DNA of 64,000 nt from Mycolicibacterium baixiangningiae (GTDB taxonomy: Bacteria > Actinomycetota > Actinomycetes > Mycobacteriales > Mycobacteriaceae), in NCBI RefSeq assembly GCF_016313185.1, contig NZ_CP066218.1:124001-188000 (forward strand), written 5' to 3'. Shown in pieces: positions 1 to 64,000 of this stretch. The number at the start of each line of letters is the position of its first letter. Position 1 is the stretch's first letter. The position numbers and the translations under genes were made by a program. The notes below the pieces were generated by a model. It worked only from the letters and a program-made list of their open reading frames with translations, was not told the origin of the DNA and did no database searches.

Positions 1-1
1 G

Positions 2-1231
2 GCCTCCGATCCGTTCGGCGACGTATTCCTGGTGATCGACGGGTGGCCGGCGTTCGTCGCGGAGTTCCCCGACCTCGAACCGGTCGTCCAGGATCTGGCC
101 GGGCAGGGTCTGGCGTTCGGGGTGCACGTCATCATCTCGACACCGCGCTGGACCGAGTTGAAGTCACGCGTCCGCGACTACCTGGGCACCAAGATCGAGT
201 TCCGGCTCGGTGATGTGAACGAGACGCAGATCGACCGCATCACCCGCGAGATCCCGGCCAACCGGCCGGGCCGGGCGATCTCGATGGAGAAGCACCACCT
301 GATGATGGGCGTGCCCCGCCTCGACGGTGTGCACAGCCCCACCAACCTCGTTCCGGCGATCTCGGCGGCCGTCGCGCAGATCGCGGCCCAGCACACCGTG
401 CAGGCGCCGCAGGTCCGGGTGCTCCCCGAACGCGTCTACCTGCACGAGCTCGACCCCGCCCCGCCGGGACCCGATTCCGACTACCGCACCCGGTGGCGCG
501 TACCACTCGGGGTGCGCGAGTCGGACCTCAGCGTCGCCTACAACGAGATGCAGATGACGCCGCACCTGTTGATCTTCGGTGCGCCCAAGTCCGGCAAAAC
601 GACGATCGCCCATGCGGTGGCGCAGGCCATCTGCCAGCGCAACAGCCCCCAGCAAGTGCGATTCATGCTGGCCGATTACCGCTCGGCGTTGCTGGATGCG
701 GTGCCCCAGAGCCACCTGCTCGACGCCGGTGCGGTGAACCGCAACCACACCTCGTTGGAAGCGGCAATCAAGGCTTTAGCGGCCAACCTCCAGAAACGGC
801 TGCCTCCGCCCGACCTGACGACGGCCCAACTCCGCGCCCGGTCGTGGTGGAGTGGGCCCGACGTGGTGCTGCTCGTCGACGACTGGCACATGATCGTGGC
901 CGCGTCGGGCATGGTTCCGCCGATGGCGCCGCTGGCCCCGCTGCTGCCCGCGGCGGCCGATATCGGCCTGCACATCATCGTGACCTGCCAGATGAGCCAG
1001 GCGCATCGGGCCACGATGGACAAGTTCGTCGGGGCTGCGTACGGCGCCGGAACCCCGACGCTGTTCCTCTCCGGCGAGAAGACGGAGTTCCCGTCGAGCG
1101 AGATCAAGCTGCGCAAACGGCCGCCTGGCCAGGCTCTTCTGGTGTCGCCGGACGGTAAGGAGGTCGTCCAGGCCGCCTACGTCGATCCCCCCGAAGAAGA
1201 AGTGTTAGCACCACCCCCGCAGGGCGGTTAG
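2..1231 (+). CDS. eccCb1: ESX-1 secretion ATPase EccCb1, C-terminal part (cut by window start)
   Basis: The reading frame is open from the first bases, so the N-terminus lies upstream; about 409 residues are visible. EccCb1 is the cytosolic half of the split FtsK/SpoIIIE-type motor of ESX-1 and recognises substrates such as EsxB through their C-terminal signal (family knowledge). The visible part covers the end of one ATPase domain and a complete last one, with Walker [10 protein letters not shown] (about 578-604) and Walker B-like VVLLVDDW (about 865-888). It lies directly upstream of PE35/PPE68/esxBA, the standard ESX-1 order. The protein ends in a Pro/Gly tail. The assignment to the b1 half rests on this gene order and on similarity to Rv3871. 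Confidence 0.95.
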
Positions 1232-1337
1232 TATCTAACCAGCGCGATACAGCAACGTTGGTGGATCTTCGCCAGCAAATACGTCGGGGGACGAGTCCGA
1301 GACGACGGGGCACCTGTGCCCGAGCCGTTCACGATCG

Positions 1338-1361
1338 CTTGTCCTGCTTATCAGGAACAAG
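1338..1361 (+). promoter_or_regulatory. Hairpin next to the PE35 ribosome binding site
   Basis: CTTGTCCTG and CAGGAACAAG pair as a 9-bp stem with one bulged base and a 5-nt loop. The stem ends one base before the strong Shine-Dalgarno AAAGGAGA (1363-1370) of PE35. It could protect the 5' end of the PE35-esxA message or modulate initiation; this is inference. The rest of the 146-nt gap 1232-1377 shows no other clear element. Confidence 0.4.
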
Positions 1362-1377
1362 TAAAGGAGATGCGCAA

Positions 1378-1671
1378 ATGCAACCTCTCGAACACAATCC
1401 GGGCGCAGCGGGCATCGGCGGCCAGGTCGTCGCAAACGGTGCGCGGGGCCTCGCCGGTGGGACGGCGGCGACCGCGGCGGTGACCGCGCTGGTGCCGGCC
1501 GGCGCCGACGAGGTGTCGGCGATGGCGTCGGCCATGTTCGCCGCGGAGGGTGCGCAGACCCTCGCGCTGAACACGTTCGCGCAGGAGGAGCTGTCTCGCG
1601 CGGGTGCGGCGTTCATGGAGATCTCAGGTATCTACGCCGCCGTCGACTCCGCCAACGCCAGCACCTTCTGA
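1378..1671 (+). CDS. PE35: PE family protein PE35 (ESX-1)
   Basis: A 97-residue PE protein closely resembling Rv3872, including the shared stretch LVPAGADEVSA. PE35 pairs with the adjacent PPE protein as a secreted heterodimer. The T7SS export signal YxxxD is present as YAAVD near the C-terminus. The start at 1378 is fixed by AAAGGAGA seven bases upstream. It is the first gene of the PE35-PPE68-esxB-esxA substrate cluster, 146 nt after eccCb1, so it probably has its own promoter. Unlike most PE proteins it lacks the literal N-terminal Pro-Glu, which is also true of the M. tuberculosis PE35. Confidence 0.93.
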   Translation: MQPLEHNPGAAGIGGQVVANGARGLAGGTAATAAVTALVPAGADEVSAMASAMFAAEGAQTLALNTFAQEELSRAGAAFMEISGIYAAVDSANASTF

Positions 1672-1722
1672 GCGGGCGCGGCGGATTCCCGGCGGATCTC
1701 CTAGCGGAGTGACTCACTCACC

Positions 1723-3069
1723 ATGGCACTGACGGGCATACCCCTCCCACCGACCTGGACGGCGCTGCCGCCCGAGGTCAACACCGGGCGGTTGATGGCT
1801 GGAGCCGGCCCTGCGCCGATGCTCCAGGCCGCCGCCGGGTGGGAGGCGCTCGCCGTGCTGTTGGAGACCCAGGCCGACGAACTGGCCGCCAGCCTGGCGA
1901 ACCTGACGTCGATGTGGTCGGGGTCGGCGAGCGAAACCGCTGTCTCCGCGACCATGCCGATGGTGGTGTGGCTGCGGACCACAGCAGCGCAGGCGATGAA
2001 GCGGGCGCTACAGGCGGCAAATCAGGCGAGCTCGTACACCCTTGCAATGGCAACTACTCCGCCGATCCCTGAGATCGAACAGAACCACATCACGCACGGC
2101 GTTCTGGAGGCGACCAACTTCCTGGGCGTCAACACCGTGCCGATCGGGGTGAACGAGTTCGACTACTTCGTGCGGATGTGGAACCAGGCGGCCGCGGCCA
2201 TGGACGTCTACCAGGCCGAGACACAGATGAACCTGCTGTTCGAGCCGATTCCGCCGATGACGCCGATCGTCATCCCCGGCGTCGGGGAGACCACCGGTGC
2301 CACGGCGGCCGCGCAGGCGGCGGCGCGCGCACCGATGGGCGTGCTGCGCAACGGGATCATCGCCACGGCCAGCGCCACCGCCAAGATGGAGTCCGTCGGC
2401 CTCAACGCCGGCCGGGCGATGTCGCAGGGGAACATGGCCGCCCAACGCGCCCAGGGCGCGGTGCAGAAAGGGGAGAACGCCGCGGAGCAGGCGGGGCAGC
2501 AGCCGCAGGACCAGATGATGCAGCAGGGCGTCCAGATGGGTGTGCAGATGGCCGGCCAGATGGGCTCCATGGCCACCCAGTTGCCGCAGCAGTTCGGACA
2601 GATGGTGCAGACACCGATGCAGATGCTGACCCAACCGCTGCAGCAGGTGTCGTCGATCTTCGGGCAGATGGGCGGCGGCCTGGGCAGCGACAAGGCGCAG
2701 GTCGGTCTGATCGGTGCCGCGCCGTTCTCCAACCATCCGATGGCCGGCGGGTCAGGCGCGAGCTCAGGGGCCGGCCTGGTGCGGGCGGCGTCGCTGCCCG
2801 GCGCCGGAGGTAGCGCGCCGCGGACCCCGCTGATGGCCAATCTGGTCGGCGACAAGGTGGAGGCCGCCCCCGTCGCGGTCGGTGCCGGCGCGGCGGCCGG
2901 AGCGGCGCTCGGCGGGCTGGCACCGGTCGGTGCCGGCGCGGGCGGCGGGATGGGCGGCCCGATGGGCATGGCCGGACAGGGCTCCAAGGGTGGCAGCTCG
3001 AAACCGGGGCTGACCGCCCCGGCCCCACTCGCCCACGATCTGGGCGAGGACGAAGGCGACGACTGGTAA
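1723..3069 (+). CDS. PPE68: PPE family protein PPE68 (ESX-1)
   Basis: A 448-residue PPE protein with the Pro-Pro-Glu motif (LPPEVN) near residue 17 and the conserved PPE helix bundle over the first 170-180 residues (for example NHITHGVLEATNF and the FDYFVRMWNQ region). A Gln/Met-rich and Gly/Ala-rich C-terminal half follows and ends in an acidic GEDEGDDW tail like that of Rv3873. In M. tuberculosis PPE68 is a cell-envelope-associated ESX-1 component. It is about 80 residues longer than the tubercular protein, the extra length being in the low-complexity Met/Gln/Gly middle. It lies 51 nt after PE35, and esxB follows after 91 nt. Confidence 0.94.
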   Translation: MALTGIPLPPTWTALPPEVNTGRLMAGAGPAPMLQAAAGWEALAVLLETQADELAASLANLTSMWSGSASETAVSATMPMVVWLRTTAAQAMKRALQAANQASSYTLAMATTPPIPEIEQNHITHGVLEATNFLGVNTVPIGVNEFDYFVRMWNQAAAAMDVYQAETQMNLLFEPIPPMTPIVIPGVGETTGATAAAQAAARAPMGVLRNGIIATASATAKMESVGLNAGRAMSQGNMAAQRAQGAVQKGENAAEQAGQQPQDQMMQQGVQMGVQMAGQMGSMATQLPQQFGQMVQTPMQMLTQPLQQVSSIFGQMGGGLGSDKAQVGLIGAAPFSNHPMAGGSGASSGAGLVRAASLPGAGGSAPRTPLMANLVGDKVEAAPVAVGAGAAAGAALGGLAPVGAGAGGGMGGPMGMAGQGSKGGSSKPGLTAPAPLAHDLGEDEGDDW

Positions 3070-3160
3070 AGCCGTCGCACCGACAGACTTCCCGGTCACC
3101 CGACCGGAAGACTCGCCATTCCCGTGGTGAGGACACAGGAAAAGAAGGATGTATCCAACA

Positions 3161-3460
3161 ATGGCAATGAATACCGATATTGCTGTCCTCGCCAAGGAGG
3201 CCGGCAACTTCGAGCGAATCTCGGGCGAGCTGCAGGGCGTGATGCGGTCGGTGGACGCCACCGCCAACAGCCTCATGCCGCAGTGGCGGGGTCAGGCCGG
3301 CGAGGCGGCACAGGCGGCGCTGCTGCGCTACCAGGAGGCGGCTCAGGCGCAGATCCAGACCCTGACCGAAATCTCCTCCAACATCCACACCTCGGGCACC
3401 CAGTACGGCTCGACCGATGAGGATCAGGCCGGCACGCTCGCGTCGTCCATGAACCTCTGA
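3161..3460 (+). CDS. esxB: WXG100 protein EsxB (CFP-10)
   Basis: A 99-residue WXG100 protein with the WRG turn in MPQWRGQAGEAA and the C-terminal export motif YGSTD, matching CFP-10. EsxB heterodimerises with EsxA and its C-terminus docks on EccCb1. An in-frame ATG at 3149 overlaps the ribosome binding site AAGAAGGA (3142-3149), so the start at 3161 (MAMNTDIAVLAKEAGNF) is preferred and gives the normal family length. A further ATG at 3167 is possible. It is followed by esxA after 30 nt and is certainly co-transcribed with it. Confidence 0.96.
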   Translation: MAMNTDIAVLAKEAGNFERISGELQGVMRSVDATANSLMPQWRGQAGEAAQAALLRYQEAAQAQIQTLTEISSNIHTSGTQYGSTDEDQAGTLASSMNL

Positions 3461-3490
3461 CCACTCACAGACCTACACAAGGAGAATTCA

Positions 3491-3778
3491 ATGTCGGAAC
3501 AGGTATGGAACTTCGCGGGCATCGAAGGCGGCGCAGGCGAGATCAACGGAGCGGTCAGCACCACCCAGGGGCTGCTCGACGAGGGCAAGGCTTCGCTCGG
3601 CTCGCTGGCGGCGGTGTGGGGCGGTTCGGGTTCGGAGGCCTACCAGGCCGTCCAGGCCCGCTGGGACAACACCTCGGCCGAGCTCAACGCGGCCCTGCAG
3701 AACCTCTCGCAGACCATCAGCGAGGCCGGCTCCACCATGGCTCAGACCGAAGCCGGCGTCACGGGAATGTTCGCCTGA
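3491..3778 (+). CDS. esxA: WXG100 protein EsxA (ESAT-6)
   Basis: A 95-residue WXG100 protein, exactly the ESAT-6 length, beginning [20 protein letters not shown] and with the WXG turn as [11 protein letters not shown]. It is the partner of EsxB and a principal ESX-1 substrate. The ribosome binding site AAGGAGA lies five bases before the ATG. Sequence identity to M. tuberculosis EsxA is high in the first helix and around the WXG turn. A strong hairpin follows the stop codon. Confidence 0.97.
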
Positions 3779-3791
3779 CACAACTGCTTGA

Positions 3792-3841
3792 AGGTGGGCG
3801 GGTCGGGCCAGCCGTCACCGTGCTGGCCCACCCGCCCACCT
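3792..3841 (+). terminator. Strong stem-loop between esxA and espI
   Basis: Arms 3792-3812 and 3822-3841 pair over 20 bp with a single bulged C and a 9-nt loop. No T-run follows, so it is not a canonical intrinsic terminator. Placed directly after the very abundant esxBA pair and before espI, it could act as a partial terminator or as a 3' stabiliser giving EsxA/EsxB excess over downstream proteins (inference). Confidence 0.6.
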
Positions 3842-3880
3842 CCTGCGCTTCGGCGCAAACCCACCATCGAGAGGCTTCCC

Positions 3881-5323
3881 ATGTCGGCCGACTATGACCG
3901 GCTCTTCCACTCCCCAGACGCCGCTCAGACGCCCGACGAGGCGACCGTGCATGTCGATCGCGACGCCCTGATGCAGGGCAACACCGCAGCGCCGGCGCCG
4001 ACCGGCGGATCGAATCGCACCGACAGCGCGGCACCGCCGCCACTGCCGATCACCCCGCCGCGCACCCAGGCCGCACCGGCCCCGCCCCCGCGGCACGCCG
4101 AGATCACCACCCAGATGCCGCCCACCACGCAGGCGCCCACTCCGCAGACGCCGCAGGCCCCGACGCCGCAGCGCCCGCCGAACAGCATGATGCGCGCGCC
4201 GCAGACCAACCTCCCGGGCGGCGCCCGGTTCGAGGCGCCCCGTCAGGCGACCGCCCCGGCACCCCGACCGGCGCCGGCGCCGGCGCCGCCGCCGTCCGCC
4301 CACTTCACCGACGTCGCCCCGGCGGAGACGACGTGGCAGCCGGGACAGCCGCCCATGCAGCCGGCACCGACGTCCGCGGCGGCGATGGGCAACCACCGCG
4401 CCATCGACGCGCTGTCGCACGTCGGGGTGAAGTCCGCGGTCAAGATGCCTTCGCAGCGCGGCTGGCGCCACGTCCTGTACCTGATGACCCGGATCAACCT
4501 GGGGCTGTCGCCCGACGAGGTCTACGAGCTGGATCTGCACGCGCGGATCCGGCGCAACGCCCGCGACTCGTACCAGATCGGCGTTCTGGGCCTCAAGGGC
4601 GGTGTCGGCAAGACCGCCGTCACCGTCGCGCTGGGGTCGACGCTGGCCAAGGTGCGCGGCGACCGGATCCTGGCCATCGACGCCGACCCCGACGCGGGCA
4701 ACCTCGCCGACCGGGCGGGCCGGCAGTCGGCGGCCACCATCGCCGACCTGCTCTCGGACAAGGAACTGGCCCGCTACAACGACATTCGCGCCTACACGAG
4801 CATGAACGGCGCCAACCTGGAGGTGCTGTCGTCGGAGGAGTACAGCCAGGCCCGCCGTGAGTTCAACGACGACGACTGGAAGGGCGCGACGGACGTCGTG
4901 TCGCGCTACTACAACCTGGTGCTCGCCGACTGCGGCGCCGGGTTGTTCCAGCCGGCGTCGCGCGCGGTGCTCTCGACGGTGTCGGGGCTGGTGATCGTCG
5001 CCAGCGCATCCATCGACGGCGCCCGCCAGGCCGCGGTGACGATGGACTGGATGCGCCAGAACGGCTACCAGGATCTGCTGGGCCGCTCCTGCGTGGTGAT
5101 CAACCACGTCGTGCCCGGCAAACCCAACATCGATGTCGCCGATCTTGTTCAGCAATTCGAGCGACACGTGGCGCCCGGTCGTGTCATCGTGCTGCCGTGG
5201 GACAAGCACATCGCGGCGGGCACCGAGATCCAGCTCGAGCTGCTCGACAAGACCTTCCAGCGCCGGATCACCGAGTTGGCGGCCGCCTTGTCTGACGACT
5301 TCGACAGGCTCGAACGCCGTTGA
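3881..5323 (+). CDS. espI: ESX-1 associated ParA-like ATPase EspI
   Basis: 480 residues in two parts. Residues 1 to about 165 are a Pro/Ala/Thr-rich disordered region. The rest is a MinD/ParA-type ATPase with the deviant Walker A GLKGGVGKTAV (residues 237-247) and DADPDAGNLADR following the next strand. It matches Rv3876, which is linked to ATP-dependent down-regulation of ESX-1, but it is about 190 residues shorter because the proline-rich part is reduced. The start ATG at 3881 (MSADYDRLFHS) matches the family N-terminus; an upstream in-frame start would run through the esxA-espI hairpin. The stop overlaps the eccD1 start by 4 nt. Confidence 0.93.
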   Translation: MSADYDRLFHSPDAAQTPDEATVHVDRDALMQGNTAAPAPTGGSNRTDSAAPPPLPITPPRTQAAPAPPPRHAEITTQMPPTTQAPTPQTPQAPTPQRPPNSMMRAPQTNLPGGARFEAPRQATAPAPRPAPAPAPPPSAHFTDVAPAETTWQPGQPPMQPAPTSAAAMGNHRAIDALSHVGVKSAVKMPSQRGWRHVLYLMTRINLGLSPDEVYELDLHARIRRNARDSYQIGVLGLKGGVGKTAVTVALGSTLAKVRGDRILAIDADPDAGNLADRAGRQSAATIADLLSDKELARYNDIRAYTSMNGANLEVLSSEEYSQARREFNDDDWKGATDVVSRYYNLVLADCGAGLFQPASRAVLSTVSGLVIVASASIDGARQAAVTMDWMRQNGYQDLLGRSCVVINHVVPGKPNIDVADLVQQFERHVAPGRVIVLPWDKHIAAGTEIQLELLDKTFQRRITELAAALSDDFDRLERR

Positions 5324-6849
5324 CCACCACCGCCGCAGCTTCGTCCACCTCGAGTGTCACACCCGGGCGGCCGTCGACCACCCGGGTGACCATCCTGACC
5401 GGCCGGCGCATGACGGACCTCGTACTGCCTGCGGCGGCACCGATCGAAACCTATATCGACGAGACCGTCGCGGTGCTCGCGGAGATCCTCGAGGACACCC
5501 CGAAGGATGTGCTCGTCGGGTTCGACTTCACCGCACAGGGCGTGTGGGCGTTCGCGCGTCCGGGCGCCCCGCCGCTCAAGGCCGGTGAGTCCCTCGACGA
5601 CGCCGGGGTGGTCGACGGATCGTTGCTGACGCTGGTGTCGGTGAGCCGCACCGAACGCTACCGGCCGCTCGTCGAGGACGTCATCGACGCGATCGCGGTG
5701 CTCGACGAGTCTCCGGAGTTCGACCGCGGCGCGTTGAACCGTTTCGTCGGGGTGTCGATTCCCCTTGTCTCGCTGGCGATCACGGTGATGGCGCTGGTGT
5801 CGTGGGACCGCACGGGTCAGAGCCTGTGGTGGGCGTTGGCGCTCGCGCTGCTCGGGCTCGGTCTGTTGGGCGGCAGCATGATGGCGCAGCACCGTTACGC
5901 CAACCTGAACATGGCCGAAAGCCTGCTGATCGCCGCGCTACCCGCGCTGGCCGGTGGCGCGGCGTTGGCGGTGCCGCTGCCCAACGGTGTCGGATCGCTG
6001 GGCGCGCCGCAGGTGGCCGGCGCCGGGGCCGTGGTGCTGCTGCTGACGCTGGCGACCAGGGGCGGCCCCCGCAAACGGGCCGAGTTCGCGGCGTTCATGG
6101 CGGTGGCCGCGGCGGCGCTCACCGCTGCCGCGGTGGCGTACGGATACGGCTGGAACTACTGGGTGCCCGCGGGTGCGGTCGCGTTCGGCCTGATCGTGGT
6201 GACCAATGCGGCGAAGCTGACCGTGGCCGTGGCCCGCATCGCGCTGCCCCCCATCCCCGCGCCGGGTGAGACCGTCGCCAACGACGAACTGCTCGATCCG
6301 GTGACGTCGCGCGAAGGCGTCGACGAGGAGTCGCCGACGTGGCAGGCGATCATCGCGTCGGTGCCCGAATCGGCCGCCCGGCTGCAGGAGCGCAGCGTGC
6401 TGGCCAAACAGCTGCTGATCGGGTTCCTGACTGCGGGTGCGCTGATCCTTGCGGTCGGGTCGATCGCGGTCGTCGTGCAGGGACACTTCTTCGTGCACAG
6501 CATGATCGTCGCCGGACTGGTCTCCGCGATCTGCGCGTTCCGGTCCCGCCTGTACGCCGAGCGCTGGTGTGCGTGGGCGCTGCTGGCCGTGACCGTCATC
6601 GTCCCGACCGGCGTGATGATCAAGCTGTGCCAGTGGTATCCCGACGACGCCTGGCTGGTGCTGGCGATCTACACCGCACTCGGCGCGGTGGCGCTGGTGA
6701 TCATCGGTGCGACCGACGGCGTGCGGCGGGTGTCACCGGTGACCAAGCGGATCCTCGAACTGGTCGACGGTGCCGCGATCGCCGCCGTCATCCCGCTGCT
6801 GCTGTGGATCGCCAGCGTGTACGACGTCTTACGCAACCTGCGCTTCTAG
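5320..6849 (+). CDS. eccD1: ESX-1 membrane channel subunit EccD1
   Basis: 509 residues: an N-terminal ubiquitin-like domain (about residues 20-105, TRVTILTGRRMTDLVLP onward) and then about eleven hydrophobic segments forming the transmembrane part of the ESX-1 core complex. It is nearly co-linear with Rv3877 (511 aa), including VSRTERYRPLVEDVIDAIAV and AKLTVAVARIALPPIP. The start is a TTG that shares bases with the espI TGA, indicating translational coupling. It lies upstream of a damaged EspC-like gene. Confidence 0.95.
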   Translation: MTTTAAASSTSSVTPGRPSTTRVTILTGRRMTDLVLPAAAPIETYIDETVAVLAEILEDTPKDVLVGFDFTAQGVWAFARPGAPPLKAGESLDDAGVVDGSLLTLVSVSRTERYRPLVEDVIDAIAVLDESPEFDRGALNRFVGVSIPLVSLAITVMALVSWDRTGQSLWWALALALLGLGLLGGSMMAQHRYANLNMAESLLIAALPALAGGAALAVPLPNGVGSLGAPQVAGAGAVVLLLTLATRGGPRKRAEFAAFMAVAAAALTAAAVAYGYGWNYWVPAGAVAFGLIVVTNAAKLTVAVARIALPPIPAPGETVANDELLDPVTSREGVDEESPTWQAIIASVPESAARLQERSVLAKQLLIGFLTAGALILAVGSIAVVVQGHFFVHSMIVAGLVSAICAFRSRLYAERWCAWALLAVTVIVPTGVMIKLCQWYPDDAWLVLAIYTALGAVALVIIGATDGVRRVSPVTKRILELVDGAAIAAVIPLLLWIASVYDVLRNLRF

Positions 6850-6860
6850 GAGGGTGACCG

Positions 6861-7093
6861 GTGAGCGGTGATGTGTTGCAGGTGAATCCGCCGGTGCTCA
6901 CCGGTGCCGCGGCGGCATTCGGTCAGGCCGGGCCTGCCGGCACGCGCAGCGCGACATCGGCGCGCTCACGGCGACGGTCGCCGGCGCGGCCCGCGAATTC
7001 GGCCAGAACCTACGCACCGCCGCGACCCGTTACGAGTCGGGCGACGTCGCCGGGCGCGACGCCATCGCGAAGGTCGAGATACCGGGCGGCTGA
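6861..7093 (+). pseudogene. Broken EspC/DUF2580-like ESX-1 secretion-associated gene
   Basis: The GTG at 6861, 11 nt after eccD1, opens a frame reading MSGDVLQVNPPVLTGAAAAF, typical of the N-terminus of small EspC-like (DUF2580) proteins. Around 6925-6950 the coding switches frame, and the C-terminal half continues in another frame as GAAREFGQNLRTAATRYESG followed by DVAG, with a T7SS-like YESGD motif and a TGA at 7091-7093. The middle of about 30-35 residues seems to be missing. The unshifted frame runs on to 7184 as non-family sequence. Best read as a deletion/frameshift remnant of an extra ESX-1 substrate; the M. tuberculosis gene at this place, espJ, looks different. Confidence 0.7.
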
Positions 7094-7104
7094 CCCGCTG
7101 ACGG
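7085..7104. repeat. Left copy of imperfect 20-bp direct repeat flanking the inserted TA locus
   Basis: GGCGGCTGACCCGCTGACGG here and GGCGGCTGGCCCGCTCACGG at 9292-9311 agree at 18 of 20 positions. The left copy overlaps the stop of the broken EspC-like gene. The two copies bracket the toxin-antitoxin-like block that sits inside the ESX-1 locus. They could mark an insertion or recombination boundary, or be chance in GC-rich coding DNA. Confidence 0.35.
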
Positions 7105-7122
7105 GCTCGTTGGCAGGGTTCG

Positions 7123-7982
7123 TCAGCGCGGTGAGAACGATGGTGGTCGCAATTCGGCGAACGCGGTCAGCAAGTCCGTGGTGAGTGCCGCGAAGCTTGG
7201 GGCAACGGTCGGCTCGTCGCCCGCCACGGCGGCAGCGGACTGGGGCAGAACGGAATCCGGTGACTTGCCGAACTCTTCGAGGAAGGCCATCGCGCGGATG
7301 CTCACGGCTTGGGCGTCCTCGTCGGCGAGGTGGAGGCGCAGACCCGCGATGAGGTCTTCTGTTTCGACGGCCTGGAGCAGACGGAACGTGTCAAGCGCAT
7401 CCTTCTGTTTCACCCGTTTCTCCGCTGCCTTGCTGTCCGTCAGCCGTTCTTGAAATTTGATCGCCTTGGCAACGAGCAGCGCCGCTGGGCCCCGACGCGG
7501 ACGTCGATCTGACGATCATCGTTGGGGTCAAACGCACGCATTGTGTGGTTGGCGTTGTCGACGAGGGCCGGTTCCAGCCCAGGCGTGATTCGGGCGGCCC
7601 ACATCGCATGGCCTTCAAGTCGCGCTGAGCGTGCCTTTGCCGATGTTCGCCCGGATTGCGACGGGACGACCATTATGTCGACCGCCACGTCACCGCGACC
7701 TTTCCAGCTCCCGGGATTCGGCCCTTCGGCGAAGCCTGCGCGCCTCATCATCGCGGTGAGCTCAGGTTCAGTTGCCAGGGAAGCCCCGTCGAGGGCTAGG
7801 TCGCCGTCGGTGGTCATGGGAGCGTCGACGAAGTCACCGGACCCCGTGTGCAGATACACGGCCTGGGCGCCGACGACGATGATCGACGGCAAGTGAGCGT
7901 GCAGCGCGCCGAGGGCGTCGAGGAGAACTGCACGTGCCGCGACGTACTCTGAGGCGTAACCATTTTCATTCTTTCCAGGCAT
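7123..7982 (-). pseudogene. AbiEii-like nucleotidyltransferase (toxin-like), frameshifted
   Basis: From the ATG at 7982 (MPGKNENGYASEYV) a nucleotidyltransferase fold is readable with the motifs VVGAQAVYLHTG (residues about 36-47) and TTDGDL (57-62), as in MNT/AbiEii-type proteins. Around 7487-7493, in a GGGGCCC tract, the frame breaks. The natural continuation PAALLVAKAIKFQERLTDSK and then KQKDALDTFRLLQ lies in another frame and runs to a stop at 7123. One extra base would restore a protein of about 286 residues. It overlaps the HTH/antitoxin-like gene by 17 nt, the usual toxin-after-antitoxin order of type IV-like pairs. Either the toxin is inactivated or this is a sequencing error. Confidence 0.75.
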
Positions 7983-9063
7983 TGTCGCTCCTTGCCAGCA
8001 TCTCGATGAGCTGTTCGGCCTCTTGAGCGAGGCGACCTCTGGGAAGGGTCAATAGGTCTGCGAGCACCTGGGAAATCGGCGCGATACGCAATCCAGAATC
8101 GATGCTATGGGCTCCGGTGAGCAGTGTGCGATCACGCGGCGTAGTGATCATCACGTTGCTATTCGCGCGGTCTGCGCGCAGCAGGCCGAAGCCGCTTGCC
8201 GTGCCGACGACGTCATCGGCGTAAAGGGTAAGTAGGGTCAGCGGCACGACCGAGGTGACGTCGGCGGGAAGGTATTCCCGTGCCGCCGCCGATCCGGTAA
8301 CGGTGATGTCGTCGCGCTCGCGGATTCGGTCAAGGGTTCGCGTGAGGCCGCGCGGGGCAATGTAGTCCAGCACAACACCATTGCCGTTGGTGAAACTGTA
8401 ATCAGTTACCCAGCGGTCGAGTAGTGTGCGCTTGCGAACGTGGGTGATGGTGCCGTCCTCGGCCCGCTCGATCGCGCCGGCGTCGACCAGTGTCGGCATC
8501 AGCTTGGAGACCGCGGCAGCGCTACTCGACGACAGTTTCGCGAGCTCGCGGATCCCTACCGGCGCGTGTCCTTCGAGGAGATGCCGGATGGCGCGGGCTG
8601 CGGCGGGCCCGGTGAGGCGGGTCGTGGCCTTGGTCTCTCGAGGTCGCGGCGGCTTGGCGGCACCTTCGAGACGGATCAGCACCGGGGGATCAGAGGCAGT
8701 GAGGCTGACCCAGCCGGTCGTGTCTAGGTAGCTGATGCCGCCTTCGTCGAGTGCTCGGCGCAGCGGCGGGCTGACATACTCGGCGACGTAGAGCACAGGG
8801 GCACCGTCAGCGTAGGCGGCCGCCGTCGTGCGCAGCTGTCGGGCAATGTCCTTCACCGTCGCGTTGGGGGACGTCTTCACTTCGGCGGCGAAGGTAACCG
8901 CGGTTCCATCCGCACTGGTCAGGGTTATGTCGAAGTCAGATCGCCGGTCGGTCTGACGCCCGTCCGCTGTGTCGACGTGCCAAGAGCGCGGCAAGCGCGA
9001 CCGCAATGCCTCTACGGCTGCGGTCCGCAGTTCCGTTTCTCGAACCGCAGCGTTTCGCAACAT
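7966..9063 (-). CDS. AbiEi-like antitoxin/regulator with winged helix and nuclease-like N-terminal domain
   Basis: 365 residues. The N-terminal part contains DFDITL followed by FAAEVKTSPNAT, the D...ExK pattern of restriction-endonuclease-like folds. A winged-helix region follows (GIRELAKLSSSSAAAVSKL...LVDAGAIER), and then a C-terminal domain of the AbiEi kind. Such proteins are encoded with nucleotidyltransferase toxins, and here the partner follows with a 17-nt overlap. The start at 9063 is chosen because a TTGATC-N17-TAGCAT promoter ends seven bases before it, which fits a leaderless transcript. The local sequence is visibly less GC-rich than the ESX-1 genes on either side, suggesting acquisition. 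Exact function is inferred from architecture and pairing only. Confidence 0.75.
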   Translation of the reverse strand: MLRNAAVRETELRTAAVEALRSRLPRSWHVDTADGRQTDRRSDFDITLTSADGTAVTFAAEVKTSPNATVKDIARQLRTTAAAYADGAPVLYVAEYVSPPLRRALDEGGISYLDTTGWVSLTASDPPVLIRLEGAAKPPRPRETKATTRLTGPAAARAIRHLLEGHAPVGIRELAKLSSSSAAAVSKLMPTLVDAGAIERAEDGTITHVRKRTLLDRWVTDYSFTNGNGVVLDYIAPRGLTRTLDRIRERDDITVTGSAAAREYLPADVTSVVPLTLLTLYADDVVGTASGFGLLRADRANSNVMITTPRDRTLLTGAHSIDSGLRIAPISQVLADLLTLPRGRLAQEAEQLIEMLARSDNAWKE

Positions 9064-9099
9064 GAGAAACATGCTACAACGCGAAACAGCGCAGATCAA
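9052..9099 (-). promoter_or_regulatory. Promoter and probable operator of the TA-like pair
   Basis: On the minus strand a -35 TTGATC (9094-9099) and a -10 TAGCAT (9071-9076) are separated by exactly 17 bp, with the ATG seven bases downstream. GTTTCGC (9052-9058) and GCGAAAC (9081-9087) form 7-bp inverted arms around inner CATG repeats, covering the -10 box and the start codon. This is the layout expected for autorepression by the encoded winged-helix protein (inference). The rest of 9100-9305 shows no gene. Confidence 0.55.
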
Positions 9100-9291
9100 A
9101 GGTAAAGGAACTTCGAGACGGTCTCCACTGTGTCCCCCGCCGTTTCACTCGCTAAAGCGGGGCGGCGTGCATGGCTGCGTTGGCGAACGCCCCGAACTGC
9201 GATCGCCACCGAAGGGTTCACACCCGGGCCACCATCGCTCAGGTTAGGGGGCCAACGCCGCACTGATAGATGCGCGAAGGTCGCGTTACCC

Positions 9292-9311
9292 GGCGGCTGG
9301 CCCGCTCACGG
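9292..9311. repeat. Right copy of imperfect 20-bp direct repeat flanking the TA locus
   Basis: Partner of 7085-7104 with 18 of 20 identical bases. This copy overlaps the stop codon of espL. See the left copy for interpretation. Confidence 0.35.
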
Positions 9312-9638
9312 CTTCCATGATTCGGTCAGCTCCGCCACCTGCGCATCGATCCGTTCCCGGTCTGCTTCGATCGCGGCGGTCGCGGCTTCGGTGGCGTTCT
9401 GCAGCGCCTCGTTCAGCCGGCGCTCCACGACGTGCGCACCGTGGCGTAGCAGACCGTCCTCGATGTGGACGCCCGTCAGGTGGTGGTGCCCGTCGAGCGT
9501 GACCTGGACGGTCTCGGTCTCATCCGATGCGGTGAACGTCTGGCTGTTCATCTTGTGTAACTGCTCGTCCATGATCGACTGCAGCTGCTGCGCCTGTGCC
9601 AGCACCGCCGCCACCTGGGGGTGCATCTCACCGGTCAC
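9306..9638 (-). CDS. espL: ESX-1 accessory protein EspL (YbaB-like)
   Basis: 110 residues with the same layout as Rv3880c: MHPQVAAVLAQAQQLQSIMDE, then DETETVQVTLDGHHHLTGVH and a long C-terminal helix. The family is YbaB/EbfC-like; in M. marinum EspL is needed for ESX-1 secretion and stabilises other Esp proteins. The GTG at 9638 shares bases with the espB TGA (GTGA overlap), which decides this start over longer upstream options. It is the last gene of the minus-strand mycP1-eccE1-espB-espL run, and the inserted TA locus lies immediately downstream. Confidence 0.9.
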   Translation of the reverse strand: MTGEMHPQVAAVLAQAQQLQSIMDEQLHKMNSQTFTASDETETVQVTLDGHHHLTGVHIEDGLLRHGAHVVERRLNEALQNATEAATAAIEADRERIDAQVAELTESWKP

Positions 9639-11248
9639 TTGGCATCCTTGCCTTCCTTCGGCGGCTTGGCAGGCCGGTGCCCGATGACGGACTCCGTCCA
9701 CGCCCGGTCTTCGGTGTAGAGGTCCTCGTCGGGTGCCAGTCCGGGGGTGCGCTTCTTCTCGCCGCCGCCCCGCCCGGCGCCGTGGCCGCCACCCATCGGC
9801 ATACCGCCCATACCGCCCATCGCACCCATGCCGCCGGCGGGGCCCGCCGCCGCGGCCGCACCACCGCGGCCGGCGCCGGCCGCACCTGGCGCGACGGTCT
9901 CCGCGCCCACCGCGGGTTGCAGGGGCGAGGGCGGGACTCCGCCACCACCGCCGCCGGCGCCACCGCCCGAGCCACCGCCGCCACCGGCCGAGGCCGGTTT
10001 GAGCGCCGGATCCTCCAGTGGCGGCAGGCCTTCGGGGCCGCCACCGGGCAGACCGCCCGGAAGGCCACCGGGGAGACCGCCGCCTGGGGGTGCGCCACCT
10101 GCGGGCGAGCCGCCCCCTCCGGACGGGGAGCCCCCACCGGAGGACGGCGAGCCGCCCCCACCGGACGGCGAACCCCCGCCGGAGGACGCACCCGCGGGTT
10201 GCGGAGACCCCTGCGGCGCACTCATCGCCGCCGCGGCAGGCGGACCGCCGGGCTGAGCGCCGGGTTGGCCGCCGCCACCGCCGCCGCCGGAACCCTGTTC
10301 ACCAGGCGCTCCCTCACCGGGCGGCTGCGTGGCCTTACGCGGATCGCCGTTGCTGCTGATCGGCGGCACCGGCACCGCCCCCGGCGGCGGATCGAGCACC
10401 TTGGGCAGGCTCTTGCCCGCCACATCCGCGCTGTAGCGCGTCCGGACGTCCTCGGACTTCCGCTGCAGCGCAAGGTATTCCAGCGCCGCTGCGGCGAGGG
10501 CGTTCTTGTCGCCCGCCTGGCCGGCCTGAGCCGCCCGGGCCTCGACCGCCTCGACCTCCGCGACGGTCGGGTGCTCTGCGGCCCATTTGTCGTGCGCATC
10601 GGCCATGTCGATCGCTTCGTTGCCGAGGAACTGGTAGCTCTCGGCCAGTTTGTCCAGCCACTCCTTGTGCTGACGAACCGCCTCGCCGCCCTTCTCGGCA
10701 GCGGTGCCGTCCCAGTTGATGCCGTCGAGGTTGAAGGACGCGCCTTTGTCGCGGAGTGTCCCGGCGAACTTCTTCGCCTGCTCGCCGTACGTCCGCATGG
10801 GGCCGGGGTTACCGGAATGGATGATCTGCGCGGCGGCCTTCACATCCATGAAGCCTGCGTCGGTCTGGCCCCCGGGAATGGCAGGCACCGTCGAGGGGAA
10901 TTCGATCGGCGGGACCGGCGGCGGCAGAGTGGGATTGACCGGCACGGGCTCCACCGAGCGAGGGCCGTCGGGGTACTGAAGCGCCTGGGCCGCCCGGTTG
11001 TCGATCTGCTGGTAGACGTCGGCGGCCTCGGACAGCACCGCGGCGAGCCGTTCGGCTTCGCGGTTCCCGGAGATCAGGTGGCTGCGCAGCGTATCGGAAC
11101 CCGCCGCGATGCCGGCCGCCGACGCCGTGACGAACGGGAGTCCGCACGGCGGCGTGGGCCGTTGCGACTCGTCGGTGATCTCCTGGTCAAGTGAGTTCGC
11201 TCGAGCGCGCAGATCCGTTGGCTCGACCCGGACTTCGTCCCCCGACAT
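9635..11248 (-). CDS. espB: ESX-1 secreted substrate EspB
   Basis: 537 residues. The N-terminal 280-290 residues form the PE-PPE-like helical fold with a WDG turn (INWDGTAAEKGGEAVR) and a YQQID export-type motif (VYQQIDNRAAQA). A long Gly/Pro/Ser-rich region follows, and the C-terminus carries the conserved LYTEDRAWTESVIGHRP block, the MycP1-processed tail in M. tuberculosis EspB. It is about 75 residues longer than Rv3881c, all of it in the low-complexity part. The strong ribosome binding site GAGGAGGAAT precedes the ATG at 11248. It lies 15 nt after eccE1. Confidence 0.94.
   Translation of the reverse strand: MSGDEVRVEPTDLRARANSLDQEITDESQRPTPPCGLPFVTASAAGIAAGSDTLRSHLISGNREAERLAAVLSEAADVYQQIDNRAAQALQYPDGPRSVEPVPVNPTLPPPVPPIEFPSTVPAIPGGQTDAGFMDVKAAAQIIHSGNPGPMRTYGEQAKKFAGTLRDKGASFNLDGINWDGTAAEKGGEAVRQHKEWLDKLAESYQFLGNEAIDMADAHDKWAAEHPTVAEVEAVEARAAQAGQAGDKNALAAAALEYLALQRKSEDVRTRYSADVAGKSLPKVLDPPPGAVPVPPISSNGDPRKATQPPGEGAPGEQGSGGGGGGGQPGAQPGGPPAAAAMSAPQGSPQPAGASSGGGSPSGGGGSPSSGGGSPSGGGGSPAGGAPPGGGLPGGLPGGLPGGGPEGLPPLEDPALKPASAGGGGGSGGGAGGGGGGVPPSPLQPAVGAETVAPGAAGAGRGGAAAAAGPAGGMGAMGGMGGMPMGGGHGAGRGGGEKKRTPGLAPDEDLYTEDRAWTESVIGHRPAKPPKEGKDAK
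10080..10200 (-). repeat. Short tandem coding repeat in EspB (Gly-Ser-Pro units)
   Basis: Imperfect units of about 24 bp encode successive GGGGSPSS/GGGSPSGG-like octapeptides inside the disordered part of EspB, followed by GGLPGGLPGG repeats. Such repeats are prone to length change between strains. Boundaries are approximate. Confidence 0.5.
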
Positions 11249-11263
11249 GTATTCCTCCTCAGG

Positions 11264-12661
11264 TCACTGCTCGAGAGCCATCTGATACCGACTTTCCTCG
11301 CGCGGGTTGATCAACCGGATCGGCAGCTGCCGGTGTCGCGGGGTGTCGATGAAGTTGTGCCGCAAGATGACCCGGCCGACGCCGGGATGCGGGCTCAGGT
11401 AGGTCGTGGCGTTCGGCCACGACAGCTTGGCCTCGCCGCCGGTCCGCCCGTTGACGAAACCGGCGAACTCACCGAACTGGGGCCCCAGCGTCACCACCGC
11501 ACCCGCCGCCGCCGACCGGACCACGAACTGGGTGAACAACCGGGCATCGCCGAGGTTGATGCTGACGTCGACGTCGTCGAACGGCATGTACACCGGATAC
11601 CGGTCCGCGGTCTCCCCGATGAGGATGCCCGCCGACCCGATCGGCATCTCGTAGTGTTTGTCGGTCACCGGGCTGATGCCCTGCAGGGCGGCACGCTGAC
11701 CGCCGAACAAGCACGAAAAGCCCCGCGGTGTGGACGGATTCGCCAGGGTCGTCAGCAGCACCGTGGTCGTCGGCGCCGCTCCTGGACGGATGCGCATGCG
11801 GGTGATGGTGTGATCGGCGCGCGCGGACCACCACACGTCCGGGCCGCCGGGCGCGCTGTACGCCGCGGTGAAGGTGCTGCGCCCCTTGATGGCCGACCAC
11901 GTCTCCCGCTCGAAGCTGACCTCGGTCGCGCGGTCGAAGTCGTCGAAGCTGCGGCTGGGGCGGGCATCGATCCCGTTGCTCGCCAACTGATCCGCGAGCC
12001 GGGTCGTCGAGGCGACCAGGTACCGCGCCAGGCCTGCCACCCCGGTGTCGCGGCGTTGCGCCGGCTTGCGGGTCTGCTCGGGGTCGGCCCGCAGCACGAT
12101 CCACGTGCGGCGGCTGGCCGGCGCCGGATACGGTCCGACCACCTGCTCGTACAGGGCGACCAGACTGGCCGGCGCGGTCTTGCCCACCCGGTAACCCGCG
12201 GCCACCACGTCGGCCTCGAGTTCGGGACAGTGCGCGGCGATCAGCTGTTCCACCAGGGCGGTGTCGAGCACATCGTCGGTGAAGGACTGCCCGTTGACCA
12301 CGACGGTCGGGGTGAACGGCCGCGGCACCAGCTCGATCGCCGACATCAGATGGTCGCCCTGCCAGCGCACGGCGACGTGATCGCCGGGCATCACGGTCGA
12401 ACCCACAGCGGGCTCCGATGGTGCGGGTGGAGTGCTCCGGTGCCGGCGGCGCCAGGCGAACAGCGCCGCCACCCACCCCGTCAGCCGGCGGCCGCGGATC
12501 GTCACCACCGCGATCAACGCGATCAGCACCGACACCGTGATGCCCACCCAGAGCAGGCGCATCGGCACGAAGATCGCGATGCACGCAGGGATCAGCACCG
12601 CCGCCCAGATCAGGTGGCCGGTGGTCATGCGCAATCCGAACTGCCCGAAGAGGGTCTTCAT
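11264..12661 (-). CDS. eccE1: ESX-1 membrane complex subunit EccE1
   Basis: 465 residues with two N-terminal transmembrane segments (about residues 15-60) and a large periplasmic-side domain, close to Rv3882c throughout (GDHVAVRWQGDHL, RRTWIVLRADPEQTRK, GGPDVWWSARADHTITRMR, ESRYQMALEQ). EccE sits at the periphery of the ESX core complex. The ATG at 12661 overlaps the mycP1 TGA by 4 nt, deciding against longer upstream starts. Confidence 0.95.
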   Translation of the reverse strand: MKTLFGQFGLRMTTGHLIWAAVLIPACIAIFVPMRLLWVGITVSVLIALIAVVTIRGRRLTGWVAALFAWRRRHRSTPPAPSEPAVGSTVMPGDHVAVRWQGDHLMSAIELVPRPFTPTVVVNGQSFTDDVLDTALVEQLIAAHCPELEADVVAAGYRVGKTAPASLVALYEQVVGPYPAPASRRTWIVLRADPEQTRKPAQRRDTGVAGLARYLVASTTRLADQLASNGIDARPSRSFDDFDRATEVSFERETWSAIKGRSTFTAAYSAPGGPDVWWSARADHTITRMRIRPGAAPTTTVLLTTLANPSTPRGFSCLFGGQRAALQGISPVTDKHYEMPIGSAGILIGETADRYPVYMPFDDVDVSINLGDARLFTQFVVRSAAAGAVVTLGPQFGEFAGFVNGRTGGEAKLSWPNATTYLSPHPGVGRVILRHNFIDTPRHRQLPIRLINPREESRYQMALEQ

Positions 12662-14004
12662 CGCCGCCTCAACGCCCGGCGCGTCAGCGCGCCGATCCCG
12701 AGCGCGAGCGTCAGACTCGCCCCGATGACGACCACCCACGTGATCGGGCCGCGGTCGGGGGGCGGCACGTAGACCGGCGGGGGCAGTTGTTTGACGCGGT
12801 AGGGGATGTCGGCGGGACCTTCCGGGACCTCCCATGTCAGCGCCGCCACCGGATCGATCACCCCGGCGCCGACGTAGTTGTCGACACCGCCGCCGGGGTG
12901 CCGGGCGGTCGCAGTGATGCGGTTCATCAGCTGCGCGGGGGTCAGGTCGGGGAAACGTTCCTTGAGCAGCGCCGCCAGTCCCGAGACGTACGCCGCGGAG
13001 AACGACGTCCCGCCGATCGGGATGGGGCCGTCCTGGCCCTGCAGCGCATTGACCGGCTGGCCGTCGTAGCCCAGCGCGGTGATGTTCGCTCCGGGGGCCG
13101 CGGCACCCACCCAGGGCCCGGACATCGAGAAGTTGCTCGGCTGGCCGTTGTCGTTGATGCTGCCGACGGTCAGGACCAGCGGCGAATACCACGCCGGGCT
13201 GACGACCGTCTGGACCTCCTTCCAGCCGCGCGGATCGTTCGGGACCGCGGGGTCCGGCGGGGGATTCTGACTACAGTCCTGCCCGGTGTTGCCTGCCGCC
13301 ACGACGACGACGGCGTTCTTGACGTTGACCGCGTAGTTGATCGCCGCGCCCAAACCGGTCTCGTCGATCGGGCGGGTGATCTTGTAGCAGGCGGCCTCGC
13401 TGATGTTGATCACCTGGGCGCCGAGGTTGGCGGCGTGGACGACGGCGCGGGCCAGGCTGCGCAGCGAACCTGCGGTTTGGGTGGTGTTCGGGTCGTTCGG
13501 ATCCTGCCGGGCACCGACGGGCTGGAACGCCTCCGAGGTCTGGCGCAGCGACAGGACCCGGGCGTTCGGGGCGACCCCGATGAACCCGTCGGTGGGCGAG
13601 CCGCGGCCGGCGATGATGGACGCCGTCAGCGTCCCGTGTGAATCGCAGTCCGACATCCCGTTGCCGGCCTGGTCGACGAAGTCGCCGCCCGGTTCAGCGG
13701 GCACGCGCGGGGAGCCGTTCACCCCGGTATCGATGACGGCGACGGTGACGCCGGCGCCGGTGGCGAATTTCTGGGCCTCGGGCAGCTGCAGATAGTCGTT
13801 GGACCAGGGCTTGTCGGCAAAGTTCGAGTTGGGCAGCACCGTCGGCGCCGAACACACCCGGCGCTGCTCCGTCGGCGAATCGGGTCCGGTCTGGTCGGGC
13901 GGGAGCGCAGCGGGGTCGATGCTCGGCGGTTCGACGGCTCCCACCGGCGGCGCACTGACCAGCGCCAACAGGAGCGCCGCCAGGACCACGCCCACCCGCT
14001 GCAT
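12658..14004 (-). CDS. mycP1: ESX-1 mycosin protease MycP1
   Basis: 448-residue subtilisin-type serine protease. It has a signal peptide (MQRVGVVLAALLLALVSAPP), catalytic Asp92 (VAVIDTGV), His123 (DSHGTLTA) and Ser334 (GGTSFSAA), the oxyanion Asn239 (AAGNTG), a conserved Cys pair, and a C-terminal membrane anchor followed by RRALRRR. It caps the periplasmic side of the ESX-1 complex and cleaves EspB. The ATG at 14004 is chosen because it directly precedes the signal peptide; GTG codons at 14007 and 14016 are alternatives. It is the first gene of the minus-strand eccE1-espB-espL run. Confidence 0.95.
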   Translation of the reverse strand: MQRVGVVLAALLLALVSAPPVGAVEPPSIDPAALPPDQTGPDSPTEQRRVCSAPTVLPNSNFADKPWSNDYLQLPEAQKFATGAGVTVAVIDTGVNGSPRVPAEPGGDFVDQAGNGMSDCDSHGTLTASIIAGRGSPTDGFIGVAPNARVLSLRQTSEAFQPVGARQDPNDPNTTQTAGSLRSLARAVVHAANLGAQVINISEAACYKITRPIDETGLGAAINYAVNVKNAVVVVAAGNTGQDCSQNPPPDPAVPNDPRGWKEVQTVVSPAWYSPLVLTVGSINDNGQPSNFSMSGPWVGAAAPGANITALGYDGQPVNALQGQDGPIPIGGTSFSAAYVSGLAALLKERFPDLTPAQLMNRITATARHPGGGVDNYVGAGVIDPVAALTWEVPEGPADIPYRVKQLPPPVYVPPPDRGPITWVVVIGASLTLALGIGALTRRALRRR

Positions 14005-14150
14005 CACGCTCCGCACCCCCGTTGCCGACCTGCCAGCGACTTCGCGCCTCAGTGTAGACAGCAAACCGGGGAACGCTCCCGGGGGAGCCCATCTCGTCAC
14101 GCCACGTGGACCGGTCGAATGCACTCAGCAATCGTAAGGGTATGGCGTGG

Positions 14151-14186
14151 GGGGTAGCTGCGGTTTCTTGTGCCGGGAACTACCCC
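14151..14186 (-). terminator. Possible hairpin downstream of ptsH
   Basis: GGGGTAG (14151-14157) and CTACCCC (14180-14186) form a 7-bp stem with a 22-nt loop, just past the ptsH stop. There is no T-run. The rest of the 191-nt gap to mycP1 (14005-14195) shows no further clear element but must hold the mycP1 promoter. Confidence 0.3.
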
Positions 14187-14195
14187 GCATGCAGG

Positions 14196-14453
14196 CTAGG
14201 CGTCGAGGTCCTGTTGGACGAGACCGGCGACGGTGTCGAGGGCCGCCTCGTCGTCGGAGGCCACCGTGACCTCGGTGCCGTTGCCGGCGCCCAGCGTCAT
14301 GATCATCAGCGCGGATCCGGCGTCGACCGGTTCACCCCCGCCGACCGACAGCGTGACGGGCACACCGGCGTTGACGACGGCTTCGGCGATGATCGCGGCG
14401 GGGCGGGCGTGCAGGCCGATGGCCGAGCCGACGGTGACGGTTCTTGTGGGCAT
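14196..14453 (-). CDS. ptsH: PTS phosphocarrier HPr
   Basis: 85-residue HPr with the phosphorylated His15 in GLHARPAA and Ser47 in the regulatory-serine region (AGSALMIMTLG). It passes phosphate from enzyme I to the EIIA domain of FruA. GAGGAGA lies before the ATG at 14453. It is the last gene of the minus-strand fruR-fruK-fruA-ptsH run, 47 nt after fruA. Whether the Ser47 region is regulated is not known here, because actinobacteria usually lack a clear HPr kinase system. Confidence 0.95.
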   Translation of the reverse strand: MPTRTVTVGSAIGLHARPAAIIAEAVVNAGVPVTLSVGGGEPVDAGSALMIMTLGAGNGTEVTVASDDEAALDTVAGLVQQDLDA

Positions 14454-14500
14454 GCGGGGTCTCCTCAGTATTCGGTGGTGCTCGGATTCGGTGGTGGTGG

Positions 14501-16516
14501 TCAGGCGTTGGTGAGCGCGGGTGTCGAATCCGCGGGCGCATCGCGTTTGGCGAACTGTTTGGCCGCCACGACCGCGGCGGCGCCGGCCGCCGTGCCCAGC
14601 GCGAGCGCGACCAGGAACCAGGCCAGGTTGCCGATCGCGAAGAACACGAAGATGCCGCCGTGCGGCGCCTTCGACGTGACGTCGAACGCCATGATGAGCG
14701 CTCCCGTGATCGCGCCACCGAACATCATCGAGGGGATGACGCGCAGGGGGTCGGCCGCGGCGAACGGGATCGCGCCTTCGGAGATGAACGACGCCCCGAG
14801 CAGCCATGCGGCCCTGCCGTTCTCGCGTTCCGGTTCGGTGAACAGGCCCGGCCGCACGGTAGAGGCCAGGGCCATCGCGAGCGGCGGCACCATGCCCGCG
14901 GCCATCACCGCCGCCATGATCCGCAGCGATGCGGGGTCGGCCACGTTGAGCCCGGTGGTGGCGAACGCGTACGCCGCCTTGTTGACCGGACCGCCGAGGT
15001 CGAAGCACATCATCAGGCCGAGGATGACGCCCAGCACGATCACCGAACTGCCGGACAGCCCGTTGAGCCAGTCGGTCAGGCTGGTGGTCACCCACGCCAG
15101 CGGGCGGCCGAGCAGCAGGAACATCAGCAGGCCGACGACCAGTGACGCGAACAGCGGGATGATCACCACCGGCATCAGCCCGCGGGCCCACTTCGGCACC
15201 CCGATCCGGCTGATCCACAGCGCGGCGAAGCCGGCGATCAGGCCGCCGACGATACCGCCGATGAAGCCGGCGCCGACGGTGGTGGCGATGTAGCCGGCGA
15301 CGAACCCGGGTGCGATACCGGGCCGGTCCGCGATCGCGAACGCGATGTAGCCGGCCAGCGCGGGCACCAGGAAGAAGAAGGCCAGGTTGCCGATCGTGAA
15401 CAGCACCGCACCGAGGTACTCGATCAGCCCGCCGGACGGCAGGTCGGTCAGCGAGTTCCCGGTGGCGATGATCATCCCGAGCGAATCCGTCTGTCCGTCA
15501 GGCGTATTCGCGATGTCGTAGCCGGCGAACAGGAAGCCCAGCGCGATCAGCAGACCGCCCGCGGCGACGAACGGGATCATGTAGCTCACGCCGGTGAGCA
15601 GGATCTGGCGGGTGCGTGTGCCCCAGCCGACGTCTCCCGACGGGGCGGCGGCGGCCGGTGTCCCCGCGGCGGCTCCCTCCACGCGGGCGGGGTTCGGATC
15701 GTCGGCGGCGGCCAGCGCGTCGGCGACCATCCGGTCCGGTTCGTTGATGGCCCGCTTCACGCCGGAGGCGATCACGGGCTTACCCGCGAAGCGCGCCCGG
15801 TCCTTCACCCCGACGTCGGTGGCGAAGATGACGGCGTCGGCTTCGTCGATCGTCGCCGGGGCCAGCGGCGTACTGCCCGACGATCCCTGGGTCTCGACGT
15901 GCAGTGTGACGCCGGCCTTCTTCGCGGCGGCCACCAGCGAGTCGGCCGCCATGTAGGTGTGCGCGATCCCGGTCGGGCAGGCGGTGACCGCGACCAGGGA
16001 GCGCTGCTTGGCGGGTGCGGTGGTGGCAGGTGCGGGCGGCGGCGCGGCCTGCGGGTTGACGACGCCGTCGACCAGCGCCACCACCTCCTCGGGCGTGGCG
16101 GCCGCGCGCAGGGAGGCGACGAAGTCCTTGCGGACCAGGGCGCGCGCCAGGCTGGACAGCAGCTTCATGTGTTCGGCGCCGCCGGACTCCGGCGCGGCGA
16201 TCAGGAACACCAGATCCGCGGGTCCGTCCGGGGCGCCGAAGTCCACACCGGGCTTCAGCCGGGCGAAACCGATGGTCGCGGTGTCGACGTAGGGCGACCG
16301 GCAGTGCGGGATCGCGATACCCCCGGGCAGCCCGGTCGCCGACTGCTCCTCACGAGCCAGCGCTGCGCGCGCCAGACCGCGGGGATCGGCGGTGCGGCCG
16401 GCGGCGGCGAGGTGGTCGGTGAGTTGCCCGATCACGGCGGCCTTCCCGCCTTCGACGGCGGCGTCGAGCACCACGAGGTCGGTGGTGATGATCGGTGATG
16501 CGGCGGGTGTGGACAT
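14501..16516 (-). CDS. fruA: Fructose PTS permease EIIABC
   Basis: 671-residue fused enzyme II. EIIA spans about residues 1-150 with His71 in GIAIPHCRSP; EIIB about 173-270 with Cys180 in VTACPTGIAHTYMAADSL; EIIC about 300-650 with multiple membrane segments and motifs such as GPVNKAAYAFA and EGAIPFAAADPLRVIP. It imports fructose with phosphorylation to fructose 1-phosphate, the substrate of the neighbouring FruK. It lies 20 nt downstream of fruK in the same operon. The motifs are all intact. Confidence 0.96.
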   Translation of the reverse strand: MSTPAASPIITTDLVVLDAAVEGGKAAVIGQLTDHLAAAGRTADPRGLARAALAREEQSATGLPGGIAIPHCRSPYVDTATIGFARLKPGVDFGAPDGPADLVFLIAAPESGGAEHMKLLSSLARALVRKDFVASLRAAATPEEVVALVDGVVNPQAAPPPAPATTAPAKQRSLVAVTACPTGIAHTYMAADSLVAAAKKAGVTLHVETQGSSGSTPLAPATIDEADAVIFATDVGVKDRARFAGKPVIASGVKRAINEPDRMVADALAAADDPNPARVEGAAAGTPAAAAPSGDVGWGTRTRQILLTGVSYMIPFVAAGGLLIALGFLFAGYDIANTPDGQTDSLGMIIATGNSLTDLPSGGLIEYLGAVLFTIGNLAFFFLVPALAGYIAFAIADRPGIAPGFVAGYIATTVGAGFIGGIVGGLIAGFAALWISRIGVPKWARGLMPVVIIPLFASLVVGLLMFLLLGRPLAWVTTSLTDWLNGLSGSSVIVLGVILGLMMCFDLGGPVNKAAYAFATTGLNVADPASLRIMAAVMAAGMVPPLAMALASTVRPGLFTEPERENGRAAWLLGASFISEGAIPFAAADPLRVIPSMMFGGAITGALIMAFDVTSKAPHGGIFVFFAIGNLAWFLVALALGTAAGAAAVVAAKQFAKRDAPADSTPALTNA

Positions 16517-16536
16517 GACTGATCTTTCGGTCGGTG

Positions 16537-17526
16537 TCAGGAGGTGGCAGGCGCCGGGGTGACGGACGGATGGATGGGGGTGACGGTGACGCCGTCCAGA
16601 TCGAGTTGCGCCGGCGTCGGCAGGGCGGAGCCGGGCAGGGCCGCGGCGGCCGAACCGTATGCCACGGCCATGCGCAGGCGGTGGGGTGGTGCTGCGCCGC
16701 CGACGGCCGCCCGGACGTACCCGGCCAGCGCCGAGTCACCGGCGCCGACGGTGCTGCGCGCCACGGTCGGCGGCGGGAGGGCGAGCCAGGCCCCGGTCGT
16801 GTCGACCAGTACTGCGCCCGAAGCGCCCAGCGTCGCGAGTACCGTGCCGACGCCACGGTCGATGAGTTGCCGGGCAGCAGCGACGACGGGCTCGGGATCG
16901 CCTTGCGCCACTGAGTTTTCCAGGTTTTCGGCCGACCCGCCCACCAGGCCGGCCAGCTCCTCGGCGTTCGGTTTGATCAGGTCCGGCGCGGCGTGGTCGA
17001 ACGCCGCGGCGAGCGCGGTCAGCGGACCTTCGGAGGTGTCCACCGCCACGCGGCACGGAAGCGGCGCCAAGAGCGCGACGACGTCGGCATACCAACTGTC
17101 CGGCAGTCCCGGCGGAAGTGATCCGGACATCACCACCCACGCGGCATGGGCGGCGGTGTCGACGATCGAGCGGGTCAGCGCCTCGCGGGCGACGGCGTCC
17201 AGCATCGCCCCGGGCTCGTTGAGTTTGGTTGTGGTGCCGTCGGATTCGGTGATCGCCAGGTTGGTTCGCACCGGTTCGGCCACCGGGACGGCGCGGAGCG
17301 GCACGCCGGTCGAGCGCAGTGCGGCGATCAGCGGGTCACCGGCCGCGGCGGGCAGCAGCGCCATGACGTCCGTCCCCGCTTGGCTCAGCACGCGGGCGAC
17401 GTTGACGCCCTTGCCTCCGGGTTCGTTGGTGACCGACGAGATCCGTTGCACCGCACCGCGCGTCAATGGGGTGGGCAGCGTGACGGTGCGGTCGATGCTG
17501 GGGTTGGGGGTGACCGTGACGATCAT
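16537..17526 (-). CDS. fruK: 1-phosphofructokinase
   Basis: 329-residue PfkB-family kinase with the N-terminal signature GGKGVNVARVL (residues 37-47) and the C-terminal STVGAGDSALAGYV with catalytic Asp264. It converts fructose 1-phosphate to fructose 1,6-bisphosphate. The ATG at 17526 overlaps the regulator stop by 4 nt, so the two are translationally coupled, and fruA follows. PfkB members can prefer tagatose 6-phosphate, but the fruA neighbour makes fructose 1-phosphate the probable substrate. Confidence 0.95.
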   Translation of the reverse strand: MIVTVTPNPSIDRTVTLPTPLTRGAVQRISSVTNEPGGKGVNVARVLSQAGTDVMALLPAAAGDPLIAALRSTGVPLRAVPVAEPVRTNLAITESDGTTTKLNEPGAMLDAVAREALTRSIVDTAAHAAWVVMSGSLPPGLPDSWYADVVALLAPLPCRVAVDTSEGPLTALAAAFDHAAPDLIKPNAEELAGLVGGSAENLENSVAQGDPEPVVAAARQLIDRGVGTVLATLGASGAVLVDTTGAWLALPPPTVARSTVGAGDSALAGYVRAAVGGAAPPHRLRMAVAYGSAAAALPGSALPTPAQLDLDGVTVTPIHPSVTPAPATS

Positions 17527-18290
17527 GCCAGCATCACCTCCACGCCCCGCCCGACCAGGCGGTCGCGGAACGTCGCGTCGATCTCGCTGTCGGTGATCAG
17601 GGTGTCGACGCAGTCGATCGGTGCGAAGCTGACGAACTCCTCGCGGCCGGCCTTCGACGAATCGGCGGCCGCGACGACGTAGTTGGCCGCCCGGACCATC
17701 GCCCGCTTCACGGCGGCTTCCTCACCGTCCGGGGTGGACAGGCCGTGCCGGAGGCTGATGCCGTTGGTGCCCATGAACGCCACGTCCACCCGCAGGTCGT
17801 CGAGGGCGGACAGCGCCTGTTCGCCGACGGCGGCCTGGGTCAATCCGCGCACCCGGCCGCCGAGCAGTTGCAGGCGCACCGAGGGCACACCGGCCAGGCG
17901 GGCGGCGATGGGAACGGAGTTCGTCACCACCACGAGGTCGCGGTCGGTGGGCAGTTGCGCGGCGATCCGCGCGGTGGTGGTGCCGGCGTCGATGAGCACG
18001 CTGGCACCGCTCGCGGGAAAATAGTCGACCGCCGCGGCGGCGATCGCATCCTTGTGGTCGGCCCGGGTGGCGTCGCGTTCGCTGAACCCCGCCTCGACGG
18101 CGTGCAGCGCTCGGGCGGGGACGGCGCCGCCGTGTACGCGGCGCAACACGCCTGCGCGGTCGAGGGTCGCCAGGTCGCGCCGGACGGTCTCCGTCGTGAC
18201 GTCGTAGGTCTCGGCGAGTTCGGCCACCGAGGCGCGCCCCTTCTGCATCACCAGCGAGGCGATGGCCTGCTGCCGTTCTTCGGCGTACAT
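17523..18290 (-). CDS. fruR: DeoR-family fructose operon repressor
   Basis: 255 residues. The N-terminal DeoR helix-turn-helix (ERQQAIASLVMQKGRASVAE...TVRRDLATLDRAG) is followed by a sugar-phosphate sensor domain (VLIDAGTTTARIAAQL, ADSSKAGREEF). It probably represses the operon and responds to a fructose phosphate, as FruR of actinobacteria does. It is the first gene of the minus-strand fru operon and divergent from ptsI. The shared 123-nt gap holds a four-half-site operator. Confidence 0.92.
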   Translation of the reverse strand: MYAEERQQAIASLVMQKGRASVAELAETYDVTTETVRRDLATLDRAGVLRRVHGGAVPARALHAVEAGFSERDATRADHKDAIAAAAVDYFPASGASVLIDAGTTTARIAAQLPTDRDLVVVTNSVPIAARLAGVPSVRLQLLGGRVRGLTQAAVGEQALSALDDLRVDVAFMGTNGISLRHGLSTPDGEEAAVKRAMVRAANYVVAAADSSKAGREEFVSFAPIDCVDTLITDSEIDATFRDRLVGRGVEVMLA

Positions 18291-18296
18291 AGGGCT

Positions 18297-18365
18297 CCGA
18301 CTTTATGGGTTTGAGAACCGACTTTGTGGGTTTGAGAACCGCGATCTTTGGTTCTGTTTGGTTCT
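18297..18365. promoter_or_regulatory. FruR operator array between fruR and ptsI
   Basis: A 21-bp unit, CCGACTTTATGGGTTTGAGAA, is tandemly repeated at 18297-18317 and 18318-18338 with one mismatch. It places AGAACC half-sites at 18314-18319 and 18335-18340, exactly two helical turns apart. The inverse half-site GGTTCT follows at 18350-18355 and 18360-18365. The position between a DeoR regulator and ptsI makes this the likely operator for both directions. Confidence 0.7.
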
Positions 18366-18398
18366 ACGCCCGTTTGTGTTGTGTTGTCAATGGTTTTA

Positions 18399-18414
18399 TG
18401 TAATCTGTATCACA
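18399..18414. promoter_or_regulatory. CRP/GlxR-like site overlapping the ptsI start
   Basis: TGTAATCTGTATCACA differs at one position from the mycobacterial CRP consensus TGTGA-N6-TCACA. It spans a -10-like TAATCT (18401-18406) and ends on the A of the ptsI ATG. In this position binding would most likely repress ptsI, giving cAMP control on top of FruR (inference). Confidence 0.5.
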
Positions 18415-20093
18415 TGAGCACACGACCCCAAGCCCACCCCTCCGGCACGGTGCTGCACGGGGTGCCCGTCGTCGCCGGCGTCCGGTACGGCCCGGTGGTC
18501 CGGCCCGGCCCGGCGCCGACGGACGACGACCCGGCGGCCACACCGGCCGATCCGGCAGCCGAGTCGGACCGGTTCAGGGCGGCGGTCACCGCCGTCACCG
18601 ACCGCCTGCGCGACCGTGCCGCCCGCACTACGGGCGCCGCCGGGGAGGTGCTGTCCGCGACCGCCACCCTCGCCCAGGACCGTGCCTGGCTCGGGGCGGC
18701 CGAGAAGCTCATCGCGGGCGGGATGCCCGCCGAGCGCGCGGTGCGCGAGGCCGTCGCACAGTTCGCCGACCTCTTCACGACAATGGGCGGTCTGATGGCC
18801 GAGCGGGTCACCGACCTGCACGACATCCGCGATCGCGTGATCGCCGTACTCCGCGGGCTGCCCGAACCCGGCCTCCCACTCCCGGACGTCCCGTCGATCC
18901 TGTGCGCGAAGGATCTCGCGCCCGCCGACACCGCCGGTCTCGACCCGGCGCTCGTCGTCGGCCTCGCGACGTCGGCGGGCGGGCCGACCAGTCACACCGC
19001 GATCATCGCCCGCCAGTTGGGCATCCCGTGTGTGGTCGCCGTCGGCGATCTCGATGAGGTTCCCGCGGGCGCGATGGTGCTGATCGACGGCACCGCCGGG
19101 ACCGTGGCCGTCGCGCCCGAACCGGCTGCCGCGGCGGATGCCGTCGCCGCCGCGCGGCAGGCGGCGGAACAGACGGCGCACTGGAGCGGACCGGGCGTCA
19201 CGGCCGACGGGCATCCGGTGGCGATCCTGGCCAACATCGCGGACGGCACGGCGGCGCGCGCGGCACGGCAGACGCCTGCCGAAGGCGTGGGCCTGTTCCG
19301 CACCGAACTGTGCTTCCTCGACCGCGACGACGAACCGTCGGTGGCCGAACAGGCGCAGATCTACCGCGAGGTGCTCGAGGCCTTCCCCGCGCACAAGGTG
19401 GTGATCCGCACCCTCGATGCCGGATCCGACAAGCCGCTCGGTTTCGCCCGCCAGCCCGAGGAACCCAACCCGGCGCTCGGCGTGCGCGGGATCCGCATGG
19501 CCCGAGGCAATCCCGGCCTGCTCGACCGGCAGCTGGCGGGTATCGCCGCCGCCGCCGACGCCACCGGAAACCAGCCGTGGGTGATGGCGCCGATGATCGC
19601 CACCGCCGACGAGGCACGGGAGTTCGCCGCCGCCGTACGCGCCCACGGGCTGACCCCCGGTGTGATGATCGAGGTGCCCGCCGCCGCGCTGTTGGCCGAC
19701 CGGATCCTCGAGCACGTCGAATTCCTGTCCATCGGCACCAACGATCTCGCCCAGTACACGATGGCCGCCGATCGGATGTCCGCCGATCTCGCCGCCCTCA
19801 CCGACCCGTGGCAGCCTGCGGTGCTGGCGTTGGTCGCGATGGTGGCCCGAGCGGGCGCGGCGGCCGGTAAACCGGTCGGTGTGTGCGGTGAGGCCGCGGC
19901 CGATCCGCTGCTCGCCTGCGTGCTGGTCGGGCTGGGCATCACGTCGTTGTCAGCTGCGGCGGCAGCCGTCACAGGCGTCGGCGCGAAGCTCGCTCAGGTC
20001 ACGCTCACCCAGTGCCGGGACGCCGCGGCCGCAGTGCTGGCGAGTGCCGGTCCGGCGGAGGCGCGCACCGCCGCCGCGGCCGTCCTCTCCTAG
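18414..20093 (+). CDS. ptsI: PTS enzyme I (phosphoenolpyruvate-protein phosphotransferase)
   Basis: 559 residues. The N-terminal phosphohistidine domain has His194 in SAGGPTSHTAIIARQLGIP. The C-terminal PEP-binding barrel has GVGLFRTELCFLDRD, LDAGSDKPL and catalytic Cys491 in VGVCGEAAADP. It starts the fructose phosphorelay (PEP to EI to HPr to FruA). The ATG at 18414 (MSTRPQAHPSG) is chosen over an in-frame ATG at 18348, which would place the operator array in coding sequence. Confidence 0.95.
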   Translation: MSTRPQAHPSGTVLHGVPVVAGVRYGPVVRPGPAPTDDDPAATPADPAAESDRFRAAVTAVTDRLRDRAARTTGAAGEVLSATATLAQDRAWLGAAEKLIAGGMPAERAVREAVAQFADLFTTMGGLMAERVTDLHDIRDRVIAVLRGLPEPGLPLPDVPSILCAKDLAPADTAGLDPALVVGLATSAGGPTSHTAIIARQLGIPCVVAVGDLDEVPAGAMVLIDGTAGTVAVAPEPAAAADAVAAARQAAEQTAHWSGPGVTADGHPVAILANIADGTAARAARQTPAEGVGLFRTELCFLDRDDEPSVAEQAQIYREVLEAFPAHKVVIRTLDAGSDKPLGFARQPEEPNPALGVRGIRMARGNPGLLDRQLAGIAAAADATGNQPWVMAPMIATADEAREFAAAVRAHGLTPGVMIEVPAAALLADRILEHVEFLSIGTNDLAQYTMAADRMSADLAALTDPWQPAVLALVAMVARAGAAAGKPVGVCGEAAADPLLACVLVGLGITSLSAAAAAVTGVGAKLAQVTLTQCRDAAAAVLASAGPAEARTAAAAVLS

Positions 20094-20119
20094 TCCGCAG
20101 GTGGTGATCCGCATCCGAC

Positions 20120-20359
20120 TTAGACGGTCCAGCCCGTTCGCTGAGGCCAGGACTCCACGTCCTCGCCGTTGTGCCGCAACGTCACGTACTGGTAGCCCCG
20201 GTCGGCGGCCTGGGCGACCGTGTCGGCGTATACCCGGCGGGTCTCGTCTTCGGGTCCTTCGGCGATCGACGTCTCCTCCGCACCGTTGGCGGGGTCACCA
20301 CGGTCGTACAGTTTCGCCGTGACGACCTGCCATGTCGCGGATTCACTCACCTCGGGCAT
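20120..20359 (-). CDS. Small conserved-looking hypothetical protein (79 aa)
   Basis: 79 residues, MPEVSESATWQVVTAKLYDR onward, soluble and acidic, ending in WPQRTGWTV. I do not recognise a named family. AAGGAGG five bases before the ATG at 20359 is a near-perfect ribosome binding site and supports real translation. It is convergent with ptsI (26 nt between stops) and divergent from the pirin remnant. Confidence 0.7.
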   Translation of the reverse strand: MPEVSESATWQVVTAKLYDRGDPANGAEETSIAEGPEDETRRVYADTVAQAADRGYQYVTLRHNGEDVESWPQRTGWTV

Positions 20360-20429
20360 CAATGCCTCCTTTCCCTCCGGTCCGGGTACCCGCGGGAATC
20401 ATTCGGACCGCGGTCCGGTTACTGCCGGC

Positions 20430-20686
20430 ATGCCTGCCGTCACCGCCGACACCCTGACCCTGCCCCGCATGACGGCGCCCGCGCCGTCGGACACCGTCCG
20501 TCCCGTGCGTTCCATCACCACTGGCCCCCGCGGCTACGAAGGCGAGGGCGCGAGCCGGTTTTCCACTACGGACCCTTCGTGATGAACTCCAAGTCCGAGC
20601 TCATTCAGGCCGTCGAGGACTATCAGGCCGGAAAGTTCGGCGCCATCCCTCCCGGCGCTCTGATGCCGCATACCAGCGGCCGCTGA
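20430..20686 (+). pseudogene. Pirin family protein, large internal deletion
   Basis: The start matches the N-terminus of mycobacterial pirins: MPAVTADTLTLPRM, then SITTGPRGYEGEG. At about 20548-20552 it jumps to another frame that reads the pirin C-terminus: EPVFHYGPFVMNSKSELIQA followed by VEDYQAGKFGAIP. The whole metal-binding cupin core, about 200 residues or more, is absent. The out-of-frame fusion stops at 20582, and the C-terminal frame runs to the stop at 20686. A dead gene produced by one internal deletion. Confidence 0.8.
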
Positions 20687-20690
20687 GCCA

Positions 20691-22850
20691 TCACGGGACG
20701 GGCAGGACCTGTTCGGCGCGCGGGTACAGCAGTTCCAGCTCACCGAGGTTGGCCGCGACGGCGACCAGCGGTAGCGCCGCGGAGACGGCGAGGTCGTCGT
20801 CACCGGCCTCGGCGCGCAGCGCCAGCGCGAAGTCGTCGCTGATCGGCGGAGCGGGCGTATCCGTGGGGTCCTGCGCCGGTCCGAGCAGCCGGCGGCAGAC
20901 CAGATCCGCATGCGCTTCGAGCACCCGGCGGGTCTGCGGGTACACATCCAGCGGCGGCGGCACGACGTCGGCGATCAGTTCGGCCGCGGCGCGTAACCGG
21001 ACTGCGCGGTTGGCCGCACGCACCACAGGGGCCCGCACGTCGGTCTGCCCGCCGTTCTCCGAAAGGTACTGGCGCACAGCATCATCGAGGGTCCTGGATG
21101 CCTGAAGAGCGGAATGGCTGAGAGCGGTCACCCGGTCGGCGGCCTCCTCCGACGAACCGCGGGTGACCCGCAGTACCGCCGCCTGCAGGAACGCCGCACC
21201 TACGGCGCAGGCCTCGTGCACCGCGGCCGACACCGTCGCCGACGCGCCGCGCGGCCACAGCAGCAGCGACACCGTCGCGCCGACCAACGCCCCGAGCACG
21301 ACGTCTTCGACCCGGATCAACCCCACCGCCCAGCCCGTCGGCTGGATGACGTTGAAGATGATCAGCACCATCATCGTGAACGCCGCCTGACCGGCGATGA
21401 ACGAGGCGATCTCGGGGACGTACGCCGAGCCGAACGCCACCACCGGCAGCAGCACCCACATCACCGCCGGTTGCACGCCGACGACCTCGATGAGCGCCAC
21501 CCCGAGCAGGAAGCCGATCGAGGTGCCCGCCACCGCGCGCACGACCCGGGTTCCGGTGGTCAACGCGCTGCTGCGCAGCACCGACATCGCGCCCAGCACC
21601 ACCCAGAAGCCGTGTTCGATCGGGAAGACGTGGGTGACGGTCACCGCGAGGGCGAGGCCGAGGCCGGTGCGCACGCTGTTGCGCAGCACGACCGCGCGGG
21701 TGGCGACGAAACCCTTGGTGATCGCCGCGACGGCGGTGGTCTCGGGCATTATCCAGTCCGCCGCCCCCGTTTGGGGAAGCCGTCGTCCGAGCACCCGGGC
21801 CCACACCGGCCGCGCATCGGCGAGGGCGGCATTGCGGATGATCCGCCCGGTCACCCCGACCGTCGCCGAGAAGGTGCGGCGCCCCAGCAGGGTGCGGGCG
21901 ACCGCGACCGCGGTGTCGTCGTCGGGCACCACGAGGATCTGCTCGATGTCCTCGCGGTAGCGGCCGTGCGCCACCTCCCGAAGCTCGCTCAGCCCGGCGT
22001 CCAGCCCGGCGTTGCGGGCGGCCCGCGCTTGGCGGTCCGGCATCCGCAGCACGGCCGCGGCATCGCGCAGCACCCGCACGATCGGCGGTTTCATGTCACC
22101 GAGCAGCGCGCCGGTGTCGTCGGTGACGCGGTCGGAAAGCCAGCCGAGGTCGTCGACCACCCGGACCAGCGCCCGGCTCCCCGCCGTCAGCGCCACGGGC
22201 CGGAAGTCGGTGTTGACGAAATTCTCCCAGAGCGCGTTCATCGCCCGGTTGACGTCTCTGGTCGACGCCTCGCCCTCGAGACAGTCTGCGAGGGAACGGC
22301 ATACCTTCGCGGCGTGGCGGCGCAGGTCGTCGTGGTGGCGGGGTGGGAACAGGAAGAGCGCGGCGGGCACGCACACCACCAGTGCGATGAGCCATCCGGT
22401 GAGTCGCTCGTCGATCGGGCCCGGTGCGGTGCAGGCCGGCAACACGAACGTCAGCAGCGTGGCCCGCTGGCCGGCGGCCACGACCTCGCTGAGCACCCCG
22501 GAGAACATCACCGCCACACCGAGCACGAACATCAGCGCCACCGCGATCCAGGGGTGCGGCGCGGTCAGGGTGCCGAGGGTGATCAGCACCGCGCCGTTGA
22601 ACCCCAGACCGGCGTAGGCGAGCGCGCGCGCCGGCCGGTTACCGGGGAAGTCTGCGAGGATCAGCAGCGCCACCGAACCGAAGATCGTGAACATCGGCGC
22701 CTGCGAGCCGCCGGCGAGAGCAAAACTCGCCGCCGCGGCGACCGGCAGCACGATGGCAGCGCGCGCGGCGCGGCGCAGTGCGTCCCGTTCGGGGTCGCGG
22801 CGCTGGATCCGGTCGGCCGCCCGGCGCCACAGGACAGCCGGGGTCAGCAT
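20691..22850 (-). CDS. FUSC-family membrane transporter (aromatic acid exporter-like)
   Basis: 719 residues with two hydrophobic blocks, about residues 25-180 and 390-530, each with roughly six membrane segments, separated by a cytosolic region and followed by a C-terminal soluble region. This duplicated layout is typical of the FUSC (fusaric acid resistance / AaeB-like) family, which exports aromatic or fatty acids. The substrate cannot be read from the sequence. It lies 30 nt downstream of a TetR gene on the same strand, suggesting local regulation. Confidence 0.8.
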   Translation of the reverse strand: MLTPAVLWRRAADRIQRRDPERDALRRAARAAIVLPVAAAASFALAGGSQAPMFTIFGSVALLILADFPGNRPARALAYAGLGFNGAVLITLGTLTAPHPWIAVALMFVLGVAVMFSGVLSEVVAAGQRATLLTFVLPACTAPGPIDERLTGWLIALVVCVPAALFLFPPRHHDDLRRHAAKVCRSLADCLEGEASTRDVNRAMNALWENFVNTDFRPVALTAGSRALVRVVDDLGWLSDRVTDDTGALLGDMKPPIVRVLRDAAAVLRMPDRQARAARNAGLDAGLSELREVAHGRYREDIEQILVVPDDDTAVAVARTLLGRRTFSATVGVTGRIIRNAALADARPVWARVLGRRLPQTGAADWIMPETTAVAAITKGFVATRAVVLRNSVRTGLGLALAVTVTHVFPIEHGFWVVLGAMSVLRSSALTTGTRVVRAVAGTSIGFLLGVALIEVVGVQPAVMWVLLPVVAFGSAYVPEIASFIAGQAAFTMMVLIIFNVIQPTGWAVGLIRVEDVVLGALVGATVSLLLWPRGASATVSAAVHEACAVGAAFLQAAVLRVTRGSSEEAADRVTALSHSALQASRTLDDAVRQYLSENGGQTDVRAPVVRAANRAVRLRAAAELIADVVPPPLDVYPQTRRVLEAHADLVCRRLLGPAQDPTDTPAPPISDDFALALRAEAGDDDLAVSAALPLVAVAANLGELELLYPRAEQVLPVP

Positions 22851-22880
22851 GATCGCCGATGGTAGACCGGCGGGTGACGG

Positions 22881-23447
22881 TCAGTGGCTGTCGGACAGCG
22901 TGCTGAAGCGACCGGAGTCCAGCGCATGCAGGATTTCGGCGGCGATCCAGCTCAGCCCGACCGGATCCGCGGGGATGGTGGCCTGCTCGTACCCGACGAG
23001 GAGGTAGATGCACCAGGCCGCGAAGACCTCCGCCTGCCGTGCGTCACCCAGGACCTCCAGCGACGATTCGCGCGCTATGTCATAACGCTGGCGGTCGACC
23101 GCCGCCTGAACGGCGTAGACGTCCGGGTCGATCGAACTCCACACCCGGATCGCCGCCTCGGCGCCGTGCGGGAGGGCGAGCGCCTCCTGGATGAGGATCT
23201 CGACGCGGCGGTGGGGGTTGTCCTCCGCGCGGACCGCCTCCACGATCTGCGTCACGGCCTGCTGACGCCAGTAGTCGACGAGCTCCCTGGTGTAGGTCGA
23301 CCAGTTCGCGAAGTAGTGGTAGAACGACCCGGTCGTGACCCCGAGACGGTGGCACACCTCGGCCAGCTTGAGCCCGCCGTAGCCCTGGTCGGCGAGTACG
23401 GCCAGGCCCGTTTCGAAGTACGCCTCGCGCGTCACCACGGCCCCCAT
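22881..23447 (-). CDS. TetR-family regulator, upstream of the FUSC exporter
   Basis: 188 residues with an N-terminal TetR helix-turn-helix (KLAEVCHRLGVTTGSFYHYFANW, residues about 26-48) and a ligand domain with YLLVGYEQATIP near the C-terminus. It precedes the exporter by 30 nt on the same strand and so probably controls it. The ATG at 23447 has no strong ribosome binding site; GTG codons shortly downstream are alternatives. Confidence 0.85.
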   Translation of the reverse strand: MGAVVTREAYFETGLAVLADQGYGGLKLAEVCHRLGVTTGSFYHYFANWSTYTRELVDYWRQQAVTQIVEAVRAEDNPHRRVEILIQEALALPHGAEAAIRVWSSIDPDVYAVQAAVDRQRYDIARESSLEVLGDARQAEVFAAWCIYLLVGYEQATIPADPVGLSWIAAEILHALDSGRFSTLSDSH

Positions 23448-23577
23448 GGGACGACACGATAGTTCCTGATTCTGTTTTTGGGCGCCATGCCCCTGTTTGG
23501 CTCGCCGCCCCGATTTGCTGGAAATGAATTCGCGGGCTCGCGGCGCGAACCACGTGCGGGGGCCCAACGTTAGTTAT

Positions 23578-23596
23578 GGCACAATTTGACTGTGCC
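23578..23596. promoter_or_regulatory. Palindrome overlapping the start of the plus-strand TetR gene
   Basis: GGCACA-N7-TGTGCC is a perfect 6-bp inverted repeat whose right arm contains the proposed GTG start codon at 23592. It has the size and position of a TetR autoregulatory operator (inference). Confidence 0.45.
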
Positions 23597-24227
23597 GCAT
23601 ACTGCCAGCCGAGGGCCGGGACGTCCCCCCGCAGCGAAGGCCGCAGAGACACGCGAGCGCATTCTGCGTGCTGCGAGAGAAGTCTTCAGCGAACTCGGTT
23701 ACGACGCTGCGACTTTCCAGGCGATCGCCATTCGGGCGGATCTGACGCGTCCGGCGATCAATCACTACTTCGCGAGTAAGCGTGTGCTGTACCGCGAGGT
23801 CGTCGAGCAGACGAATGCGTGGGTTGTTAGCGCGGGCATGGAGCGGGCTCACGGTGAGACCACTCTTTTGGGACGGTTGTCCGCGTTTTTCTCCGCCGCC
23901 ATGCACGCCGAATCCGAAGACCGTTCGGCCGCCGCGTTTCTCGTCACCTCGGTCCTGGAATCGCAACGGCATCCCGACCTGCGCAGCGACGAACACGACG
24001 CGTTGCGCATGTCGCGGTCATTCGTGTCGTGGGCGGTCAACGAGGCCATCGAGAACGGGGAACTCCGGACCGACACCGACATTGCGTCGATCGTCGAGAT
24101 GCTGGTCGCGGTCATGTGGGGGATGGGCTTCTACGCCGGGTATGTCGGCGGTCAGCAGGAGTTGGCCGTCATCGTCGAGAAGTTCGAGTTGCTGATGGCC
24201 AACAAACTCTGGCAGCTGGCCGACTGA
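23592..24227 (+). CDS. TetR-family regulator (Rv0144-like position)
   Basis: 211 residues beginning MPHTASRGPGRPPAAKAAET, with a canonical TetR helix-turn-helix (TFQAIAIRADLTRPAINHYFASKRVLYREV). A TTG six bases upstream is an alternative start. It is divergent from the previous TetR gene and 113 nt upstream of the methyltransferase pair, the same relation as Rv0144 to Rv0145/Rv0146 in M. tuberculosis. A second palindrome lies in the gap downstream, so control of the methyltransferases is plausible. Confidence 0.88.
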   Translation: MPHTASRGPGRPPAAKAAETRERILRAAREVFSELGYDAATFQAIAIRADLTRPAINHYFASKRVLYREVVEQTNAWVVSAGMERAHGETTLLGRLSAFFSAAMHAESEDRSAAAFLVTSVLESQRHPDLRSDEHDALRMSRSFVSWAVNEAIENGELRTDTDIASIVEMLVAVMWGMGFYAGYVGGQQELAVIVEKFELLMANKLWQLAD

Positions 24228-24252
24228 GCCGGGTGAGATCGGACACAACCAG

Positions 24253-24270
24253 ATAGCTTGGCTAAGCTAT
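24253..24270. promoter_or_regulatory. Palindrome upstream of the methyltransferase pair
   Basis: ATAGCTT-GGCT-AAGCTAT is an 18-bp inverted repeat with perfect 7-bp arms in an AT-rich pocket, 70 nt upstream of the first methyltransferase and just after a TetR gene. It is a candidate operator for that or another TetR protein; its arms differ from the site at 23578-23596. Confidence 0.45.
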
Positions 24271-24304
24271 TTCGATAGCATTGGGTTCAGCAAACGTTTG
24301 TTGA

Positions 24305-26073
<1,769 letters not shown>

Positions 26074-26145
26074 CGCCGCGGAGCCCTTCTAGGCGGGCCA
26101 ACCGGTTGATTAGTATCGGGTCATTCCGGTCAGGAAGGACCAGCC

Positions 26146-27546
26146 ATGACCACCGATTCCGCCGCGGCACCCAGCCTCACGACTGACATCCCCGCGACCG
26201 TTGCCCGGCTGCGCCGGACCTTCGCGACGGGCCGCACCCGCTCGCTGGAGTGGCGCCAACGCCAGTTGCGCGCGCTGGAACGGTTGATGGTGGACAACGA
26301 AACGGCCATCGCCGCCGCGCTCGAGCAGGACCTCGGCCGCAAACCCTTCGAGGCGTGGTTGGCCGATATCGCCACCGTCGCCGGTGAGGCCAGAGACGCC
26401 GCGAAGAACGTGCGCAAGTGGACGCGGCGGCGCTACCGGATGCTCGAGTTGTCGCAGCTGCCCGGGCTCGGGTGGGTCGAGTACGAACCGTTCGGCACGG
26501 TGCTGGTCATCGGCGCGTGGAACTTCCCCTTCGCCCTCACGCTGGGGCCCGCCGTCGGCGCCATCGCCGCGGGCAACACCATGGTGCTCAAACCGTCGGA
26601 GGTCGCACCGGCCTCCTCAGCGCTGATGGCCGAACTGGTGCCGAAGTACCTGGACGCCGAGGCGATCGCGGTGATCGAGGGGGACGGATCGGTCAGCCAG
26701 GAACTCATCGCTCAGGGCTTCGACTACGTGCTGTACACCGGCGGGACGGAGATCGGGCGCAAGGTCTACGAGGGGGCCGCACCGCATCTGACGCCTGTGA
26801 CGCTGGAGCTCGGCGGCAAGAGCCCGGTGATCGTCACCGCCGACGCGGACATCGACGTCGCCGCCAAGCGCATCGCGTGGACCAAACTCCTCAATTCAGG
26901 GCAGGTCTGCATCGCACCCGACTACGTGCTGGCCGACGTGACGATCCGCGACCAGCTGGTCGACAAGATCAAGGACGCCGTCACCACGTTCGAGTCGGAG
27001 AACCCCGACGGCAGGCGCATCGTCAACGAGCGGCACTTCGGGCGCCTCACCACCGCGCTGGCCGCCACCAAGGGCGACGTCGTGATCGGCGGCGGCTCCG
27101 ACCCGTCGAAGATCAGCATCCAGCCCACTGTCGTCGTCGACCCGGATCCCGCAGAACCGCTGATGACCGACGAGATATTCGGGCCGATCCTGCCGATCGT
27201 CACCGTCCAATCCCTCGACGAGGCAATCACTTTCGTCAACGCGCGCCCAAAGCCGCTGGCGGCGTACCTGTTCACCAAGTCCAAGAGCGTCCGGGAGCGG
27301 GTGGTCAAGGACGTATCCGCCGGCGGCATGGTGGTCAACCACCTGCTGTTCCACTTCGCCACCAGCAAGCTGCCGTTCGGCGGCGTCGGCCCGTCCGGGA
27401 TGGGGGCCTACCACGGCAGGTTCGGCTTCGAGACGTTCAGCCACAAGAAGGCCGTGATGACCAAACCGACCCGACCCGACGTCGGCGCCTTCATCTATCC
27501 CCCGTATACAGAAAAGGCTTGGAAGCTCGCTCGTCGCCTCTTTTAG
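26146..27546 (+). CDS. NAD(P)-dependent aldehyde dehydrogenase (Rv0147-like)
   Basis: 466-residue class 3-type aldehyde dehydrogenase. Catalytic Cys255 lies in LLNSGQVCIAPDY and general base Glu221 in LELGGKSPV. GAWNFPFALTLGP and EIFGPILPI are also present. Several hydrophobic/basic residues at the C-terminus recall the fatty-aldehyde branch of class 3. AGGAAGG precedes the ATG. It is the first gene of a run with an SDR and a quinone oxidoreductase, as Rv0147-Rv0149. The stop lies inside a palindromic element. Confidence 0.93.
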   Translation: MTTDSAAAPSLTTDIPATVARLRRTFATGRTRSLEWRQRQLRALERLMVDNETAIAAALEQDLGRKPFEAWLADIATVAGEARDAAKNVRKWTRRRYRMLELSQLPGLGWVEYEPFGTVLVIGAWNFPFALTLGPAVGAIAAGNTMVLKPSEVAPASSALMAELVPKYLDAEAIAVIEGDGSVSQELIAQGFDYVLYTGGTEIGRKVYEGAAPHLTPVTLELGGKSPVIVTADADIDVAAKRIAWTKLLNSGQVCIAPDYVLADVTIRDQLVDKIKDAVTTFESENPDGRRIVNERHFGRLTTALAATKGDVVIGGGSDPSKISIQPTVVVDPDPAEPLMTDEIFGPILPIVTVQSLDEAITFVNARPKPLAAYLFTKSKSVRERVVKDVSAGGMVVNHLLFHFATSKLPFGGVGPSGMGAYHGRFGFETFSHKKAVMTKPTRPDVGAFIYPPYTEKAWKLARRLF

Positions 27547-27603
27547 CGATTTCGGCGTGGTTGGTCGCGGTGGGCGCAACTGAGCACGCCGAAATCGCAA
27601 AAA
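27541..27603. repeat. Palindromic intergenic element overlapping the aldehyde dehydrogenase stop
   Basis: GCGATTTCGGCGTG (27546-27559) and CACGCCGAAATCGC (27585-27598) are perfect 14-bp inverted arms with a 25-nt loop. Flanking TTTT on the left and AAAAA on the right extend the pairing to about 19 of 20 bases. With T-runs in either direction it could act as a bidirectional terminator, or be a dispersed palindromic repeat. Confidence 0.65.
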
Positions 27604-27618
27604 CTTGAAAGGAAACCC

Positions 27619-28485
27619 ATGCCAGGAGTGCAGGATCGCGTCGTCGTCGTCACCGGAGCAGGCGGAGGGCTGGGGCGCGAGTACGCGCTGATGCTGGCCC
27701 GCGAAGGCGCCAGTGTGGTGGTCAACGACCTCGGCGGCGCGCGTGACGGCACCGGCGCCGGCTCGGCGATGGCCGACCAGGTGGTCAACGACATCAAGGA
27801 TGCGGGCGGCCGGGCGGTCGCCAACTACGACTCGGTCGCCGAACCCGAAGGCGCGGCGAACATCATCAAGACCGCGATCGACGAGTTCGGCAAGGTCGAC
27901 GGCGTCGTCAGCAACGCGGGCATCCTGCGCGACGGCACCTTCCACAAGATGACGTACGAGAACTGGGACGCCGTCCTCAAGGTCCACCTGTACGGCGGCT
28001 TCAACGTCATCCGCGCCGCGTGGCCGCACTTCCGCGAGCAGAGCTTCGGCCGTGTCGTGGTCGCCACCTCGACCAGCGGGCTGTTCGGCAACTTCGGCCA
28101 GGCCAACTACGGCGCCGCCAAACTCGGCCTCGTCGGCCTGATCAACACGCTCGCCCAGGAGGGCGCGAAGTACAACATCAAGACCAACGCGGTCGCGCCG
28201 ATCGCGGCGACCCGGATGACGCAGGACATCCTGCCGCCGGAGGTCTTCGAGAAGCTGACCCCGGAATACGTGGCGCCGATCGTGGCCTACCTGATGACCG
28301 AGGAACTCTCCGACACCGATTCGGTGTTCATCGTCGGCGGCGGAAAGGTGCAGCGCACCGCGCTGTTCCAGAACGACGGTGTGACGTTCACCGAAGGGGT
28401 GCCGACCCTCGACGACGTCGCCGCCAAGTGGGGCGAGATCACCGACCTGTCGGCCGCGCAGCAGGCCAGTTTCAAGCTCGGATGA
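27619..28485 (+). CDS. Short-chain dehydrogenase (Rv0148-like, 17-beta-HSD4/MFE-like)
   Basis: 288 residues with the NAD-binding TGAGGGLG (about residues 12-19), catalytic Ser in VATSTSGLFGNFGQ, YGAAK, and the NDLGGARDGTG insertion typical of peroxisomal multifunctional-enzyme-like SDRs that act on 3-hydroxyacyl-CoA. AAAGGAAA lies before the ATG. Its TGA overlaps the next gene's ATG. A role in lipid or steroid side-chain oxidation is likely but the substrate is unknown. Confidence 0.92.
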   Translation: MPGVQDRVVVVTGAGGGLGREYALMLAREGASVVVNDLGGARDGTGAGSAMADQVVNDIKDAGGRAVANYDSVAEPEGAANIIKTAIDEFGKVDGVVSNAGILRDGTFHKMTYENWDAVLKVHLYGGFNVIRAAWPHFREQSFGRVVVATSTSGLFGNFGQANYGAAKLGLVGLINTLAQEGAKYNIKTNAVAPIAATRMTQDILPPEVFEKLTPEYVAPIVAYLMTEELSDTDSVFIVGGGKVQRTALFQNDGVTFTEGVPTLDDVAAKWGEITDLSAAQQASFKLG

Positions 28486-29444
28486 AAGCGCTTCTCGCGC
28501 AGGAGCTTTCGGGGCCCTCCGGCCTGGTGTACACCGACGTCGATGATCCCGTCGCGGGTGAAGCGGTGGTCATCGACGTCGGTGCGGCCGGTGTGTGCTT
28601 CCCGGACCTGCTGCTGCTGCGCGGCGAGTACCAGCTGAAGCTGGACCCGCCGTTCATTCCGGGCATGGAGGTGGCCGGCGTCGTCCGGTCCGCCCCCGAG
28701 GATTCGGAGTTCACTGCGGGGCAGCGGGTTTCGGCATTCACCATGCTGGGCGGGTACGCCGAGCAGGTGGCCGTTGCGCCCGACGGCGTGGTGCCGACCC
28801 CCGCCGGCGTCGACGATGCGTCGGCCGCCGCGCTGCTGGGCAACTACTACACGATGTACTTCGCGCTGGCCCGCCGCGGTGCGCTGCGCCCGGGCGAGAC
28901 GGTACTGGTGCTTGGCTCGGCCGGCGGTGTCGGCACGGCCGCGGTGCAGATCGCCAAGGCGATGGGGGCGCGCGTCGTCGCGATGGTGCACCGGCCGCAG
29001 GCGGTCGAATTCGTCGAATCACTGGGCGCCGACGTGGTGCTGCCCCTGACCGACGGCTGGCTGCAGGCGGTGAAGGATGCGACCGGCGGCCGCGGCGTCG
29101 ACCTCGTCGTCGACCCGGTGGGCGGGGAGGCGTTCGACGACGCGGTGCGGGCGCTGGCGACCGAAGGGCGGCTGCTCGTCATCGGTTTCGCCGCGGGCGG
29201 GATCCCGACGGTGAAGGTGAATCGGCTGCTGCTGCGCAACGTCTCGATCGTCGGCGTCGGGTGGGGTGAGTTCGTCAACCGCACGCCCGGCGCCCAGTCG
29301 GTGTTCGGGTTCGGGCTGTCCAAACTGGTCGAAGCGGGTCTGCGCCCGCCGCCGCCGGTGCGGTACCCGCTGGCCGAGGGGCGGGCGGCGCTGCAGGCAC
29401 TCGCCGACGGTGAGATCAAGGGAAAGCTGGTCCTAGTACCGTGA
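28482..29444 (+). CDS. NADPH:quinone oxidoreductase, zinc-free MDR type (Rv0149-like)
   Basis: 320 residues with the cofactor loop VLVLGSAGGVGTAAVQIAKAMGA, no zinc ligands, and DLVVDPVGGEAFDDAVRAL, matching the quinone oxidoreductase / enoyl reductase branch of medium-chain dehydrogenases. Start and stop codons overlap those of both neighbours by 4 nt, so it is tightly coupled with the SDR and HAD genes. Physiological acceptor unknown. Confidence 0.92.
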   Translation: MKALLAQELSGPSGLVYTDVDDPVAGEAVVIDVGAAGVCFPDLLLLRGEYQLKLDPPFIPGMEVAGVVRSAPEDSEFTAGQRVSAFTMLGGYAEQVAVAPDGVVPTPAGVDDASAAALLGNYYTMYFALARRGALRPGETVLVLGSAGGVGTAAVQIAKAMGARVVAMVHRPQAVEFVESLGADVVLPLTDGWLQAVKDATGGRGVDLVVDPVGGEAFDDAVRALATEGRLLVIGFAAGGIPTVKVNRLLLRNVSIVGVGWGEFVNRTPGAQSVFGFGLSKLVEAGLRPPPPVRYPLAEGRAALQALADGEIKGKLVLVP

Positions 29445-30142
29445 CGATCCGCGCGCTGGCATTCGACGTCTTCGGGACCGTCGTCGACTGGCGGTCCAGC
29501 GTCATCGCCGAACTCGAGCAGTTCGGGGCGCGCCACGGTGTGTCCGCCGACTGGCCGGGGTTCGCCGACGCGTGGCGGGCCGGATACGCGCCCGCGATGG
29601 ACCGGGTCCGCCGCGGTGAGATGCCGTGGACCAAGATCGACGATCTGCACCGGATGATCCTCGTCGAACTGCTTGCGGCACAGCGGATCTCGGTCAGTGA
29701 CGAGGACGTCGACGAGCTCAACCGGGCGTGGCACCGGCTGGACCCGTGGCCGGACAGCGTCGCGGGCCTCACCCGGCTCAAGCGGCGCTACGTCATCACC
29801 ACGCTGTCCAACGGCAACGTGTCGTTGCTGACGAACATGGCCAAACACGCCGGGCTGCCCTGGGACTGCGTGATCTCGGCCGAACTGTTCGGCCATTACA
29901 AACCGGATCCCGAGGCGTACCTCGGCTGTGCGGGACTGCTCGACGTCGCGCCCGGCGAGCTGATGCTCGTCGCCGCCCATCCGTCGGATCTGCGTGCCGC
30001 GCGGGATGCGGGACTTCGCACCGGCTATGTGGCGCGGCCCTCAGAGCACGGGCCCGGGCAGGAGTTGCCGACGGTGCGCGACGACGAGTTCGACCTCGTC
30101 GCGTCGGACTTCGGTGACCTCGCCGACCAACTGGGTGCGTAG
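29441..30142 (+). CDS. HAD-superfamily hydrolase, haloacid dehalogenase type II
   Basis: 233 residues. The nucleophile motif AFDVFGTVVDWR (Asp near residue 8), the Ser/Asn motif TTLSNGNVSLL and the Lys motif FGHYKPDPEAYLGC match 2-haloacid dehalogenase type II proteins. The GTG start shares bases with the preceding TGA. Dehalogenase activity on 2-haloacids is inferred from family only; many members act on other substrates. Confidence 0.9.
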   Translation: MTIRALAFDVFGTVVDWRSSVIAELEQFGARHGVSADWPGFADAWRAGYAPAMDRVRRGEMPWTKIDDLHRMILVELLAAQRISVSDEDVDELNRAWHRLDPWPDSVAGLTRLKRRYVITTLSNGNVSLLTNMAKHAGLPWDCVISAELFGHYKPDPEAYLGCAGLLDVAPGELMLVAAHPSDLRAARDAGLRTGYVARPSEHGPGQELPTVRDDEFDLVASDFGDLADQLGA

Positions 30143-30151
30143 CGTGGAAAC

Positions 30152-30874
30152 GTGACCGATAGTGCGAACGAAGCGCTGCGACGGGCGCTGGACCTGCTCA
30201 CCGATCCGCCCGACGACCCCGACGTCGGCAACGGCTACCTCGACCTGCTCACGGCGGACACGGGCACGCCGAAGAACACCGGCTTCATCCAGAAGGCATG
30301 GGCATCGCCCGTCGGATCCATGTTGTACGACCATGCCCAGCTGCTGAACCGCCGGCTGATCGCGGCCTCGCGGCCGCCGATCGACTGGCTGCGCATCCCG
30401 GCCGGTGGGACTGCTCTCGACGTCGGCTGCGGCCCCGGCAACATCACCGCGGCGCTGGCCCGCGCCGCGGGTCCGGACGGCCTGGCGCTGGGCGTCGACA
30501 TCTCCGAGCCGATGCTGGCTCGCGCGGTGCGTGCCGAGGCCGGCCCGCAGGTCGGTTTCCTGCGCGCCGATGCACAGCGGTTGCCGTTCCGCGACGAGAC
30601 CTTCGACGCGGCAACCTCACTGGCGGTGTTCCAACTGATTCCGGATCCGGTTGCGGCACTGTCGGAAATGGTGCGAGTGCTTCGTCCGGGCCGTCGCATC
30701 GCCATCATGGTGCCCACCCCGGGGCCGGCGAAGTCGCTGGAGATCCTGACCCGCGGGGGAGCGCGGTGGTTCACCGAGGACGAGCTCGGCGACATGTTCG
30801 AATCGCTCGGGCTGACCGGCGTCCGGACCACCACCAACGGTTTCCTCCACTGGGTGCGCGGACAACGCCCGTGA
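30152..30874 (+). CDS. Class I SAM-dependent methyltransferase (Methyltransf_11 type)
   Basis: 240 residues. Motif I ALDVGCGPGNITAALARA (about residues 88-105), GVDISEPML, and motif IV-like FDAATSLAVFQLIPDP are followed by MVRVLRPGRRIAIMVP. The GTG start lies 9 nt after the HAD gene, and the stop overlaps the DUF456 gene. Substrate unknown. Confidence 0.88.
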   Translation: MTDSANEALRRALDLLTDPPDDPDVGNGYLDLLTADTGTPKNTGFIQKAWASPVGSMLYDHAQLLNRRLIAASRPPIDWLRIPAGGTALDVGCGPGNITAALARAAGPDGLALGVDISEPMLARAVRAEAGPQVGFLRADAQRLPFRDETFDAATSLAVFQLIPDPVAALSEMVRVLRPGRRIAIMVPTPGPAKSLEILTRGGARWFTEDELGDMFESLGLTGVRTTTNGFLHWVRGQRP

Positions 30875-31356
30875 GCGCCGGTGGCATTCTCCTGGTCGCC
30901 CTGGCGATCGCCGTCGGCATGGTGGGCATCGTGGTGCCCCTGCTGCCCGGCACCCTGCTGGTGTTCGGCGCGATCGCGGTGTGGGCGCTCGTCGAGCACA
31001 ACGCCGCCGCCTGGGTGACGCTCGGTGTCGTCACCGCGCTCCTCGGGGCGTCACTGCTGATCAAGTACCTGTGGCCGATGCGCCGGATGCGCGCGGCCGA
31101 TGTCCGCACCATGAGCCTGGTCGTCGGTGGTGTGCTGGGGGTGATCGGATTCTTCGTGATCCCGGTGCTCGGCCTGGTGATCGGCTTCGTCGGCGGGGTG
31201 TACCTGGCCGAGCTCGGCGTCCGCCACGACCAGCGGGTGGCGTGGGCGTCGACGGTGCACGCGGTCAAGGGCGTCGCGCTCTCGATGGGTGTCGAGCTGG
31301 CCGGGGCGCTGCTCGCGACGGTCGCGTGGGTGTTCGGGGTGTACGCGACGCAGTAG
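30871..31356 (+). CDS. DUF456 membrane protein
   Basis: 161 residues with four to five membrane segments and the DUF456 pattern: VGIVVPLLPGTLLVFGAI at the N-terminus and GVIGFFVIPVLGLVIGFVGG in the middle. Function unknown. It is the last gene of the coupled run, and the first copy of a palindromic repeat follows its stop. Confidence 0.85.
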   Translation: MSAGGILLVALAIAVGMVGIVVPLLPGTLLVFGAIAVWALVEHNAAAWVTLGVVTALLGASLLIKYLWPMRRMRAADVRTMSLVVGGVLGVIGFFVIPVLGLVIGFVGGVYLAELGVRHDQRVAWASTVHAVKGVALSMGVELAGALLATVAWVFGVYATQ

Positions 31357-31411
31357 CTTGCGTAACGCTGTGGCGAAAATCCGCACTGGGGAGCGCCGTG
31401 GCGTTACGAAG
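31357..31411. repeat. Palindromic repeat, copy A, left of the DUF559 gene
   Basis: A 55-bp element with arms CGTAACGC (31361-31368) and GCGTTACG (31401-31408) and an internal GTGGCG in both halves. About 84% identical over its length to copy B at 32286-32341. The right arm covers the stop codon of the DUF559 gene. Confidence 0.7.
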
Positions 31412-32252
31412 CTGCAGGCGTCCGCTGGTCCCACGCGGCCGACAGCCGTCGAATCACGGTCGCCTCAGTGTCGGCCGCCGTGATGCGGAGGACGGCCCAC
31501 CCCTGTTCGAGCAACTCGTCCATCCGGCGGATGTCCTTGTCGAACACGGCGCGGCTCATCCGGTGATGCTTGCCCTCGTATTCGACGGCGATCCGGAGAT
31601 CCCGCCAGCCGAGGTCTACCACGCCGATCAGAACGCCGTACTCGTTGAAGACTGGTACCTGCGTTTCCGGACGGGGGAATCCAGCGCGCACGATGGCGAG
31701 CCGCAGCCACGTCTCTCGAGGTGATTCCGCGCCAGGGTCGACGAGAGCGATGGCCTCACGGGCACGCCTCATACCGTGGCGCCCGGGCCGATGTGTCGCG
31801 GCCGCGATCTCGTCGACCCGGAGCCGCGTCGCGCCGGCCAGCGCATCGATGGCCGCCACCGCCGTATCCACCGGATACCGGCGGGCCAGGTCGACAGCCG
31901 TACGCAGCGGCGTCGTGACCTGCATACCGTCGACAATGCAGACTTCGTCATCGTCGATGAGGTCTGCCCATACCTCGATCCCGCGGGCCCGGCGCCTGTT
32001 CGTGTCGATGACGGTCGCCGGCCGACCGGGATCGACCCAACGTGCACCGTGCAGTGCTGCGGCACTGAAGCCGGCGAGGACACCGTGGCCCCGGGTCCGC
32101 AACCACGCCGCCTTCGCGCGGACTTCAGCGGTGAGCTCGGCATCTCTGGCGAGGTAGACGTCGTGATGGACAGCGACGTAACGCGTGCGCAGCGCGTGGC
32201 GGCTGAGCGTGCCGCCAGCCAGGGCCGCGCTGCCGAGGAACGGCTCGGACAT
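31404..32252 (-). CDS. AbiEi-type N-terminal domain fused to DUF559 endonuclease-like domain
   Basis: 282 residues. The N-terminal part (LSRHALRTRYVAVHHDVYLA, then GVLAGFSAAALHGARWV) resembles the AbiEi antitoxin-like winged-helix domain. The C-terminal part is DUF559, a Vsr/PD-(D/E)XK-like fold, with Glu180 (SPRETWLRL), Asp213 (VVDLGW) and Glu224/Glu226/Lys228 (VEYEGKHH), all in place for a catalytic site. Mycobacteria carry many paralogues of unknown role. The gene is bracketed by two copies of a 55-56-bp palindromic repeat and lies opposite in strand to the run upstream. Confidence 0.85.
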   Translation of the reverse strand: MSEPFLGSAALAGGTLSRHALRTRYVAVHHDVYLARDAELTAEVRAKAAWLRTRGHGVLAGFSAAALHGARWVDPGRPATVIDTNRRRARGIEVWADLIDDDEVCIVDGMQVTTPLRTAVDLARRYPVDTAVAAIDALAGATRLRVDEIAAATHRPGRHGMRRAREAIALVDPGAESPRETWLRLAIVRAGFPRPETQVPVFNEYGVLIGVVDLGWRDLRIAVEYEGKHHRMSRAVFDKDIRRMDELLEQGWAVLRITAADTEATVIRRLSAAWDQRTPAAS

Positions 32253-32285
32253 GGCAGAAGCATGCCGACGGGGACCGACATCCCC

Positions 32286-32341
32286 ATTGCGTAACGCCGT
32301 GGCGGAAACCCGCGCTCCGGAGCGCCGTGGCGTTACGCAAT
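32286..32341. repeat. Palindromic repeat, copy B, right of the DUF559 gene
   Basis: A 56-bp element with perfect 12-bp arms ATTGCGTAACGC (32286-32297) and GCGTTACGCAAT (32330-32341). It shares about 84% identity with copy A and touches the stop codon of ptpB. The gap 32253-32340 contains little else. Confidence 0.75.
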
Positions 32342-33141
32342 CAGCCGCGCAGGGCGGACCGCAGGCGGGTCAGCTCGTCGGGCGTGACACGCGCGGCGGT
32401 CAGATACCCGTCGACCGAGCCGAACTCGTCGACGATGGTGCGGCGTGCCGCGTCGAGATACTCCTCGCGCACACCGAGCACCGACTCCGTCAACCGCGCT
32501 TCGGCCAGCTCCAACACCTCCGGCGCCTCCGCGGCCCGTTCACGCACGGTGGCCAGGATGCTCTCCCGAAGCTGCGGTACGGCGTCGTTGCTGCGCAGAT
32601 AGTCGGCCATGATTGCGTCGCGGTCCACCCCGGCGGCCTCCAGCACGACCGCGATCGTGAAACCGGTGCGGTCCTTGCCCGCGAAGCAGTGTGCCAGCAC
32701 CTGACGCTCCGACCCCAGCAGCGTCACCACCCGGTGCACGGCGCGCTGCGCCAGCGGGGCGCTCGCGATGCGGGTGTACTCCTCGGTCATGTACCGCGCG
32801 GCGGCGGCGCTGACCGACTCGTCGTCGGGTTTCTCCGTCATCATCCGCTGGAACGCGTACTCGTGCGGGGCTTCCCCGTCCGAGGCGACGGTCTCGATGA
32901 ACGGCAGATGGTGGATCGCCACGCCGGCGGGCACCAGCCCGGGTCCGTGCCGCTCGAGTTCGCGCAGCGTGCGCAGATCGGCGACGTCGGTGACGCCGAA
33001 CCCGGTCAGTGCGGCGCGGCCGTCGTCGTCGAGCCGGGACAGCTCACTGGCCCGGAAGAACCGGCCGGGGGCGATACCGGTCTGCTCCGAGACATCGCGA
33101 AAGTTCCACGCCCCGGACAGTTCTCCACCGGCTGACGCCAC
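32341..33141 (-). CDS. ptpB: Protein tyrosine/phosphoinositide phosphatase PtpB-like
   Basis: 266 residues resembling Rv0153c: ELSGAWNFRDV, FRASELSRLDDDGRAAL and the P-loop HCFAGKDRTG with catalytic Cys152 and Arg158. PtpB of M. tuberculosis dephosphorylates phosphotyrosine and phosphoinositides and is secreted without a classical signal; no signal peptide is visible here either. The GTG at 33141 shares a base with the fadE2 TAG, the same fadE2-ptpB pairing as in M. tuberculosis. In an environmental species the target is not known. Confidence 0.92.
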   Translation of the reverse strand: MASAGGELSGAWNFRDVSEQTGIAPGRFFRASELSRLDDDGRAALTGFGVTDVADLRTLRELERHGPGLVPAGVAIHHLPFIETVASDGEAPHEYAFQRMMTEKPDDESVSAAAARYMTEEYTRIASAPLAQRAVHRVVTLLGSERQVLAHCFAGKDRTGFTIAVVLEAAGVDRDAIMADYLRSNDAVPQLRESILATVRERAAEAPEVLELAEARLTESVLGVREEYLDAARRTIVDEFGSVDGYLTAARVTPDELTRLRSALRG

Positions 33142-34367
33142 TAGCGGGTCACCGCTGCCACGAAGGGCGACTTCTCCCGGCCCAGTTCCGCACGCGCAAT
33201 CGTGCGCATGTGCACCTCGTCGGGCCCGTCGAACAACCGCATCGCGCGGTGCCAGGCGTAGAGCCGGGCCAGCGGGAAATCGTCGGACACCCCGGCCCCA
33301 CCGTGCACCTGGATCGCGCGGTCGATGACGTCGCACGCCACCTGGGGCGCGACGGCCTTGATCTGGGAGACCAGCACGTGGGCGGCTTTGTTGCCCTGCT
33401 GGTCGATGGTCCACGCCGCCTTGTGGCACAGCAGCCGCGCCTGGTCGATCTCGTTGCGGGACTTGGCGATCGCCTCACGCACCACACCCTGCTCGGCCAA
33501 CGGCTTACCGAAGGCCACCCGCTTCTGCACGCGATCGACCATCAGCGCCAGCGCCCGCTCCGCGGCACCGAGTGCACGCATGCAGTGGTGGATGCGACCC
33601 GGGCCCAGCCGGGCCTGTGCGATCGCGAAACCGCTGCCCTCCTCGTGGAGCAGATTCTCGACGGGCACCCGCACGTTGTCGAACACGATCTCGCAGTGAC
33701 CGTGCTGGTCCTGCCAGCCGAACACCGGCAGTGAACGCTGGATGTCGATCCCCGGGGTGTCGGCGGGCACCAGGATCATCGACTGCTGCTGATGGCTGGC
33801 CGCGTCCGGGTTGGTGCGGCCCATCACGATCAGGAGCTTGCAGCGCGGATCGGCGGCGCCGGTGATCCACCACTTGCGGCCGTTGATGACGTAGTCGGAG
33901 CCGTCGCGCAGCATCGTCGTCTCGATGTTGCGGGCATCGCTGGAGGCCACCGCAGGTTCGGTCATGGCGAATGCACTGCGGATGTCACCGTTGAGCAGCG
34001 GTTCGAGCCACTGCGCGCGCTGCTCCTGGGTGGCGAACAGGTGCAGAGTCTCCATGTTGCCGGTGTCGGGGGCGGCGCAGTTGATCACCTCCGGGGCGAT
34101 CTCCATGCTCCACCCGGACAGTTCGGCCAGCTGCGCGTACTCCAGGTTGGACAGTCCGGAGAGCGACGGCAGGAACAGGTTCCACAGCCCGCGTTCCTTG
34201 GCCAGCTTCTTGAGGTCCTCGACGACCGGCGGGACGGTGTGGTCCTTCGGCCCGGCCTCCTCGCGGTAACGGTGGTAGTCCGCTTCGGCGGGGAACACGT
34301 ACTCGACCATGAAATCGGTGAGTCGCTGGTGGTAGTCCTGCGCCTTTGCCGACATCGCGAAGTCCAT
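33141..34367 (-). CDS. fadE2: Acyl-CoA dehydrogenase FadE2-like
   Basis: 408 residues of the ACAD10/11-like branch. FAMTEPAVASSDARNIET and GRKWWITGAADPRCKLLIVM lie around the FAD/substrate region, then VFDNVRVPVENLL, RVAFGKPLAEQGVV and YAWHRAMRLFDGPDEVHM near the C-terminus. It oxidises an acyl-CoA to the enoyl-CoA with electron transfer to ETF. It lies immediately upstream of ptpB, as Rv0154c-Rv0153c. Confidence 0.92.
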   Translation of the reverse strand: MDFAMSAKAQDYHQRLTDFMVEYVFPAEADYHRYREEAGPKDHTVPPVVEDLKKLAKERGLWNLFLPSLSGLSNLEYAQLAELSGWSMEIAPEVINCAAPDTGNMETLHLFATQEQRAQWLEPLLNGDIRSAFAMTEPAVASSDARNIETTMLRDGSDYVINGRKWWITGAADPRCKLLIVMGRTNPDAASHQQQSMILVPADTPGIDIQRSLPVFGWQDQHGHCEIVFDNVRVPVENLLHEEGSGFAIAQARLGPGRIHHCMRALGAAERALALMVDRVQKRVAFGKPLAEQGVVREAIAKSRNEIDQARLLCHKAAWTIDQQGNKAAHVLVSQIKAVAPQVACDVIDRAIQVHGGAGVSDDFPLARLYAWHRAMRLFDGPDEVHMRTIARAELGREKSPFVAAVTR

Positions 34368-34384
34368 GCCGCCACGATAGGACG

Positions 34385-34462
34385 ATGGATCCACACACCC
34401 TCCGCCGGGCCACCGCTGCCGACGTCACCGCCATCGCAGCCATCTCCCGCGAGCAGACATGA
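34385..34462 (+). pseudogene. Truncated N-terminus of a GNAT acetyltransferase
   Basis: The ATG at 34385 starts 25 codons, MDPHTLRRATAADVTAIAAI, the classic first beta-strand and helix of GNAT acetyltransferases. Within SREQT it runs into the palindromic element at 34449-34508 and stops. The remainder of the gene is gone, and the next gene lies on the other strand. A remnant, probably truncated by the repeat or a linked deletion. Confidence 0.55.
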
Positions 34463-34508
34463 AATCGCACGTTTTGGCCCCTGATCGTGCGAGTCTGCGT
34501 CTGCTCGC
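34449..34508. repeat. Palindromic element at the GNAT remnant
   Basis: Outer arms GCGAGCAGAC (34449-34458) and GTCTGCTCGC (34499-34508) and inner arms TCGCACG (34465-34471) and CGTGCGA (34486-34492) form an interrupted inverted repeat. Sequence unrelated to the other palindromes in the window. I recall similar GAGCAGAC/TCGCACG intergenic motifs in other mycobacteria, but could not check. Confidence 0.65.
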
Positions 34509-34523
34509 GCCGGGGAAGGCGCC

Positions 34524-35666
34524 TCAGCGGGCCGTCAACGACCGCGAGATGACCAGCCGCTGAATCTGATTGGTGCCCTCGAAGATCTGGGTGATCTTCG
34601 CCTCCCGCATGTAGCGCTCGACGCGGAAGTCGCGGGTGTACCCGACGCCGCCCAACACCTGCACCGCATCGGTCGTCACCTTCATGGCCGCGTCGGTGGC
34701 GATCAGCTTCGCCACGCTGGCCTGCGTCGAATACGGCAGGCCTCGATCACGTCGACACGCGGCGTCCAGATACGTGGCGCGGGCGCTGACCACCGCGGCC
34801 GCCATATCGGCCAGCAGGAACCCCAGCCCCTGGTGGTCGATGATCTTGCGGCCGAACGTCGTTCGCTCGTTGGCGTACGCCGTGGCCTCGTCGAGTGCGG
34901 CCTGCGCCAGACCGACGGCCACCGCCGCGATGCCGAGACGCCCGGAGTCCAGGGCGGAGAACGCGATCTGCAGACCCTGGCCGTCGGCGCCGATGCGCCG
35001 GTCGGCGTCGACGGGCGCGCGGTCATAGTACGCCGACGTCGTCGGCACGGCGTGCAGGCCCATCTTCTCCTCCGGCTTACCGAACGACAGCCCCGGTTGG
35101 TCGCCGGGGATCAGGAAACAGCTGATGCCGCGAGACCCCTCGCCCGTGCGCGCGAACAGAGTGTAGAAGTCGGCGAGGCCGCCGTGGGTGATCCACGACT
35201 TCTCGCCGGTGATGACGTAGCCGTCGTCGGAAGGCTGTGCGGCACAACGCAATGCCGCCGCATCCGAGCCCGCCTGGGGCTCCGACAGGCTGTAGGCGCC
35301 GATCTGCGAGCCCGACAGCATGCCGGGTAGCCACCGCTGCTTCTGCTCGTCGGTGCCGAAGGCCAGCAGCGGGTGCGACGACAGGCTGTGCACGCTCACG
35401 GCCACGGCGACGGCGGCCCACCGCGCCGCGATCTCCTCGAGCACCTGCAGGTACACCTCGTAGGGCTGACCGCCGCCACCCCACTCCTCGGGCTGCGGCA
35501 GGCTCAGCAACCCCGCCGCACCGAGTTGGGCGAACACGCCGCCGGGGTAGCGCTCCGCCTTCTCGTGCGCATCGACGATCGGGTCGAGCACCTTGTCGCC
35601 GATCTCGCGGGTCAGCGCGATCAGGTCACGCGCCTCGTCGGAGGGCAGCAGACGATCAACCGGCAT
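34524..35666 (-). CDS. Acyl-CoA dehydrogenase (short/medium-chain type)
   Basis: 380 residues with catalytic Glu363 in QIFEGTNQIQRLVISR, AYSLSEPQAGSDAAALRC and EKSWITHGGLADFYTLFART, and the usual C-terminal helix bundle. It matches the short-chain acyl-CoA dehydrogenase branch that catalyses the first step of beta-oxidation. It lies 42 nt downstream of pntB on the same strand. It is separate from fadE2, with only the GNAT remnant and palindrome between them. Confidence 0.92.
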   Translation of the reverse strand: MPVDRLLPSDEARDLIALTREIGDKVLDPIVDAHEKAERYPGGVFAQLGAAGLLSLPQPEEWGGGGQPYEVYLQVLEEIAARWAAVAVAVSVHSLSSHPLLAFGTDEQKQRWLPGMLSGSQIGAYSLSEPQAGSDAAALRCAAQPSDDGYVITGEKSWITHGGLADFYTLFARTGEGSRGISCFLIPGDQPGLSFGKPEEKMGLHAVPTTSAYYDRAPVDADRRIGADGQGLQIAFSALDSGRLGIAAVAVGLAQAALDEATAYANERTTFGRKIIDHQGLGFLLADMAAAVVSARATYLDAACRRDRGLPYSTQASVAKLIATDAAMKVTTDAVQVLGGVGYTRDFRVERYMREAKITQIFEGTNQIQRLVISRSLTAR

Positions 35667-35708
35667 GGTTGCACATCCTAGTTTTCCGCCGAGCAGTCGC
35701 GCAGAGGA

Positions 35709-37130
35709 CTACAGCGCTGCGAGGATGTCGTTCACCCGGTCGCGCGCGTCTCCGAACAGCATCTGGGTGTTCTCCCGGAAGAACAACGGGTTCTGCACGC
35801 CGGCGTAGCCCGAGGCCATGGACCGTTTGAACACGATGACGTTGTCGGCGTTCCACACCGTCAGCACGGGCATCCCGGCGATCGGGCTGCCCGGATCCTC
35901 GGAGGCGGCGGGGTTGACTGTGTCGTTGGCGCCGATGACGAGAACAACTGCGGTGTCGTCGAAGTCGTCGTTGATCTCGTCCATCTCGAGCACGATGTCG
36001 TAGGGCACCTTGGCCTCGGCCAGCAACACGTTCATGTGCCCGGGGAGCCGGCCCGCGACGGGGTGGATGCCGAACCGCACGTCGACGCCGCGTTCGCGCA
36101 GTTTGCGCGTCAGGTCGGCGACGCCGTACTGGGCCTGGGCCACCGCCATGCCGTAGCCCGGGGTGATGATCACCGTGTCGGCGGACCCGAGTAGTTCGGC
36201 GGCGCCTTCGGCGGTGATCTCGCGGTGTTCGCCGTAGTCCTTGTCCTCGGCCGGGCCCGCCTCGATACCGAACCCGCCGGCGATGACGGAGATGAACGAC
36301 CGGTTCATCGCCTTGCACATGATGTAGGACAGGTAGGCACCGGAAGAGCCCACCAGCGCGCCGGTGATGATCAACAGGTCGTTGCTCAGCAGGAAGCCGG
36401 ACGCGGCGGCGGCCCACCCGGAGTAGCTGTTGAGCATCGAGACGACGACGGGCATGTCGCCGCCGCCGATGGAGGCGACCAGGTGCCAGCCCAGCAGCAG
36501 TGCCAGCACCGTGACCACGATGAGCAGCCACAGCTGCGGGTCGATGACGAACCACACCGTGAACACCGCGAACAGCACCAGTGCGCCGATGTTGAGGATG
36601 TTCTTGCCGGGCAGCATCAGCGGTGCGGACTTGATCCGCGCCGAGAGCTTCAGGTTGGCCACGATCGAGCCGGTGAAGGTCACCGCGCCGATGAAGACGC
36701 CGACGAACACCTCGGCGGAATGGATGCCGAGCATGCCCTCGCCGGCCAGATGCGCGGCCTCGGCGCCGTCGGGCTGGCCCTCGACATGCAGGTAGCCGTT
36801 CCAGCCCACCAGGACCGCGGCCAGACCGACGAAGCTGTGCAGCAGCGCGATCAGCTCGGGCATACCGGTCATCTCGACCACGCGCGCCCGCCACAGACCG
36901 ATCGCCGCGCCGATGGCCATGGCGCCGACCAGCAGCCCCACGCCGAGCGGCTCGATGTCGTGGTCCAGCGCCAGCGCGACGGTCGCGACCAGCGCCACCG
37001 CCATGCCGGCCATGCCGAAGGTGTTGCCCGCCTTCGAGGTTTCGTGCTTGGACAATCCGGCCAGCGCCAGGATGAACAGCAGGCCGGCGACGACGTATGC
37101 GGATGTTGCGGCAGTCTCTACCGTGAACAT
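35709..37130 (-). CDS. pntB: NAD(P) transhydrogenase subunit beta
   Basis: 473 residues: about nine membrane segments over the first 260 residues, then the NADP-binding domain with [38 protein letters not shown] and the C-terminal [15 protein letters not shown]. It uses the proton gradient to make NADPH from NADH together with PntA. The start at 37130 ([16 protein letters not shown]) is preferred to a TTG at 37148. It lies 43 nt after pntA in one operon. Confidence 0.94.
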
Positions 37131-37173
37131 GGAATCCGTTCCAGTCAAAGGTGTCTCGAGCAGGGGCGCAGGA

Positions 37174-38706
37174 CTAGCTGCGGGAGAACATGGCGAGCAT
37201 GCGGCGCGTCACCGCGAAGCCACCGAAGACGTTGATGCTGGCGAGCAGGATCGCGACCGTGGCGATCGCGGTGATGGCGGGGTCGCCGTGCCCGATCTGC
37301 AGCAGAGCGCCGACCACGATGATGCCCGAGATCGCATTGGTCACCGACATCAGCGGAGTGTGCAGGGCGTGGTGCACGTGACCGATCACGTAGTAACCGA
37401 TGACGATGGCCAGGGCGAACACCGTGAGGTGGACCTGCAGGGCGGCCGGGGAGAGCGCGATCAGGACGAACAGGGCGGCCGCCGCGGCGAAGGTCACTCC
37501 CAGCCGGCGTCCCATCGACATCGGCTGTTTGGCCGGCTTCGCCTCGACCGGTGCGGCCGCTGCAGCGGCCGGTGCCGCCGACACCTGCACCGGTGGCGGG
37601 GGCCAGGTGATCTCGCCGTCGCGCACGACGGTGATCGAGCGCTGCACCACGTCTTGGAAATCGAGCGTGAGCTGCCCGTCCTTCTCGGGTGTCAGCAGCT
37701 TGAGCAGGTTGACCAGGTTGGTGGCGTAGAGCTGGGAGGCCGTCGCGGGCAGCCGCCCGGCCAGGTCGGTGTACCCGATGATCGTCACCCCGTTGTCGGT
37801 GACGGTCGCCTGATCCTTGACGGTGCCCTCGACGTTGCCTCCGTTGGCGGCCGCCATGTCGACGATCACGCTGCCCGGCTTCATCGAGGCCACCATGTCC
37901 GCGGTGATGATCCGCGGGGCCGGCCGGCCCGGGATCAGCGCGGTGGTGACGATGATGTCGACGTCCTTGCACTGCTCGGCGTACAGCGCCGCCTCGCGGA
38001 CCTTGTAGTCGTCGCCCATCTCCTTGGCGTAGCCCGTGGCCGACACCTCGGCCGCCGCCGGGTCGACGGCCAGGTACTCACCGCCGAGGGATTTGACCTG
38101 GTCGGCGACCTCGGGGCGTGGATCGGTGGCCCGCACGATCGCGCCGAGGCTGCCCGCGGCGCCGATCGCCGCCAGACCCGCCACACCCGCGCCGACCACG
38201 AGCACCTTGGCCGGCGGCACCTTGCCCGCGGCGGTCACCTGGCCGGTGAAGAACCGGCCGAAGGCATGCGCCGCCTCCACCACCGCGCGGTAACCGGCGA
38301 TGTTGGCCATCGACGACAGCACGTCCAGCGACTGGGCGCGGGAGATGCGCGGTACGGCATCCATGGCCAGCACGGTGATCGGGCGGGTCGACAACGCCTC
38401 GACGAGGTCGGGTTTCAGCGCGGGGGAGATCAGCCCGATCAGCGTCGAGCCGTCCTTCACCGCCGCGATCTCGTCGTCGTTCGGCGCGTTGACCTTCAGC
38501 ACCACATCGGCCGACCAGATCTGTTCCGACGACACGATATCGGCACCGGCCTCGGCGTAGGCGGCGTCGGAGAAACTCGAGGCTGCGCCCGCACCGGATT
38601 CGACCGCGACCGAGTATCCGAGCGTGATGATCTGCCCGACGGTCTGCGGTGTGGCAGCGACGCGCGTCTCCCCGGGCTGAGACTCGCGTGGTATCGCGAT
38701 GAGCAT
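37174..38706 (-). CDS. pntA: NAD(P) transhydrogenase subunit alpha, fused E. coli type
   Basis: About 510 residues. The NAD-binding alpha-1 domain has [44 protein letters not shown] and [15 protein letters not shown] Pro/Ala linker follows at about 385-410, then four membrane segments of the alpha-2 domain. This single-chain form is unlike M. tuberculosis, where pntAa and pntAb are separate genes on the opposite relative strand. The ATG at 38706 ([10 protein letters not shown]) is chosen; a GTG at 38712 is equally possible. Confidence 0.94.
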
Positions 38707-38772
38707 CGCCACATCTTGGCATCCGCCGGGGCTGAATGCGTGGCCGCCCTCCGCCGGACAACCGGCGGCGCC

Positions 38773-40116
38773 TCACCAGGACAGGTCGGGTTCCTGCGGC
38801 CCGCAGCGAAGCTCGATCGATTCCGGATCGACGGTCACCGTCCGGCTGAACCTGCCGGCGTCGGCGGAATCGGCGAACCGGACCGCGCCGGTGGTCCATC
38901 GGCGTGCGCGGTTGCGCGCCCAGGTGGCCCGGCACGTCACCGCCACTCCCGGTGCGCTCGCCTCGACGGCGCCCACCGACTCGCCGGAGCAGGTGCTCAG
39001 CAACGACGTCACACCGGCACGGGGTAGGTCCACGGGACCGTCGGTGGTGACGACGAACCGACAGCGCCGCAGGATGTCCGGGGGGACCGGACCGGCGTGC
39101 AGGCGTTCGTCGGGGGCGCCGACGGCCCGCAGTAGTCCCTCGGCTGATTCGCCACGCACCCAGATGCCCACGTCCTCGCCGAGGAAGCCGCTGATGGTCT
39201 TCACCAGCGAGCTCGCCGTATGCCCTGTGCTGTCGATCTCGACGGCGACGTTCGGCAGCGCGTAGCGCAGTCCGGTGCGGCGGGCGTCCGGATCGGTGAT
39301 CGACCGCGACAGCGCAAGGGCCTCGGCGTTCTTGACCGCCGCCCGATGGGGGACATCGCGTCCCGCCCAGTCCGGCCCGTGGTGCCATGCCACCGCGTCG
39401 GGGGCGTGGTGCAGCACCGCTCCGCCCGCCAGCGCGCGGTGGGCGAACTCCCAGTCCTCGCCTCCGTAGCCGACGAACGACTCGTCGAAGCCGGCGATGT
39501 CGGTGAAGAGGTCCGCGCTGCAGCACATCACCGAGCTGATGACGTAGCGGTAGGACCGATGGTCGAGGTGCAGCAGATTCCCGGTGGCCGTGTAGGCATC
39601 GCTGAGCCAGCGCGGTTCGGGCAGCGGTTGGGGAGCCACGTCGCCCGGGAGGGCGTCGAGATGGGCGTAGCGCCGCCGGCCCACCACCAGGGCGTCCGGT
39701 AGCCGGGCCGGCAACCGGGTGATGGCGCGCAGGTAGCCGGGTTCGGGAACGGTGTCGGCGTCGAGGAAACACAGGACGGCGGCATCCGTGGCGGCGGCAC
39801 CGAGATTGCGGGCTGCGGCGGCGCGGAAGCCCAGATCGTCCTGCCGGACCACGGTGATGTCGAGCGGCGAGCGGGGGAGCGAGGGCGCCCGGGCCGAGCC
39901 GTCGTCGGCGACGATCACCTGGACGAGGTGCGCGGGGTAGGTCTGCCGCTCCAACGCGGCGAGTACCCGGTCGAGTTCGCGCTGCTGGTTGTAGAAGGGG
40001 ATGACCACTCCCACGGTGGCGTCGGTCTCGGTGTGGCCGGCCAGCAGATCCCACCTGTTGCCGGGAACCGTGAAGCGGCCGTCGCTCAGCGGTATCGGCC
40101 CGTCTGCGAGGGTCAT
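38773..40116 (-). CDS. Family 2 glycosyltransferase with extra C-terminal domain
   Basis: 447 residues. The GT-A core (about 30-290) has GVVIPFYNQQRELDRVLAALE, the DXD motif in CFLDADTVPEPGYLRAI, and FVGYGGEDWEFAHRAL, as in chondroitin/galactosyltransferase-like GT2 enzymes. The last about 150 residues are a second domain I cannot name (GFLGEDVGIWVRGESAEGLL). The ATG at 40116 overlaps the stop of the preceding gene by 4 nt. It is the last of three coupled minus-strand genes in the glycan cluster. Confidence 0.85.
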   Translation of the reverse strand: MTLADGPIPLSDGRFTVPGNRWDLLAGHTETDATVGVVIPFYNQQRELDRVLAALERQTYPAHLVQVIVADDGSARAPSLPRSPLDITVVRQDDLGFRAAAARNLGAAATDAAVLCFLDADTVPEPGYLRAITRLPARLPDALVVGRRRYAHLDALPGDVAPQPLPEPRWLSDAYTATGNLLHLDHRSYRYVISSVMCCSADLFTDIAGFDESFVGYGGEDWEFAHRALAGGAVLHHAPDAVAWHHGPDWAGRDVPHRAAVKNAEALALSRSITDPDARRTGLRYALPNVAVEIDSTGHTASSLVKTISGFLGEDVGIWVRGESAEGLLRAVGAPDERLHAGPVPPDILRRCRFVVTTDGPVDLPRAGVTSLLSTCSGESVGAVEASAPGVAVTCRATWARNRARRWTTGAVRFADSADAGRFSRTVTVDPESIELRCGPQEPDLSW

Positions 40117-41108
40117 CGATGCCATCGTTGCAGCAGGTCGGCGTACTGCCGGGCGGCCGCCGCTGGAGTGGGTGTGCACGTGGTGCCGGGCGGCAGCCAG
40201 GTCATGGCGGGGTCGGCCAGTGCGTCCGCGAGCGCCTCCCGCAGACCCGCCGGGGTGTCGGGATAGAGCAGGACGGCTCCGGGGTTCCGCAGGTCGAACT
40301 CCCGGGTGTATCGATTGGCCGGCGCGAGCGGACGCCGTCCGGCGCTGATCCAGGAGTTGAGCGAACCGGACGCCGACACATGGCGGTGGGGGGCCACCGG
40401 AACCGTGACGCTGCGCAGCGCACGCGGGACGTCCGCGTCGCCGAGATGTCCGGTGACGCGGAATCGTCGCCCGGTGCGGGCACAGTCGTCGGCCAGTTCC
40501 GAGACCAGGTCGGTGTGACCGGCCGACGGTGCACCGAGGGCGAGGATCTCGACGTCGGGTGCGGCGCCGGCCAGCGCGGCGATCACCTCGGCGTGCCCTT
40601 TGCCCGGGTACAGGAAGCCGAAGACGCCCACCGTCGGCGGACCCTGGTGGCACGGCGGTTCTGCCGTGGCCGCCTCCACGGGCAGCGGCACCACCGCGAC
40701 CCGGCGCGGACGCACCCCGCCTTCGGCCAGCAACGCGCGTTCGTGCTCACTGCTGACGACGACACCGTCGACCAGCGCCGCCACCTCGGCGTACGCGGCG
40801 CGCCGCCGGTCGTGGTGCGCGCCGTCCGACGGCTGCGGCAGATCGTGCATGGTCGCGGTGACCCGGCCACCGCGCTGCCGGATGTCGCGCACCAGCGTGC
40901 GCACCGTGTCGGCTGCCTGTTCAGGTGTGCTTCCGAAGAGGCGGTCGGTGAACTGCAGGTGGACGCCGCCCGACGGTGGGGGCTCCGGCGTTCTCCAGGC
41001 AGGGGTGTCGAAACCGTTGTCGCGCATGGCCTGTGCAAGCTCCACGCCGAACCTGGTGACTCCGTGCTCGCTCGGTCCGACGATCAGATGGGTGACAGCG
41101 ACGTTCAC
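40113..41108 (-). CDS. GT4-like glycosyltransferase
   Basis: 331 residues with a GT-B layout: N-terminal VNVAVTHLIVGPSEHGVTRFGVELA, TATMHDLPQPSDG and VVSSEHERALL, then the C-terminal nucleotide-sugar half with VGVFGFLYPGKGHAEVIAAL and SASGSLNSWISAGRRPLAP. The usual EPxGxxxxE motif is replaced by SASGSLNSWISAGR. GTGA overlap with the WcbI-like gene upstream and ATGA overlap with the GT2 downstream show a single translational unit. Confidence 0.8.
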   Translation of the reverse strand: MNVAVTHLIVGPSEHGVTRFGVELAQAMRDNGFDTPAWRTPEPPPSGGVHLQFTDRLFGSTPEQAADTVRTLVRDIRQRGGRVTATMHDLPQPSDGAHHDRRRAAYAEVAALVDGVVVSSEHERALLAEGGVRPRRVAVVPLPVEAATAEPPCHQGPPTVGVFGFLYPGKGHAEVIAALAGAAPDVEILALGAPSAGHTDLVSELADDCARTGRRFRVTGHLGDADVPRALRSVTVPVAPHRHVSASGSLNSWISAGRRPLAPANRYTREFDLRNPGAVLLYPDTPAGLREALADALADPAMTWLPPGTTCTPTPAAAARQYADLLQRWHR

Positions 41109-42061
41109 CCGGCCAGGCCCGCCCTGGTCAGCCCGAGAAGGTCGAGCGTGCGGGCGTGCCGTTCCAGCGCCAACGCGATGTAGTCCGGATTCGCTGCATA
41201 CCAACGCATCTGGATGGCGTGCACGTCGTCGGGTCGCCATGTGCCGTGCGGGTCTTGCCAATCCGGTCGAGGAGGTGCGTCGATACCCAGTGCCGTCAAC
41301 ACCCGGGCCTCCAGCGGAGCACGGATCGAGCCGAGCAGAGTCCGCGGCGGTGGTGGCACGGAGAGTGTGACGTTTTCATGACGCAGCACCCGCTCGGCCA
41401 ACTCGCTGAGGACGCCGTTGCCCGGGTGGTTGATGGTGTGTGCTGCGTCGGCCCCGTGACGCATCATGACGTCGGACACACCCACGTCGGTGTGCGCGCG
41501 CTCCCGGCGGGCGAGCTCGTCGCAGCTGGCCTCGGCGACCGCCCGCAGCTGCGCCGCCGCCACCTCGACGTCCCATACGTCCTCGGTGGACCGGCCGTCG
41601 CGGGCGGCCAGGATCGTGCGGAGATCGTGGTAGGGCACTGGAGGCGGGGTGACGGACCGGTCGGCCGGGTGACGGACGATCACCTGGAACGGGTAGAGCC
41701 CCGCGTACCGGATCACGGGCCAGCGCACCACCTTTGCACCCGTCGGCAGTCGCTCGATCAACTGGGCGGTACCGATGGGCAGTTCCCGATAGTCGTCCCG
41801 GATCGGCTGACAGATGAGCACCGCGGTCTCCCGCAGCAGGTCGTCGAAGTGACGCAGATCGGACTGCTCCAGTTCATGCACGGGGGGAATGCGGGCGGTG
41901 CGGTACGGCCGCTGCGGCACCGCGTCGAGGATCAACCGCAGCGCCTCGGACTGACAGTTGCCGACGATCAGCCAGAGCGGTGCGGACGTCGCCGGTTCCG
42001 CACCGGGCGGGCGGTAGAAGTCCCGGTAGTGCCACGTCCGTGCGGCATCCTGGTCGGTCAC
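41105..42061 (-). CDS. WcbI-like polysaccharide biosynthesis protein
   Basis: 318 residues. The N-terminal LWLIVGNCQSEALRLIL motif and the later AAHTINHPGNGVL match the WcbI family (putative acetyltransferases/esterase-like proteins of capsule loci, first described in Burkholderia). The core includes AVLICQPIRDDYRELPIGT. It is the first gene of the three-gene minus-strand run and divergent from the four-gene plus run, with 100 nt between. The C-terminal 60 residues (DDVHAIQMRWYAANPDYIAL) are of unknown fold. Confidence 0.72.
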   Translation of the reverse strand: MTDQDAARTWHYRDFYRPPGAEPATSAPLWLIVGNCQSEALRLILDAVPQRPYRTARIPPVHELEQSDLRHFDDLLRETAVLICQPIRDDYRELPIGTAQLIERLPTGAKVVRWPVIRYAGLYPFQVIVRHPADRSVTPPPVPYHDLRTILAARDGRSTEDVWDVEVAAAQLRAVAEASCDELARRERAHTDVGVSDVMMRHGADAAHTINHPGNGVLSELAERVLRHENVTLSVPPPPRTLLGSIRAPLEARVLTALGIDAPPRPDWQDPHGTWRPDDVHAIQMRWYAANPDYIALALERHARTLDLLGLTRAGLAG

Positions 42062-42161
42062 CTCGTCGAGAGTAGGCGCCGTTTCGTGATAGAACTTCGG
42101 TGGCGCAATCGTCTAGCAGCGGCGAGGGTGTGCCGCCCCTGCTTGCTCGACAGGTTGATGA

Positions 42162-43217
42162 TTGATCGTTGTTGCCTCTGTTCCCGCTGCGCACCCCTAC
42201 GTGCGCGCCAGTACCGACCCCGAAACCGTTGTGCTGCTGGATGATCCACGTCCGGTCGGAGCGAGGTCGCCCGATCAGTGGTGGCCACCACGTTTCCTGG
42301 ACCCGCGGTATCTCGCCGAGGAATCCGGGTACTTCGACGTCATGCATGTGCACTTTGGATACGACTCGACTCCACCCGCGGTACTCCGCGACGTCGCCGC
42401 GGTCCTGGCCGAGCGCCGGGCCCCGCTGGTGGTGACCGTGCACGATCTGCACAATCCGCACTTCGCCGACCCGCGGGAGCACCTGGCGCGGTTGGACGTG
42501 CTCATCCCCGCGGCGGACGCGGTCGTGACGCTGACCGCAGGGGCGGCCGCTGCCATCGACGAGCGGTGGGGGCGGCGCGTGACCGTGCTGCCGCATCCGC
42601 ATGTGCTGCCGTTGGCCGCCATCGGGGCGGCCCGTCTGGAGGGCGCGACGCCGGTGGTCGCCGTGCACGCGAAGTCGTTGCGCGCCAACATCGATCCGCT
42701 ACCCGTGCTCGACGCGCTGCTCACCGCCGGCGAACCCGGGTGGCGACTGCGCCTGGACGTCGACGACGACGTCCACCGCTCACCCCGGGCCGGCGTGCTG
42801 ACCGCCGGCCGACTCGACGAACTGCGTCGGCGGGGGGTCGATGTACGGGTGCACCCCCGGTTCACCGACGAAGAACTGCAGGAGTACCTCGGCCAGATCG
42901 ACGCCCTCGTCCTGCCCTACCGGTTCGGCACGCACTCGGGGTGGGTGGAGGCGTGTTACGACGCCGGCATCGCCGCCGTCGTCCCCGAATGCGGGTTCTT
43001 CCACGAGCAGCACGGCGACCCGACCTATGACTACCGCGCGGACGCCGGACTGGTGGAGAGCCTGCGGCACGCGGTTCGTGAGGGGCTCGTCCTCGCGGAA
43101 CGCCGGCGGGCGGCCGGCCGGGACCGACGCGCGCAGCGGGAACGCCAGGCGCGAGATGTCCGGACTGAGATGACGAGCCTCTACCGCACCCTCCTCGCCG
43201 ATGCGGACGTCGCGTGA
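42162..43217 (+). CDS. Glycosyltransferase-like protein (GT-B fold)
   Basis: 351 residues. It contains FDVMHVHFGYDSTPPAVLRDV and VVTVHDLHNPHFADP, typical of the N-terminal half of GT4 enzymes, and RFGTHSGWVEACYDAGIAAVVPE in the donor-binding half. The TTG start at 42162 is the only reasonable option for the length; there is no clear ribosome binding site. The stop overlaps the next GTG. First of four coupled plus-strand genes. Confidence 0.78.
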   Translation: MIVVASVPAAHPYVRASTDPETVVLLDDPRPVGARSPDQWWPPRFLDPRYLAEESGYFDVMHVHFGYDSTPPAVLRDVAAVLAERRAPLVVTVHDLHNPHFADPREHLARLDVLIPAADAVVTLTAGAAAAIDERWGRRVTVLPHPHVLPLAAIGAARLEGATPVVAVHAKSLRANIDPLPVLDALLTAGEPGWRLRLDVDDDVHRSPRAGVLTAGRLDELRRRGVDVRVHPRFTDEELQEYLGQIDALVLPYRFGTHSGWVEACYDAGIAAVVPECGFFHEQHGDPTYDYRADAGLVESLRHAVREGLVLAERRRAAGRDRRAQRERQARDVRTEMTSLYRTLLADADVA

Positions 43218-44305
43218 TCCCTCGGATCCGGGTGGCCCTGATCGCCTCGGCGCGGTACCCCGTGCGACAGCCGTTCGCCGGCGGCCTCGAGGCGTTCGTG
43301 TACCAGTTCGCGCACGCCCTGACCGCCGCGGGCCATTCGGTGACGATGTTCGCCGCGCCGGGCTCCGCGGTCGACCTGCCGTGGGACGTGGTCCCGGTGC
43401 ATGCGCTGGAGATGTCCGAAGCGTCCCGCGAAGACTTCTCCGTGCCCGACTGGGTGGTCCACGAGACGCACGCCTACCTGTCGGTGATGCTGAACCTGGC
43501 CGACCGGTTGAGGGACTCCTTCGACATCGTCCACAATCACAGCCTCCACTACCTTCCGCTGGCCATGGCGCGCACGCTTCCGGTGCCGATGCTGACCACG
43601 CTGCACACTCCGCCGCTGAAGTGGCTGGAACAGGCCGTCGCGCTACCCGGCGGCGTGACCAGCGCGTTCACCGCAGTGAGTGCGTTCACCGCACGACAGT
43701 GGGAGCCGGTCAACGGGCCGGTGCCCGTCATCGCCAACGGCATCGACCTCGACGAGTGGCGACCGGGACCGGGCGGCGACTACGCGGTGTGGAGCGGGCG
43801 CCTGGTCCCGGAGAAGGGACTGCCCGACGCGATCGCCGCGGCCCGGATGGCGGGTTTCCGGCTGCGGGTCGCGGGCCCGGTGGGGGACCCGGAGTACTTC
43901 GAACAGGCGGTCCGCCCCGCACTGGGCGATGCGGTGAGCTACGAGGGGCACCTGCGCCGCGACGAGCTGAACGAACTGGTGGGAGGCGCGGCCGTCGCGC
44001 TCGTGACACCTCGCTGGGAGGAGCCCTACGGTCTCGTCACGGCCGAGGCGCTGGCCAGCGGCACACCCGTCGCCGCCTTCGCTCGCGGTGGCATCCCGGA
44101 GACGATCGACGCCGCCAGCGGCCGGCTCGCGCCACCGGGTGACATCGAGGCGCTCAGCCGGGCGCTGCGTGTCGCGGCGCACCTGCCCCGCGGTCCGGTC
44201 CGGGCACGCGCCGAGTCGCACTGCTCGCAGCGTGTGATGGTCGAGCGCTACCTTCAGCGCTACGTCGAGTTGATGGACATCGAGCCCGAGCGGGTCTCCG
44301 CGTGA
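43214..44305 (+). CDS. Family 4 glycosyltransferase
   Basis: 363 residues with a complete GT4 signature: N-terminal RYPVRQPFAGGLEAFVYQFAH, PMLTTLHTPPLKWLE and AVSAFTARQW, then VWSGRLVPEKGLPDAI and the EPYGLVTAEALASGTPVAAF motif carrying the two donor-binding Glu residues. It is a retaining GT-B enzyme using an NDP- or GDP-sugar. The GTG overlaps the preceding TGA, and the next gene starts 13 nt downstream. Confidence 0.88.
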   Translation: MIPRIRVALIASARYPVRQPFAGGLEAFVYQFAHALTAAGHSVTMFAAPGSAVDLPWDVVPVHALEMSEASREDFSVPDWVVHETHAYLSVMLNLADRLRDSFDIVHNHSLHYLPLAMARTLPVPMLTTLHTPPLKWLEQAVALPGGVTSAFTAVSAFTARQWEPVNGPVPVIANGIDLDEWRPGPGGDYAVWSGRLVPEKGLPDAIAAARMAGFRLRVAGPVGDPEYFEQAVRPALGDAVSYEGHLRRDELNELVGGAAVALVTPRWEEPYGLVTAEALASGTPVAAFARGGIPETIDAASGRLAPPGDIEALSRALRVAAHLPRGPVRARAESHCSQRVMVERYLQRYVELMDIEPERVSA

Positions 44306-44318
44306 CGGGTGATGGAGC

Positions 44319-45299
44319 GTGATCGGTTACTACGTCCACCATCACGGGCGCGGTCACCTGTCACGCGCGCTGGCCATCAGCAGACACCTCACCGAAGACG
44401 TGGTGTTCTTCTCTTCGGCGCCGCGGCCCCACGAACTCGGCCCCGCCGTCGACTGGGTGCAGCTTCCCCTCGACCTCCCCGGCGAGGACGGCCCGGTCGA
44501 CGACCCGACGGCCAACGGCCGGCTGCACTGGGTGCCGCTGCACGTCGACGGGCTCGCGGCCCGCTCTGCGGTGCTGGTCAACGCCATCACGGCGCTGCGA
44601 CCCCGTCGCATGGTGGTCGACGTCTCCGTGGAGGTGGCGCTGCTGTGCCGGCTGGCCGGCGTCCCGGTGACGGTGATGGCGATGCCGGGTGACCGCGGTG
44701 ACGCCGTGCACGAACTGGGCTACGACATCGCCGACCAGATCGTCGCGCCGTGGTCGTGCGACGTGTACCGGCCGGACTGGCTCGCCCGGCATGACGCGCG
44801 TACGCACTACGTCGGTGTGATCAGTCGCTTCGAAGGGGCGCCGCCGGGGAACCGTTCGGCTACGCGGCCGAGCACCGGACTGCTGCTCATGGGGGCGGGT
44901 GGGTCGGCGGCGCCCCGGGACGCGCTGGATCAGCTGAGGCGCGGTGCGCCCGACTATCACTGGGTGGCCGCCGGCGGTGACGCCGGCTGGGTGGACGACC
45001 TGTGGCCGATGCTCAGCGGCGCCGACGTCGTCGTGACGCACGCCGGGCAGAGCGGCATCGCCGACGTCGCGACGGCGGGCGTCCCCGCCGTGGTCATCCC
45101 CGAGCGGCGACCCTTCGACGAGCAGCATGCGACCGCGGCCGCGCTGGCCGAGGCGGGCGTCGTGGCCACCGCGCCGGCGTGGCCGCGCCCAGACGAGTGG
45201 GCGGCGCTCCTCTCGGCGGCGCGCAACGCGGGTGGCCGGTGGCAGCGGTTGCGCGGGGAGGGCGCCGCCGCGCGCGCCGCATCGGTGATCGCCGCGTGA
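44319..45299 (+). CDS. GT28/MurG-like glycosyltransferase
   Basis: 326 residues starting MIGYYVHHHGRGHLSRALAI, the glycine/histidine loop of GT28-type enzymes. The C-terminal half has VVVTHAGQSGIADVATAGVPAVVIPERRPFDEQ, the donor-site signature. Likely an inverting GT-B transferase. The stop overlaps the next GTG. Confidence 0.85.
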   Translation: MIGYYVHHHGRGHLSRALAISRHLTEDVVFFSSAPRPHELGPAVDWVQLPLDLPGEDGPVDDPTANGRLHWVPLHVDGLAARSAVLVNAITALRPRRMVVDVSVEVALLCRLAGVPVTVMAMPGDRGDAVHELGYDIADQIVAPWSCDVYRPDWLARHDARTHYVGVISRFEGAPPGNRSATRPSTGLLLMGAGGSAAPRDALDQLRRGAPDYHWVAAGGDAGWVDDLWPMLSGADVVVTHAGQSGIADVATAGVPAVVIPERRPFDEQHATAAALAEAGVVATAPAWPRPDEWAALLSAARNAGGRWQRLRGEGAAARAASVIAA

Positions 45300-46129
45300 C
45301 CAGAACCGCCGTGGTCGCCGTCGCGCACGGCCGCCACGAGCACCTGCGTCGGCAGAGCGCCGGACTCGAGCGCTCGGAGGTGCGGCCCGATCTACGCGTC
45401 GTGGTGGCGATCGACGATCCCGGCATCGCGGGTGTGGTGGACAGTGCCGTGGAGGTCATCCACTGCGCGACAACGGATTCCGGCCTGCCCCTGGCGCGGG
45501 CCAGGAACCTCGGCGCTGAGCACGCGCTGCAGCGCGGCGCGGATGTGGTGATGTTCCTCGACGTCGACTGCATTCCCGGGGACGCGCTCGTCGGCCGCTA
45601 CGCCGAGGTGTGCGCCGCCTCGGACTCCGCCGCGGTGTTCAGCGGACCGGTCACTTACCTGCCGCCACCGTCGGACGGCGGCTACCCGATCGATGCCCTC
45701 GCCACGATGACCCGGCCGCATCCGGCGCGCCCCGCGCCCGCTCCCGGGGAGCTCGTCGTCGCCGACGATCACGACCTGTTCTGGTCGCTGTCCTTCGCGG
45801 TGAGCGCCGCGACGTGGCGACTGCTCGGTGGCTTTTGTGAGACATATGTGGGCTACGGCGCCGAGGACACCGATTTCGGTGCCGTCGCCCGGATGCGTGG
45901 CGTCCCGCTGATCTGGGTGGGGGGTGCACACGCCTACCACCAGCATCATCCGGTCTCCAGCCCGCCGGTCGAGCACCTGCACCAGATCGTGGCCAACGCC
46001 CGGATCTTTCACCGGCGCTGGAACCGCTGGCCGATGCCGGGCTGGCTCGACGCGTTCGAACGGGAGGGGCTGATCTCCCGGCGCGGGGACGAGATCGTCG
46101 AGACGCCGCCGCGGTCAGGCGGTCTGTAG
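45296..46129 (+). CDS. Family 2 glycosyltransferase
   Basis: 277 residues with the DXD motif in VMFLDVDCIPGDALV and YVGYGAEDTDFGAVARM, the same pattern as the GT2 at the other end of the cluster, and a HAYHQHHPVSSPP segment. The N-terminal half (VVAVAHGRHEHLRRQ, then RARNLGAEHAL) is standard GT2. It overlaps the stop region of the convergent SDR by 15 nt. Last gene of the plus-strand glycan operon. Confidence 0.87.
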   Translation: MTRTAVVAVAHGRHEHLRRQSAGLERSEVRPDLRVVVAIDDPGIAGVVDSAVEVIHCATTDSGLPLARARNLGAEHALQRGADVVMFLDVDCIPGDALVGRYAEVCAASDSAAVFSGPVTYLPPPSDGGYPIDALATMTRPHPARPAPAPGELVVADDHDLFWSLSFAVSAATWRLLGGFCETYVGYGAEDTDFGAVARMRGVPLIWVGGAHAYHQHHPVSSPPVEHLHQIVANARIFHRRWNRWPMPGWLDAFEREGLISRRGDEIVETPPRSGGL

Positions 46130-46792
46130 GTAGTCGGCTCTGCCGGCGTAGACGATGCTCTGCGGGTGCGGGGTCCTGGTGGCGCCGACGATGGCGTCGG
46201 CGAACTCGTGGGCGCCCGGCATCGGGCCGCCGTCGATCATGTCGCCGGACACCACCGTGAGATGGATACCGAGGCGGCCGAGCGCCGAACGCATCTTGTA
46301 CAGCGCGGTTTCACCGGCGCGCTTGCTCGCGGCGACCCCCGCGTAGCCCTTCGGCACCGCCTTGTTGGGGAAGAAGTGGGCTTGATGGCTGGTGACGTAG
46401 ATGATGCGGCCGCCGACCGGCATCAGCGGCAACGCCAACTGGGCGAGACGCCGCTGAGCATCGCGGTTGAGGCGCATCGCGTCGCCCTGGTCGGCGACCG
46501 GTTCGAAGCCGCCCGAGGCGTTCAGCACGAGGGCGTCGAGGCGTCCGAAGCGGGCCGCGACGGAGTCCATCATCGCCACCGTGGCGGCTTCGTCGGAGAT
46601 GTCCGCGGTCAGCGTCGACGCCTGCCCACCCGCATGGCGGATGGCTGCGGTGATGGTCTCAGCGCGGTCGCCGTTCTCGCGGTCGTTGACGAGGACGTGG
46701 GTGTCGGGGCTGGCGAGATGCCGCGCCACCTCCGCGCCGACGCCCCTCGACGCGCCTGTCACCAGGACGATTCGTGCAGGTGCATCGTGCAT
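46115..46792 (-). CDS. Short-chain dehydrogenase/reductase
   Basis: 225 residues with the NAD(P)-binding VLVTGASRGVGAEVARHLAS, VLNASGGFE, and YAGVAASKRAGE in the catalytic YxxxK region (spacing here is YAGVAASK). The catalytic Tyr assignment is less certain than usual. The ATG at 46792 is chosen because longer options begin with non-family sequence. Convergent with the glycan operon; substrate unknown. Confidence 0.82.
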   Translation of the reverse strand: MHDAPARIVLVTGASRGVGAEVARHLASPDTHVLVNDRENGDRAETITAAIRHAGGQASTLTADISDEAATVAMMDSVAARFGRLDALVLNASGGFEPVADQGDAMRLNRDAQRRLAQLALPLMPVGGRIIYVTSHQAHFFPNKAVPKGYAGVAASKRAGETALYKMRSALGRLGIHLTVVSGDMIDGGPMPGAHEFADAIVGATRTPHPQSIVYAGRADYLQTA

Positions 46793-46916
46793 GTCCGGCT
46801 CCTTCGGTCGACGGTGATCCGAGTGATGCACGCCACCGTACACCGAATCTAAGGAAGCTATGGGAAAGATAAGGTCACGGTAAGGCAATGACGCGGCATC
46901 GGTCTAATACGTCGGT

Positions 46917-47345
46917 CTAATAGAGGTAGCGGCTCACGTTCTCCGGGTGGATGACGAGCCGCACCTGCTCCTCGGCCAGGATCGCGGCCAGGTCGCCGGC
47001 CCGGCCCGGATCGTCGAGATCCCAGTACCGTGCGGCAAGCCGGGTGCACAGATCGTGGGCGCCGTCGGGTTCCACGGTGGTGTGGCCCGCGACCGACACC
47101 CACCGCTCGCGCTCACCCGCCGGCGCGGCGACGACGAGGGACGCGCGCGGGTCGCGGCGCAGTCGCCGGATCTTCAACGAGTCAGGGGCTGTGAACAGTT
47201 GGATCGTTCCCTCGGCGGTGGCCTCGAACCACACCGGCCGCGGCTGCGGTGGGAGCGGTCCCGCGGCCACCGACAGGAAACCGTGCAGGGGGCGCCGGAG
47301 GAGTTCGAGATCCTGGGCGGTCAACGAACAGGCATCGATGCTCAT
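46917..47345 (-). CDS. PNPOx-like flavin-binding family protein
   Basis: 142 residues of the split-barrel pyridoxamine oxidase-like fold: PRPVWFEATAEGTIQLFTAP, KIRRLRRDPRASLVVAAP, WVSVAGHTTVEPDG. Many mycobacterial members bind F420 or FMN; which one applies here cannot be read. Divergent from the AraC regulator, sharing an 82-nt gap with a strong inverted repeat. Confidence 0.8.
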   Translation of the reverse strand: MSIDACSLTAQDLELLRRPLHGFLSVAAGPLPPQPRPVWFEATAEGTIQLFTAPDSLKIRRLRRDPRASLVVAAPAGERERWVSVAGHTTVEPDGAHDLCTRLAARYWDLDDPGRAGDLAAILAEEQVRLVIHPENVSRYLY

Positions 47346-47365
47346 CGCACCGATTCAACACCGCC

Positions 47366-47412
47366 CGATCGGACAGTTCCATGGGTGAGGGGCCATGATT
47401 CCTGTCCGATCG
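47366..47412. promoter_or_regulatory. Inverted repeat between the PNPOx-like gene and the AraC regulator
   Basis: CGATCGGACAG (47366-47376) and CTGTCCGATCG (47402-47412) are perfect 11-bp inverted arms 25 bp apart. The size and location fit an operator bound by the AraC regulator and controlling both divergent genes (inference). It also argues for the GTG start at 47428 rather than the ATG at 47395. Confidence 0.55.
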
Positions 47413-47427
47413 TCTACGGTGGCGACC

Positions 47428-48372
47428 GTGGACGTCTTCGGAGACCTGTTCCGGGGGGTGCGGGCGCACGGCTCCCTGTTCGGCAGCACCACGATGACCC
47501 CGCCCTGGGCACTGCACTTCGTCGACGGCGCGCCATTGACGTTGTGCACCGTGCTCAACGGGACGGGGTGGATCGTGCCGGAACACGGTGCGCCGGAGCA
47601 GTTGCGCCCGTACGACACCGTCGTCGTGCGGGGTCCGGAAACCTTCACCTTCGTCGACGAACTCGACACGGCGGCGGAGCCGATCGCGTGCGGTGAGTTC
47701 TGCTCGACGCCTGAGCAGGGCGGCACCACCCACCGGCTCGGATGGAACGACAACGCGGACAACGGTGTTGGCGCGACCACCCTGATCGTCGGTGCGTACC
47801 CGGTACGCGGTGAGATCAGCCGCCGACTCCTGGACGCGCTGCCCGTGGTACTGCGCGTGGAGGCCGGCGGCACGGGCGACCCCGTATTGGATCACCTCGC
47901 CGCCGAAGTGGCGCTGGACGTGCCGGGCCAGCAAGTGGTGCTCGACCGGCTGCTGGACTGGATGCTGGTGTGCACGCTGCGGGCGTGGTTCGACCGGCCC
48001 GGCGGTGAGGCGCCGGCGTGGTGGGCCGCCCAGCGGGACCCGGTGGTCGGCGAGGCGCTGCGCCTGATGCACGCCGAACCCGCGGCGCCGTGGACGGTCT
48101 CGTCGCTGGCCGACCGGACCGGGGTGGCGCGGTCGACGATGGCCAAGCGGTTCGGGGAGCTGTTGGGCGAACCGCCGCTGACCTACCTCACCCGCTGGCG
48201 CATGACGCTCGCGGCGGATCAGCTGATCGAGAGGGAGTCGGCGACCGTCGCGGCCGTCGCCCGCACCGTGGGCTATGCCGACCCGTTCGCGTTCAGCGCG
48301 GCGTTCAAACGGGTGCGGGGGATCAACCCGAGTGAATTCCGGCGCACGGCGGCGGGTGTGGCGCGGCGTTAG
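47428..48372 (+). CDS. AraC-family transcriptional regulator
   Basis: 314 residues: a cupin-type sensor domain (cupin_6-like, DVFGDLFRGVRAHGSLFG onward) and a C-terminal pair of helix-turn-helix motifs, SSLADRTGVARSTMAKRF and AAVARTVGYADPFAFSAAFKRVRG followed by INPSEFRR. The GTG at 47428 is preferred; an ATG at 47395 would put half of the 11-bp inverted repeat in the coding region. Probably controls the divergent PNPOx-like gene and itself. Confidence 0.9.
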   Translation: MDVFGDLFRGVRAHGSLFGSTTMTPPWALHFVDGAPLTLCTVLNGTGWIVPEHGAPEQLRPYDTVVVRGPETFTFVDELDTAAEPIACGEFCSTPEQGGTTHRLGWNDNADNGVGATTLIVGAYPVRGEISRRLLDALPVVLRVEAGGTGDPVLDHLAAEVALDVPGQQVVLDRLLDWMLVCTLRAWFDRPGGEAPAWWAAQRDPVVGEALRLMHAEPAAPWTVSSLADRTGVARSTMAKRFGELLGEPPLTYLTRWRMTLAADQLIERESATVAAVARTVGYADPFAFSAAFKRVRGINPSEFRRTAAGVARR

Positions 48373-48413
48373 CGGGTACTAAGGACACCCGCCCCCCGGA
48401 AGGACCACCCGCT

Positions 48414-49973
48414 TTGGCCGCTCTCTCCCTGCTGCTGGCGCTGCTCGCGGCCACCGTTGTGCTGGCGCCCCTGGCCCAGCGCGTGTCGATTCCGTACCCG
48501 GCCGTGATGCTGGTGTTCGGTCTGGCGCTGGCGCTCATCCCCGGCGTCCCGGTGTTGTCGCCGAATCCGGAGCTGATCCTTCCGCTGGTGCTGCCGCCGC
48601 TGCTGTTCGCCGCCGCGCGGCGCACCTCGTGGCGGGAGTTCCTCGACAACCGCCGGCCCATCGCGCTGCTGGCCGTCGCGCTTGTCGGGGTCACCGCCGT
48701 CGCGGTCGGGGCGGTGCTGCACGCACTGGTGCCGACCGTCCCGCTGATCGCCGCGCTCGCCCTCGGTGCGGCGGTCGCCCCGCCGGATGCGGTCGCCGCC
48801 ACCGCCGTGGCGCAGAAACTCGGCATACCGCGGCGGCTGCGCACCATCCTCGAGGGTGAAGGTCTGTCGAACGACGCGACCTCACTGGTGCTCTACGAGG
48901 TGGCCGTGGCGGGCACGATGACCGGCGCCTTCTCCGCCTGGGGTGCGGGTGAGGCACTCGGGCTCGCCGTCGTCCTCGGCGTGGTGGTCGGTCTGGTCAT
49001 CGCCGTCATCACCCGTCGGCTGATCAACAAGCTGCCGCCGCACCCGGCAGGCAGCGGGCTCGTCCTCGTCGTCCCGTTCGCGGCGTACGCGGCCGCGGAC
49101 GCGCTACACGGCAGCGGGGTGATCGCCGTGGTGACCGTGGCCCTGGCGATGAGCCGCTACGGCGACACCGAATCATCGCAGACCCGGCTGGCCACCGGGA
49201 CGACCTGGGAGATCATCGAGTTGCTGCTGACCGGTTCGGCATTCGCGTTCGTCGGGCTGCAGATGCGCGCCGTCGCGGACAGCATCGACGCACCGCTCGG
49301 GGAACTGCTCGTGCAGGGGCTGGTGCTCACGCTGGTGGTGATCGTCGTGCGCTTCCTGTGGATCTTCCCGGTCGCTGCCATCGACGAGCGGTTGCACCAG
49401 CGCAAACAACACGTGGCCGAACCGATCGGCTGGCGGGAGATGACCGTCTCGTCGTGGGCGGGGATGCGCGGCGTGGTGACGTTGGCCGCCGTGCTGGCGC
49501 TCCCACCGAACTTCCCCGAACGGGAGCGCCTGGTGTTCTTCGCGTTCGTGGTCATCGTCGTCACCCTGCTGCTGCAGGGGCTGACGCTGCCGACCCTCGT
49601 CCGCCGACTCAAGGTGCAGGCCTCACCCGACGAGGAGGTCGACGCCGTCCAGGACCTCATCCGGCGCGCCCGCGACGCCGGCCTCAAACGGCTCGACGAA
49701 CTGGGCGACCAGGAGGACGCCGACCCCGACGTCCTCGACCATGCCCGGGAGAACGCCGACCGGATGTGGCATTCGGTCGGATTCGCGCCACCCGACGCCG
49801 AGTCCAACGAAGCCCACACCGACCACGCGATGACGGTCAACGCGCTCAAGGACGAAATGCTCGCGGCCGCACGGGAGGCCGTGGTCGAGGCGCGTTCCGA
49901 ATCGGGCACCGATCCGACGATCGTCGACCGGGTCCTGCGCCGCCTCGACGCCCGGGGCAGCCACCCCGAATAG
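48414..49973 (+). CDS. Na+/H+ antiporter, CPA1/NhaP-type
   Basis: 519 residues with about twelve membrane segments over the first 400 residues and the ion-binding motif in ILEGEGLSNDATSLVLY, plus AVAPPDAVAATAVAQKL and the conserved SSWAGMRGVVTLAAVLALP. The C-terminal 120 residues are an acidic/helical cytosolic tail (PDEEVDAVQDLIRRARDAGL). The TTG start at 48414 follows GGAAGGA. Likely exports Na+ or K+ in exchange for protons for pH and salt homeostasis. Confidence 0.9.
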   Translation: MAALSLLLALLAATVVLAPLAQRVSIPYPAVMLVFGLALALIPGVPVLSPNPELILPLVLPPLLFAAARRTSWREFLDNRRPIALLAVALVGVTAVAVGAVLHALVPTVPLIAALALGAAVAPPDAVAATAVAQKLGIPRRLRTILEGEGLSNDATSLVLYEVAVAGTMTGAFSAWGAGEALGLAVVLGVVVGLVIAVITRRLINKLPPHPAGSGLVLVVPFAAYAAADALHGSGVIAVVTVALAMSRYGDTESSQTRLATGTTWEIIELLLTGSAFAFVGLQMRAVADSIDAPLGELLVQGLVLTLVVIVVRFLWIFPVAAIDERLHQRKQHVAEPIGWREMTVSSWAGMRGVVTLAAVLALPPNFPERERLVFFAFVVIVVTLLLQGLTLPTLVRRLKVQASPDEEVDAVQDLIRRARDAGLKRLDELGDQEDADPDVLDHARENADRMWHSVGFAPPDAESNEAHTDHAMTVNALKDEMLAAAREAVVEARSESGTDPTIVDRVLRRLDARGSHPE

Positions 49974-49993
49974 ATTCACGCAGATCGCAACTC

Positions 49994-50022
49994 TTCTCAG
50001 CGCCCCGAGGCGCCGGTAGCAA
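49994..50022 (+). promoter_or_regulatory. Probable promoter of the sulfonate transporter leader
   Basis: TTCTCA (49994-49999), a 17-bp spacer and TAGCAA (50017-50022) place the start of transcription at or next to the GTG at 50030, i.e. a leaderless message. The spacer holds the inverted repeat GCGCC-CCGA-GGCGC (50000-50013), a possible regulator site. Confidence 0.5.
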
Positions 50023-50029
50023 TATCCCG

Positions 50030-50068
50030 GTGAACCGCGCGCTGTCCGACGACTGCTGTTGTCGCTGA
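50030..50068 (+). CDS. Polycysteine leader peptide MNRALSDDCCCR (cysteine attenuator)
   Basis: A 12-codon frame beginning GTG at 50030 encodes MNRALSDDCCCR with three consecutive Cys codons (TGC TGT TGT, 50054-50062) immediately before an Arg codon and TGA. Leaderless short frames with Cys tracts act as cysteine-responsive attenuators of sulfur genes in mycobacteria (established for M. smegmatis). Here it precedes a sulfonate/taurine-type ABC transporter by 38 nt, and a hairpin overlaps its stop. The logic would be that Cys shortage stalls ribosomes on the tract and opens the downstream translation start. Not tested for this copy. Confidence 0.75.
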   Translation: MNRALSDDCCCR

Positions 50069-50089
50069 AGCCTTCCCGTCCCCTTCAGC
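50064..50089 (+). promoter_or_regulatory. Attenuator hairpin after the polycysteine leader
   Basis: GCTGAAG (50064-50070) and CTTCAGC (50083-50089) form a 7-bp stem that overlaps the leader stop codon. CGAC/GTCG around the Cys codons can form a competing stem. A ribosome stalled on the Cys codons would change which forms, 20-40 nt before the permease start. Confidence 0.5.
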
Positions 50090-50106
50090 CACAGAAAGTC
50101 GCCACC

Positions 50107-50967
50107 GTGTCGGTCTTCGTCGATATCACCCCGGACGAGTCAGCCCTCGACGCGCCCGCCGCGTCACCGCGCGGCAAGCGGGGCGGACGGCTCACCCGTG
50201 CCGCGCTGCCGTTGCTCTCGCTGGCGGTGTTCTTCGGACTGTGGCAGCTGGCCGCGGTCAGCGGCGTCTGGAACCAAACCTTCGTCCCGTATCCGGCGAC
50301 GGTGTGGCGGGCGTTCCTCGACGTGTCCACCACCCACGACGGCGTCCGCGGCTATGGCGGCTACCTGCTGGTCGAGCACCTGTACATGACGCTGCGGCGG
50401 GTGCTGGCCGGTGTCGTCATCGGGGTGGTGCTCGGGGTGGTGCTCGGCCTGGTGATGGGGTCGGTCAGCTGGGTGCGCAGCGTGCTGGAGCCGTGGCTGA
50501 CCTTCCTGCGCGCGCTGCCTCCGCTGGCGTACTTCTTCCTGCTGGTCATCTGGCTGGGCATCGACGAGGCGCCGAAGGTCACGCTGCTCGCGCTGGCGGC
50601 GCTGCCACCGGCGGCCGTCGCCACCACCGCCGCCGTCCTCGCCGCGCCCGTCGGCCTGATCGAGGCCGCCCGGGCGCTGGGTGCCTCCCGCGCCGAGGTC
50701 ATCCGCGACGTCGTCGTCCCGTCGGCGCTGCCGGAGACTTTCACCGGCATCCGGCTCGCGGTGGGCATGGCGTACTCGTCGGTGGTCGCCGCCGAACTGT
50801 TCAACGGCCTGCCCGGCGTCGGCGGGCTGGTCAAGGACGCCAGTAATTACAACAACACCCCGGTCGTGTTGGTCGGCATCTTCGCCATCGGCATCTCCGG
50901 CCTGATCATCGACGGTCTCCTGCGCACGATCGAACGGCGCGCCGTCCCCTGGAGAGGAAAAGTATGA
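50107..50967 (+). CDS. ABC transporter permease, sulfonate/taurine (SsuC/TauC) type
   Basis: 286 residues with six membrane segments and the EAA loop as EAARALGASRAEVIRDVVVPSALP, plus FLRALPPLAYFFLLVIWLGI, all typical of SsuC/TauC permeases. The GTG at 50107 (MSVFVDITPDES) follows AGAAAG; a TTG at 50059 would run through the leader peptide. First structural gene after the polycysteine attenuator; the stop overlaps the binding-protein gene by 4 nt. Confidence 0.88.
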   Translation: MSVFVDITPDESALDAPAASPRGKRGGRLTRAALPLLSLAVFFGLWQLAAVSGVWNQTFVPYPATVWRAFLDVSTTHDGVRGYGGYLLVEHLYMTLRRVLAGVVIGVVLGVVLGLVMGSVSWVRSVLEPWLTFLRALPPLAYFFLLVIWLGIDEAPKVTLLALAALPPAAVATTAAVLAAPVGLIEAARALGASRAEVIRDVVVPSALPETFTGIRLAVGMAYSSVVAAELFNGLPGVGGLVKDASNYNNTPVVLVGIFAIGISGLIIDGLLRTIERRAVPWRGKV

Positions 50968-51989
50968 GGATCAAAGCCCTTGCCGCCGTGGCGGTCACCA
51001 TGCTCGCATTGGCGGGGTGCTCGGTCGACCGCTCGGGCCAGGATGCCGAGAAGCAGACGATTCGCATTGCCTACCAGAGCTTTCCGAGCGGCGACCTGAT
51101 CGTGAAGAACAACCGCTGGCTCGAGGACGCGCTGCCCGACTACAACATCAAATGGACGAAGTTCGACTCGGGTGCAGACGTCAACACCGCATTCGTCGCC
51201 AAGGAGGTCGACTTCGGTGCGCTGGGCTCGAGCCCTGTGGCGCGCGGGCTGTCGGCACCGCTGAACATCCCGTACAAGGTGGCGTTCGTCCTCGACGTCG
51301 CCGGGGACAACGAGGCGCTGGTGGCCCGCAACGGCAGCGGCGTCACCACGATCGCCGACCTGCGGGGTAAGCGGGTCGGCACACCGTTCGCCTCCACAGC
51401 GCACTACAGCCTGCTGGCGGCGCTGAGCCAGAGCGGGCTGTCGCCCAGCGATGTTCAGCTCGTCGACCTGCAGCCGCAGGCGATCCTCGCGGCGTTCGAG
51501 CGCGGCGACATCGACGCCGGCTACTCGTGGCTGCCGACGCTGGATCAGTTGCGCGGCAACGGTAAAGACCTGATCACCAGCCGTCAGCTGGCCCGCGACG
51601 GTAAGCCCACCCTCGATCTCGGTGTGGTGTCCGACGAATTCGCAGGCGCCCACCCCGAGGTGGTCGACATCTGGCGCCAACAGGAAGCCCGTGCGCTCAC
51701 CGTCATCAAGGACGATCCCGACGCCGCGGCCAAGGCCATCGGCGCCGAGATCGGCCTGCCCGCCGACGAGGTCAAGGGGCAGCTCGCGCAGGGCGTGTAC
51801 CTGACGCCCGCCGAGGTGGCCTCGCCGGAATGGCTTGGCTCCGAGGGAAATCCGGGCAACATCGCGAACAACCTCGAGAGTGCCTCGCAGTTCCTCGCCG
51901 AGCAGAAGCAGATCCCGTCGGCTGCACCCCTGACGACGTTCCAGGAGGCGATCTACACCAAGGGTCTCCCCGGTGCCATCACCCAGTGA
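50964..51989 (+). CDS. Sulfonate/taurine-type substrate-binding lipoprotein
   Basis: 341 residues with a lipoprotein signal (MRIKALAAVAVTMLALAGCS; lipid Cys at residue 19) and the TauA/SsuA fold: IRIAYQSFPSGDLIVKNN, VDFGALGSSPVARGL, GKRVGTPFASTAHYSLLAAL. It delivers the substrate to the permease. Taurine is favoured by the TauA-like features, but alkanesulfonates cannot be excluded. It overlaps the ATPase start by 17 nt. Confidence 0.88.
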   Translation: MRIKALAAVAVTMLALAGCSVDRSGQDAEKQTIRIAYQSFPSGDLIVKNNRWLEDALPDYNIKWTKFDSGADVNTAFVAKEVDFGALGSSPVARGLSAPLNIPYKVAFVLDVAGDNEALVARNGSGVTTIADLRGKRVGTPFASTAHYSLLAALSQSGLSPSDVQLVDLQPQAILAAFERGDIDAGYSWLPTLDQLRGNGKDLITSRQLARDGKPTLDLGVVSDEFAGAHPEVVDIWRQQEARALTVIKDDPDAAAKAIGAEIGLPADEVKGQLAQGVYLTPAEVASPEWLGSEGNPGNIANNLESASQFLAEQKQIPSAAPLTTFQEAIYTKGLPGAITQ

Positions 51990-52752
51990 CGGCGCCATCC
52001 ACCTACGCGGCGTCTCGCACCGGTACGGCCGCAGCGGCTGGGAGGTCACCGCGGTCGGGCCCGTCGACCTGATCGTCGAACCCGGGACGTTCCTGGTGCT
52101 GGTGGGTGCGTCCGGATGCGGGAAGAGCACGCTGCTGCGGTTGCTCGCCGGCTTCGAAACCCCGACCGAGGGAACGGTGGCGGTGGCCGGTTCGGCGCCG
52201 ACCCCCGGAGTGACCGCCGGGGTGGTCTTCCAGCAGCCCAGGCTCTTCCCGTGGCGCACGGTCGGCGGCAACGTCGACCTCGCGCTGAAGTACGCGCGGG
52301 TGCCCCGCGAGCAGCGGGCCGGACGACGCGAGGAACTCCTGACGAGGGTCGGTCTGGAGGGCACCGCCGAACGGCGCGTCTGGGAGATCAGCGGAGGTCA
52401 GCAGCAGCGGGTCGCGATCGCGCGGGCGTTGGCGGCCGACACGCCGCTGTTGCTACTCGACGAACCGTTCGCCGCGCTCGACGCGCTCAGCCGTGAACGT
52501 CTACAGGAGGACGTGCGAAGGGTCAGCGCCGAATCGGGCCGCACCACGGTGTTCGTCACCCACAGCGCTGAGGAGGCCGCGTTCCTCGGTTCGCGCATCG
52601 TGGTGCTCACCCGCCGGCCGGGTCAGGTGGCGCTCGACCTGCCCGTCGACCTGCCGCGAACGGATGTCGACCCCGACGAACTGCGTCGCTCGCCGGAGTA
52701 CACGGAACTGCGCGCCGAAGTCGGCCGCGCGGTCAAGGCCGCCGCGGCGTAG
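51973..52752 (+). CDS. ABC transporter ATPase, sulfonate/taurine type
   Basis: 259 residues with Walker A GASGCGKST, Q-loop VFQQPRLFPWRTVGGNV, signature ISGGQQQRVAIARAL, Walker B LLLLDEPFAALDALSR and a switch His in VTHSAEEAAFLG. It energises the permease. The GTG at 51973 lies within the preceding gene (17-nt overlap). The stop lies in the first copy of a 26-bp tandem repeat. Confidence 0.9.
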   Translation: MPSPSDGAIHLRGVSHRYGRSGWEVTAVGPVDLIVEPGTFLVLVGASGCGKSTLLRLLAGFETPTEGTVAVAGSAPTPGVTAGVVFQQPRLFPWRTVGGNVDLALKYARVPREQRAGRREELLTRVGLEGTAERRVWEISGGQQQRVAIARALAADTPLLLLDEPFAALDALSRERLQEDVRRVSAESGRTTVFVTHSAEEAAFLGSRIVVLTRRPGQVALDLPVDLPRTDVDPDELRRSPEYTELRAEVGRAVKAAAA

Positions 52753-52800
52753 CCGCGGATTCAGCCTGAGTGGCGTAGCCGCGAATCCAGCCTGAGTGGC
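52749..52800. repeat. 26-bp tandem repeat at the ATPase stop codon
   Basis: Two adjacent 26-bp copies (52749-52774 and 52775-52800) with two mismatches; the core is CAGCCTGAGTGGCGTAG. The first copy contains the ATPase TAG. Origin by replication slippage is likely; no function assigned. Confidence 0.6.
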
Positions 52801-52816
52801 GTAGTTCTGCGATCGC

Positions 52817-52945
52817 TTAGACCGGCGGGTATGCCGGCGGCGGATAGCCGCCGCCCGGGCCGGACACCCCGCGCAGGCCCCAGGCCAGATAGCTGAAGAA
52901 GAATTCGATCTCGTCGCTCGCGTCGTAATCGGGATTCGGGTCCAT
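52817..52945 (-). CDS. 42-residue small protein (Rv0157A-like position)
   Basis: MDPNPDYDASDEIEFFFSYL, then AWGLRGVSGPGGG and a YPPPAYPPV tail: an acidic start, an amphipathic aromatic helix and a Gly/Pro-rich C-terminus. GGAGGT five bases before the ATG is a near-ideal ribosome binding site, so it is very probably translated. M. tuberculosis annotates a 42-aa gene, Rv0157A, next to the TetR gene Rv0158, and this gene sits next to the Rv0158-like TetR; the equivalence is from memory and position. Function unknown. Confidence 0.7.
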   Translation of the reverse strand: MDPNPDYDASDEIEFFFSYLAWGLRGVSGPGGGYPPPAYPPV

Positions 52946-53092
52946 CGGGCACCTCCGGTTGTGACGCGGACTTTGATGGCAGTCTAGACCGACCGCGACG
53001 GACGTCACCAGCGCTCGGCGGCATTGCCATAGACTAGCCAACCAGCCAGTTGATAGATGCCCGCGCGGCGGGCCCGTCGATAGTGAGTTGCC

Positions 53093-53752
53093 ATGTCCCC
53101 CGAAGCGTCACCGAACGGGTCGACCCGGCGCGATGAGCTGCTGCAGGTCGCCACCAAGCTGTTCGCCGCGCGCGGGTATCACGGCACCCGGATGGACGAT
53201 GTCGCCGACGCCGTCGGGTTGAACAAGGCCACGGTCTACCACTACTACGCGAGTAAATCGCTGATCCTCTACGACATCTACAAGGGTGCGGCCGACTTCA
53301 CCGTCGACGCCCTGCACGACGATCCGACGGCGTCCGCCCGGGAGACGATCTACCACTTCACCCGGCGGTTGCTCGTCGGCATCGCAAGTGACATCGAGCG
53401 CGCCGCGGTGTACTTCCAGGAGGGCCCCTACATCGGTGAGTGGTTCACCGAGGAGCAGGTGGAGTACATCCGCGAGAAGGAGGCCCAGGTCTACGAGCAC
53501 GTCCGCGACGTGATCGACCGGGGTATCGCCAGCGGCGAGTTCTTCGAGTGCGACTCGCATGTGCTGGCGCTCGGGTACATCGGCATGACGCTGGGCGCCT
53601 ACCGCTGGCTGCGCCCGCAGGGGCGGCGTACCGCCCAGGAGATCGCTGAGGAATTCAGTACCGCGCTGCTGCGCGGCCTGATCCGCGACGAGACCGTCCG
53701 CACCGAGTCACCGCTCGGTGAAGGCGTGCGAACCGCAGCAGTGCATGACTGA
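53093..53752 (+). CDS. TetR-family regulator (Rv0158-like)
   Basis: 219 residues. The TetR helix-turn-helix is GYHGTRMDDVADAVGLNKATVYHYYASKSLILYD (residues about 25-58), and the ligand domain includes YHFTRRLLVGIASDIERAA and FTEEQVEYIREKE. Proteins of this branch sense acyl-CoA or steroid intermediates. Divergent from the 42-aa protein, with 147 nt between; convergent with adhE1. A weak CTA...TAG dyad near 53032-53054 may be its operator. Confidence 0.9.
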   Translation: MSPEASPNGSTRRDELLQVATKLFAARGYHGTRMDDVADAVGLNKATVYHYYASKSLILYDIYKGAADFTVDALHDDPTASARETIYHFTRRLLVGIASDIERAAVYFQEGPYIGEWFTEEQVEYIREKEAQVYEHVRDVIDRGIASGEFFECDSHVLALGYIGMTLGAYRWLRPQGRRTAQEIAEEFSTALLRGLIRDETVRTESPLGEGVRTAAVHD

Positions 53753-53818
53753 CCTGCTCTCACTCGACGGCAGGTCGCGGTGATCCCCGTCGACGGCCGT
53801 CGCAACGGTATTGCTCAG

Positions 53819-54937
53819 CTAATCGAACTCGATGACCTGGCGGACCGCCTTGCCCTCGGCGAGGCGGTCCATGCCGGTGTTGATCTCGTCGAGTGAGATG
53901 GTCGACGACACAAGGGTTTCCACCGGGAGCCGGCCGGAACGCCACAGGTCGACGAACCGCGGGATGTCGCGGGCCGGAACCGCGGAGCCGAGGTAGCTTC
54001 CGATGAGGGATCGGCCCTCGGCGACGAAACCCAACGGCGACACCGAGATTCGGGCGTCGGGTCGGGGGAGCCCGACCGTGATGGTGCGACCACCGGGAGC
54101 GGTGTGCGCGATCGCCGTCTCGAGTGCGGCGGGGTGGCCGACGGCTTCGACCACCACCTCGGCCTTGACGTTGCGCTCGGCGGCCTCGTCCGGGCTGTAG
54201 GCGGCGTTGATGCCCATGGACCGGGCGCGATCGAGCTTGTCCTCCAGTTGGTCGATCCCGACGACCTCCACGCCGTCGTAGGACATGGCGGTGATCATCG
54301 CAGCCATCCCGACGCCGCCGAGTCCGACCACCACCACTGTCTGGCCGGGTCGCGGTTTGCCGACGTTGAGCACCGCACCGCCCCCGGTGAGGACCGCGCA
54401 GCCCAGGAGGGAGGCGACCACGGGCGGAACGTCTGCGTCGACGGGAACCACCGAATGCCGGTCCACCACAGCGTGAGTGGCGAATCCGGATACGCCGAGG
54501 TGGTGGTGCACCGGCCTGCCGTCGCGGTGCAGGCGGATGTCTCCGTGCATGAGGGTGCCCGCGCCGTTGGCGGCGCTTCCGGGTTCGCACGGTGTCAGGC
54601 CGTCGGTGGCGCACGCCGTGCAGTGGCCGCATCGGGGCAGGAACGTCATGACGACCCGCTGCCCGATGGCGAGGTCGGATACGCCGGGGCCGACTTCCTC
54701 GATGACACCCGCGGCTTCGTGGCCGAGCAGCATCGGGACCGGGCGCACCCGGTTGCCGTCGACGACGGACAGATCCGAATGGCACAGGCCCGCGGCCTCG
54801 ATGCGGACCAGCAGTTCGTCGGGGCCGGGCGGGTCGAGCTGCAATTCGGATACAGACAGCGGGGTGGACTCGGAGAAGGGTCGGGGCCGGCCGATCTCCT
54901 CCAGGACGGCGCCGCGGATGGTCATGGTCATGCTCAC
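53819..54937 (-). CDS. adhE1: Zinc-dependent alcohol dehydrogenase (Rv0162c/AdhE1-like)
   Basis: 372 residues. Catalytic zinc ligands are GLCHSD and GHEAAG, structural zinc CGHCTACATDGLTPC, and the Rossmann fold VVVVGLGGVGMAAMITAMSYDG. Class III-like alcohol/formaldehyde dehydrogenase branch. Start codons GTG 54937, ATG 54931 and ATG 54925 are all possible. Divergent from the thioesterase with only 29 nt between, as in Rv0162c/Rv0163. Confidence 0.92.
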   Translation of the reverse strand: MSMTMTIRGAVLEEIGRPRPFSESTPLSVSELQLDPPGPDELLVRIEAAGLCHSDLSVVDGNRVRPVPMLLGHEAAGVIEEVGPGVSDLAIGQRVVMTFLPRCGHCTACATDGLTPCEPGSAANGAGTLMHGDIRLHRDGRPVHHHLGVSGFATHAVVDRHSVVPVDADVPPVVASLLGCAVLTGGGAVLNVGKPRPGQTVVVVGLGGVGMAAMITAMSYDGVEVVGIDQLEDKLDRARSMGINAAYSPDEAAERNVKAEVVVEAVGHPAALETAIAHTAPGGRTITVGLPRPDARISVSPLGFVAEGRSLIGSYLGSAVPARDIPRFVDLWRSGRLPVETLVSSTISLDEINTGMDRLAEGKAVRQVIEFD

Positions 54938-54966
54938 CAGACTGCCCCGACTGCGAGACTGAAGCC

Positions 54967-55425
54967 ATGCCCACCCACTCCATGCCCACCGACTCCGGGG
55001 ACCGGCGGACCAGCCGCGATTTCCCGGTGCATTGGCCGGTGCTGACGCGATGGACCGACAACGACATGTTCGGCCACCTCAACAACGCGGTGTACTACGA
55101 GCTGTTCGACACCGCGATCAACGGGTGGATCAACACGACGGTGGGCATCGACCCGGTGAACGCGCCGTGGTTGGGGGTGGTCGCCGAATCCGGTTGCCAG
55201 TACTTCGCGGAGCTGAAGTTCCCGGATCCGTTGGTGGTGGGGCTGGCGGTGGCCCGCCTGGGCACCAGCAGCGTCACCTACCGCCTGGCGGTGTTCGAGC
55301 GGGACGCGACGCAGGTCGCGGCCGTCGGGCACTGGGTGCACGTGTACGTCGACCGGGAGAACCGCCGGCCCATCCCGATCCCGGACGCGGTCCGGTCGCT
55401 GCTGGAGACGGCCCGCGTGGAGTAG
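54967..55425 (+). CDS. Hotdog-fold acyl-CoA thioesterase (Rv0163-like)
   Basis: 152 residues of the 4-HBT family: VLTRWTDNDMFGHLNNAVYY with the catalytic-region Asp, and a standard hotdog core. Probably hydrolyses a small or aromatic acyl-CoA. An internal ATG at 54985 is an alternative start. It lies between adhE1 and the SRPBCC gene in the order Rv0162c-Rv0163-Rv0164. Confidence 0.9.
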   Translation: MPTHSMPTDSGDRRTSRDFPVHWPVLTRWTDNDMFGHLNNAVYYELFDTAINGWINTTVGIDPVNAPWLGVVAESGCQYFAELKFPDPLVVGLAVARLGTSSVTYRLAVFERDATQVAAVGHWVHVYVDRENRRPIPIPDAVRSLLETARVE

Positions 55426-55441
55426 TCGATATGCTCGCCCG

Positions 55442-55888
55442 ATGCCGCTCGTGAGCAAGACCGTCGAGGTCGAAGCGCCCGCCGACGCGATCATGGCGAT
55501 CGTCGCCGACTTCGAGAGGTTCCCGGAGTGGAACCCGGAGATCAAAGGGTGCTGGATCCTCGCGCGCTATCCGGATGGACGCCCCAGTCAGCTGCGCCTC
55601 GACGTCGAGGTGCAGGGCCAGGCGGGCACGTTCATCACGGCCGTGTACTACCCCGCCGAGAACCAGATCTTCACGATGCTGCAGCAGGGCGACCACTTCG
55701 AGAAGCAGGAGCAGAGGTTCTCGGTGGTGCCGATCGGCGCGACGTCGCTGCTGACGGTTGATATGGATGTCGAGACGAAGCTGGCGATCCCGAAGCCGAT
55801 GGTGAAGAAGGCGATCGGCGAGACCCTGGATTACCTGGCCGACAACCTCAAGGCGCGCGCTGAGCAGTTGGGTGCGGGTAGCGCCTAG
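55442..55888 (+). CDS. SRPBCC-family protein (Rv0164/TB18.5-like)
   Basis: 148 residues of the START/SRPBCC (polyketide cyclase/dehydrase-like) fold: MPLVSKTVEVEAPADAIMAI, FERFPEWNPEIKGCWIL and a long C-terminal helix. It binds an unknown hydrophobic ligand. Known in M. tuberculosis as TB18.5. It overlaps the convergent small gene by 4 nt. Confidence 0.9.
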   Translation: MPLVSKTVEVEAPADAIMAIVADFERFPEWNPEIKGCWILARYPDGRPSQLRLDVEVQGQAGTFITAVYYPAENQIFTMLQQGDHFEKQEQRFSVVPIGATSLLTVDMDVETKLAIPKPMVKKAIGETLDYLADNLKARAEQLGAGSA

Positions 55889-56229
55889 CTGAACCGGGCG
55901 ATGCGGTCCCAGAAAGTGTCGTCGTCGCGCCCCGTCAGACGAGCCGCCTCGGCGCGCAGCGCGACGACGCGTTTGTGGATGCGGTACTCGGTGGACCGCG
56001 GCATCTCCAGTGGCCGGTACTTCCCGCGCGCGGTGCGGCAGACGCGGCCGTGGGCCGTCTCCCAGCGCAGGGCGTCGGAGACGGATTTCGACGGCCGGCC
56101 GATGATCTCGAAGCCTTGGTATTCGAGGGCGTCGACGAGGTCGCTGACGGTCTGGGGGCCATGCTGGTGCAGGTACAGGGTGAGGGTGTAGCGGAGTTCG
56201 ATGCCGCGGAGCAGGCGTCGGTTGGTCAT
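55885..56229 (-). CDS. Hypothetical protein with winged-helix-like region
   Basis: 114 residues, MTNRRLLRGIELRYTLTLYL, HQHGPQTVSDLVDALEYQGF and EIIGRPSKSVSDALRWETAH. The spacing of helices resembles a winged-helix DNA-binding fold, but no named family is recognised. The ATG at 56229 is taken because upstream codons read low-complexity proline sequence. It lies between the SRPBCC gene and a palindromic repeat region, with no M. tuberculosis counterpart known to me here. Confidence 0.65.
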   Translation of the reverse strand: MTNRRLLRGIELRYTLTLYLHQHGPQTVSDLVDALEYQGFEIIGRPSKSVSDALRWETAHGRVCRTARGKYRPLEMPRSTEYRIHKRVVALRAEAARLTGRDDDTFWDRIARFS

Positions 56230-56353
56230 GGGACGACGGTGGCAGGGGTGACCGACGTGTCTCGGGGGCGGCGGCGGCTTTCTCCCCAGGCAGCGGATGG
56301 TCCACAGCGTGCAACAGAAGTCCCAGGATCCCCTCGGCGAAACCGCATGCGAA

Positions 56354-56451
56354 TGCCCGGCTAGTAGCGACAAAGTCGCTCGGTTGTCGCGGGGATGGGT
56401 CGCCCGATGCGGGAGCGACAGCTCAGCGACTGTGTCGCTACTAGCCGGGCA
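56354..56451. repeat. Long palindromic element upstream of mce1R
   Basis: Arms 56354-56380 and 56425-56451 match as inverted repeats at 26 of 27 positions. The outer part, TGCCCGGCTAGTAGCGACA, is perfect. The 44-nt loop contains further TGTCGC/GCGACA motifs. It fills most of the gene-free stretch 56230-56561. Confidence 0.75.
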
Positions 56452-56513
56452 ACTGCGTATGCATCCGGACGGCGCGGGCGCAATCGGAGCGGCCGGGTCG
56501 GCGGTGAGTGCCC

Positions 56514-56539
56514 AGCGACTTTGTCGCGCTTAGTCGGGC
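56514..56539. repeat. Third, degenerate copy of the mce1R-side repeat arm
   Basis: AGCGACTTTGTCGCGCTTAG and the following TCGGGC resemble the right arm of the palindrome at 56425-56451 (same order AGCGACT, TGTCGC, GGGC). It lies about 20 bp from the mce1R stop codon. Together they suggest repeated insertion or decay of the same element family. Confidence 0.5.
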
Positions 56540-56561
56540 GGATGCGTCCATGGTCCGGCGT

Positions 56562-57314
56562 CTAACCCCAGAGCCCGATCTTCTCCAGCCGGGTGATCAA
56601 CCGTTGCGCACCGTCGGTGAACTGTCCCGTCGTCAACTTCACGACCGTGTCCGCGTCCCGCCGCCGCAGTGCCGCGATCAACTCCCGGTGGCTGGCCACC
56701 GCTTCGGTCCCCCAACTCGGATCCGTCGCATACATCAGCGGCGGCAGGTAGCGCGCCACATGTAAGAGGAACCACGCCAGCTTGATCCGTCCCGACGCAT
56801 GGTTGAACGCCCGGTGGAACGCGAACTCCGCGAACGCGACCTCTTCGGGATCGTGGAGTTCGACCGCCGCCAGGAGCGCGTCGTTGAGCCGCTCGAGTTC
56901 CTCGATCTGCAGTTCGGTGATCCGCTCGGTGGCCGACGCGGCCAATTTCTCGGCGATCGACGCCTGCAGCCAGAAGATGTCCTCGATGTCGCCCCGCGTC
57001 ATCGGCACCACCACATGCCCGCGGTGCGGTTCGAGCTTCACCATTCCCTCACCACGCAGCGTGCGCAGCGCCTCCCGCACCGGGGTGATGCTCACCCCCA
57101 GCTGCGCGGCGGTCTCGTCGAGACGGATGAACGTCCCCGGTCTCAATGCGCCGGTCATGATCTCCCCGCGCAGATGCGCCGCCACCTCATCGGAGAGCTG
57201 CTCGCGGCGGCTGGTGCGCCGCCTCGCCGGACGTGGTCTGACGGGCGCGTTCACGATGCTCTCCGGTTCTCCGGCGGGATCGGGCGAAGGTTGTTCACCA
57301 GCCGCCGAGGCCAT
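56562..57314 (-). CDS. mce1R: GntR/FadR-family regulator Mce1R
   Basis: 250 residues. The N-terminal GntR winged helix is LRPGTFIRLDETAAQLGVSITPVREALRTLRGEG, followed by a FadR-type helical ligand domain (FAEFAFHRAFNHASGRIKL). In M. tuberculosis Mce1R represses the mce1 operon and responds to fatty acids. It is divergent from fadD5, the first gene of the mce1 operon, as in Rv0165c/Rv0166. The ATG at 57314 is chosen over a GTG at 57359 because the latter would make the AT-rich palindrome coding. Confidence 0.92.
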   Translation of the reverse strand: MASAAGEQPSPDPAGEPESIVNAPVRPRPARRRTSRREQLSDEVAAHLRGEIMTGALRPGTFIRLDETAAQLGVSITPVREALRTLRGEGMVKLEPHRGHVVVPMTRGDIEDIFWLQASIAEKLAASATERITELQIEELERLNDALLAAVELHDPEEVAFAEFAFHRAFNHASGRIKLAWFLLHVARYLPPLMYATDPSWGTEAVASHRELIAALRRRDADTVVKLTTGQFTDGAQRLITRLEKIGLWG

Positions 57315-57337
57315 AGTGTGACCGAGGCCATCCAATG

Positions 57338-57353
57338 TTTGATCAAATATCAA
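57338..57353. promoter_or_regulatory. Probable Mce1R operator between mce1R and fadD5
   Basis: TTTGATCAAA (57338-57347) is a perfect 10-bp palindrome, and TTGAT-N5-ATCAA (57339-57353) a second overlapping dyad, in the only AT-rich spot of the 75-bp gap. Position and symmetry suit a GntR/FadR operator controlling both directions (inference). Confidence 0.5.
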
Positions 57354-57389
57354 CGACACGCAACCCCGACACGATGGAGCCCACGGCCG

Positions 57390-59063
57390 TTGACCCCCAA
57401 CCCCAACCCCAACGCCTCAGAGCCTTTTGCCACCGAGCAGCCCTATCTCGCGCGCCGGCAGAACTGGACCAACCAGCTCTCCCGGCACGCGCTGATGCAG
57501 CCTGCGCAGACCGCATTGCGGTTCATGGGCCGCACCACGACCTGGGGTGAGCTCGACCAGCGCGTCACCAAACTCGCCGGCGCCCTGAGTCGCCGCGGAC
57601 TGGGCTTCGGCGACCGCGTCCTCATTCTCATGCTCAACCGCACCGAGTTCATCGAGTCGTTCCTCGCGGTCAACAAGCTCGGCGGCATCGCCGTCCCCGT
57701 CAACTTCCGCATGACGCCGCCCGAGATCGCGTTCCTCGTCAGCGACTGCGCCGCGCGGGTGGTCATCACCGAAGCCGTCCTCGCGCCCGTCGCGACCGCG
57801 GTCCGCGACCTCGACCTCGACGCCACTCTCGAGACGGTGGTCGTCGCGGGCGGGGCCACCGAAGATGGCGTCCTGGGCTACGACGACCTGATCGCCGAAC
57901 CCGGTGAGCCGCCGGCGCCGGTGGACATCCCCAACGACTCGCCGGCGCTGATCATGTACACCTCCGGCACCACCGGACGCCCGAAGGGTGCGGTCCTCAC
58001 CCACGTCAACCTCGCCGGGCAGGCGATGACGTTTCTCTTCACCAACGGCGCGGACCTCAACCACGACATCGGTTTCATCGGGGTTCCGCTGTTCCACATC
58101 GCCGGGATCGGCAACACCATCGTCGGGCTGCTGCTCGGCCGCCCGACCGTCCTCTACCCGCTGAGCGCCTTCGACCCCGGTGCCCTGCTCGACGTGCTCG
58201 CCGAAGAGAAGGTCACCGGGATCTTCCTGGTCCCGGCCCAATGGCAGGCCGTCTGCGCGGCGCAGCGAGCCAACCCGCGCGACCTCAAGCTGCGGGTGCT
58301 GTCCTGGGGTGCCGCCCCCGCGTCGGACACCCTGCTGCGCGATATGGCCGAGAGCTTCCCGGGCGCGCAGATCCTCGCCGCCTTCGGTCAGACGGAGATG
58401 TCGCCCGTCACCTGCATGCTCTTGGGCGAGGATGCGTTGCGCAAGCTCGGCTCGGTGGGCAAGGTCATCCCGACGGTGTCCGCGCGCATCGTCGACGAGA
58501 ACATGAATGACGTCCCGGTCGGGCAGGTCGGTGAGATCGTCTACCGCGCGCCGACTTTGATGGCGGGCTACTGGAACAACCCCAAAGCCACCGCCGAGGC
58601 CTTCGAAGGCGGCTGGTTCCACTCCGGCGACCTGGTCCGCCAGGACGAGGACGGCTACATCTGGGTCGTCGACCGCAAGAAGGACATGATCATCTCGGGC
58701 GGGGAGAACATCTACTGCGCCGAAGTCGAGAACGTGCTTGCCGCCCACCCCGCCATCGCCGAGGTGGCCGTCATCGGGCGGGCCGACGAGAAGTGGGGCG
58801 AGGTGCCGGTGGCCGTCGTGGCGGTCGACGCGGCGGTGGAGCAGCCGGGGCTGTCGCTGGCCGATCTCGACGGATTCCTCACCGAGCGGCTGGCCCGCTA
58901 CAAGCATCCGAAGGCCCTCGAGATCGTCGACGCGCTGCCCCGGAACCCCGCGGGCAAGGTTCTCAAGACGGAGCTACGGCAGCGCTACGCCGGCGACCAG
59001 CCGATTGACGCCCGCGAAAGTTCCACTGCCCCAACCGTTTCGACGGAAGGTCCGGACAGTTAG
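57390..59063 (+). CDS. fadD5: Fatty-acyl-CoA synthetase FadD5-like
   Basis: 557 residues, an acyl-activating enzyme. The P-loop MYTSGTTGRPKGAVLTH, WGAAPASDTLLRDMAESFPG, DGYIWVVDRKKDMIISGGENIY and C-terminal LPRNPAGKVLKTEL are close to Rv0166. It activates fatty acids imported by the Mce1 system. The start is taken as TTG at 57390 (MTPNPNPNASEPFATEQPYL), since upstream in-frame codons run back through mce1R territory. First gene of the mce1 operon. Confidence 0.93.
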   Translation: MTPNPNPNASEPFATEQPYLARRQNWTNQLSRHALMQPAQTALRFMGRTTTWGELDQRVTKLAGALSRRGLGFGDRVLILMLNRTEFIESFLAVNKLGGIAVPVNFRMTPPEIAFLVSDCAARVVITEAVLAPVATAVRDLDLDATLETVVVAGGATEDGVLGYDDLIAEPGEPPAPVDIPNDSPALIMYTSGTTGRPKGAVLTHVNLAGQAMTFLFTNGADLNHDIGFIGVPLFHIAGIGNTIVGLLLGRPTVLYPLSAFDPGALLDVLAEEKVTGIFLVPAQWQAVCAAQRANPRDLKLRVLSWGAAPASDTLLRDMAESFPGAQILAAFGQTEMSPVTCMLLGEDALRKLGSVGKVIPTVSARIVDENMNDVPVGQVGEIVYRAPTLMAGYWNNPKATAEAFEGGWFHSGDLVRQDEDGYIWVVDRKKDMIISGGENIYCAEVENVLAAHPAIAEVAVIGRADEKWGEVPVAVVAVDAAVEQPGLSLADLDGFLTERLARYKHPKALEIVDALPRNPAGKVLKTELRQRYAGDQPIDARESSTAPTVSTEGPDS

Positions 59064-59275
59064 CTCATGGAGGCGGGTTTGCTAACAGTTGGAGGCCCAA
59101 TCCGGCCGATGCGGTGCACGGCCGGGAAACGATCGGGTACAGTCCTGTGGTCTCACTTACTACTTGTGAGTAGGGAGACAGTCGTCACTAGGGTCGGGAT
59201 GGGGCAAGGAGGCGGCGTGCGACAGGTTCTGCCGTTGCGCCACGAGTTTGACGGTTCCGGCATGGGAGCGTACTC

Positions 59276-60076
59276 GTGACTGCCTCCGGTGGCGGGCTGA
59301 CGGGGTACGTACGCGATCAGGTGAGGCCCGGGCTCGAGGCCGTCGGCGGCTTCGTCCGCATGTGCGTGCTCACCGGCAAGGCGCTGTTCCGGCCGCCCTT
59401 CCAGTGGCGCGAATTCATCTTCCAGGCCTGGTTCCTGTTCCGCGTCTCGTTCCTCCCCACCGTCGCGGTCTCGGTGCCGCTGACAGTGCTCATCATCTTC
59501 ACGCTGAACATCCTGCTCGCGGAGTTCGGCGCCGCCGACGTCTCCGGCGCGGGTGCGGCCCTCGGCGCGGTCACCCAGCTCGGGCCGCTGGTCACCGTGC
59601 TGGTGGTGGCCGGTGCCGGCTCCACCGCGATCTGCGCCGACCTCGGCGCGCGCACCATCCGCGAGGAGATCGACGCGCTCGAGGTGCTCGGTATCGACCC
59701 GATCCACCGGCTCGTCGTACCGCGCGTCGTCGCGTCCACGTTCGTGGCCCTTCTGCTCAACGGCGCCGTCATCACCATCGGCCTGGTCGGCGGCTTCATC
59801 TTCGGCGTCTATATCCAGAACGTCTCGGCAGGCGCTTACGTTTCAACGCTCACGTTGGTGACCGGTCTGCCCGAGGTGCTGATCTCGGTCGTCAAGGCCA
59901 CCACGTTCGGTCTGATCGCCGGCCTGGTCGGCTGCTACCGCGGCCTCACCGTCGGCGGCGGCGCCAAGGGCGTCGGCACCGGTGTGAACGAGACCCTGGT
60001 CCTCTGCGTCGTCGCCCTGTTCGCGGTCAACGTGGTGCTCACGACCATCGGCGTGCGGTTCGGAACGGGGAACTGA
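59276..60076 (+). CDS. yrbE1A: Mce transporter permease YrbE1A
   Basis: 266 residues, five to six membrane segments and the MlaE-type EExDAL motif IREEIDALEVLGIDPIHRLV. With YrbE1B it forms the inner-membrane permease of the Mce1 lipid importer. GTG start. The 212-nt gap after fadD5 (59064-59275) holds no gene and may carry an internal promoter; CTCAC-N9-GTGAG near 59153-59171 is the only symmetry seen. Confidence 0.95.
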   Translation: MTASGGGLTGYVRDQVRPGLEAVGGFVRMCVLTGKALFRPPFQWREFIFQAWFLFRVSFLPTVAVSVPLTVLIIFTLNILLAEFGAADVSGAGAALGAVTQLGPLVTVLVVAGAGSTAICADLGARTIREEIDALEVLGIDPIHRLVVPRVVASTFVALLLNGAVITIGLVGGFIFGVYIQNVSAGAYVSTLTLVTGLPEVLISVVKATTFGLIAGLVGCYRGLTVGGGAKGVGTGVNETLVLCVVALFAVNVVLTTIGVRFGTGN

Positions 60077-60077
60077 C

Positions 60078-60971
60078 ATGGCCACCACTTCGCAGTCGCG
60101 CACGAGCACCGGCACCGTCCTGCGGCAGCGCTTCCCCCGCGGCTACGCCCGTGCCGAGAAGCTCGTCGCCGCGCCGTCGCGCGGTCTGGACAGCGTCGGC
60201 CACGTCGCCTGGTTCGTCGTCACCGCCGTCGGCTCCATCGGCCACGCGTTGCGCTTCTACCGCAAGGAAGTGCTCCGTCTGATCGCTGAGATCGGCATGG
60301 GCACCGGGGCGATGGCCGTCATCGGCGGCACCGTCGCGATCGTCGGCTTCGTCACCCTCTCGGGCGGCTCGCTGATCGCCATCCAGGGCTTCGCGTCCCT
60401 GGGCAACATCGGCGTGGAGGCGTTCACCGGCTTCTTCGCCGCACTGGTCAACGTGCGCATCGCCGCGCCGGTGGTGTCCGGTCAGGCACTGGCCGCCACC
60501 GTCGGCGCCGGTGCCACCGCCGAACTGGGCGCCATGCGCATCAGCGAGGAGATCGACGCCCTCGAGGTGATGGGCATCAAGTCGATCTCCTACCTCGTCT
60601 CGACGCGCATCATGGCCGGCTTCATCGTGATCATCCCGCTCTACGCGATGGCGATCATCATGAGCTTCCTGTCGGCGCAGATCACCACGACGCTCTTCTA
60701 CGGGCAGTCGACGGGCACCTACGAGCACTACTTCCGCACGTTCCTGCGACCCGACGACGTCGCATGGTCATTCGTGCAGGCGATCATCATCTCGATCATC
60801 GTCATGATCAACCACTGCTACTACGGCTACTACGCCAGCGGCGGTCCGGTCGGCGTCGGTGAGGCGGTCGGACGGTCGATGCGGGCGTCGCTGATCGCGA
60901 TCGTGCTCGTGGTTCTGTTGGCCTCGTTGGCGCTCTACGGCACCGACCCGAACTTCAACCTCACGGTGTAG
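60078..60971 (+). CDS. yrbE1B: Mce transporter permease YrbE1B
   Basis: 297 residues with a soluble N-terminal part followed by about five membrane segments and the motif ISEEIDALEVMGIKSISYLV. Second permease subunit of the Mce1 system. It starts one base after the yrbE1A stop and ends three bases before mce1A. Confidence 0.95.
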   Translation: MATTSQSRTSTGTVLRQRFPRGYARAEKLVAAPSRGLDSVGHVAWFVVTAVGSIGHALRFYRKEVLRLIAEIGMGTGAMAVIGGTVAIVGFVTLSGGSLIAIQGFASLGNIGVEAFTGFFAALVNVRIAAPVVSGQALAATVGAGATAELGAMRISEEIDALEVMGIKSISYLVSTRIMAGFIVIIPLYAMAIIMSFLSAQITTTLFYGQSTGTYEHYFRTFLRPDDVAWSFVQAIIISIIVMINHCYYGYYASGGPVGVGEAVGRSMRASLIAIVLVVLLASLALYGTDPNFNLTV

Positions 60972-60973
60972 CG

Positions 60974-62191
60974 ATGAGCCCGCAGTCCCCGATCAACAAG
61001 CCGCGCAAGCCGCCGTACAAGCTGGCCGGTCTCGTACTGCTGGTGATCTTCGCCGTCGTCGGGACGGTGGTGGCCTTCCAGTTCCGCGGCGACTTCACCC
61101 CGCGCGAGAAGTTGACGATGATGTCGGCGCGCGCCGGGCTGAACCTCGACCCGGGCACCAAGGTGACCTTCAACGGCGTGGAGATCGGCCGCGTCGGCGA
61201 GGTCAACGCCGTCAGCGTGGGCAACGAGCCGCGGGCCAGGATCACCCTCGAAGTCGATCCGAAGTACGTCCAGCTGATCCCGGCCAATGTGGTCGCGGAA
61301 ATCTCGGCGACCACCGTGTTCGGCAACAAATACGTGTCGTTCTCGTCACCGCCGAACCCGGCGCCCGACCGCATCAGCTCGGCCGGTGTGATCGACGTGA
61401 CGAAGGTGACGACGGAGTTCAACACGCTGTTCGAGACGGTGGTGTCGCTGGCCGAGAAGGTCGACCCGGTCAAGCTCAACCAGACCCTGACCGCCACGGC
61501 GCAGGCTTTCGACGGGCTCGGCGACCGGTTCGGCGAGTCGATCATCAACGGCAACACGATCCTGGCCGACGTCAACCCGCAGATGCCGCAGATCCGCCGC
61601 GACGTCCGCGGGTTGGCCGATCTCGGCGAGGTGTACGCCAACGCGTCCCCGGACCTGTTCGACGGTCTGGACAACGCGGTGACGACCGCCGCCACGCTCA
61701 ACGAACAGCGCGGCAACCTGGACCAGGCGCTGATGGCCGCGGTCGGTTTCGGCAACACCGGCGGTGAGGTGTTCGAGCGCGGTGGACCGTATCTGGTGCG
61801 CGGCGCCGAGGACCTGGTGCTGACGAGTGAGCTGCTCGACGAGTACAGCCCCGCGCTGTTCTGCACCATTCGCAACTTCCACGATGTCCAACCGAAGATC
61901 GCCGCCTCGCTCGGCGGTAACGGCTACTCGCTGAGGACCCACTCCGAGGTGCTCGGCGCCGGCAACCCGTACGTGTATCCGGACAACCTGCCCCGCGTGA
62001 ACGCCAAGGGTGGCCCCGAGGGACGGCCGGGCTGCTGGCAGCCGGTCACCCGCGACCTGTGGCCGGCGCCGTACCTGGTGGCCGACACCGGAGCGTCCAT
62101 CGCGCCGTACAACCATCTCGAACTCGGTCAACCGATCGCCATCGAATACGTCTGGGGCCGCCAGATCGGGGAGAACACGATCAACCCATGA
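60974..62191 (+). CDS. mce1A: Mce family substrate-binding protein Mce1A
   Basis: 405 residues: an N-terminal membrane anchor (LAGLVLLVIFAVVGTVVAFQ), the MCE domain with LNLDPGTKVTFNGVEIGRVG, a long helical region and a conserved C-terminal domain (AALFCTIRNFHDVQPKI-type sequence). About 50 residues shorter than Rv0169 at the C-terminus. It forms the hexameric lipid tunnel with Mce1B-F. ATGA overlap with mce1B. Confidence 0.93.
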   Translation: MSPQSPINKPRKPPYKLAGLVLLVIFAVVGTVVAFQFRGDFTPREKLTMMSARAGLNLDPGTKVTFNGVEIGRVGEVNAVSVGNEPRARITLEVDPKYVQLIPANVVAEISATTVFGNKYVSFSSPPNPAPDRISSAGVIDVTKVTTEFNTLFETVVSLAEKVDPVKLNQTLTATAQAFDGLGDRFGESIINGNTILADVNPQMPQIRRDVRGLADLGEVYANASPDLFDGLDNAVTTAATLNEQRGNLDQALMAAVGFGNTGGEVFERGGPYLVRGAEDLVLTSELLDEYSPALFCTIRNFHDVQPKIAASLGGNGYSLRTHSEVLGAGNPYVYPDNLPRVNAKGGPEGRPGCWQPVTRDLWPAPYLVADTGASIAPYNHLELGQPIAIEYVWGRQIGENTINP

Positions 62192-63219
62192 AAATCACCG
62201 GTACCGCCATCAAGCTGGGCGCCTTCTCGTTGGTGCTGCTGCTGTTCACCGCGATCATCATCGTGGTGTTCGGCCAGATGCGATTCGATCGCACCACCGG
62301 CTATTCGGCGATCTTCACCAATGCGAGCGGTCTGCAGCCCGGACAGTTCGTCCGCGCCTCCGGCGTCGAGGTGGGCAAGGTCTCCGGTGTCGAGCTGATC
62401 GAGGGTGGCAGCAGGGTCAAGGTCGACTTCAAGGTCGACCGGTCGTTGCCGTTGTTCGATGAGTCCACCGCATCGGTGCGCTACCTCAACCTGATCGGTG
62501 ACCGCTACCTCGAACTCAAGCGCGGCGACAGCGACCGCCGGATGCCCGGTGGCGGCACCATCCCCGTCGAGCGCACCGAACCCGCACTCGACCTCGACGC
62601 ACTGATCGGCGGCTTCCGTCCGCTGTTCCGGGCGCTCGATCCCGAGAAGGTCAACAACATCGCCCAGTCGATCATCACGGTGTTCCAGGGCCAGGGCGGC
62701 ACCATCAACGACATCCTCAACCAGACCGCATCGCTGACGTCGGCGCTGGCCGACCGCGACCAGGCCATCGGCGAGGTGATCCGCAACCTCAACACCGTGC
62801 TGGACACCACCGTCAAGCACCAGCAGCAGTTCGACGAGACGCTGGTGAATTTCGAGAAGCTCATCACGGGGCTGAAGAACCGGGCCGACCCGATCGCCAC
62901 GTCGGTGGCCGACATCAGCGACGCCGCGGGCACCGTGGCGGATCTGCTCGCTGACAACCGGCCCCTGCTGCAGGACACGGTCGGCTACCTGGATGCCACC
63001 CAGCAACCGCTGGTCGACCAGAAGGATCAGCTCAATGACATTCTCGTCCGGTTGCCGAACGCGTTGAAGATCATCGGCCGCGCCGGCGGCGTCTATGGCG
63101 ACTTCTTCAACTTCTACGCCTGCGATGTGTCGCTCAAGCTCAACGGCCTACAGCCGGGTGGGCCCGTGCGCACGGTCAAGGTCTGGACCCAGCCCACGGG
63201 TAGGTGCACGCCGCAATGA
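62188..63219 (+). CDS. mce1B: Mce family protein Mce1B
   Basis: 343 residues with an N-terminal anchor (GAFSLVLLLFTAIIIVVFG), MCE domain (GLQPGQFVRASGVEVGKVSG), and helical domain. Part of the same tunnel; start and stop codons overlap its neighbours by 4 nt. Confidence 0.95.
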   Translation: MKITGTAIKLGAFSLVLLLFTAIIIVVFGQMRFDRTTGYSAIFTNASGLQPGQFVRASGVEVGKVSGVELIEGGSRVKVDFKVDRSLPLFDESTASVRYLNLIGDRYLELKRGDSDRRMPGGGTIPVERTEPALDLDALIGGFRPLFRALDPEKVNNIAQSIITVFQGQGGTINDILNQTASLTSALADRDQAIGEVIRNLNTVLDTTVKHQQQFDETLVNFEKLITGLKNRADPIATSVADISDAAGTVADLLADNRPLLQDTVGYLDATQQPLVDQKDQLNDILVRLPNALKIIGRAGGVYGDFFNFYACDVSLKLNGLQPGGPVRTVKVWTQPTGRCTPQ

Positions 63220-64000
63220 GAACGCTCGAAGCGTCGAACCGCGTCCGCGGCGGGGTGATGGGCATCATCATCCTGGTGCTCGTCGTCGGGGTGGGGCAGA
63301 GCTTCGCCAGCGTGCCGATGTTGTTCGCCAAGCCGAAGTACTACGCCCAGTTCCACGACACCGGCGGCATCAACCCGGGCGACAAGGTGCGCATCGCCGG
63401 CGTGGACGTCGGCGAGGTGCTGACGACCGAGATCGACGGGGACAAGGTCGTCGTCGGCTACACGCTCGGCGGTACAGAGATCGGCAGCGACAGCCGTGTG
63501 GCCATCCGCACCGACACCATCCTGGGCCGCAGGAACATCGAGATCGAACCTCGCGGGTCGACGGCGCTGGAGGCGAACGCCATCCTCCCGTTGGGCCAGA
63601 CCACGACGCCCTACCAGATCTACGACGCCTTCTTCGACCTGACCAAGTCGGCATCCGGCTGGGACACCAAGTCGGTGCGCGAATCGCTCAACGTGCTCTC
63701 GGAGACGGTCGACCAGACGTATCCCCACCTGAGCGCGGCGCTCGACGGGGTGGCCCGATTCTCCGACACCATCGGCAAGCGCGACGAGCAGATCAAGCAA
63801 CTGCTGGGCAACGCCAACAAGATCGCCGGCGTGCTCGGTGAGCGCAGCGGACAGGTCAACGCGCTGCTGGTCAACGCGCAGACCCTGCTCGGCGCGATCA
63901 ACGAGCGCAGCTACGCCGTCGGTCAGCTGCTCGAACGGGTGTCGGCGTTCTCCGAGCAGGTCAAGGGCTTCATCGACGACAACCCGAACCTCAACCGGGT
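63216..64000 (+). CDS. mce1C: Mce family protein Mce1C, N-terminal part (cut by window end)
   Basis: About 261 residues are visible before the window ends: N-terminal anchor (GVMGIIILVLVVGVGQSFA), MCE domain (GGINPGDKVRIAGVDVGEVL) and the start of the helical region. The ATG overlaps the mce1B TGA. The remaining mce1D-F genes lie beyond the window. Confidence 0.95.
   Translation, partial: MRTLEASNRVRGGVMGIIILVLVVGVGQSFASVPMLFAKPKYYAQFHDTGGINPGDKVRIAGVDVGEVLTTEIDGDKVVVGYTLGGTEIGSDSRVAIRTDTILGRRNIEIEPRGSTALEANAILPLGQTTTPYQIYDAFFDLTKSASGWDTKSVRESLNVLSETVDQTYPHLSAALDGVARFSDTIGKRDEQIKQLLGNANKIAGVLGERSGQVNALLVNAQTLLGAINERSYAVGQLLERVSAFSEQVKGFIDDNPNLNR

Follow-up and report, generated by a model that had tools for sequence, protein, structure and literature searches.

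A conserved polycysteine upstream frame, probably a cysteine attenuator, ahead of a putative sulfonate/taurine-type importer operon in Mycolicibacterium

The window analysed here is a 64,000-nt stretch of the 6.18 Mb single-contig genome of Mycolicibacterium baixiangningiae, and the leader described below precedes a three-gene ABC transporter operon on its forward strand. The operon comprises, in order, a TauC/SsuC-like permease (50107–50967; GTG start; PF00528, 2.5e-29), a TauA/SsuA-like substrate-binding protein (50964–51989), assigned by profile searches and nearest solved structure, and an ATPase (51973–52752; PF00005). By sequence comparison, the solved structure nearest to the binding protein is a taurine-binding protein (E 6.5e-46). 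None of the three subunits reaches the cut-off of its equivalog model: the permease has 171.4 bits against 342 (NF007545), the binding protein 222.8 against 304.25 (taurine model TIGR01729) and the ATPase 209.8 against 357 (NF008421). On these similarities the operon is TauA/TauC/SsuC-like and encodes a putative sulfonate/taurine-type importer; an earlier note on this DNA had described a transporter for organosulfur compounds. No relatives of the permease were found in viral contigs. A possible frame of ~42 codons was seen by eye on the minus strand at about 52815–52945, between the ATPase and a TetR gene, and a similar sequence is present in locus L129.

An intergenic span of 133 nt separates the permease from the end of a Na+/H+ exchanger frame at 49973. 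It holds a short upstream open reading frame (uORF; 50030–50068), recognised from sequence and comparison and predicted to be leaderless or nearly so, which has 12 codons, starts with GTG (50030–50032), encodes (M/V)NRALSDDCCCR* and ends in TGC TGT TGT CGC TGA (50054–50068), with the adjacent Cys codons at 50054–50062 and the stop codon 38 nt ahead of the permease GTG. The frame and this distance agree with the earlier note, as does a 7-bp hairpin over the stop codon, a perfect stem between GCTGAAG (50064–50070) and CTTCAGC (50083–50089) that spans the TGA. A promoter-like sequence ending 7 nt before the GTG had also been proposed; the letters are as given, with a −35-like TTCTCA (49994–49999), 17 nt and TAGCAA (50017–50022, within the −10-like TAGCAAT at 50017–50023), but the two hexamers fail a sigma-70 consensus scan, which returned 0 sites.

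A genus search of 198 genomes drawn evenly from a larger group gave a permease match in 191, with 72 of these (own genome included; counted by hand from the list) at an identity of at least 79%, and a search of named genomes with the binding protein covered the best 80 of 249 loci. From 155 permease matches, seven with insufficient upstream DNA or with a distant or partial match were dropped, and the other 148 yielded 109 distinct leaders. A leader was classed as anchored when a GTG or ATG stands behind a GGTANNAAT-type motif. The script anchored 80, three of which (L040, L057 and L143) were moved by reading to the class lacking the uORF, leaving 77; the 29 unanchored leaders, minus L049 and L059 and plus the three moved, form a uORF-less class of 30. 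No Cys tract was seen in L049, and L059 has a CCR* ending behind a weaker promoter motif; both stand outside the two classes. Statistics on 66 distinct uORFs leave out L042, L045 and L086, all of which are counted among the 77.

Adjacent Cys codons are present in frame in 73 of the 77 promoter-anchored leaders from the 109 distinct upstream regions compared, the four without such a pair being L042, L045 (which keeps the uORF start and has lost the Cys tract), L047 and L141. The same holds for 64 of the 66 distinct uORFs, compared with 1.1% when uORF interiors are shuffled; read in either of the alternative frames, 0 of the 66 have such a pair. The N-terminal residues and the linker vary across relatives while the Cys tract is kept, the pattern that the earlier note had named as a check on its proposal, and the uORF itself is absent from 30 of the 109 leaders. 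A conserved Cys-bearing frame ahead of the importer operon is thus confirmed as a real feature, and, like polycysteine leaderless sORF attenuators, it is a short uORF with a conserved run of Cys codons close to its stop. We give hardly any credence to chance, or to conservation at the DNA level without a translated uORF; although TGCTGTCGCTGA is also a sequence that forms a stem, the frame-specific Cys pairs, the variable N-terminus and a start codon held at constant distance from the promoter element all argue against this explanation. As a side observation on codon usage, TGT makes up 76 of 158 Cys codons in the uORFs, whereas among matches to five neighbouring genes, taken from 80 loci, it makes up 14 of 221.

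How the uORFs end bears on a further alternative, in which the peptide or its termination would act, rather than cysteine supply, through arrest at Cys-Cys-Arg-stop or through reinitiation at the permease. The last Cys codon lies one codon ahead of the stop in 44 and two codons ahead in 10 of the 66 uORFs, and of the 73 leaders that have an adjacent Cys pair 48 end in CCR* (10 have CRR*, 4 have CCC* and the remainder others), as such an arrest could produce, but the final sense codon alternates between CGC and TGC and the bases GC-TGA are mostly unchanged among relatives, as an RNA stem would require. The longest Cys run also ranges from 1 to 4 across the 66 uORFs, the residues ahead of it vary, and in 58 of 66 the permease follows at a distance of 37–82 nt, which is a long gap for coupling, so that we regard an action of the peptide or its termination as very unlikely.

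Upstream of the promoter, a conserved 17-nt element (49974–49990; ATTCACGCAGATCGCAA in the window, ACTCRCGSTGAKCSCAG in its genus form) occurs at fixed spacing and is a possible binding site for an activator. Its distance to the uORF start is 38–40 nt in 74 of the 77 leaders that have one, and its distance to the permease start is 38–39 nt in all 30 leaders without the uORF, compared with 77 of 2140 at 38–40 nt in a shuffled control. TTC recurs near the −35-like position in 45 of 77 uORF leaders and 27 of 30 uORF-less ones (shuffles, about 6.75 of 107), and the GGTANNAAT-type motif recurs directly before the uORF start. Mycobacterial −10 elements follow the TANNNT rule. In the uORF-less class, all 30 leaders have an A at −11 relative to the permease start and 28 of them a T at −7, the positions at which the −10 for a start on that codon would fall. 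The motif is less well kept in the uORF class, where 50 of 77 leaders have the T and 21 of 77 the A, so its start site may deviate by 1–2 bases. In L071, a uORF-type promoter stands immediately ahead of the permease GTG. Since the spacing from element to start is the same in both classes, the start codon nearest to the promoter is the anchor in both, as a leaderless start predicts, and this comparison across relatives supports the leaderless uORF start proposed earlier. A genome-wide regulon of the element was also considered and dropped; besides the window, the own genome has three matches that carry two mismatches and 50 that carry three (6 in all for the reversed-pattern control versus 54), and by eye no sulfur gene stood at a promoter-like spot among the three best places.

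In the 30 leaders without the uORF, the same element precedes the permease start itself; one of these leaders (L152) carries an unrelated two-Cys frame farther upstream. On a quick permease tree of 114 rows (22 without the uORF), in which 46 of 111 inner branches are weak, the uORF-less class corresponds to five changes, at least three of them forced by well-supported branches. This distribution suggests that the attenuator was lost repeatedly, although gains of the uORF may have occurred beside losses, given the weak branches and the placement of the uORF-bearing L067 within a uORF-less group. We lean slightly towards regarding the Cys leader as a cassette that can be removed from between an activated promoter and the gene it drives; about five lineages of the genus (three by well-supported branches) would have lost it, leaving the promoter to start on the permease start codon and the importer to escape control by charged Cys-tRNA. 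If so, the genus would offer a natural experiment in the gain and loss of ribosome-sensed regulation, and the effect of the attenuator could be tested by comparing species that share the promoter but differ in whether the leader follows it.

The arms of the stop-overlapping stem were assessed by folding and by an anchored co-variation test on 63 leaders, in which the near-invariant GCTGA/TCAGY served for alignment only and the test was made on the variable pairs beside it; 16 of the 80 anchored rows, among them 11 uORFs running past the Cys tract, did not enter the stem tests. In 41 of the 63 leaders the GCTGA arm has TCAGY as its counterpart (TCAGY occurs in 7% of shuffled spacers), and in 22 this stem is missing. 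The variable flanking pairs match in 22 cases versus 13.7 after permutation (46 of 5000 permutations as high; 21 distinct combinations), a value to be taken as a guide because the leaders are related. The stem shows modest co-variation. RNAalifold on a 60-leader MAFFT alignment returned no stop stem and gave five pairs around the permease start, none changed on both sides; in our opinion this miss arises because differing loop lengths spoil the alignment. Just downstream of the stem is a Shine-Dalgarno-like (SD) AGAAAG (50093–50098), which recurs in relatives and is present in exact form in at least 40 of 63 leaders, 6–11 nt ahead of the permease start.

The competing hairpins of the earlier note were recovered in part, since a hairpin is predicted but the minimum free energy structure in the window is a single extended one, in which GCTGAAG/CTTCAGC continues into TTGT/ACAG and CGACT/AGTCG and so takes in the Cys codons together with the larger part of AGAAAG. 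This single-sequence fold barely beats shuffled sequences (z −1.45; 20 of 200 shuffles equally good). Base pairing between the Cys tract and the SD region was rejected as a general feature, being weak and beating shuffles in 16 of 63 leaders; TGT-N-GCTGA occurs together with TCAGC-N-ACA in 21 of 72. When a ribosome stall at the first Cys codon was modelled, the SD became more accessible, its mean unpaired probability rising from 0.388 to 0.512 (0.511 to 0.545 in shuffled controls); the gain was larger than in the shuffles for 47 of 72 leaders (Wilcoxon p 0.0009) and not larger for the other 25. The modelled gain is heterogeneous: in the window the unpaired probability rises from 0.35 to 0.75, and the gain is near zero in L033, L053 and L077 and negative in L036.

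The anatomy of the uORF, from general knowledge of amino-acid leader peptides, would also suit transcriptional attenuation, in which a stalled ribosome chooses between termination (intrinsic or Rho-dependent) and read-through. The 3′ side of the leader speaks against this, because a consensus scan of 49950–50250 found no terminator-like site such as an intrinsic-terminator attenuator would carry, no U tract follows the stem, and the 3′ arm ends 3 nt from AGAAAG. Transcriptional attenuation is unlikely in our assessment, though a Rho-dependent form may still operate.

We consider it likely that the leader is a cysteine-sensing translational attenuator of the sulfonate/taurine-type importer. Transcription would begin at the uORF GTG or 1–2 nt from it, as judged by comparison, and ribosomes would load at the 5′ end independently of any Shine-Dalgarno site. 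Given ample Cys-tRNA, the uORF would be translated quickly and the stop-codon stem would mask the permease ribosome-binding site, a masking that in the window may be extended by pairing of the Cys codons to the ACAG/AGAAAG region. When cysteine is scarce, a ribosome would stall at the Cys codons and occupy the 5′ arm, exposing AGAAAG and the GTG, and the importer would be made. If attenuation of this kind is correct, cells running low on charged Cys-tRNA would gain a route for scavenging organosulfur compounds, and cysteine attenuation would reach the uptake of organic sulfur, beyond the cysteine and sulfate genes named in the passages cited below.

Other leaders of the own genome were surveyed with the pattern TGYTGYTGYNNNTRA, which has 29 places (22 for the reversed-pattern control). 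An in-frame ATG or GTG within 75 nt accompanies 8 of the 29 and none of the other 21, and among those 8 the one in the window is, by eye, the only place whose start codon is preceded within 14 nt by a GGTANNAAT motif. Two further polyCys frames are present on the forward strands of other stretches of the genome, one ahead of a CysT operon (L254, 972–1064), which scores 56.2 bits with NCBIfam leader_Ms4533A (cut-off 31), and one upstream of a rhodanese gene (L255, 925–1014), which scores 58.6 bits with leader_Ms5788A (cut-off 45). The names of these models imply that both are known leaders, and their presence in the same genome indicates that this kind of control is at home here. No CCC-bearing short frame was found in the sulfite/nitrite reductase stretches that were inspected in this genome. 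In other genera of the family, a different polyCys leader of 24 codons precedes the same permease in 13 of 27 loci (L195, L196, L199–L201 and L213–L220), the other 14 being without this type; it has RR(L/I)AVD(L/F)CR and a terminal CC or CCCC, and ends 104–211 nt before the first aligned permease codon. Four of these 24-aa peptides weakly match leader_Ms5788A or cis_reg_atten, the best at 2.4e-07 and 3.1e-06, below cut-off. The window peptide resembles NF042933 (leader_Ms5788A), NF042937 (leader_Ms4533A) and NF042934 (cis_reg_atten) as a Cys-rich leader ahead of sulfur genes, but it matched no NCBIfam leader model up to E 10 when queried in extended form, as in-frame stretches of 22 and 28 aa made of the 12-aa peptide plus upstream residues (minimum 20 aa).

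In M. smegmatis, polycysteine leaderless short ORFs that act as attenuators were reportedly described by Canestrari et al. in 2020. The window locus resembles these attenuators in having a short uORF, predicted to lie at the 5′ end, with contiguous Cys codons near its stop, a sulfur/cysteine-related operon downstream and a predicted structure over the ribosome-binding site. Passages of Shell et al. (2015, PMC4633059) place Cys-rich uORFs ahead of cysA2, Rv0485/Msmeg_0932 and nirA, those of Smith et al. (2022, PMC9094748) mention six M. tuberculosis ORFs predicted to be cysteine-responsive, and parts of PMC13236596 and PMC9031893 describe the mechanism. Among the entries listed by full-text searches of the open-licence literature on polyCys leaders, no title or abstract concerned this locus. 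Measured against the known cases in these passages, the window locus differs in its operon, a TauA/SsuA-type importer in place of cysA2, Rv0485/Msmeg_0932 or nirA, and in the length of its uORF type, mostly 10–13 codons; its cysteine response is a predicted one. Taken together, the leader is real and conserved and is probably a functional cysteine attenuator of a sulfonate/taurine-type importer, of a kind already known and similar to that of M. smegmatis.
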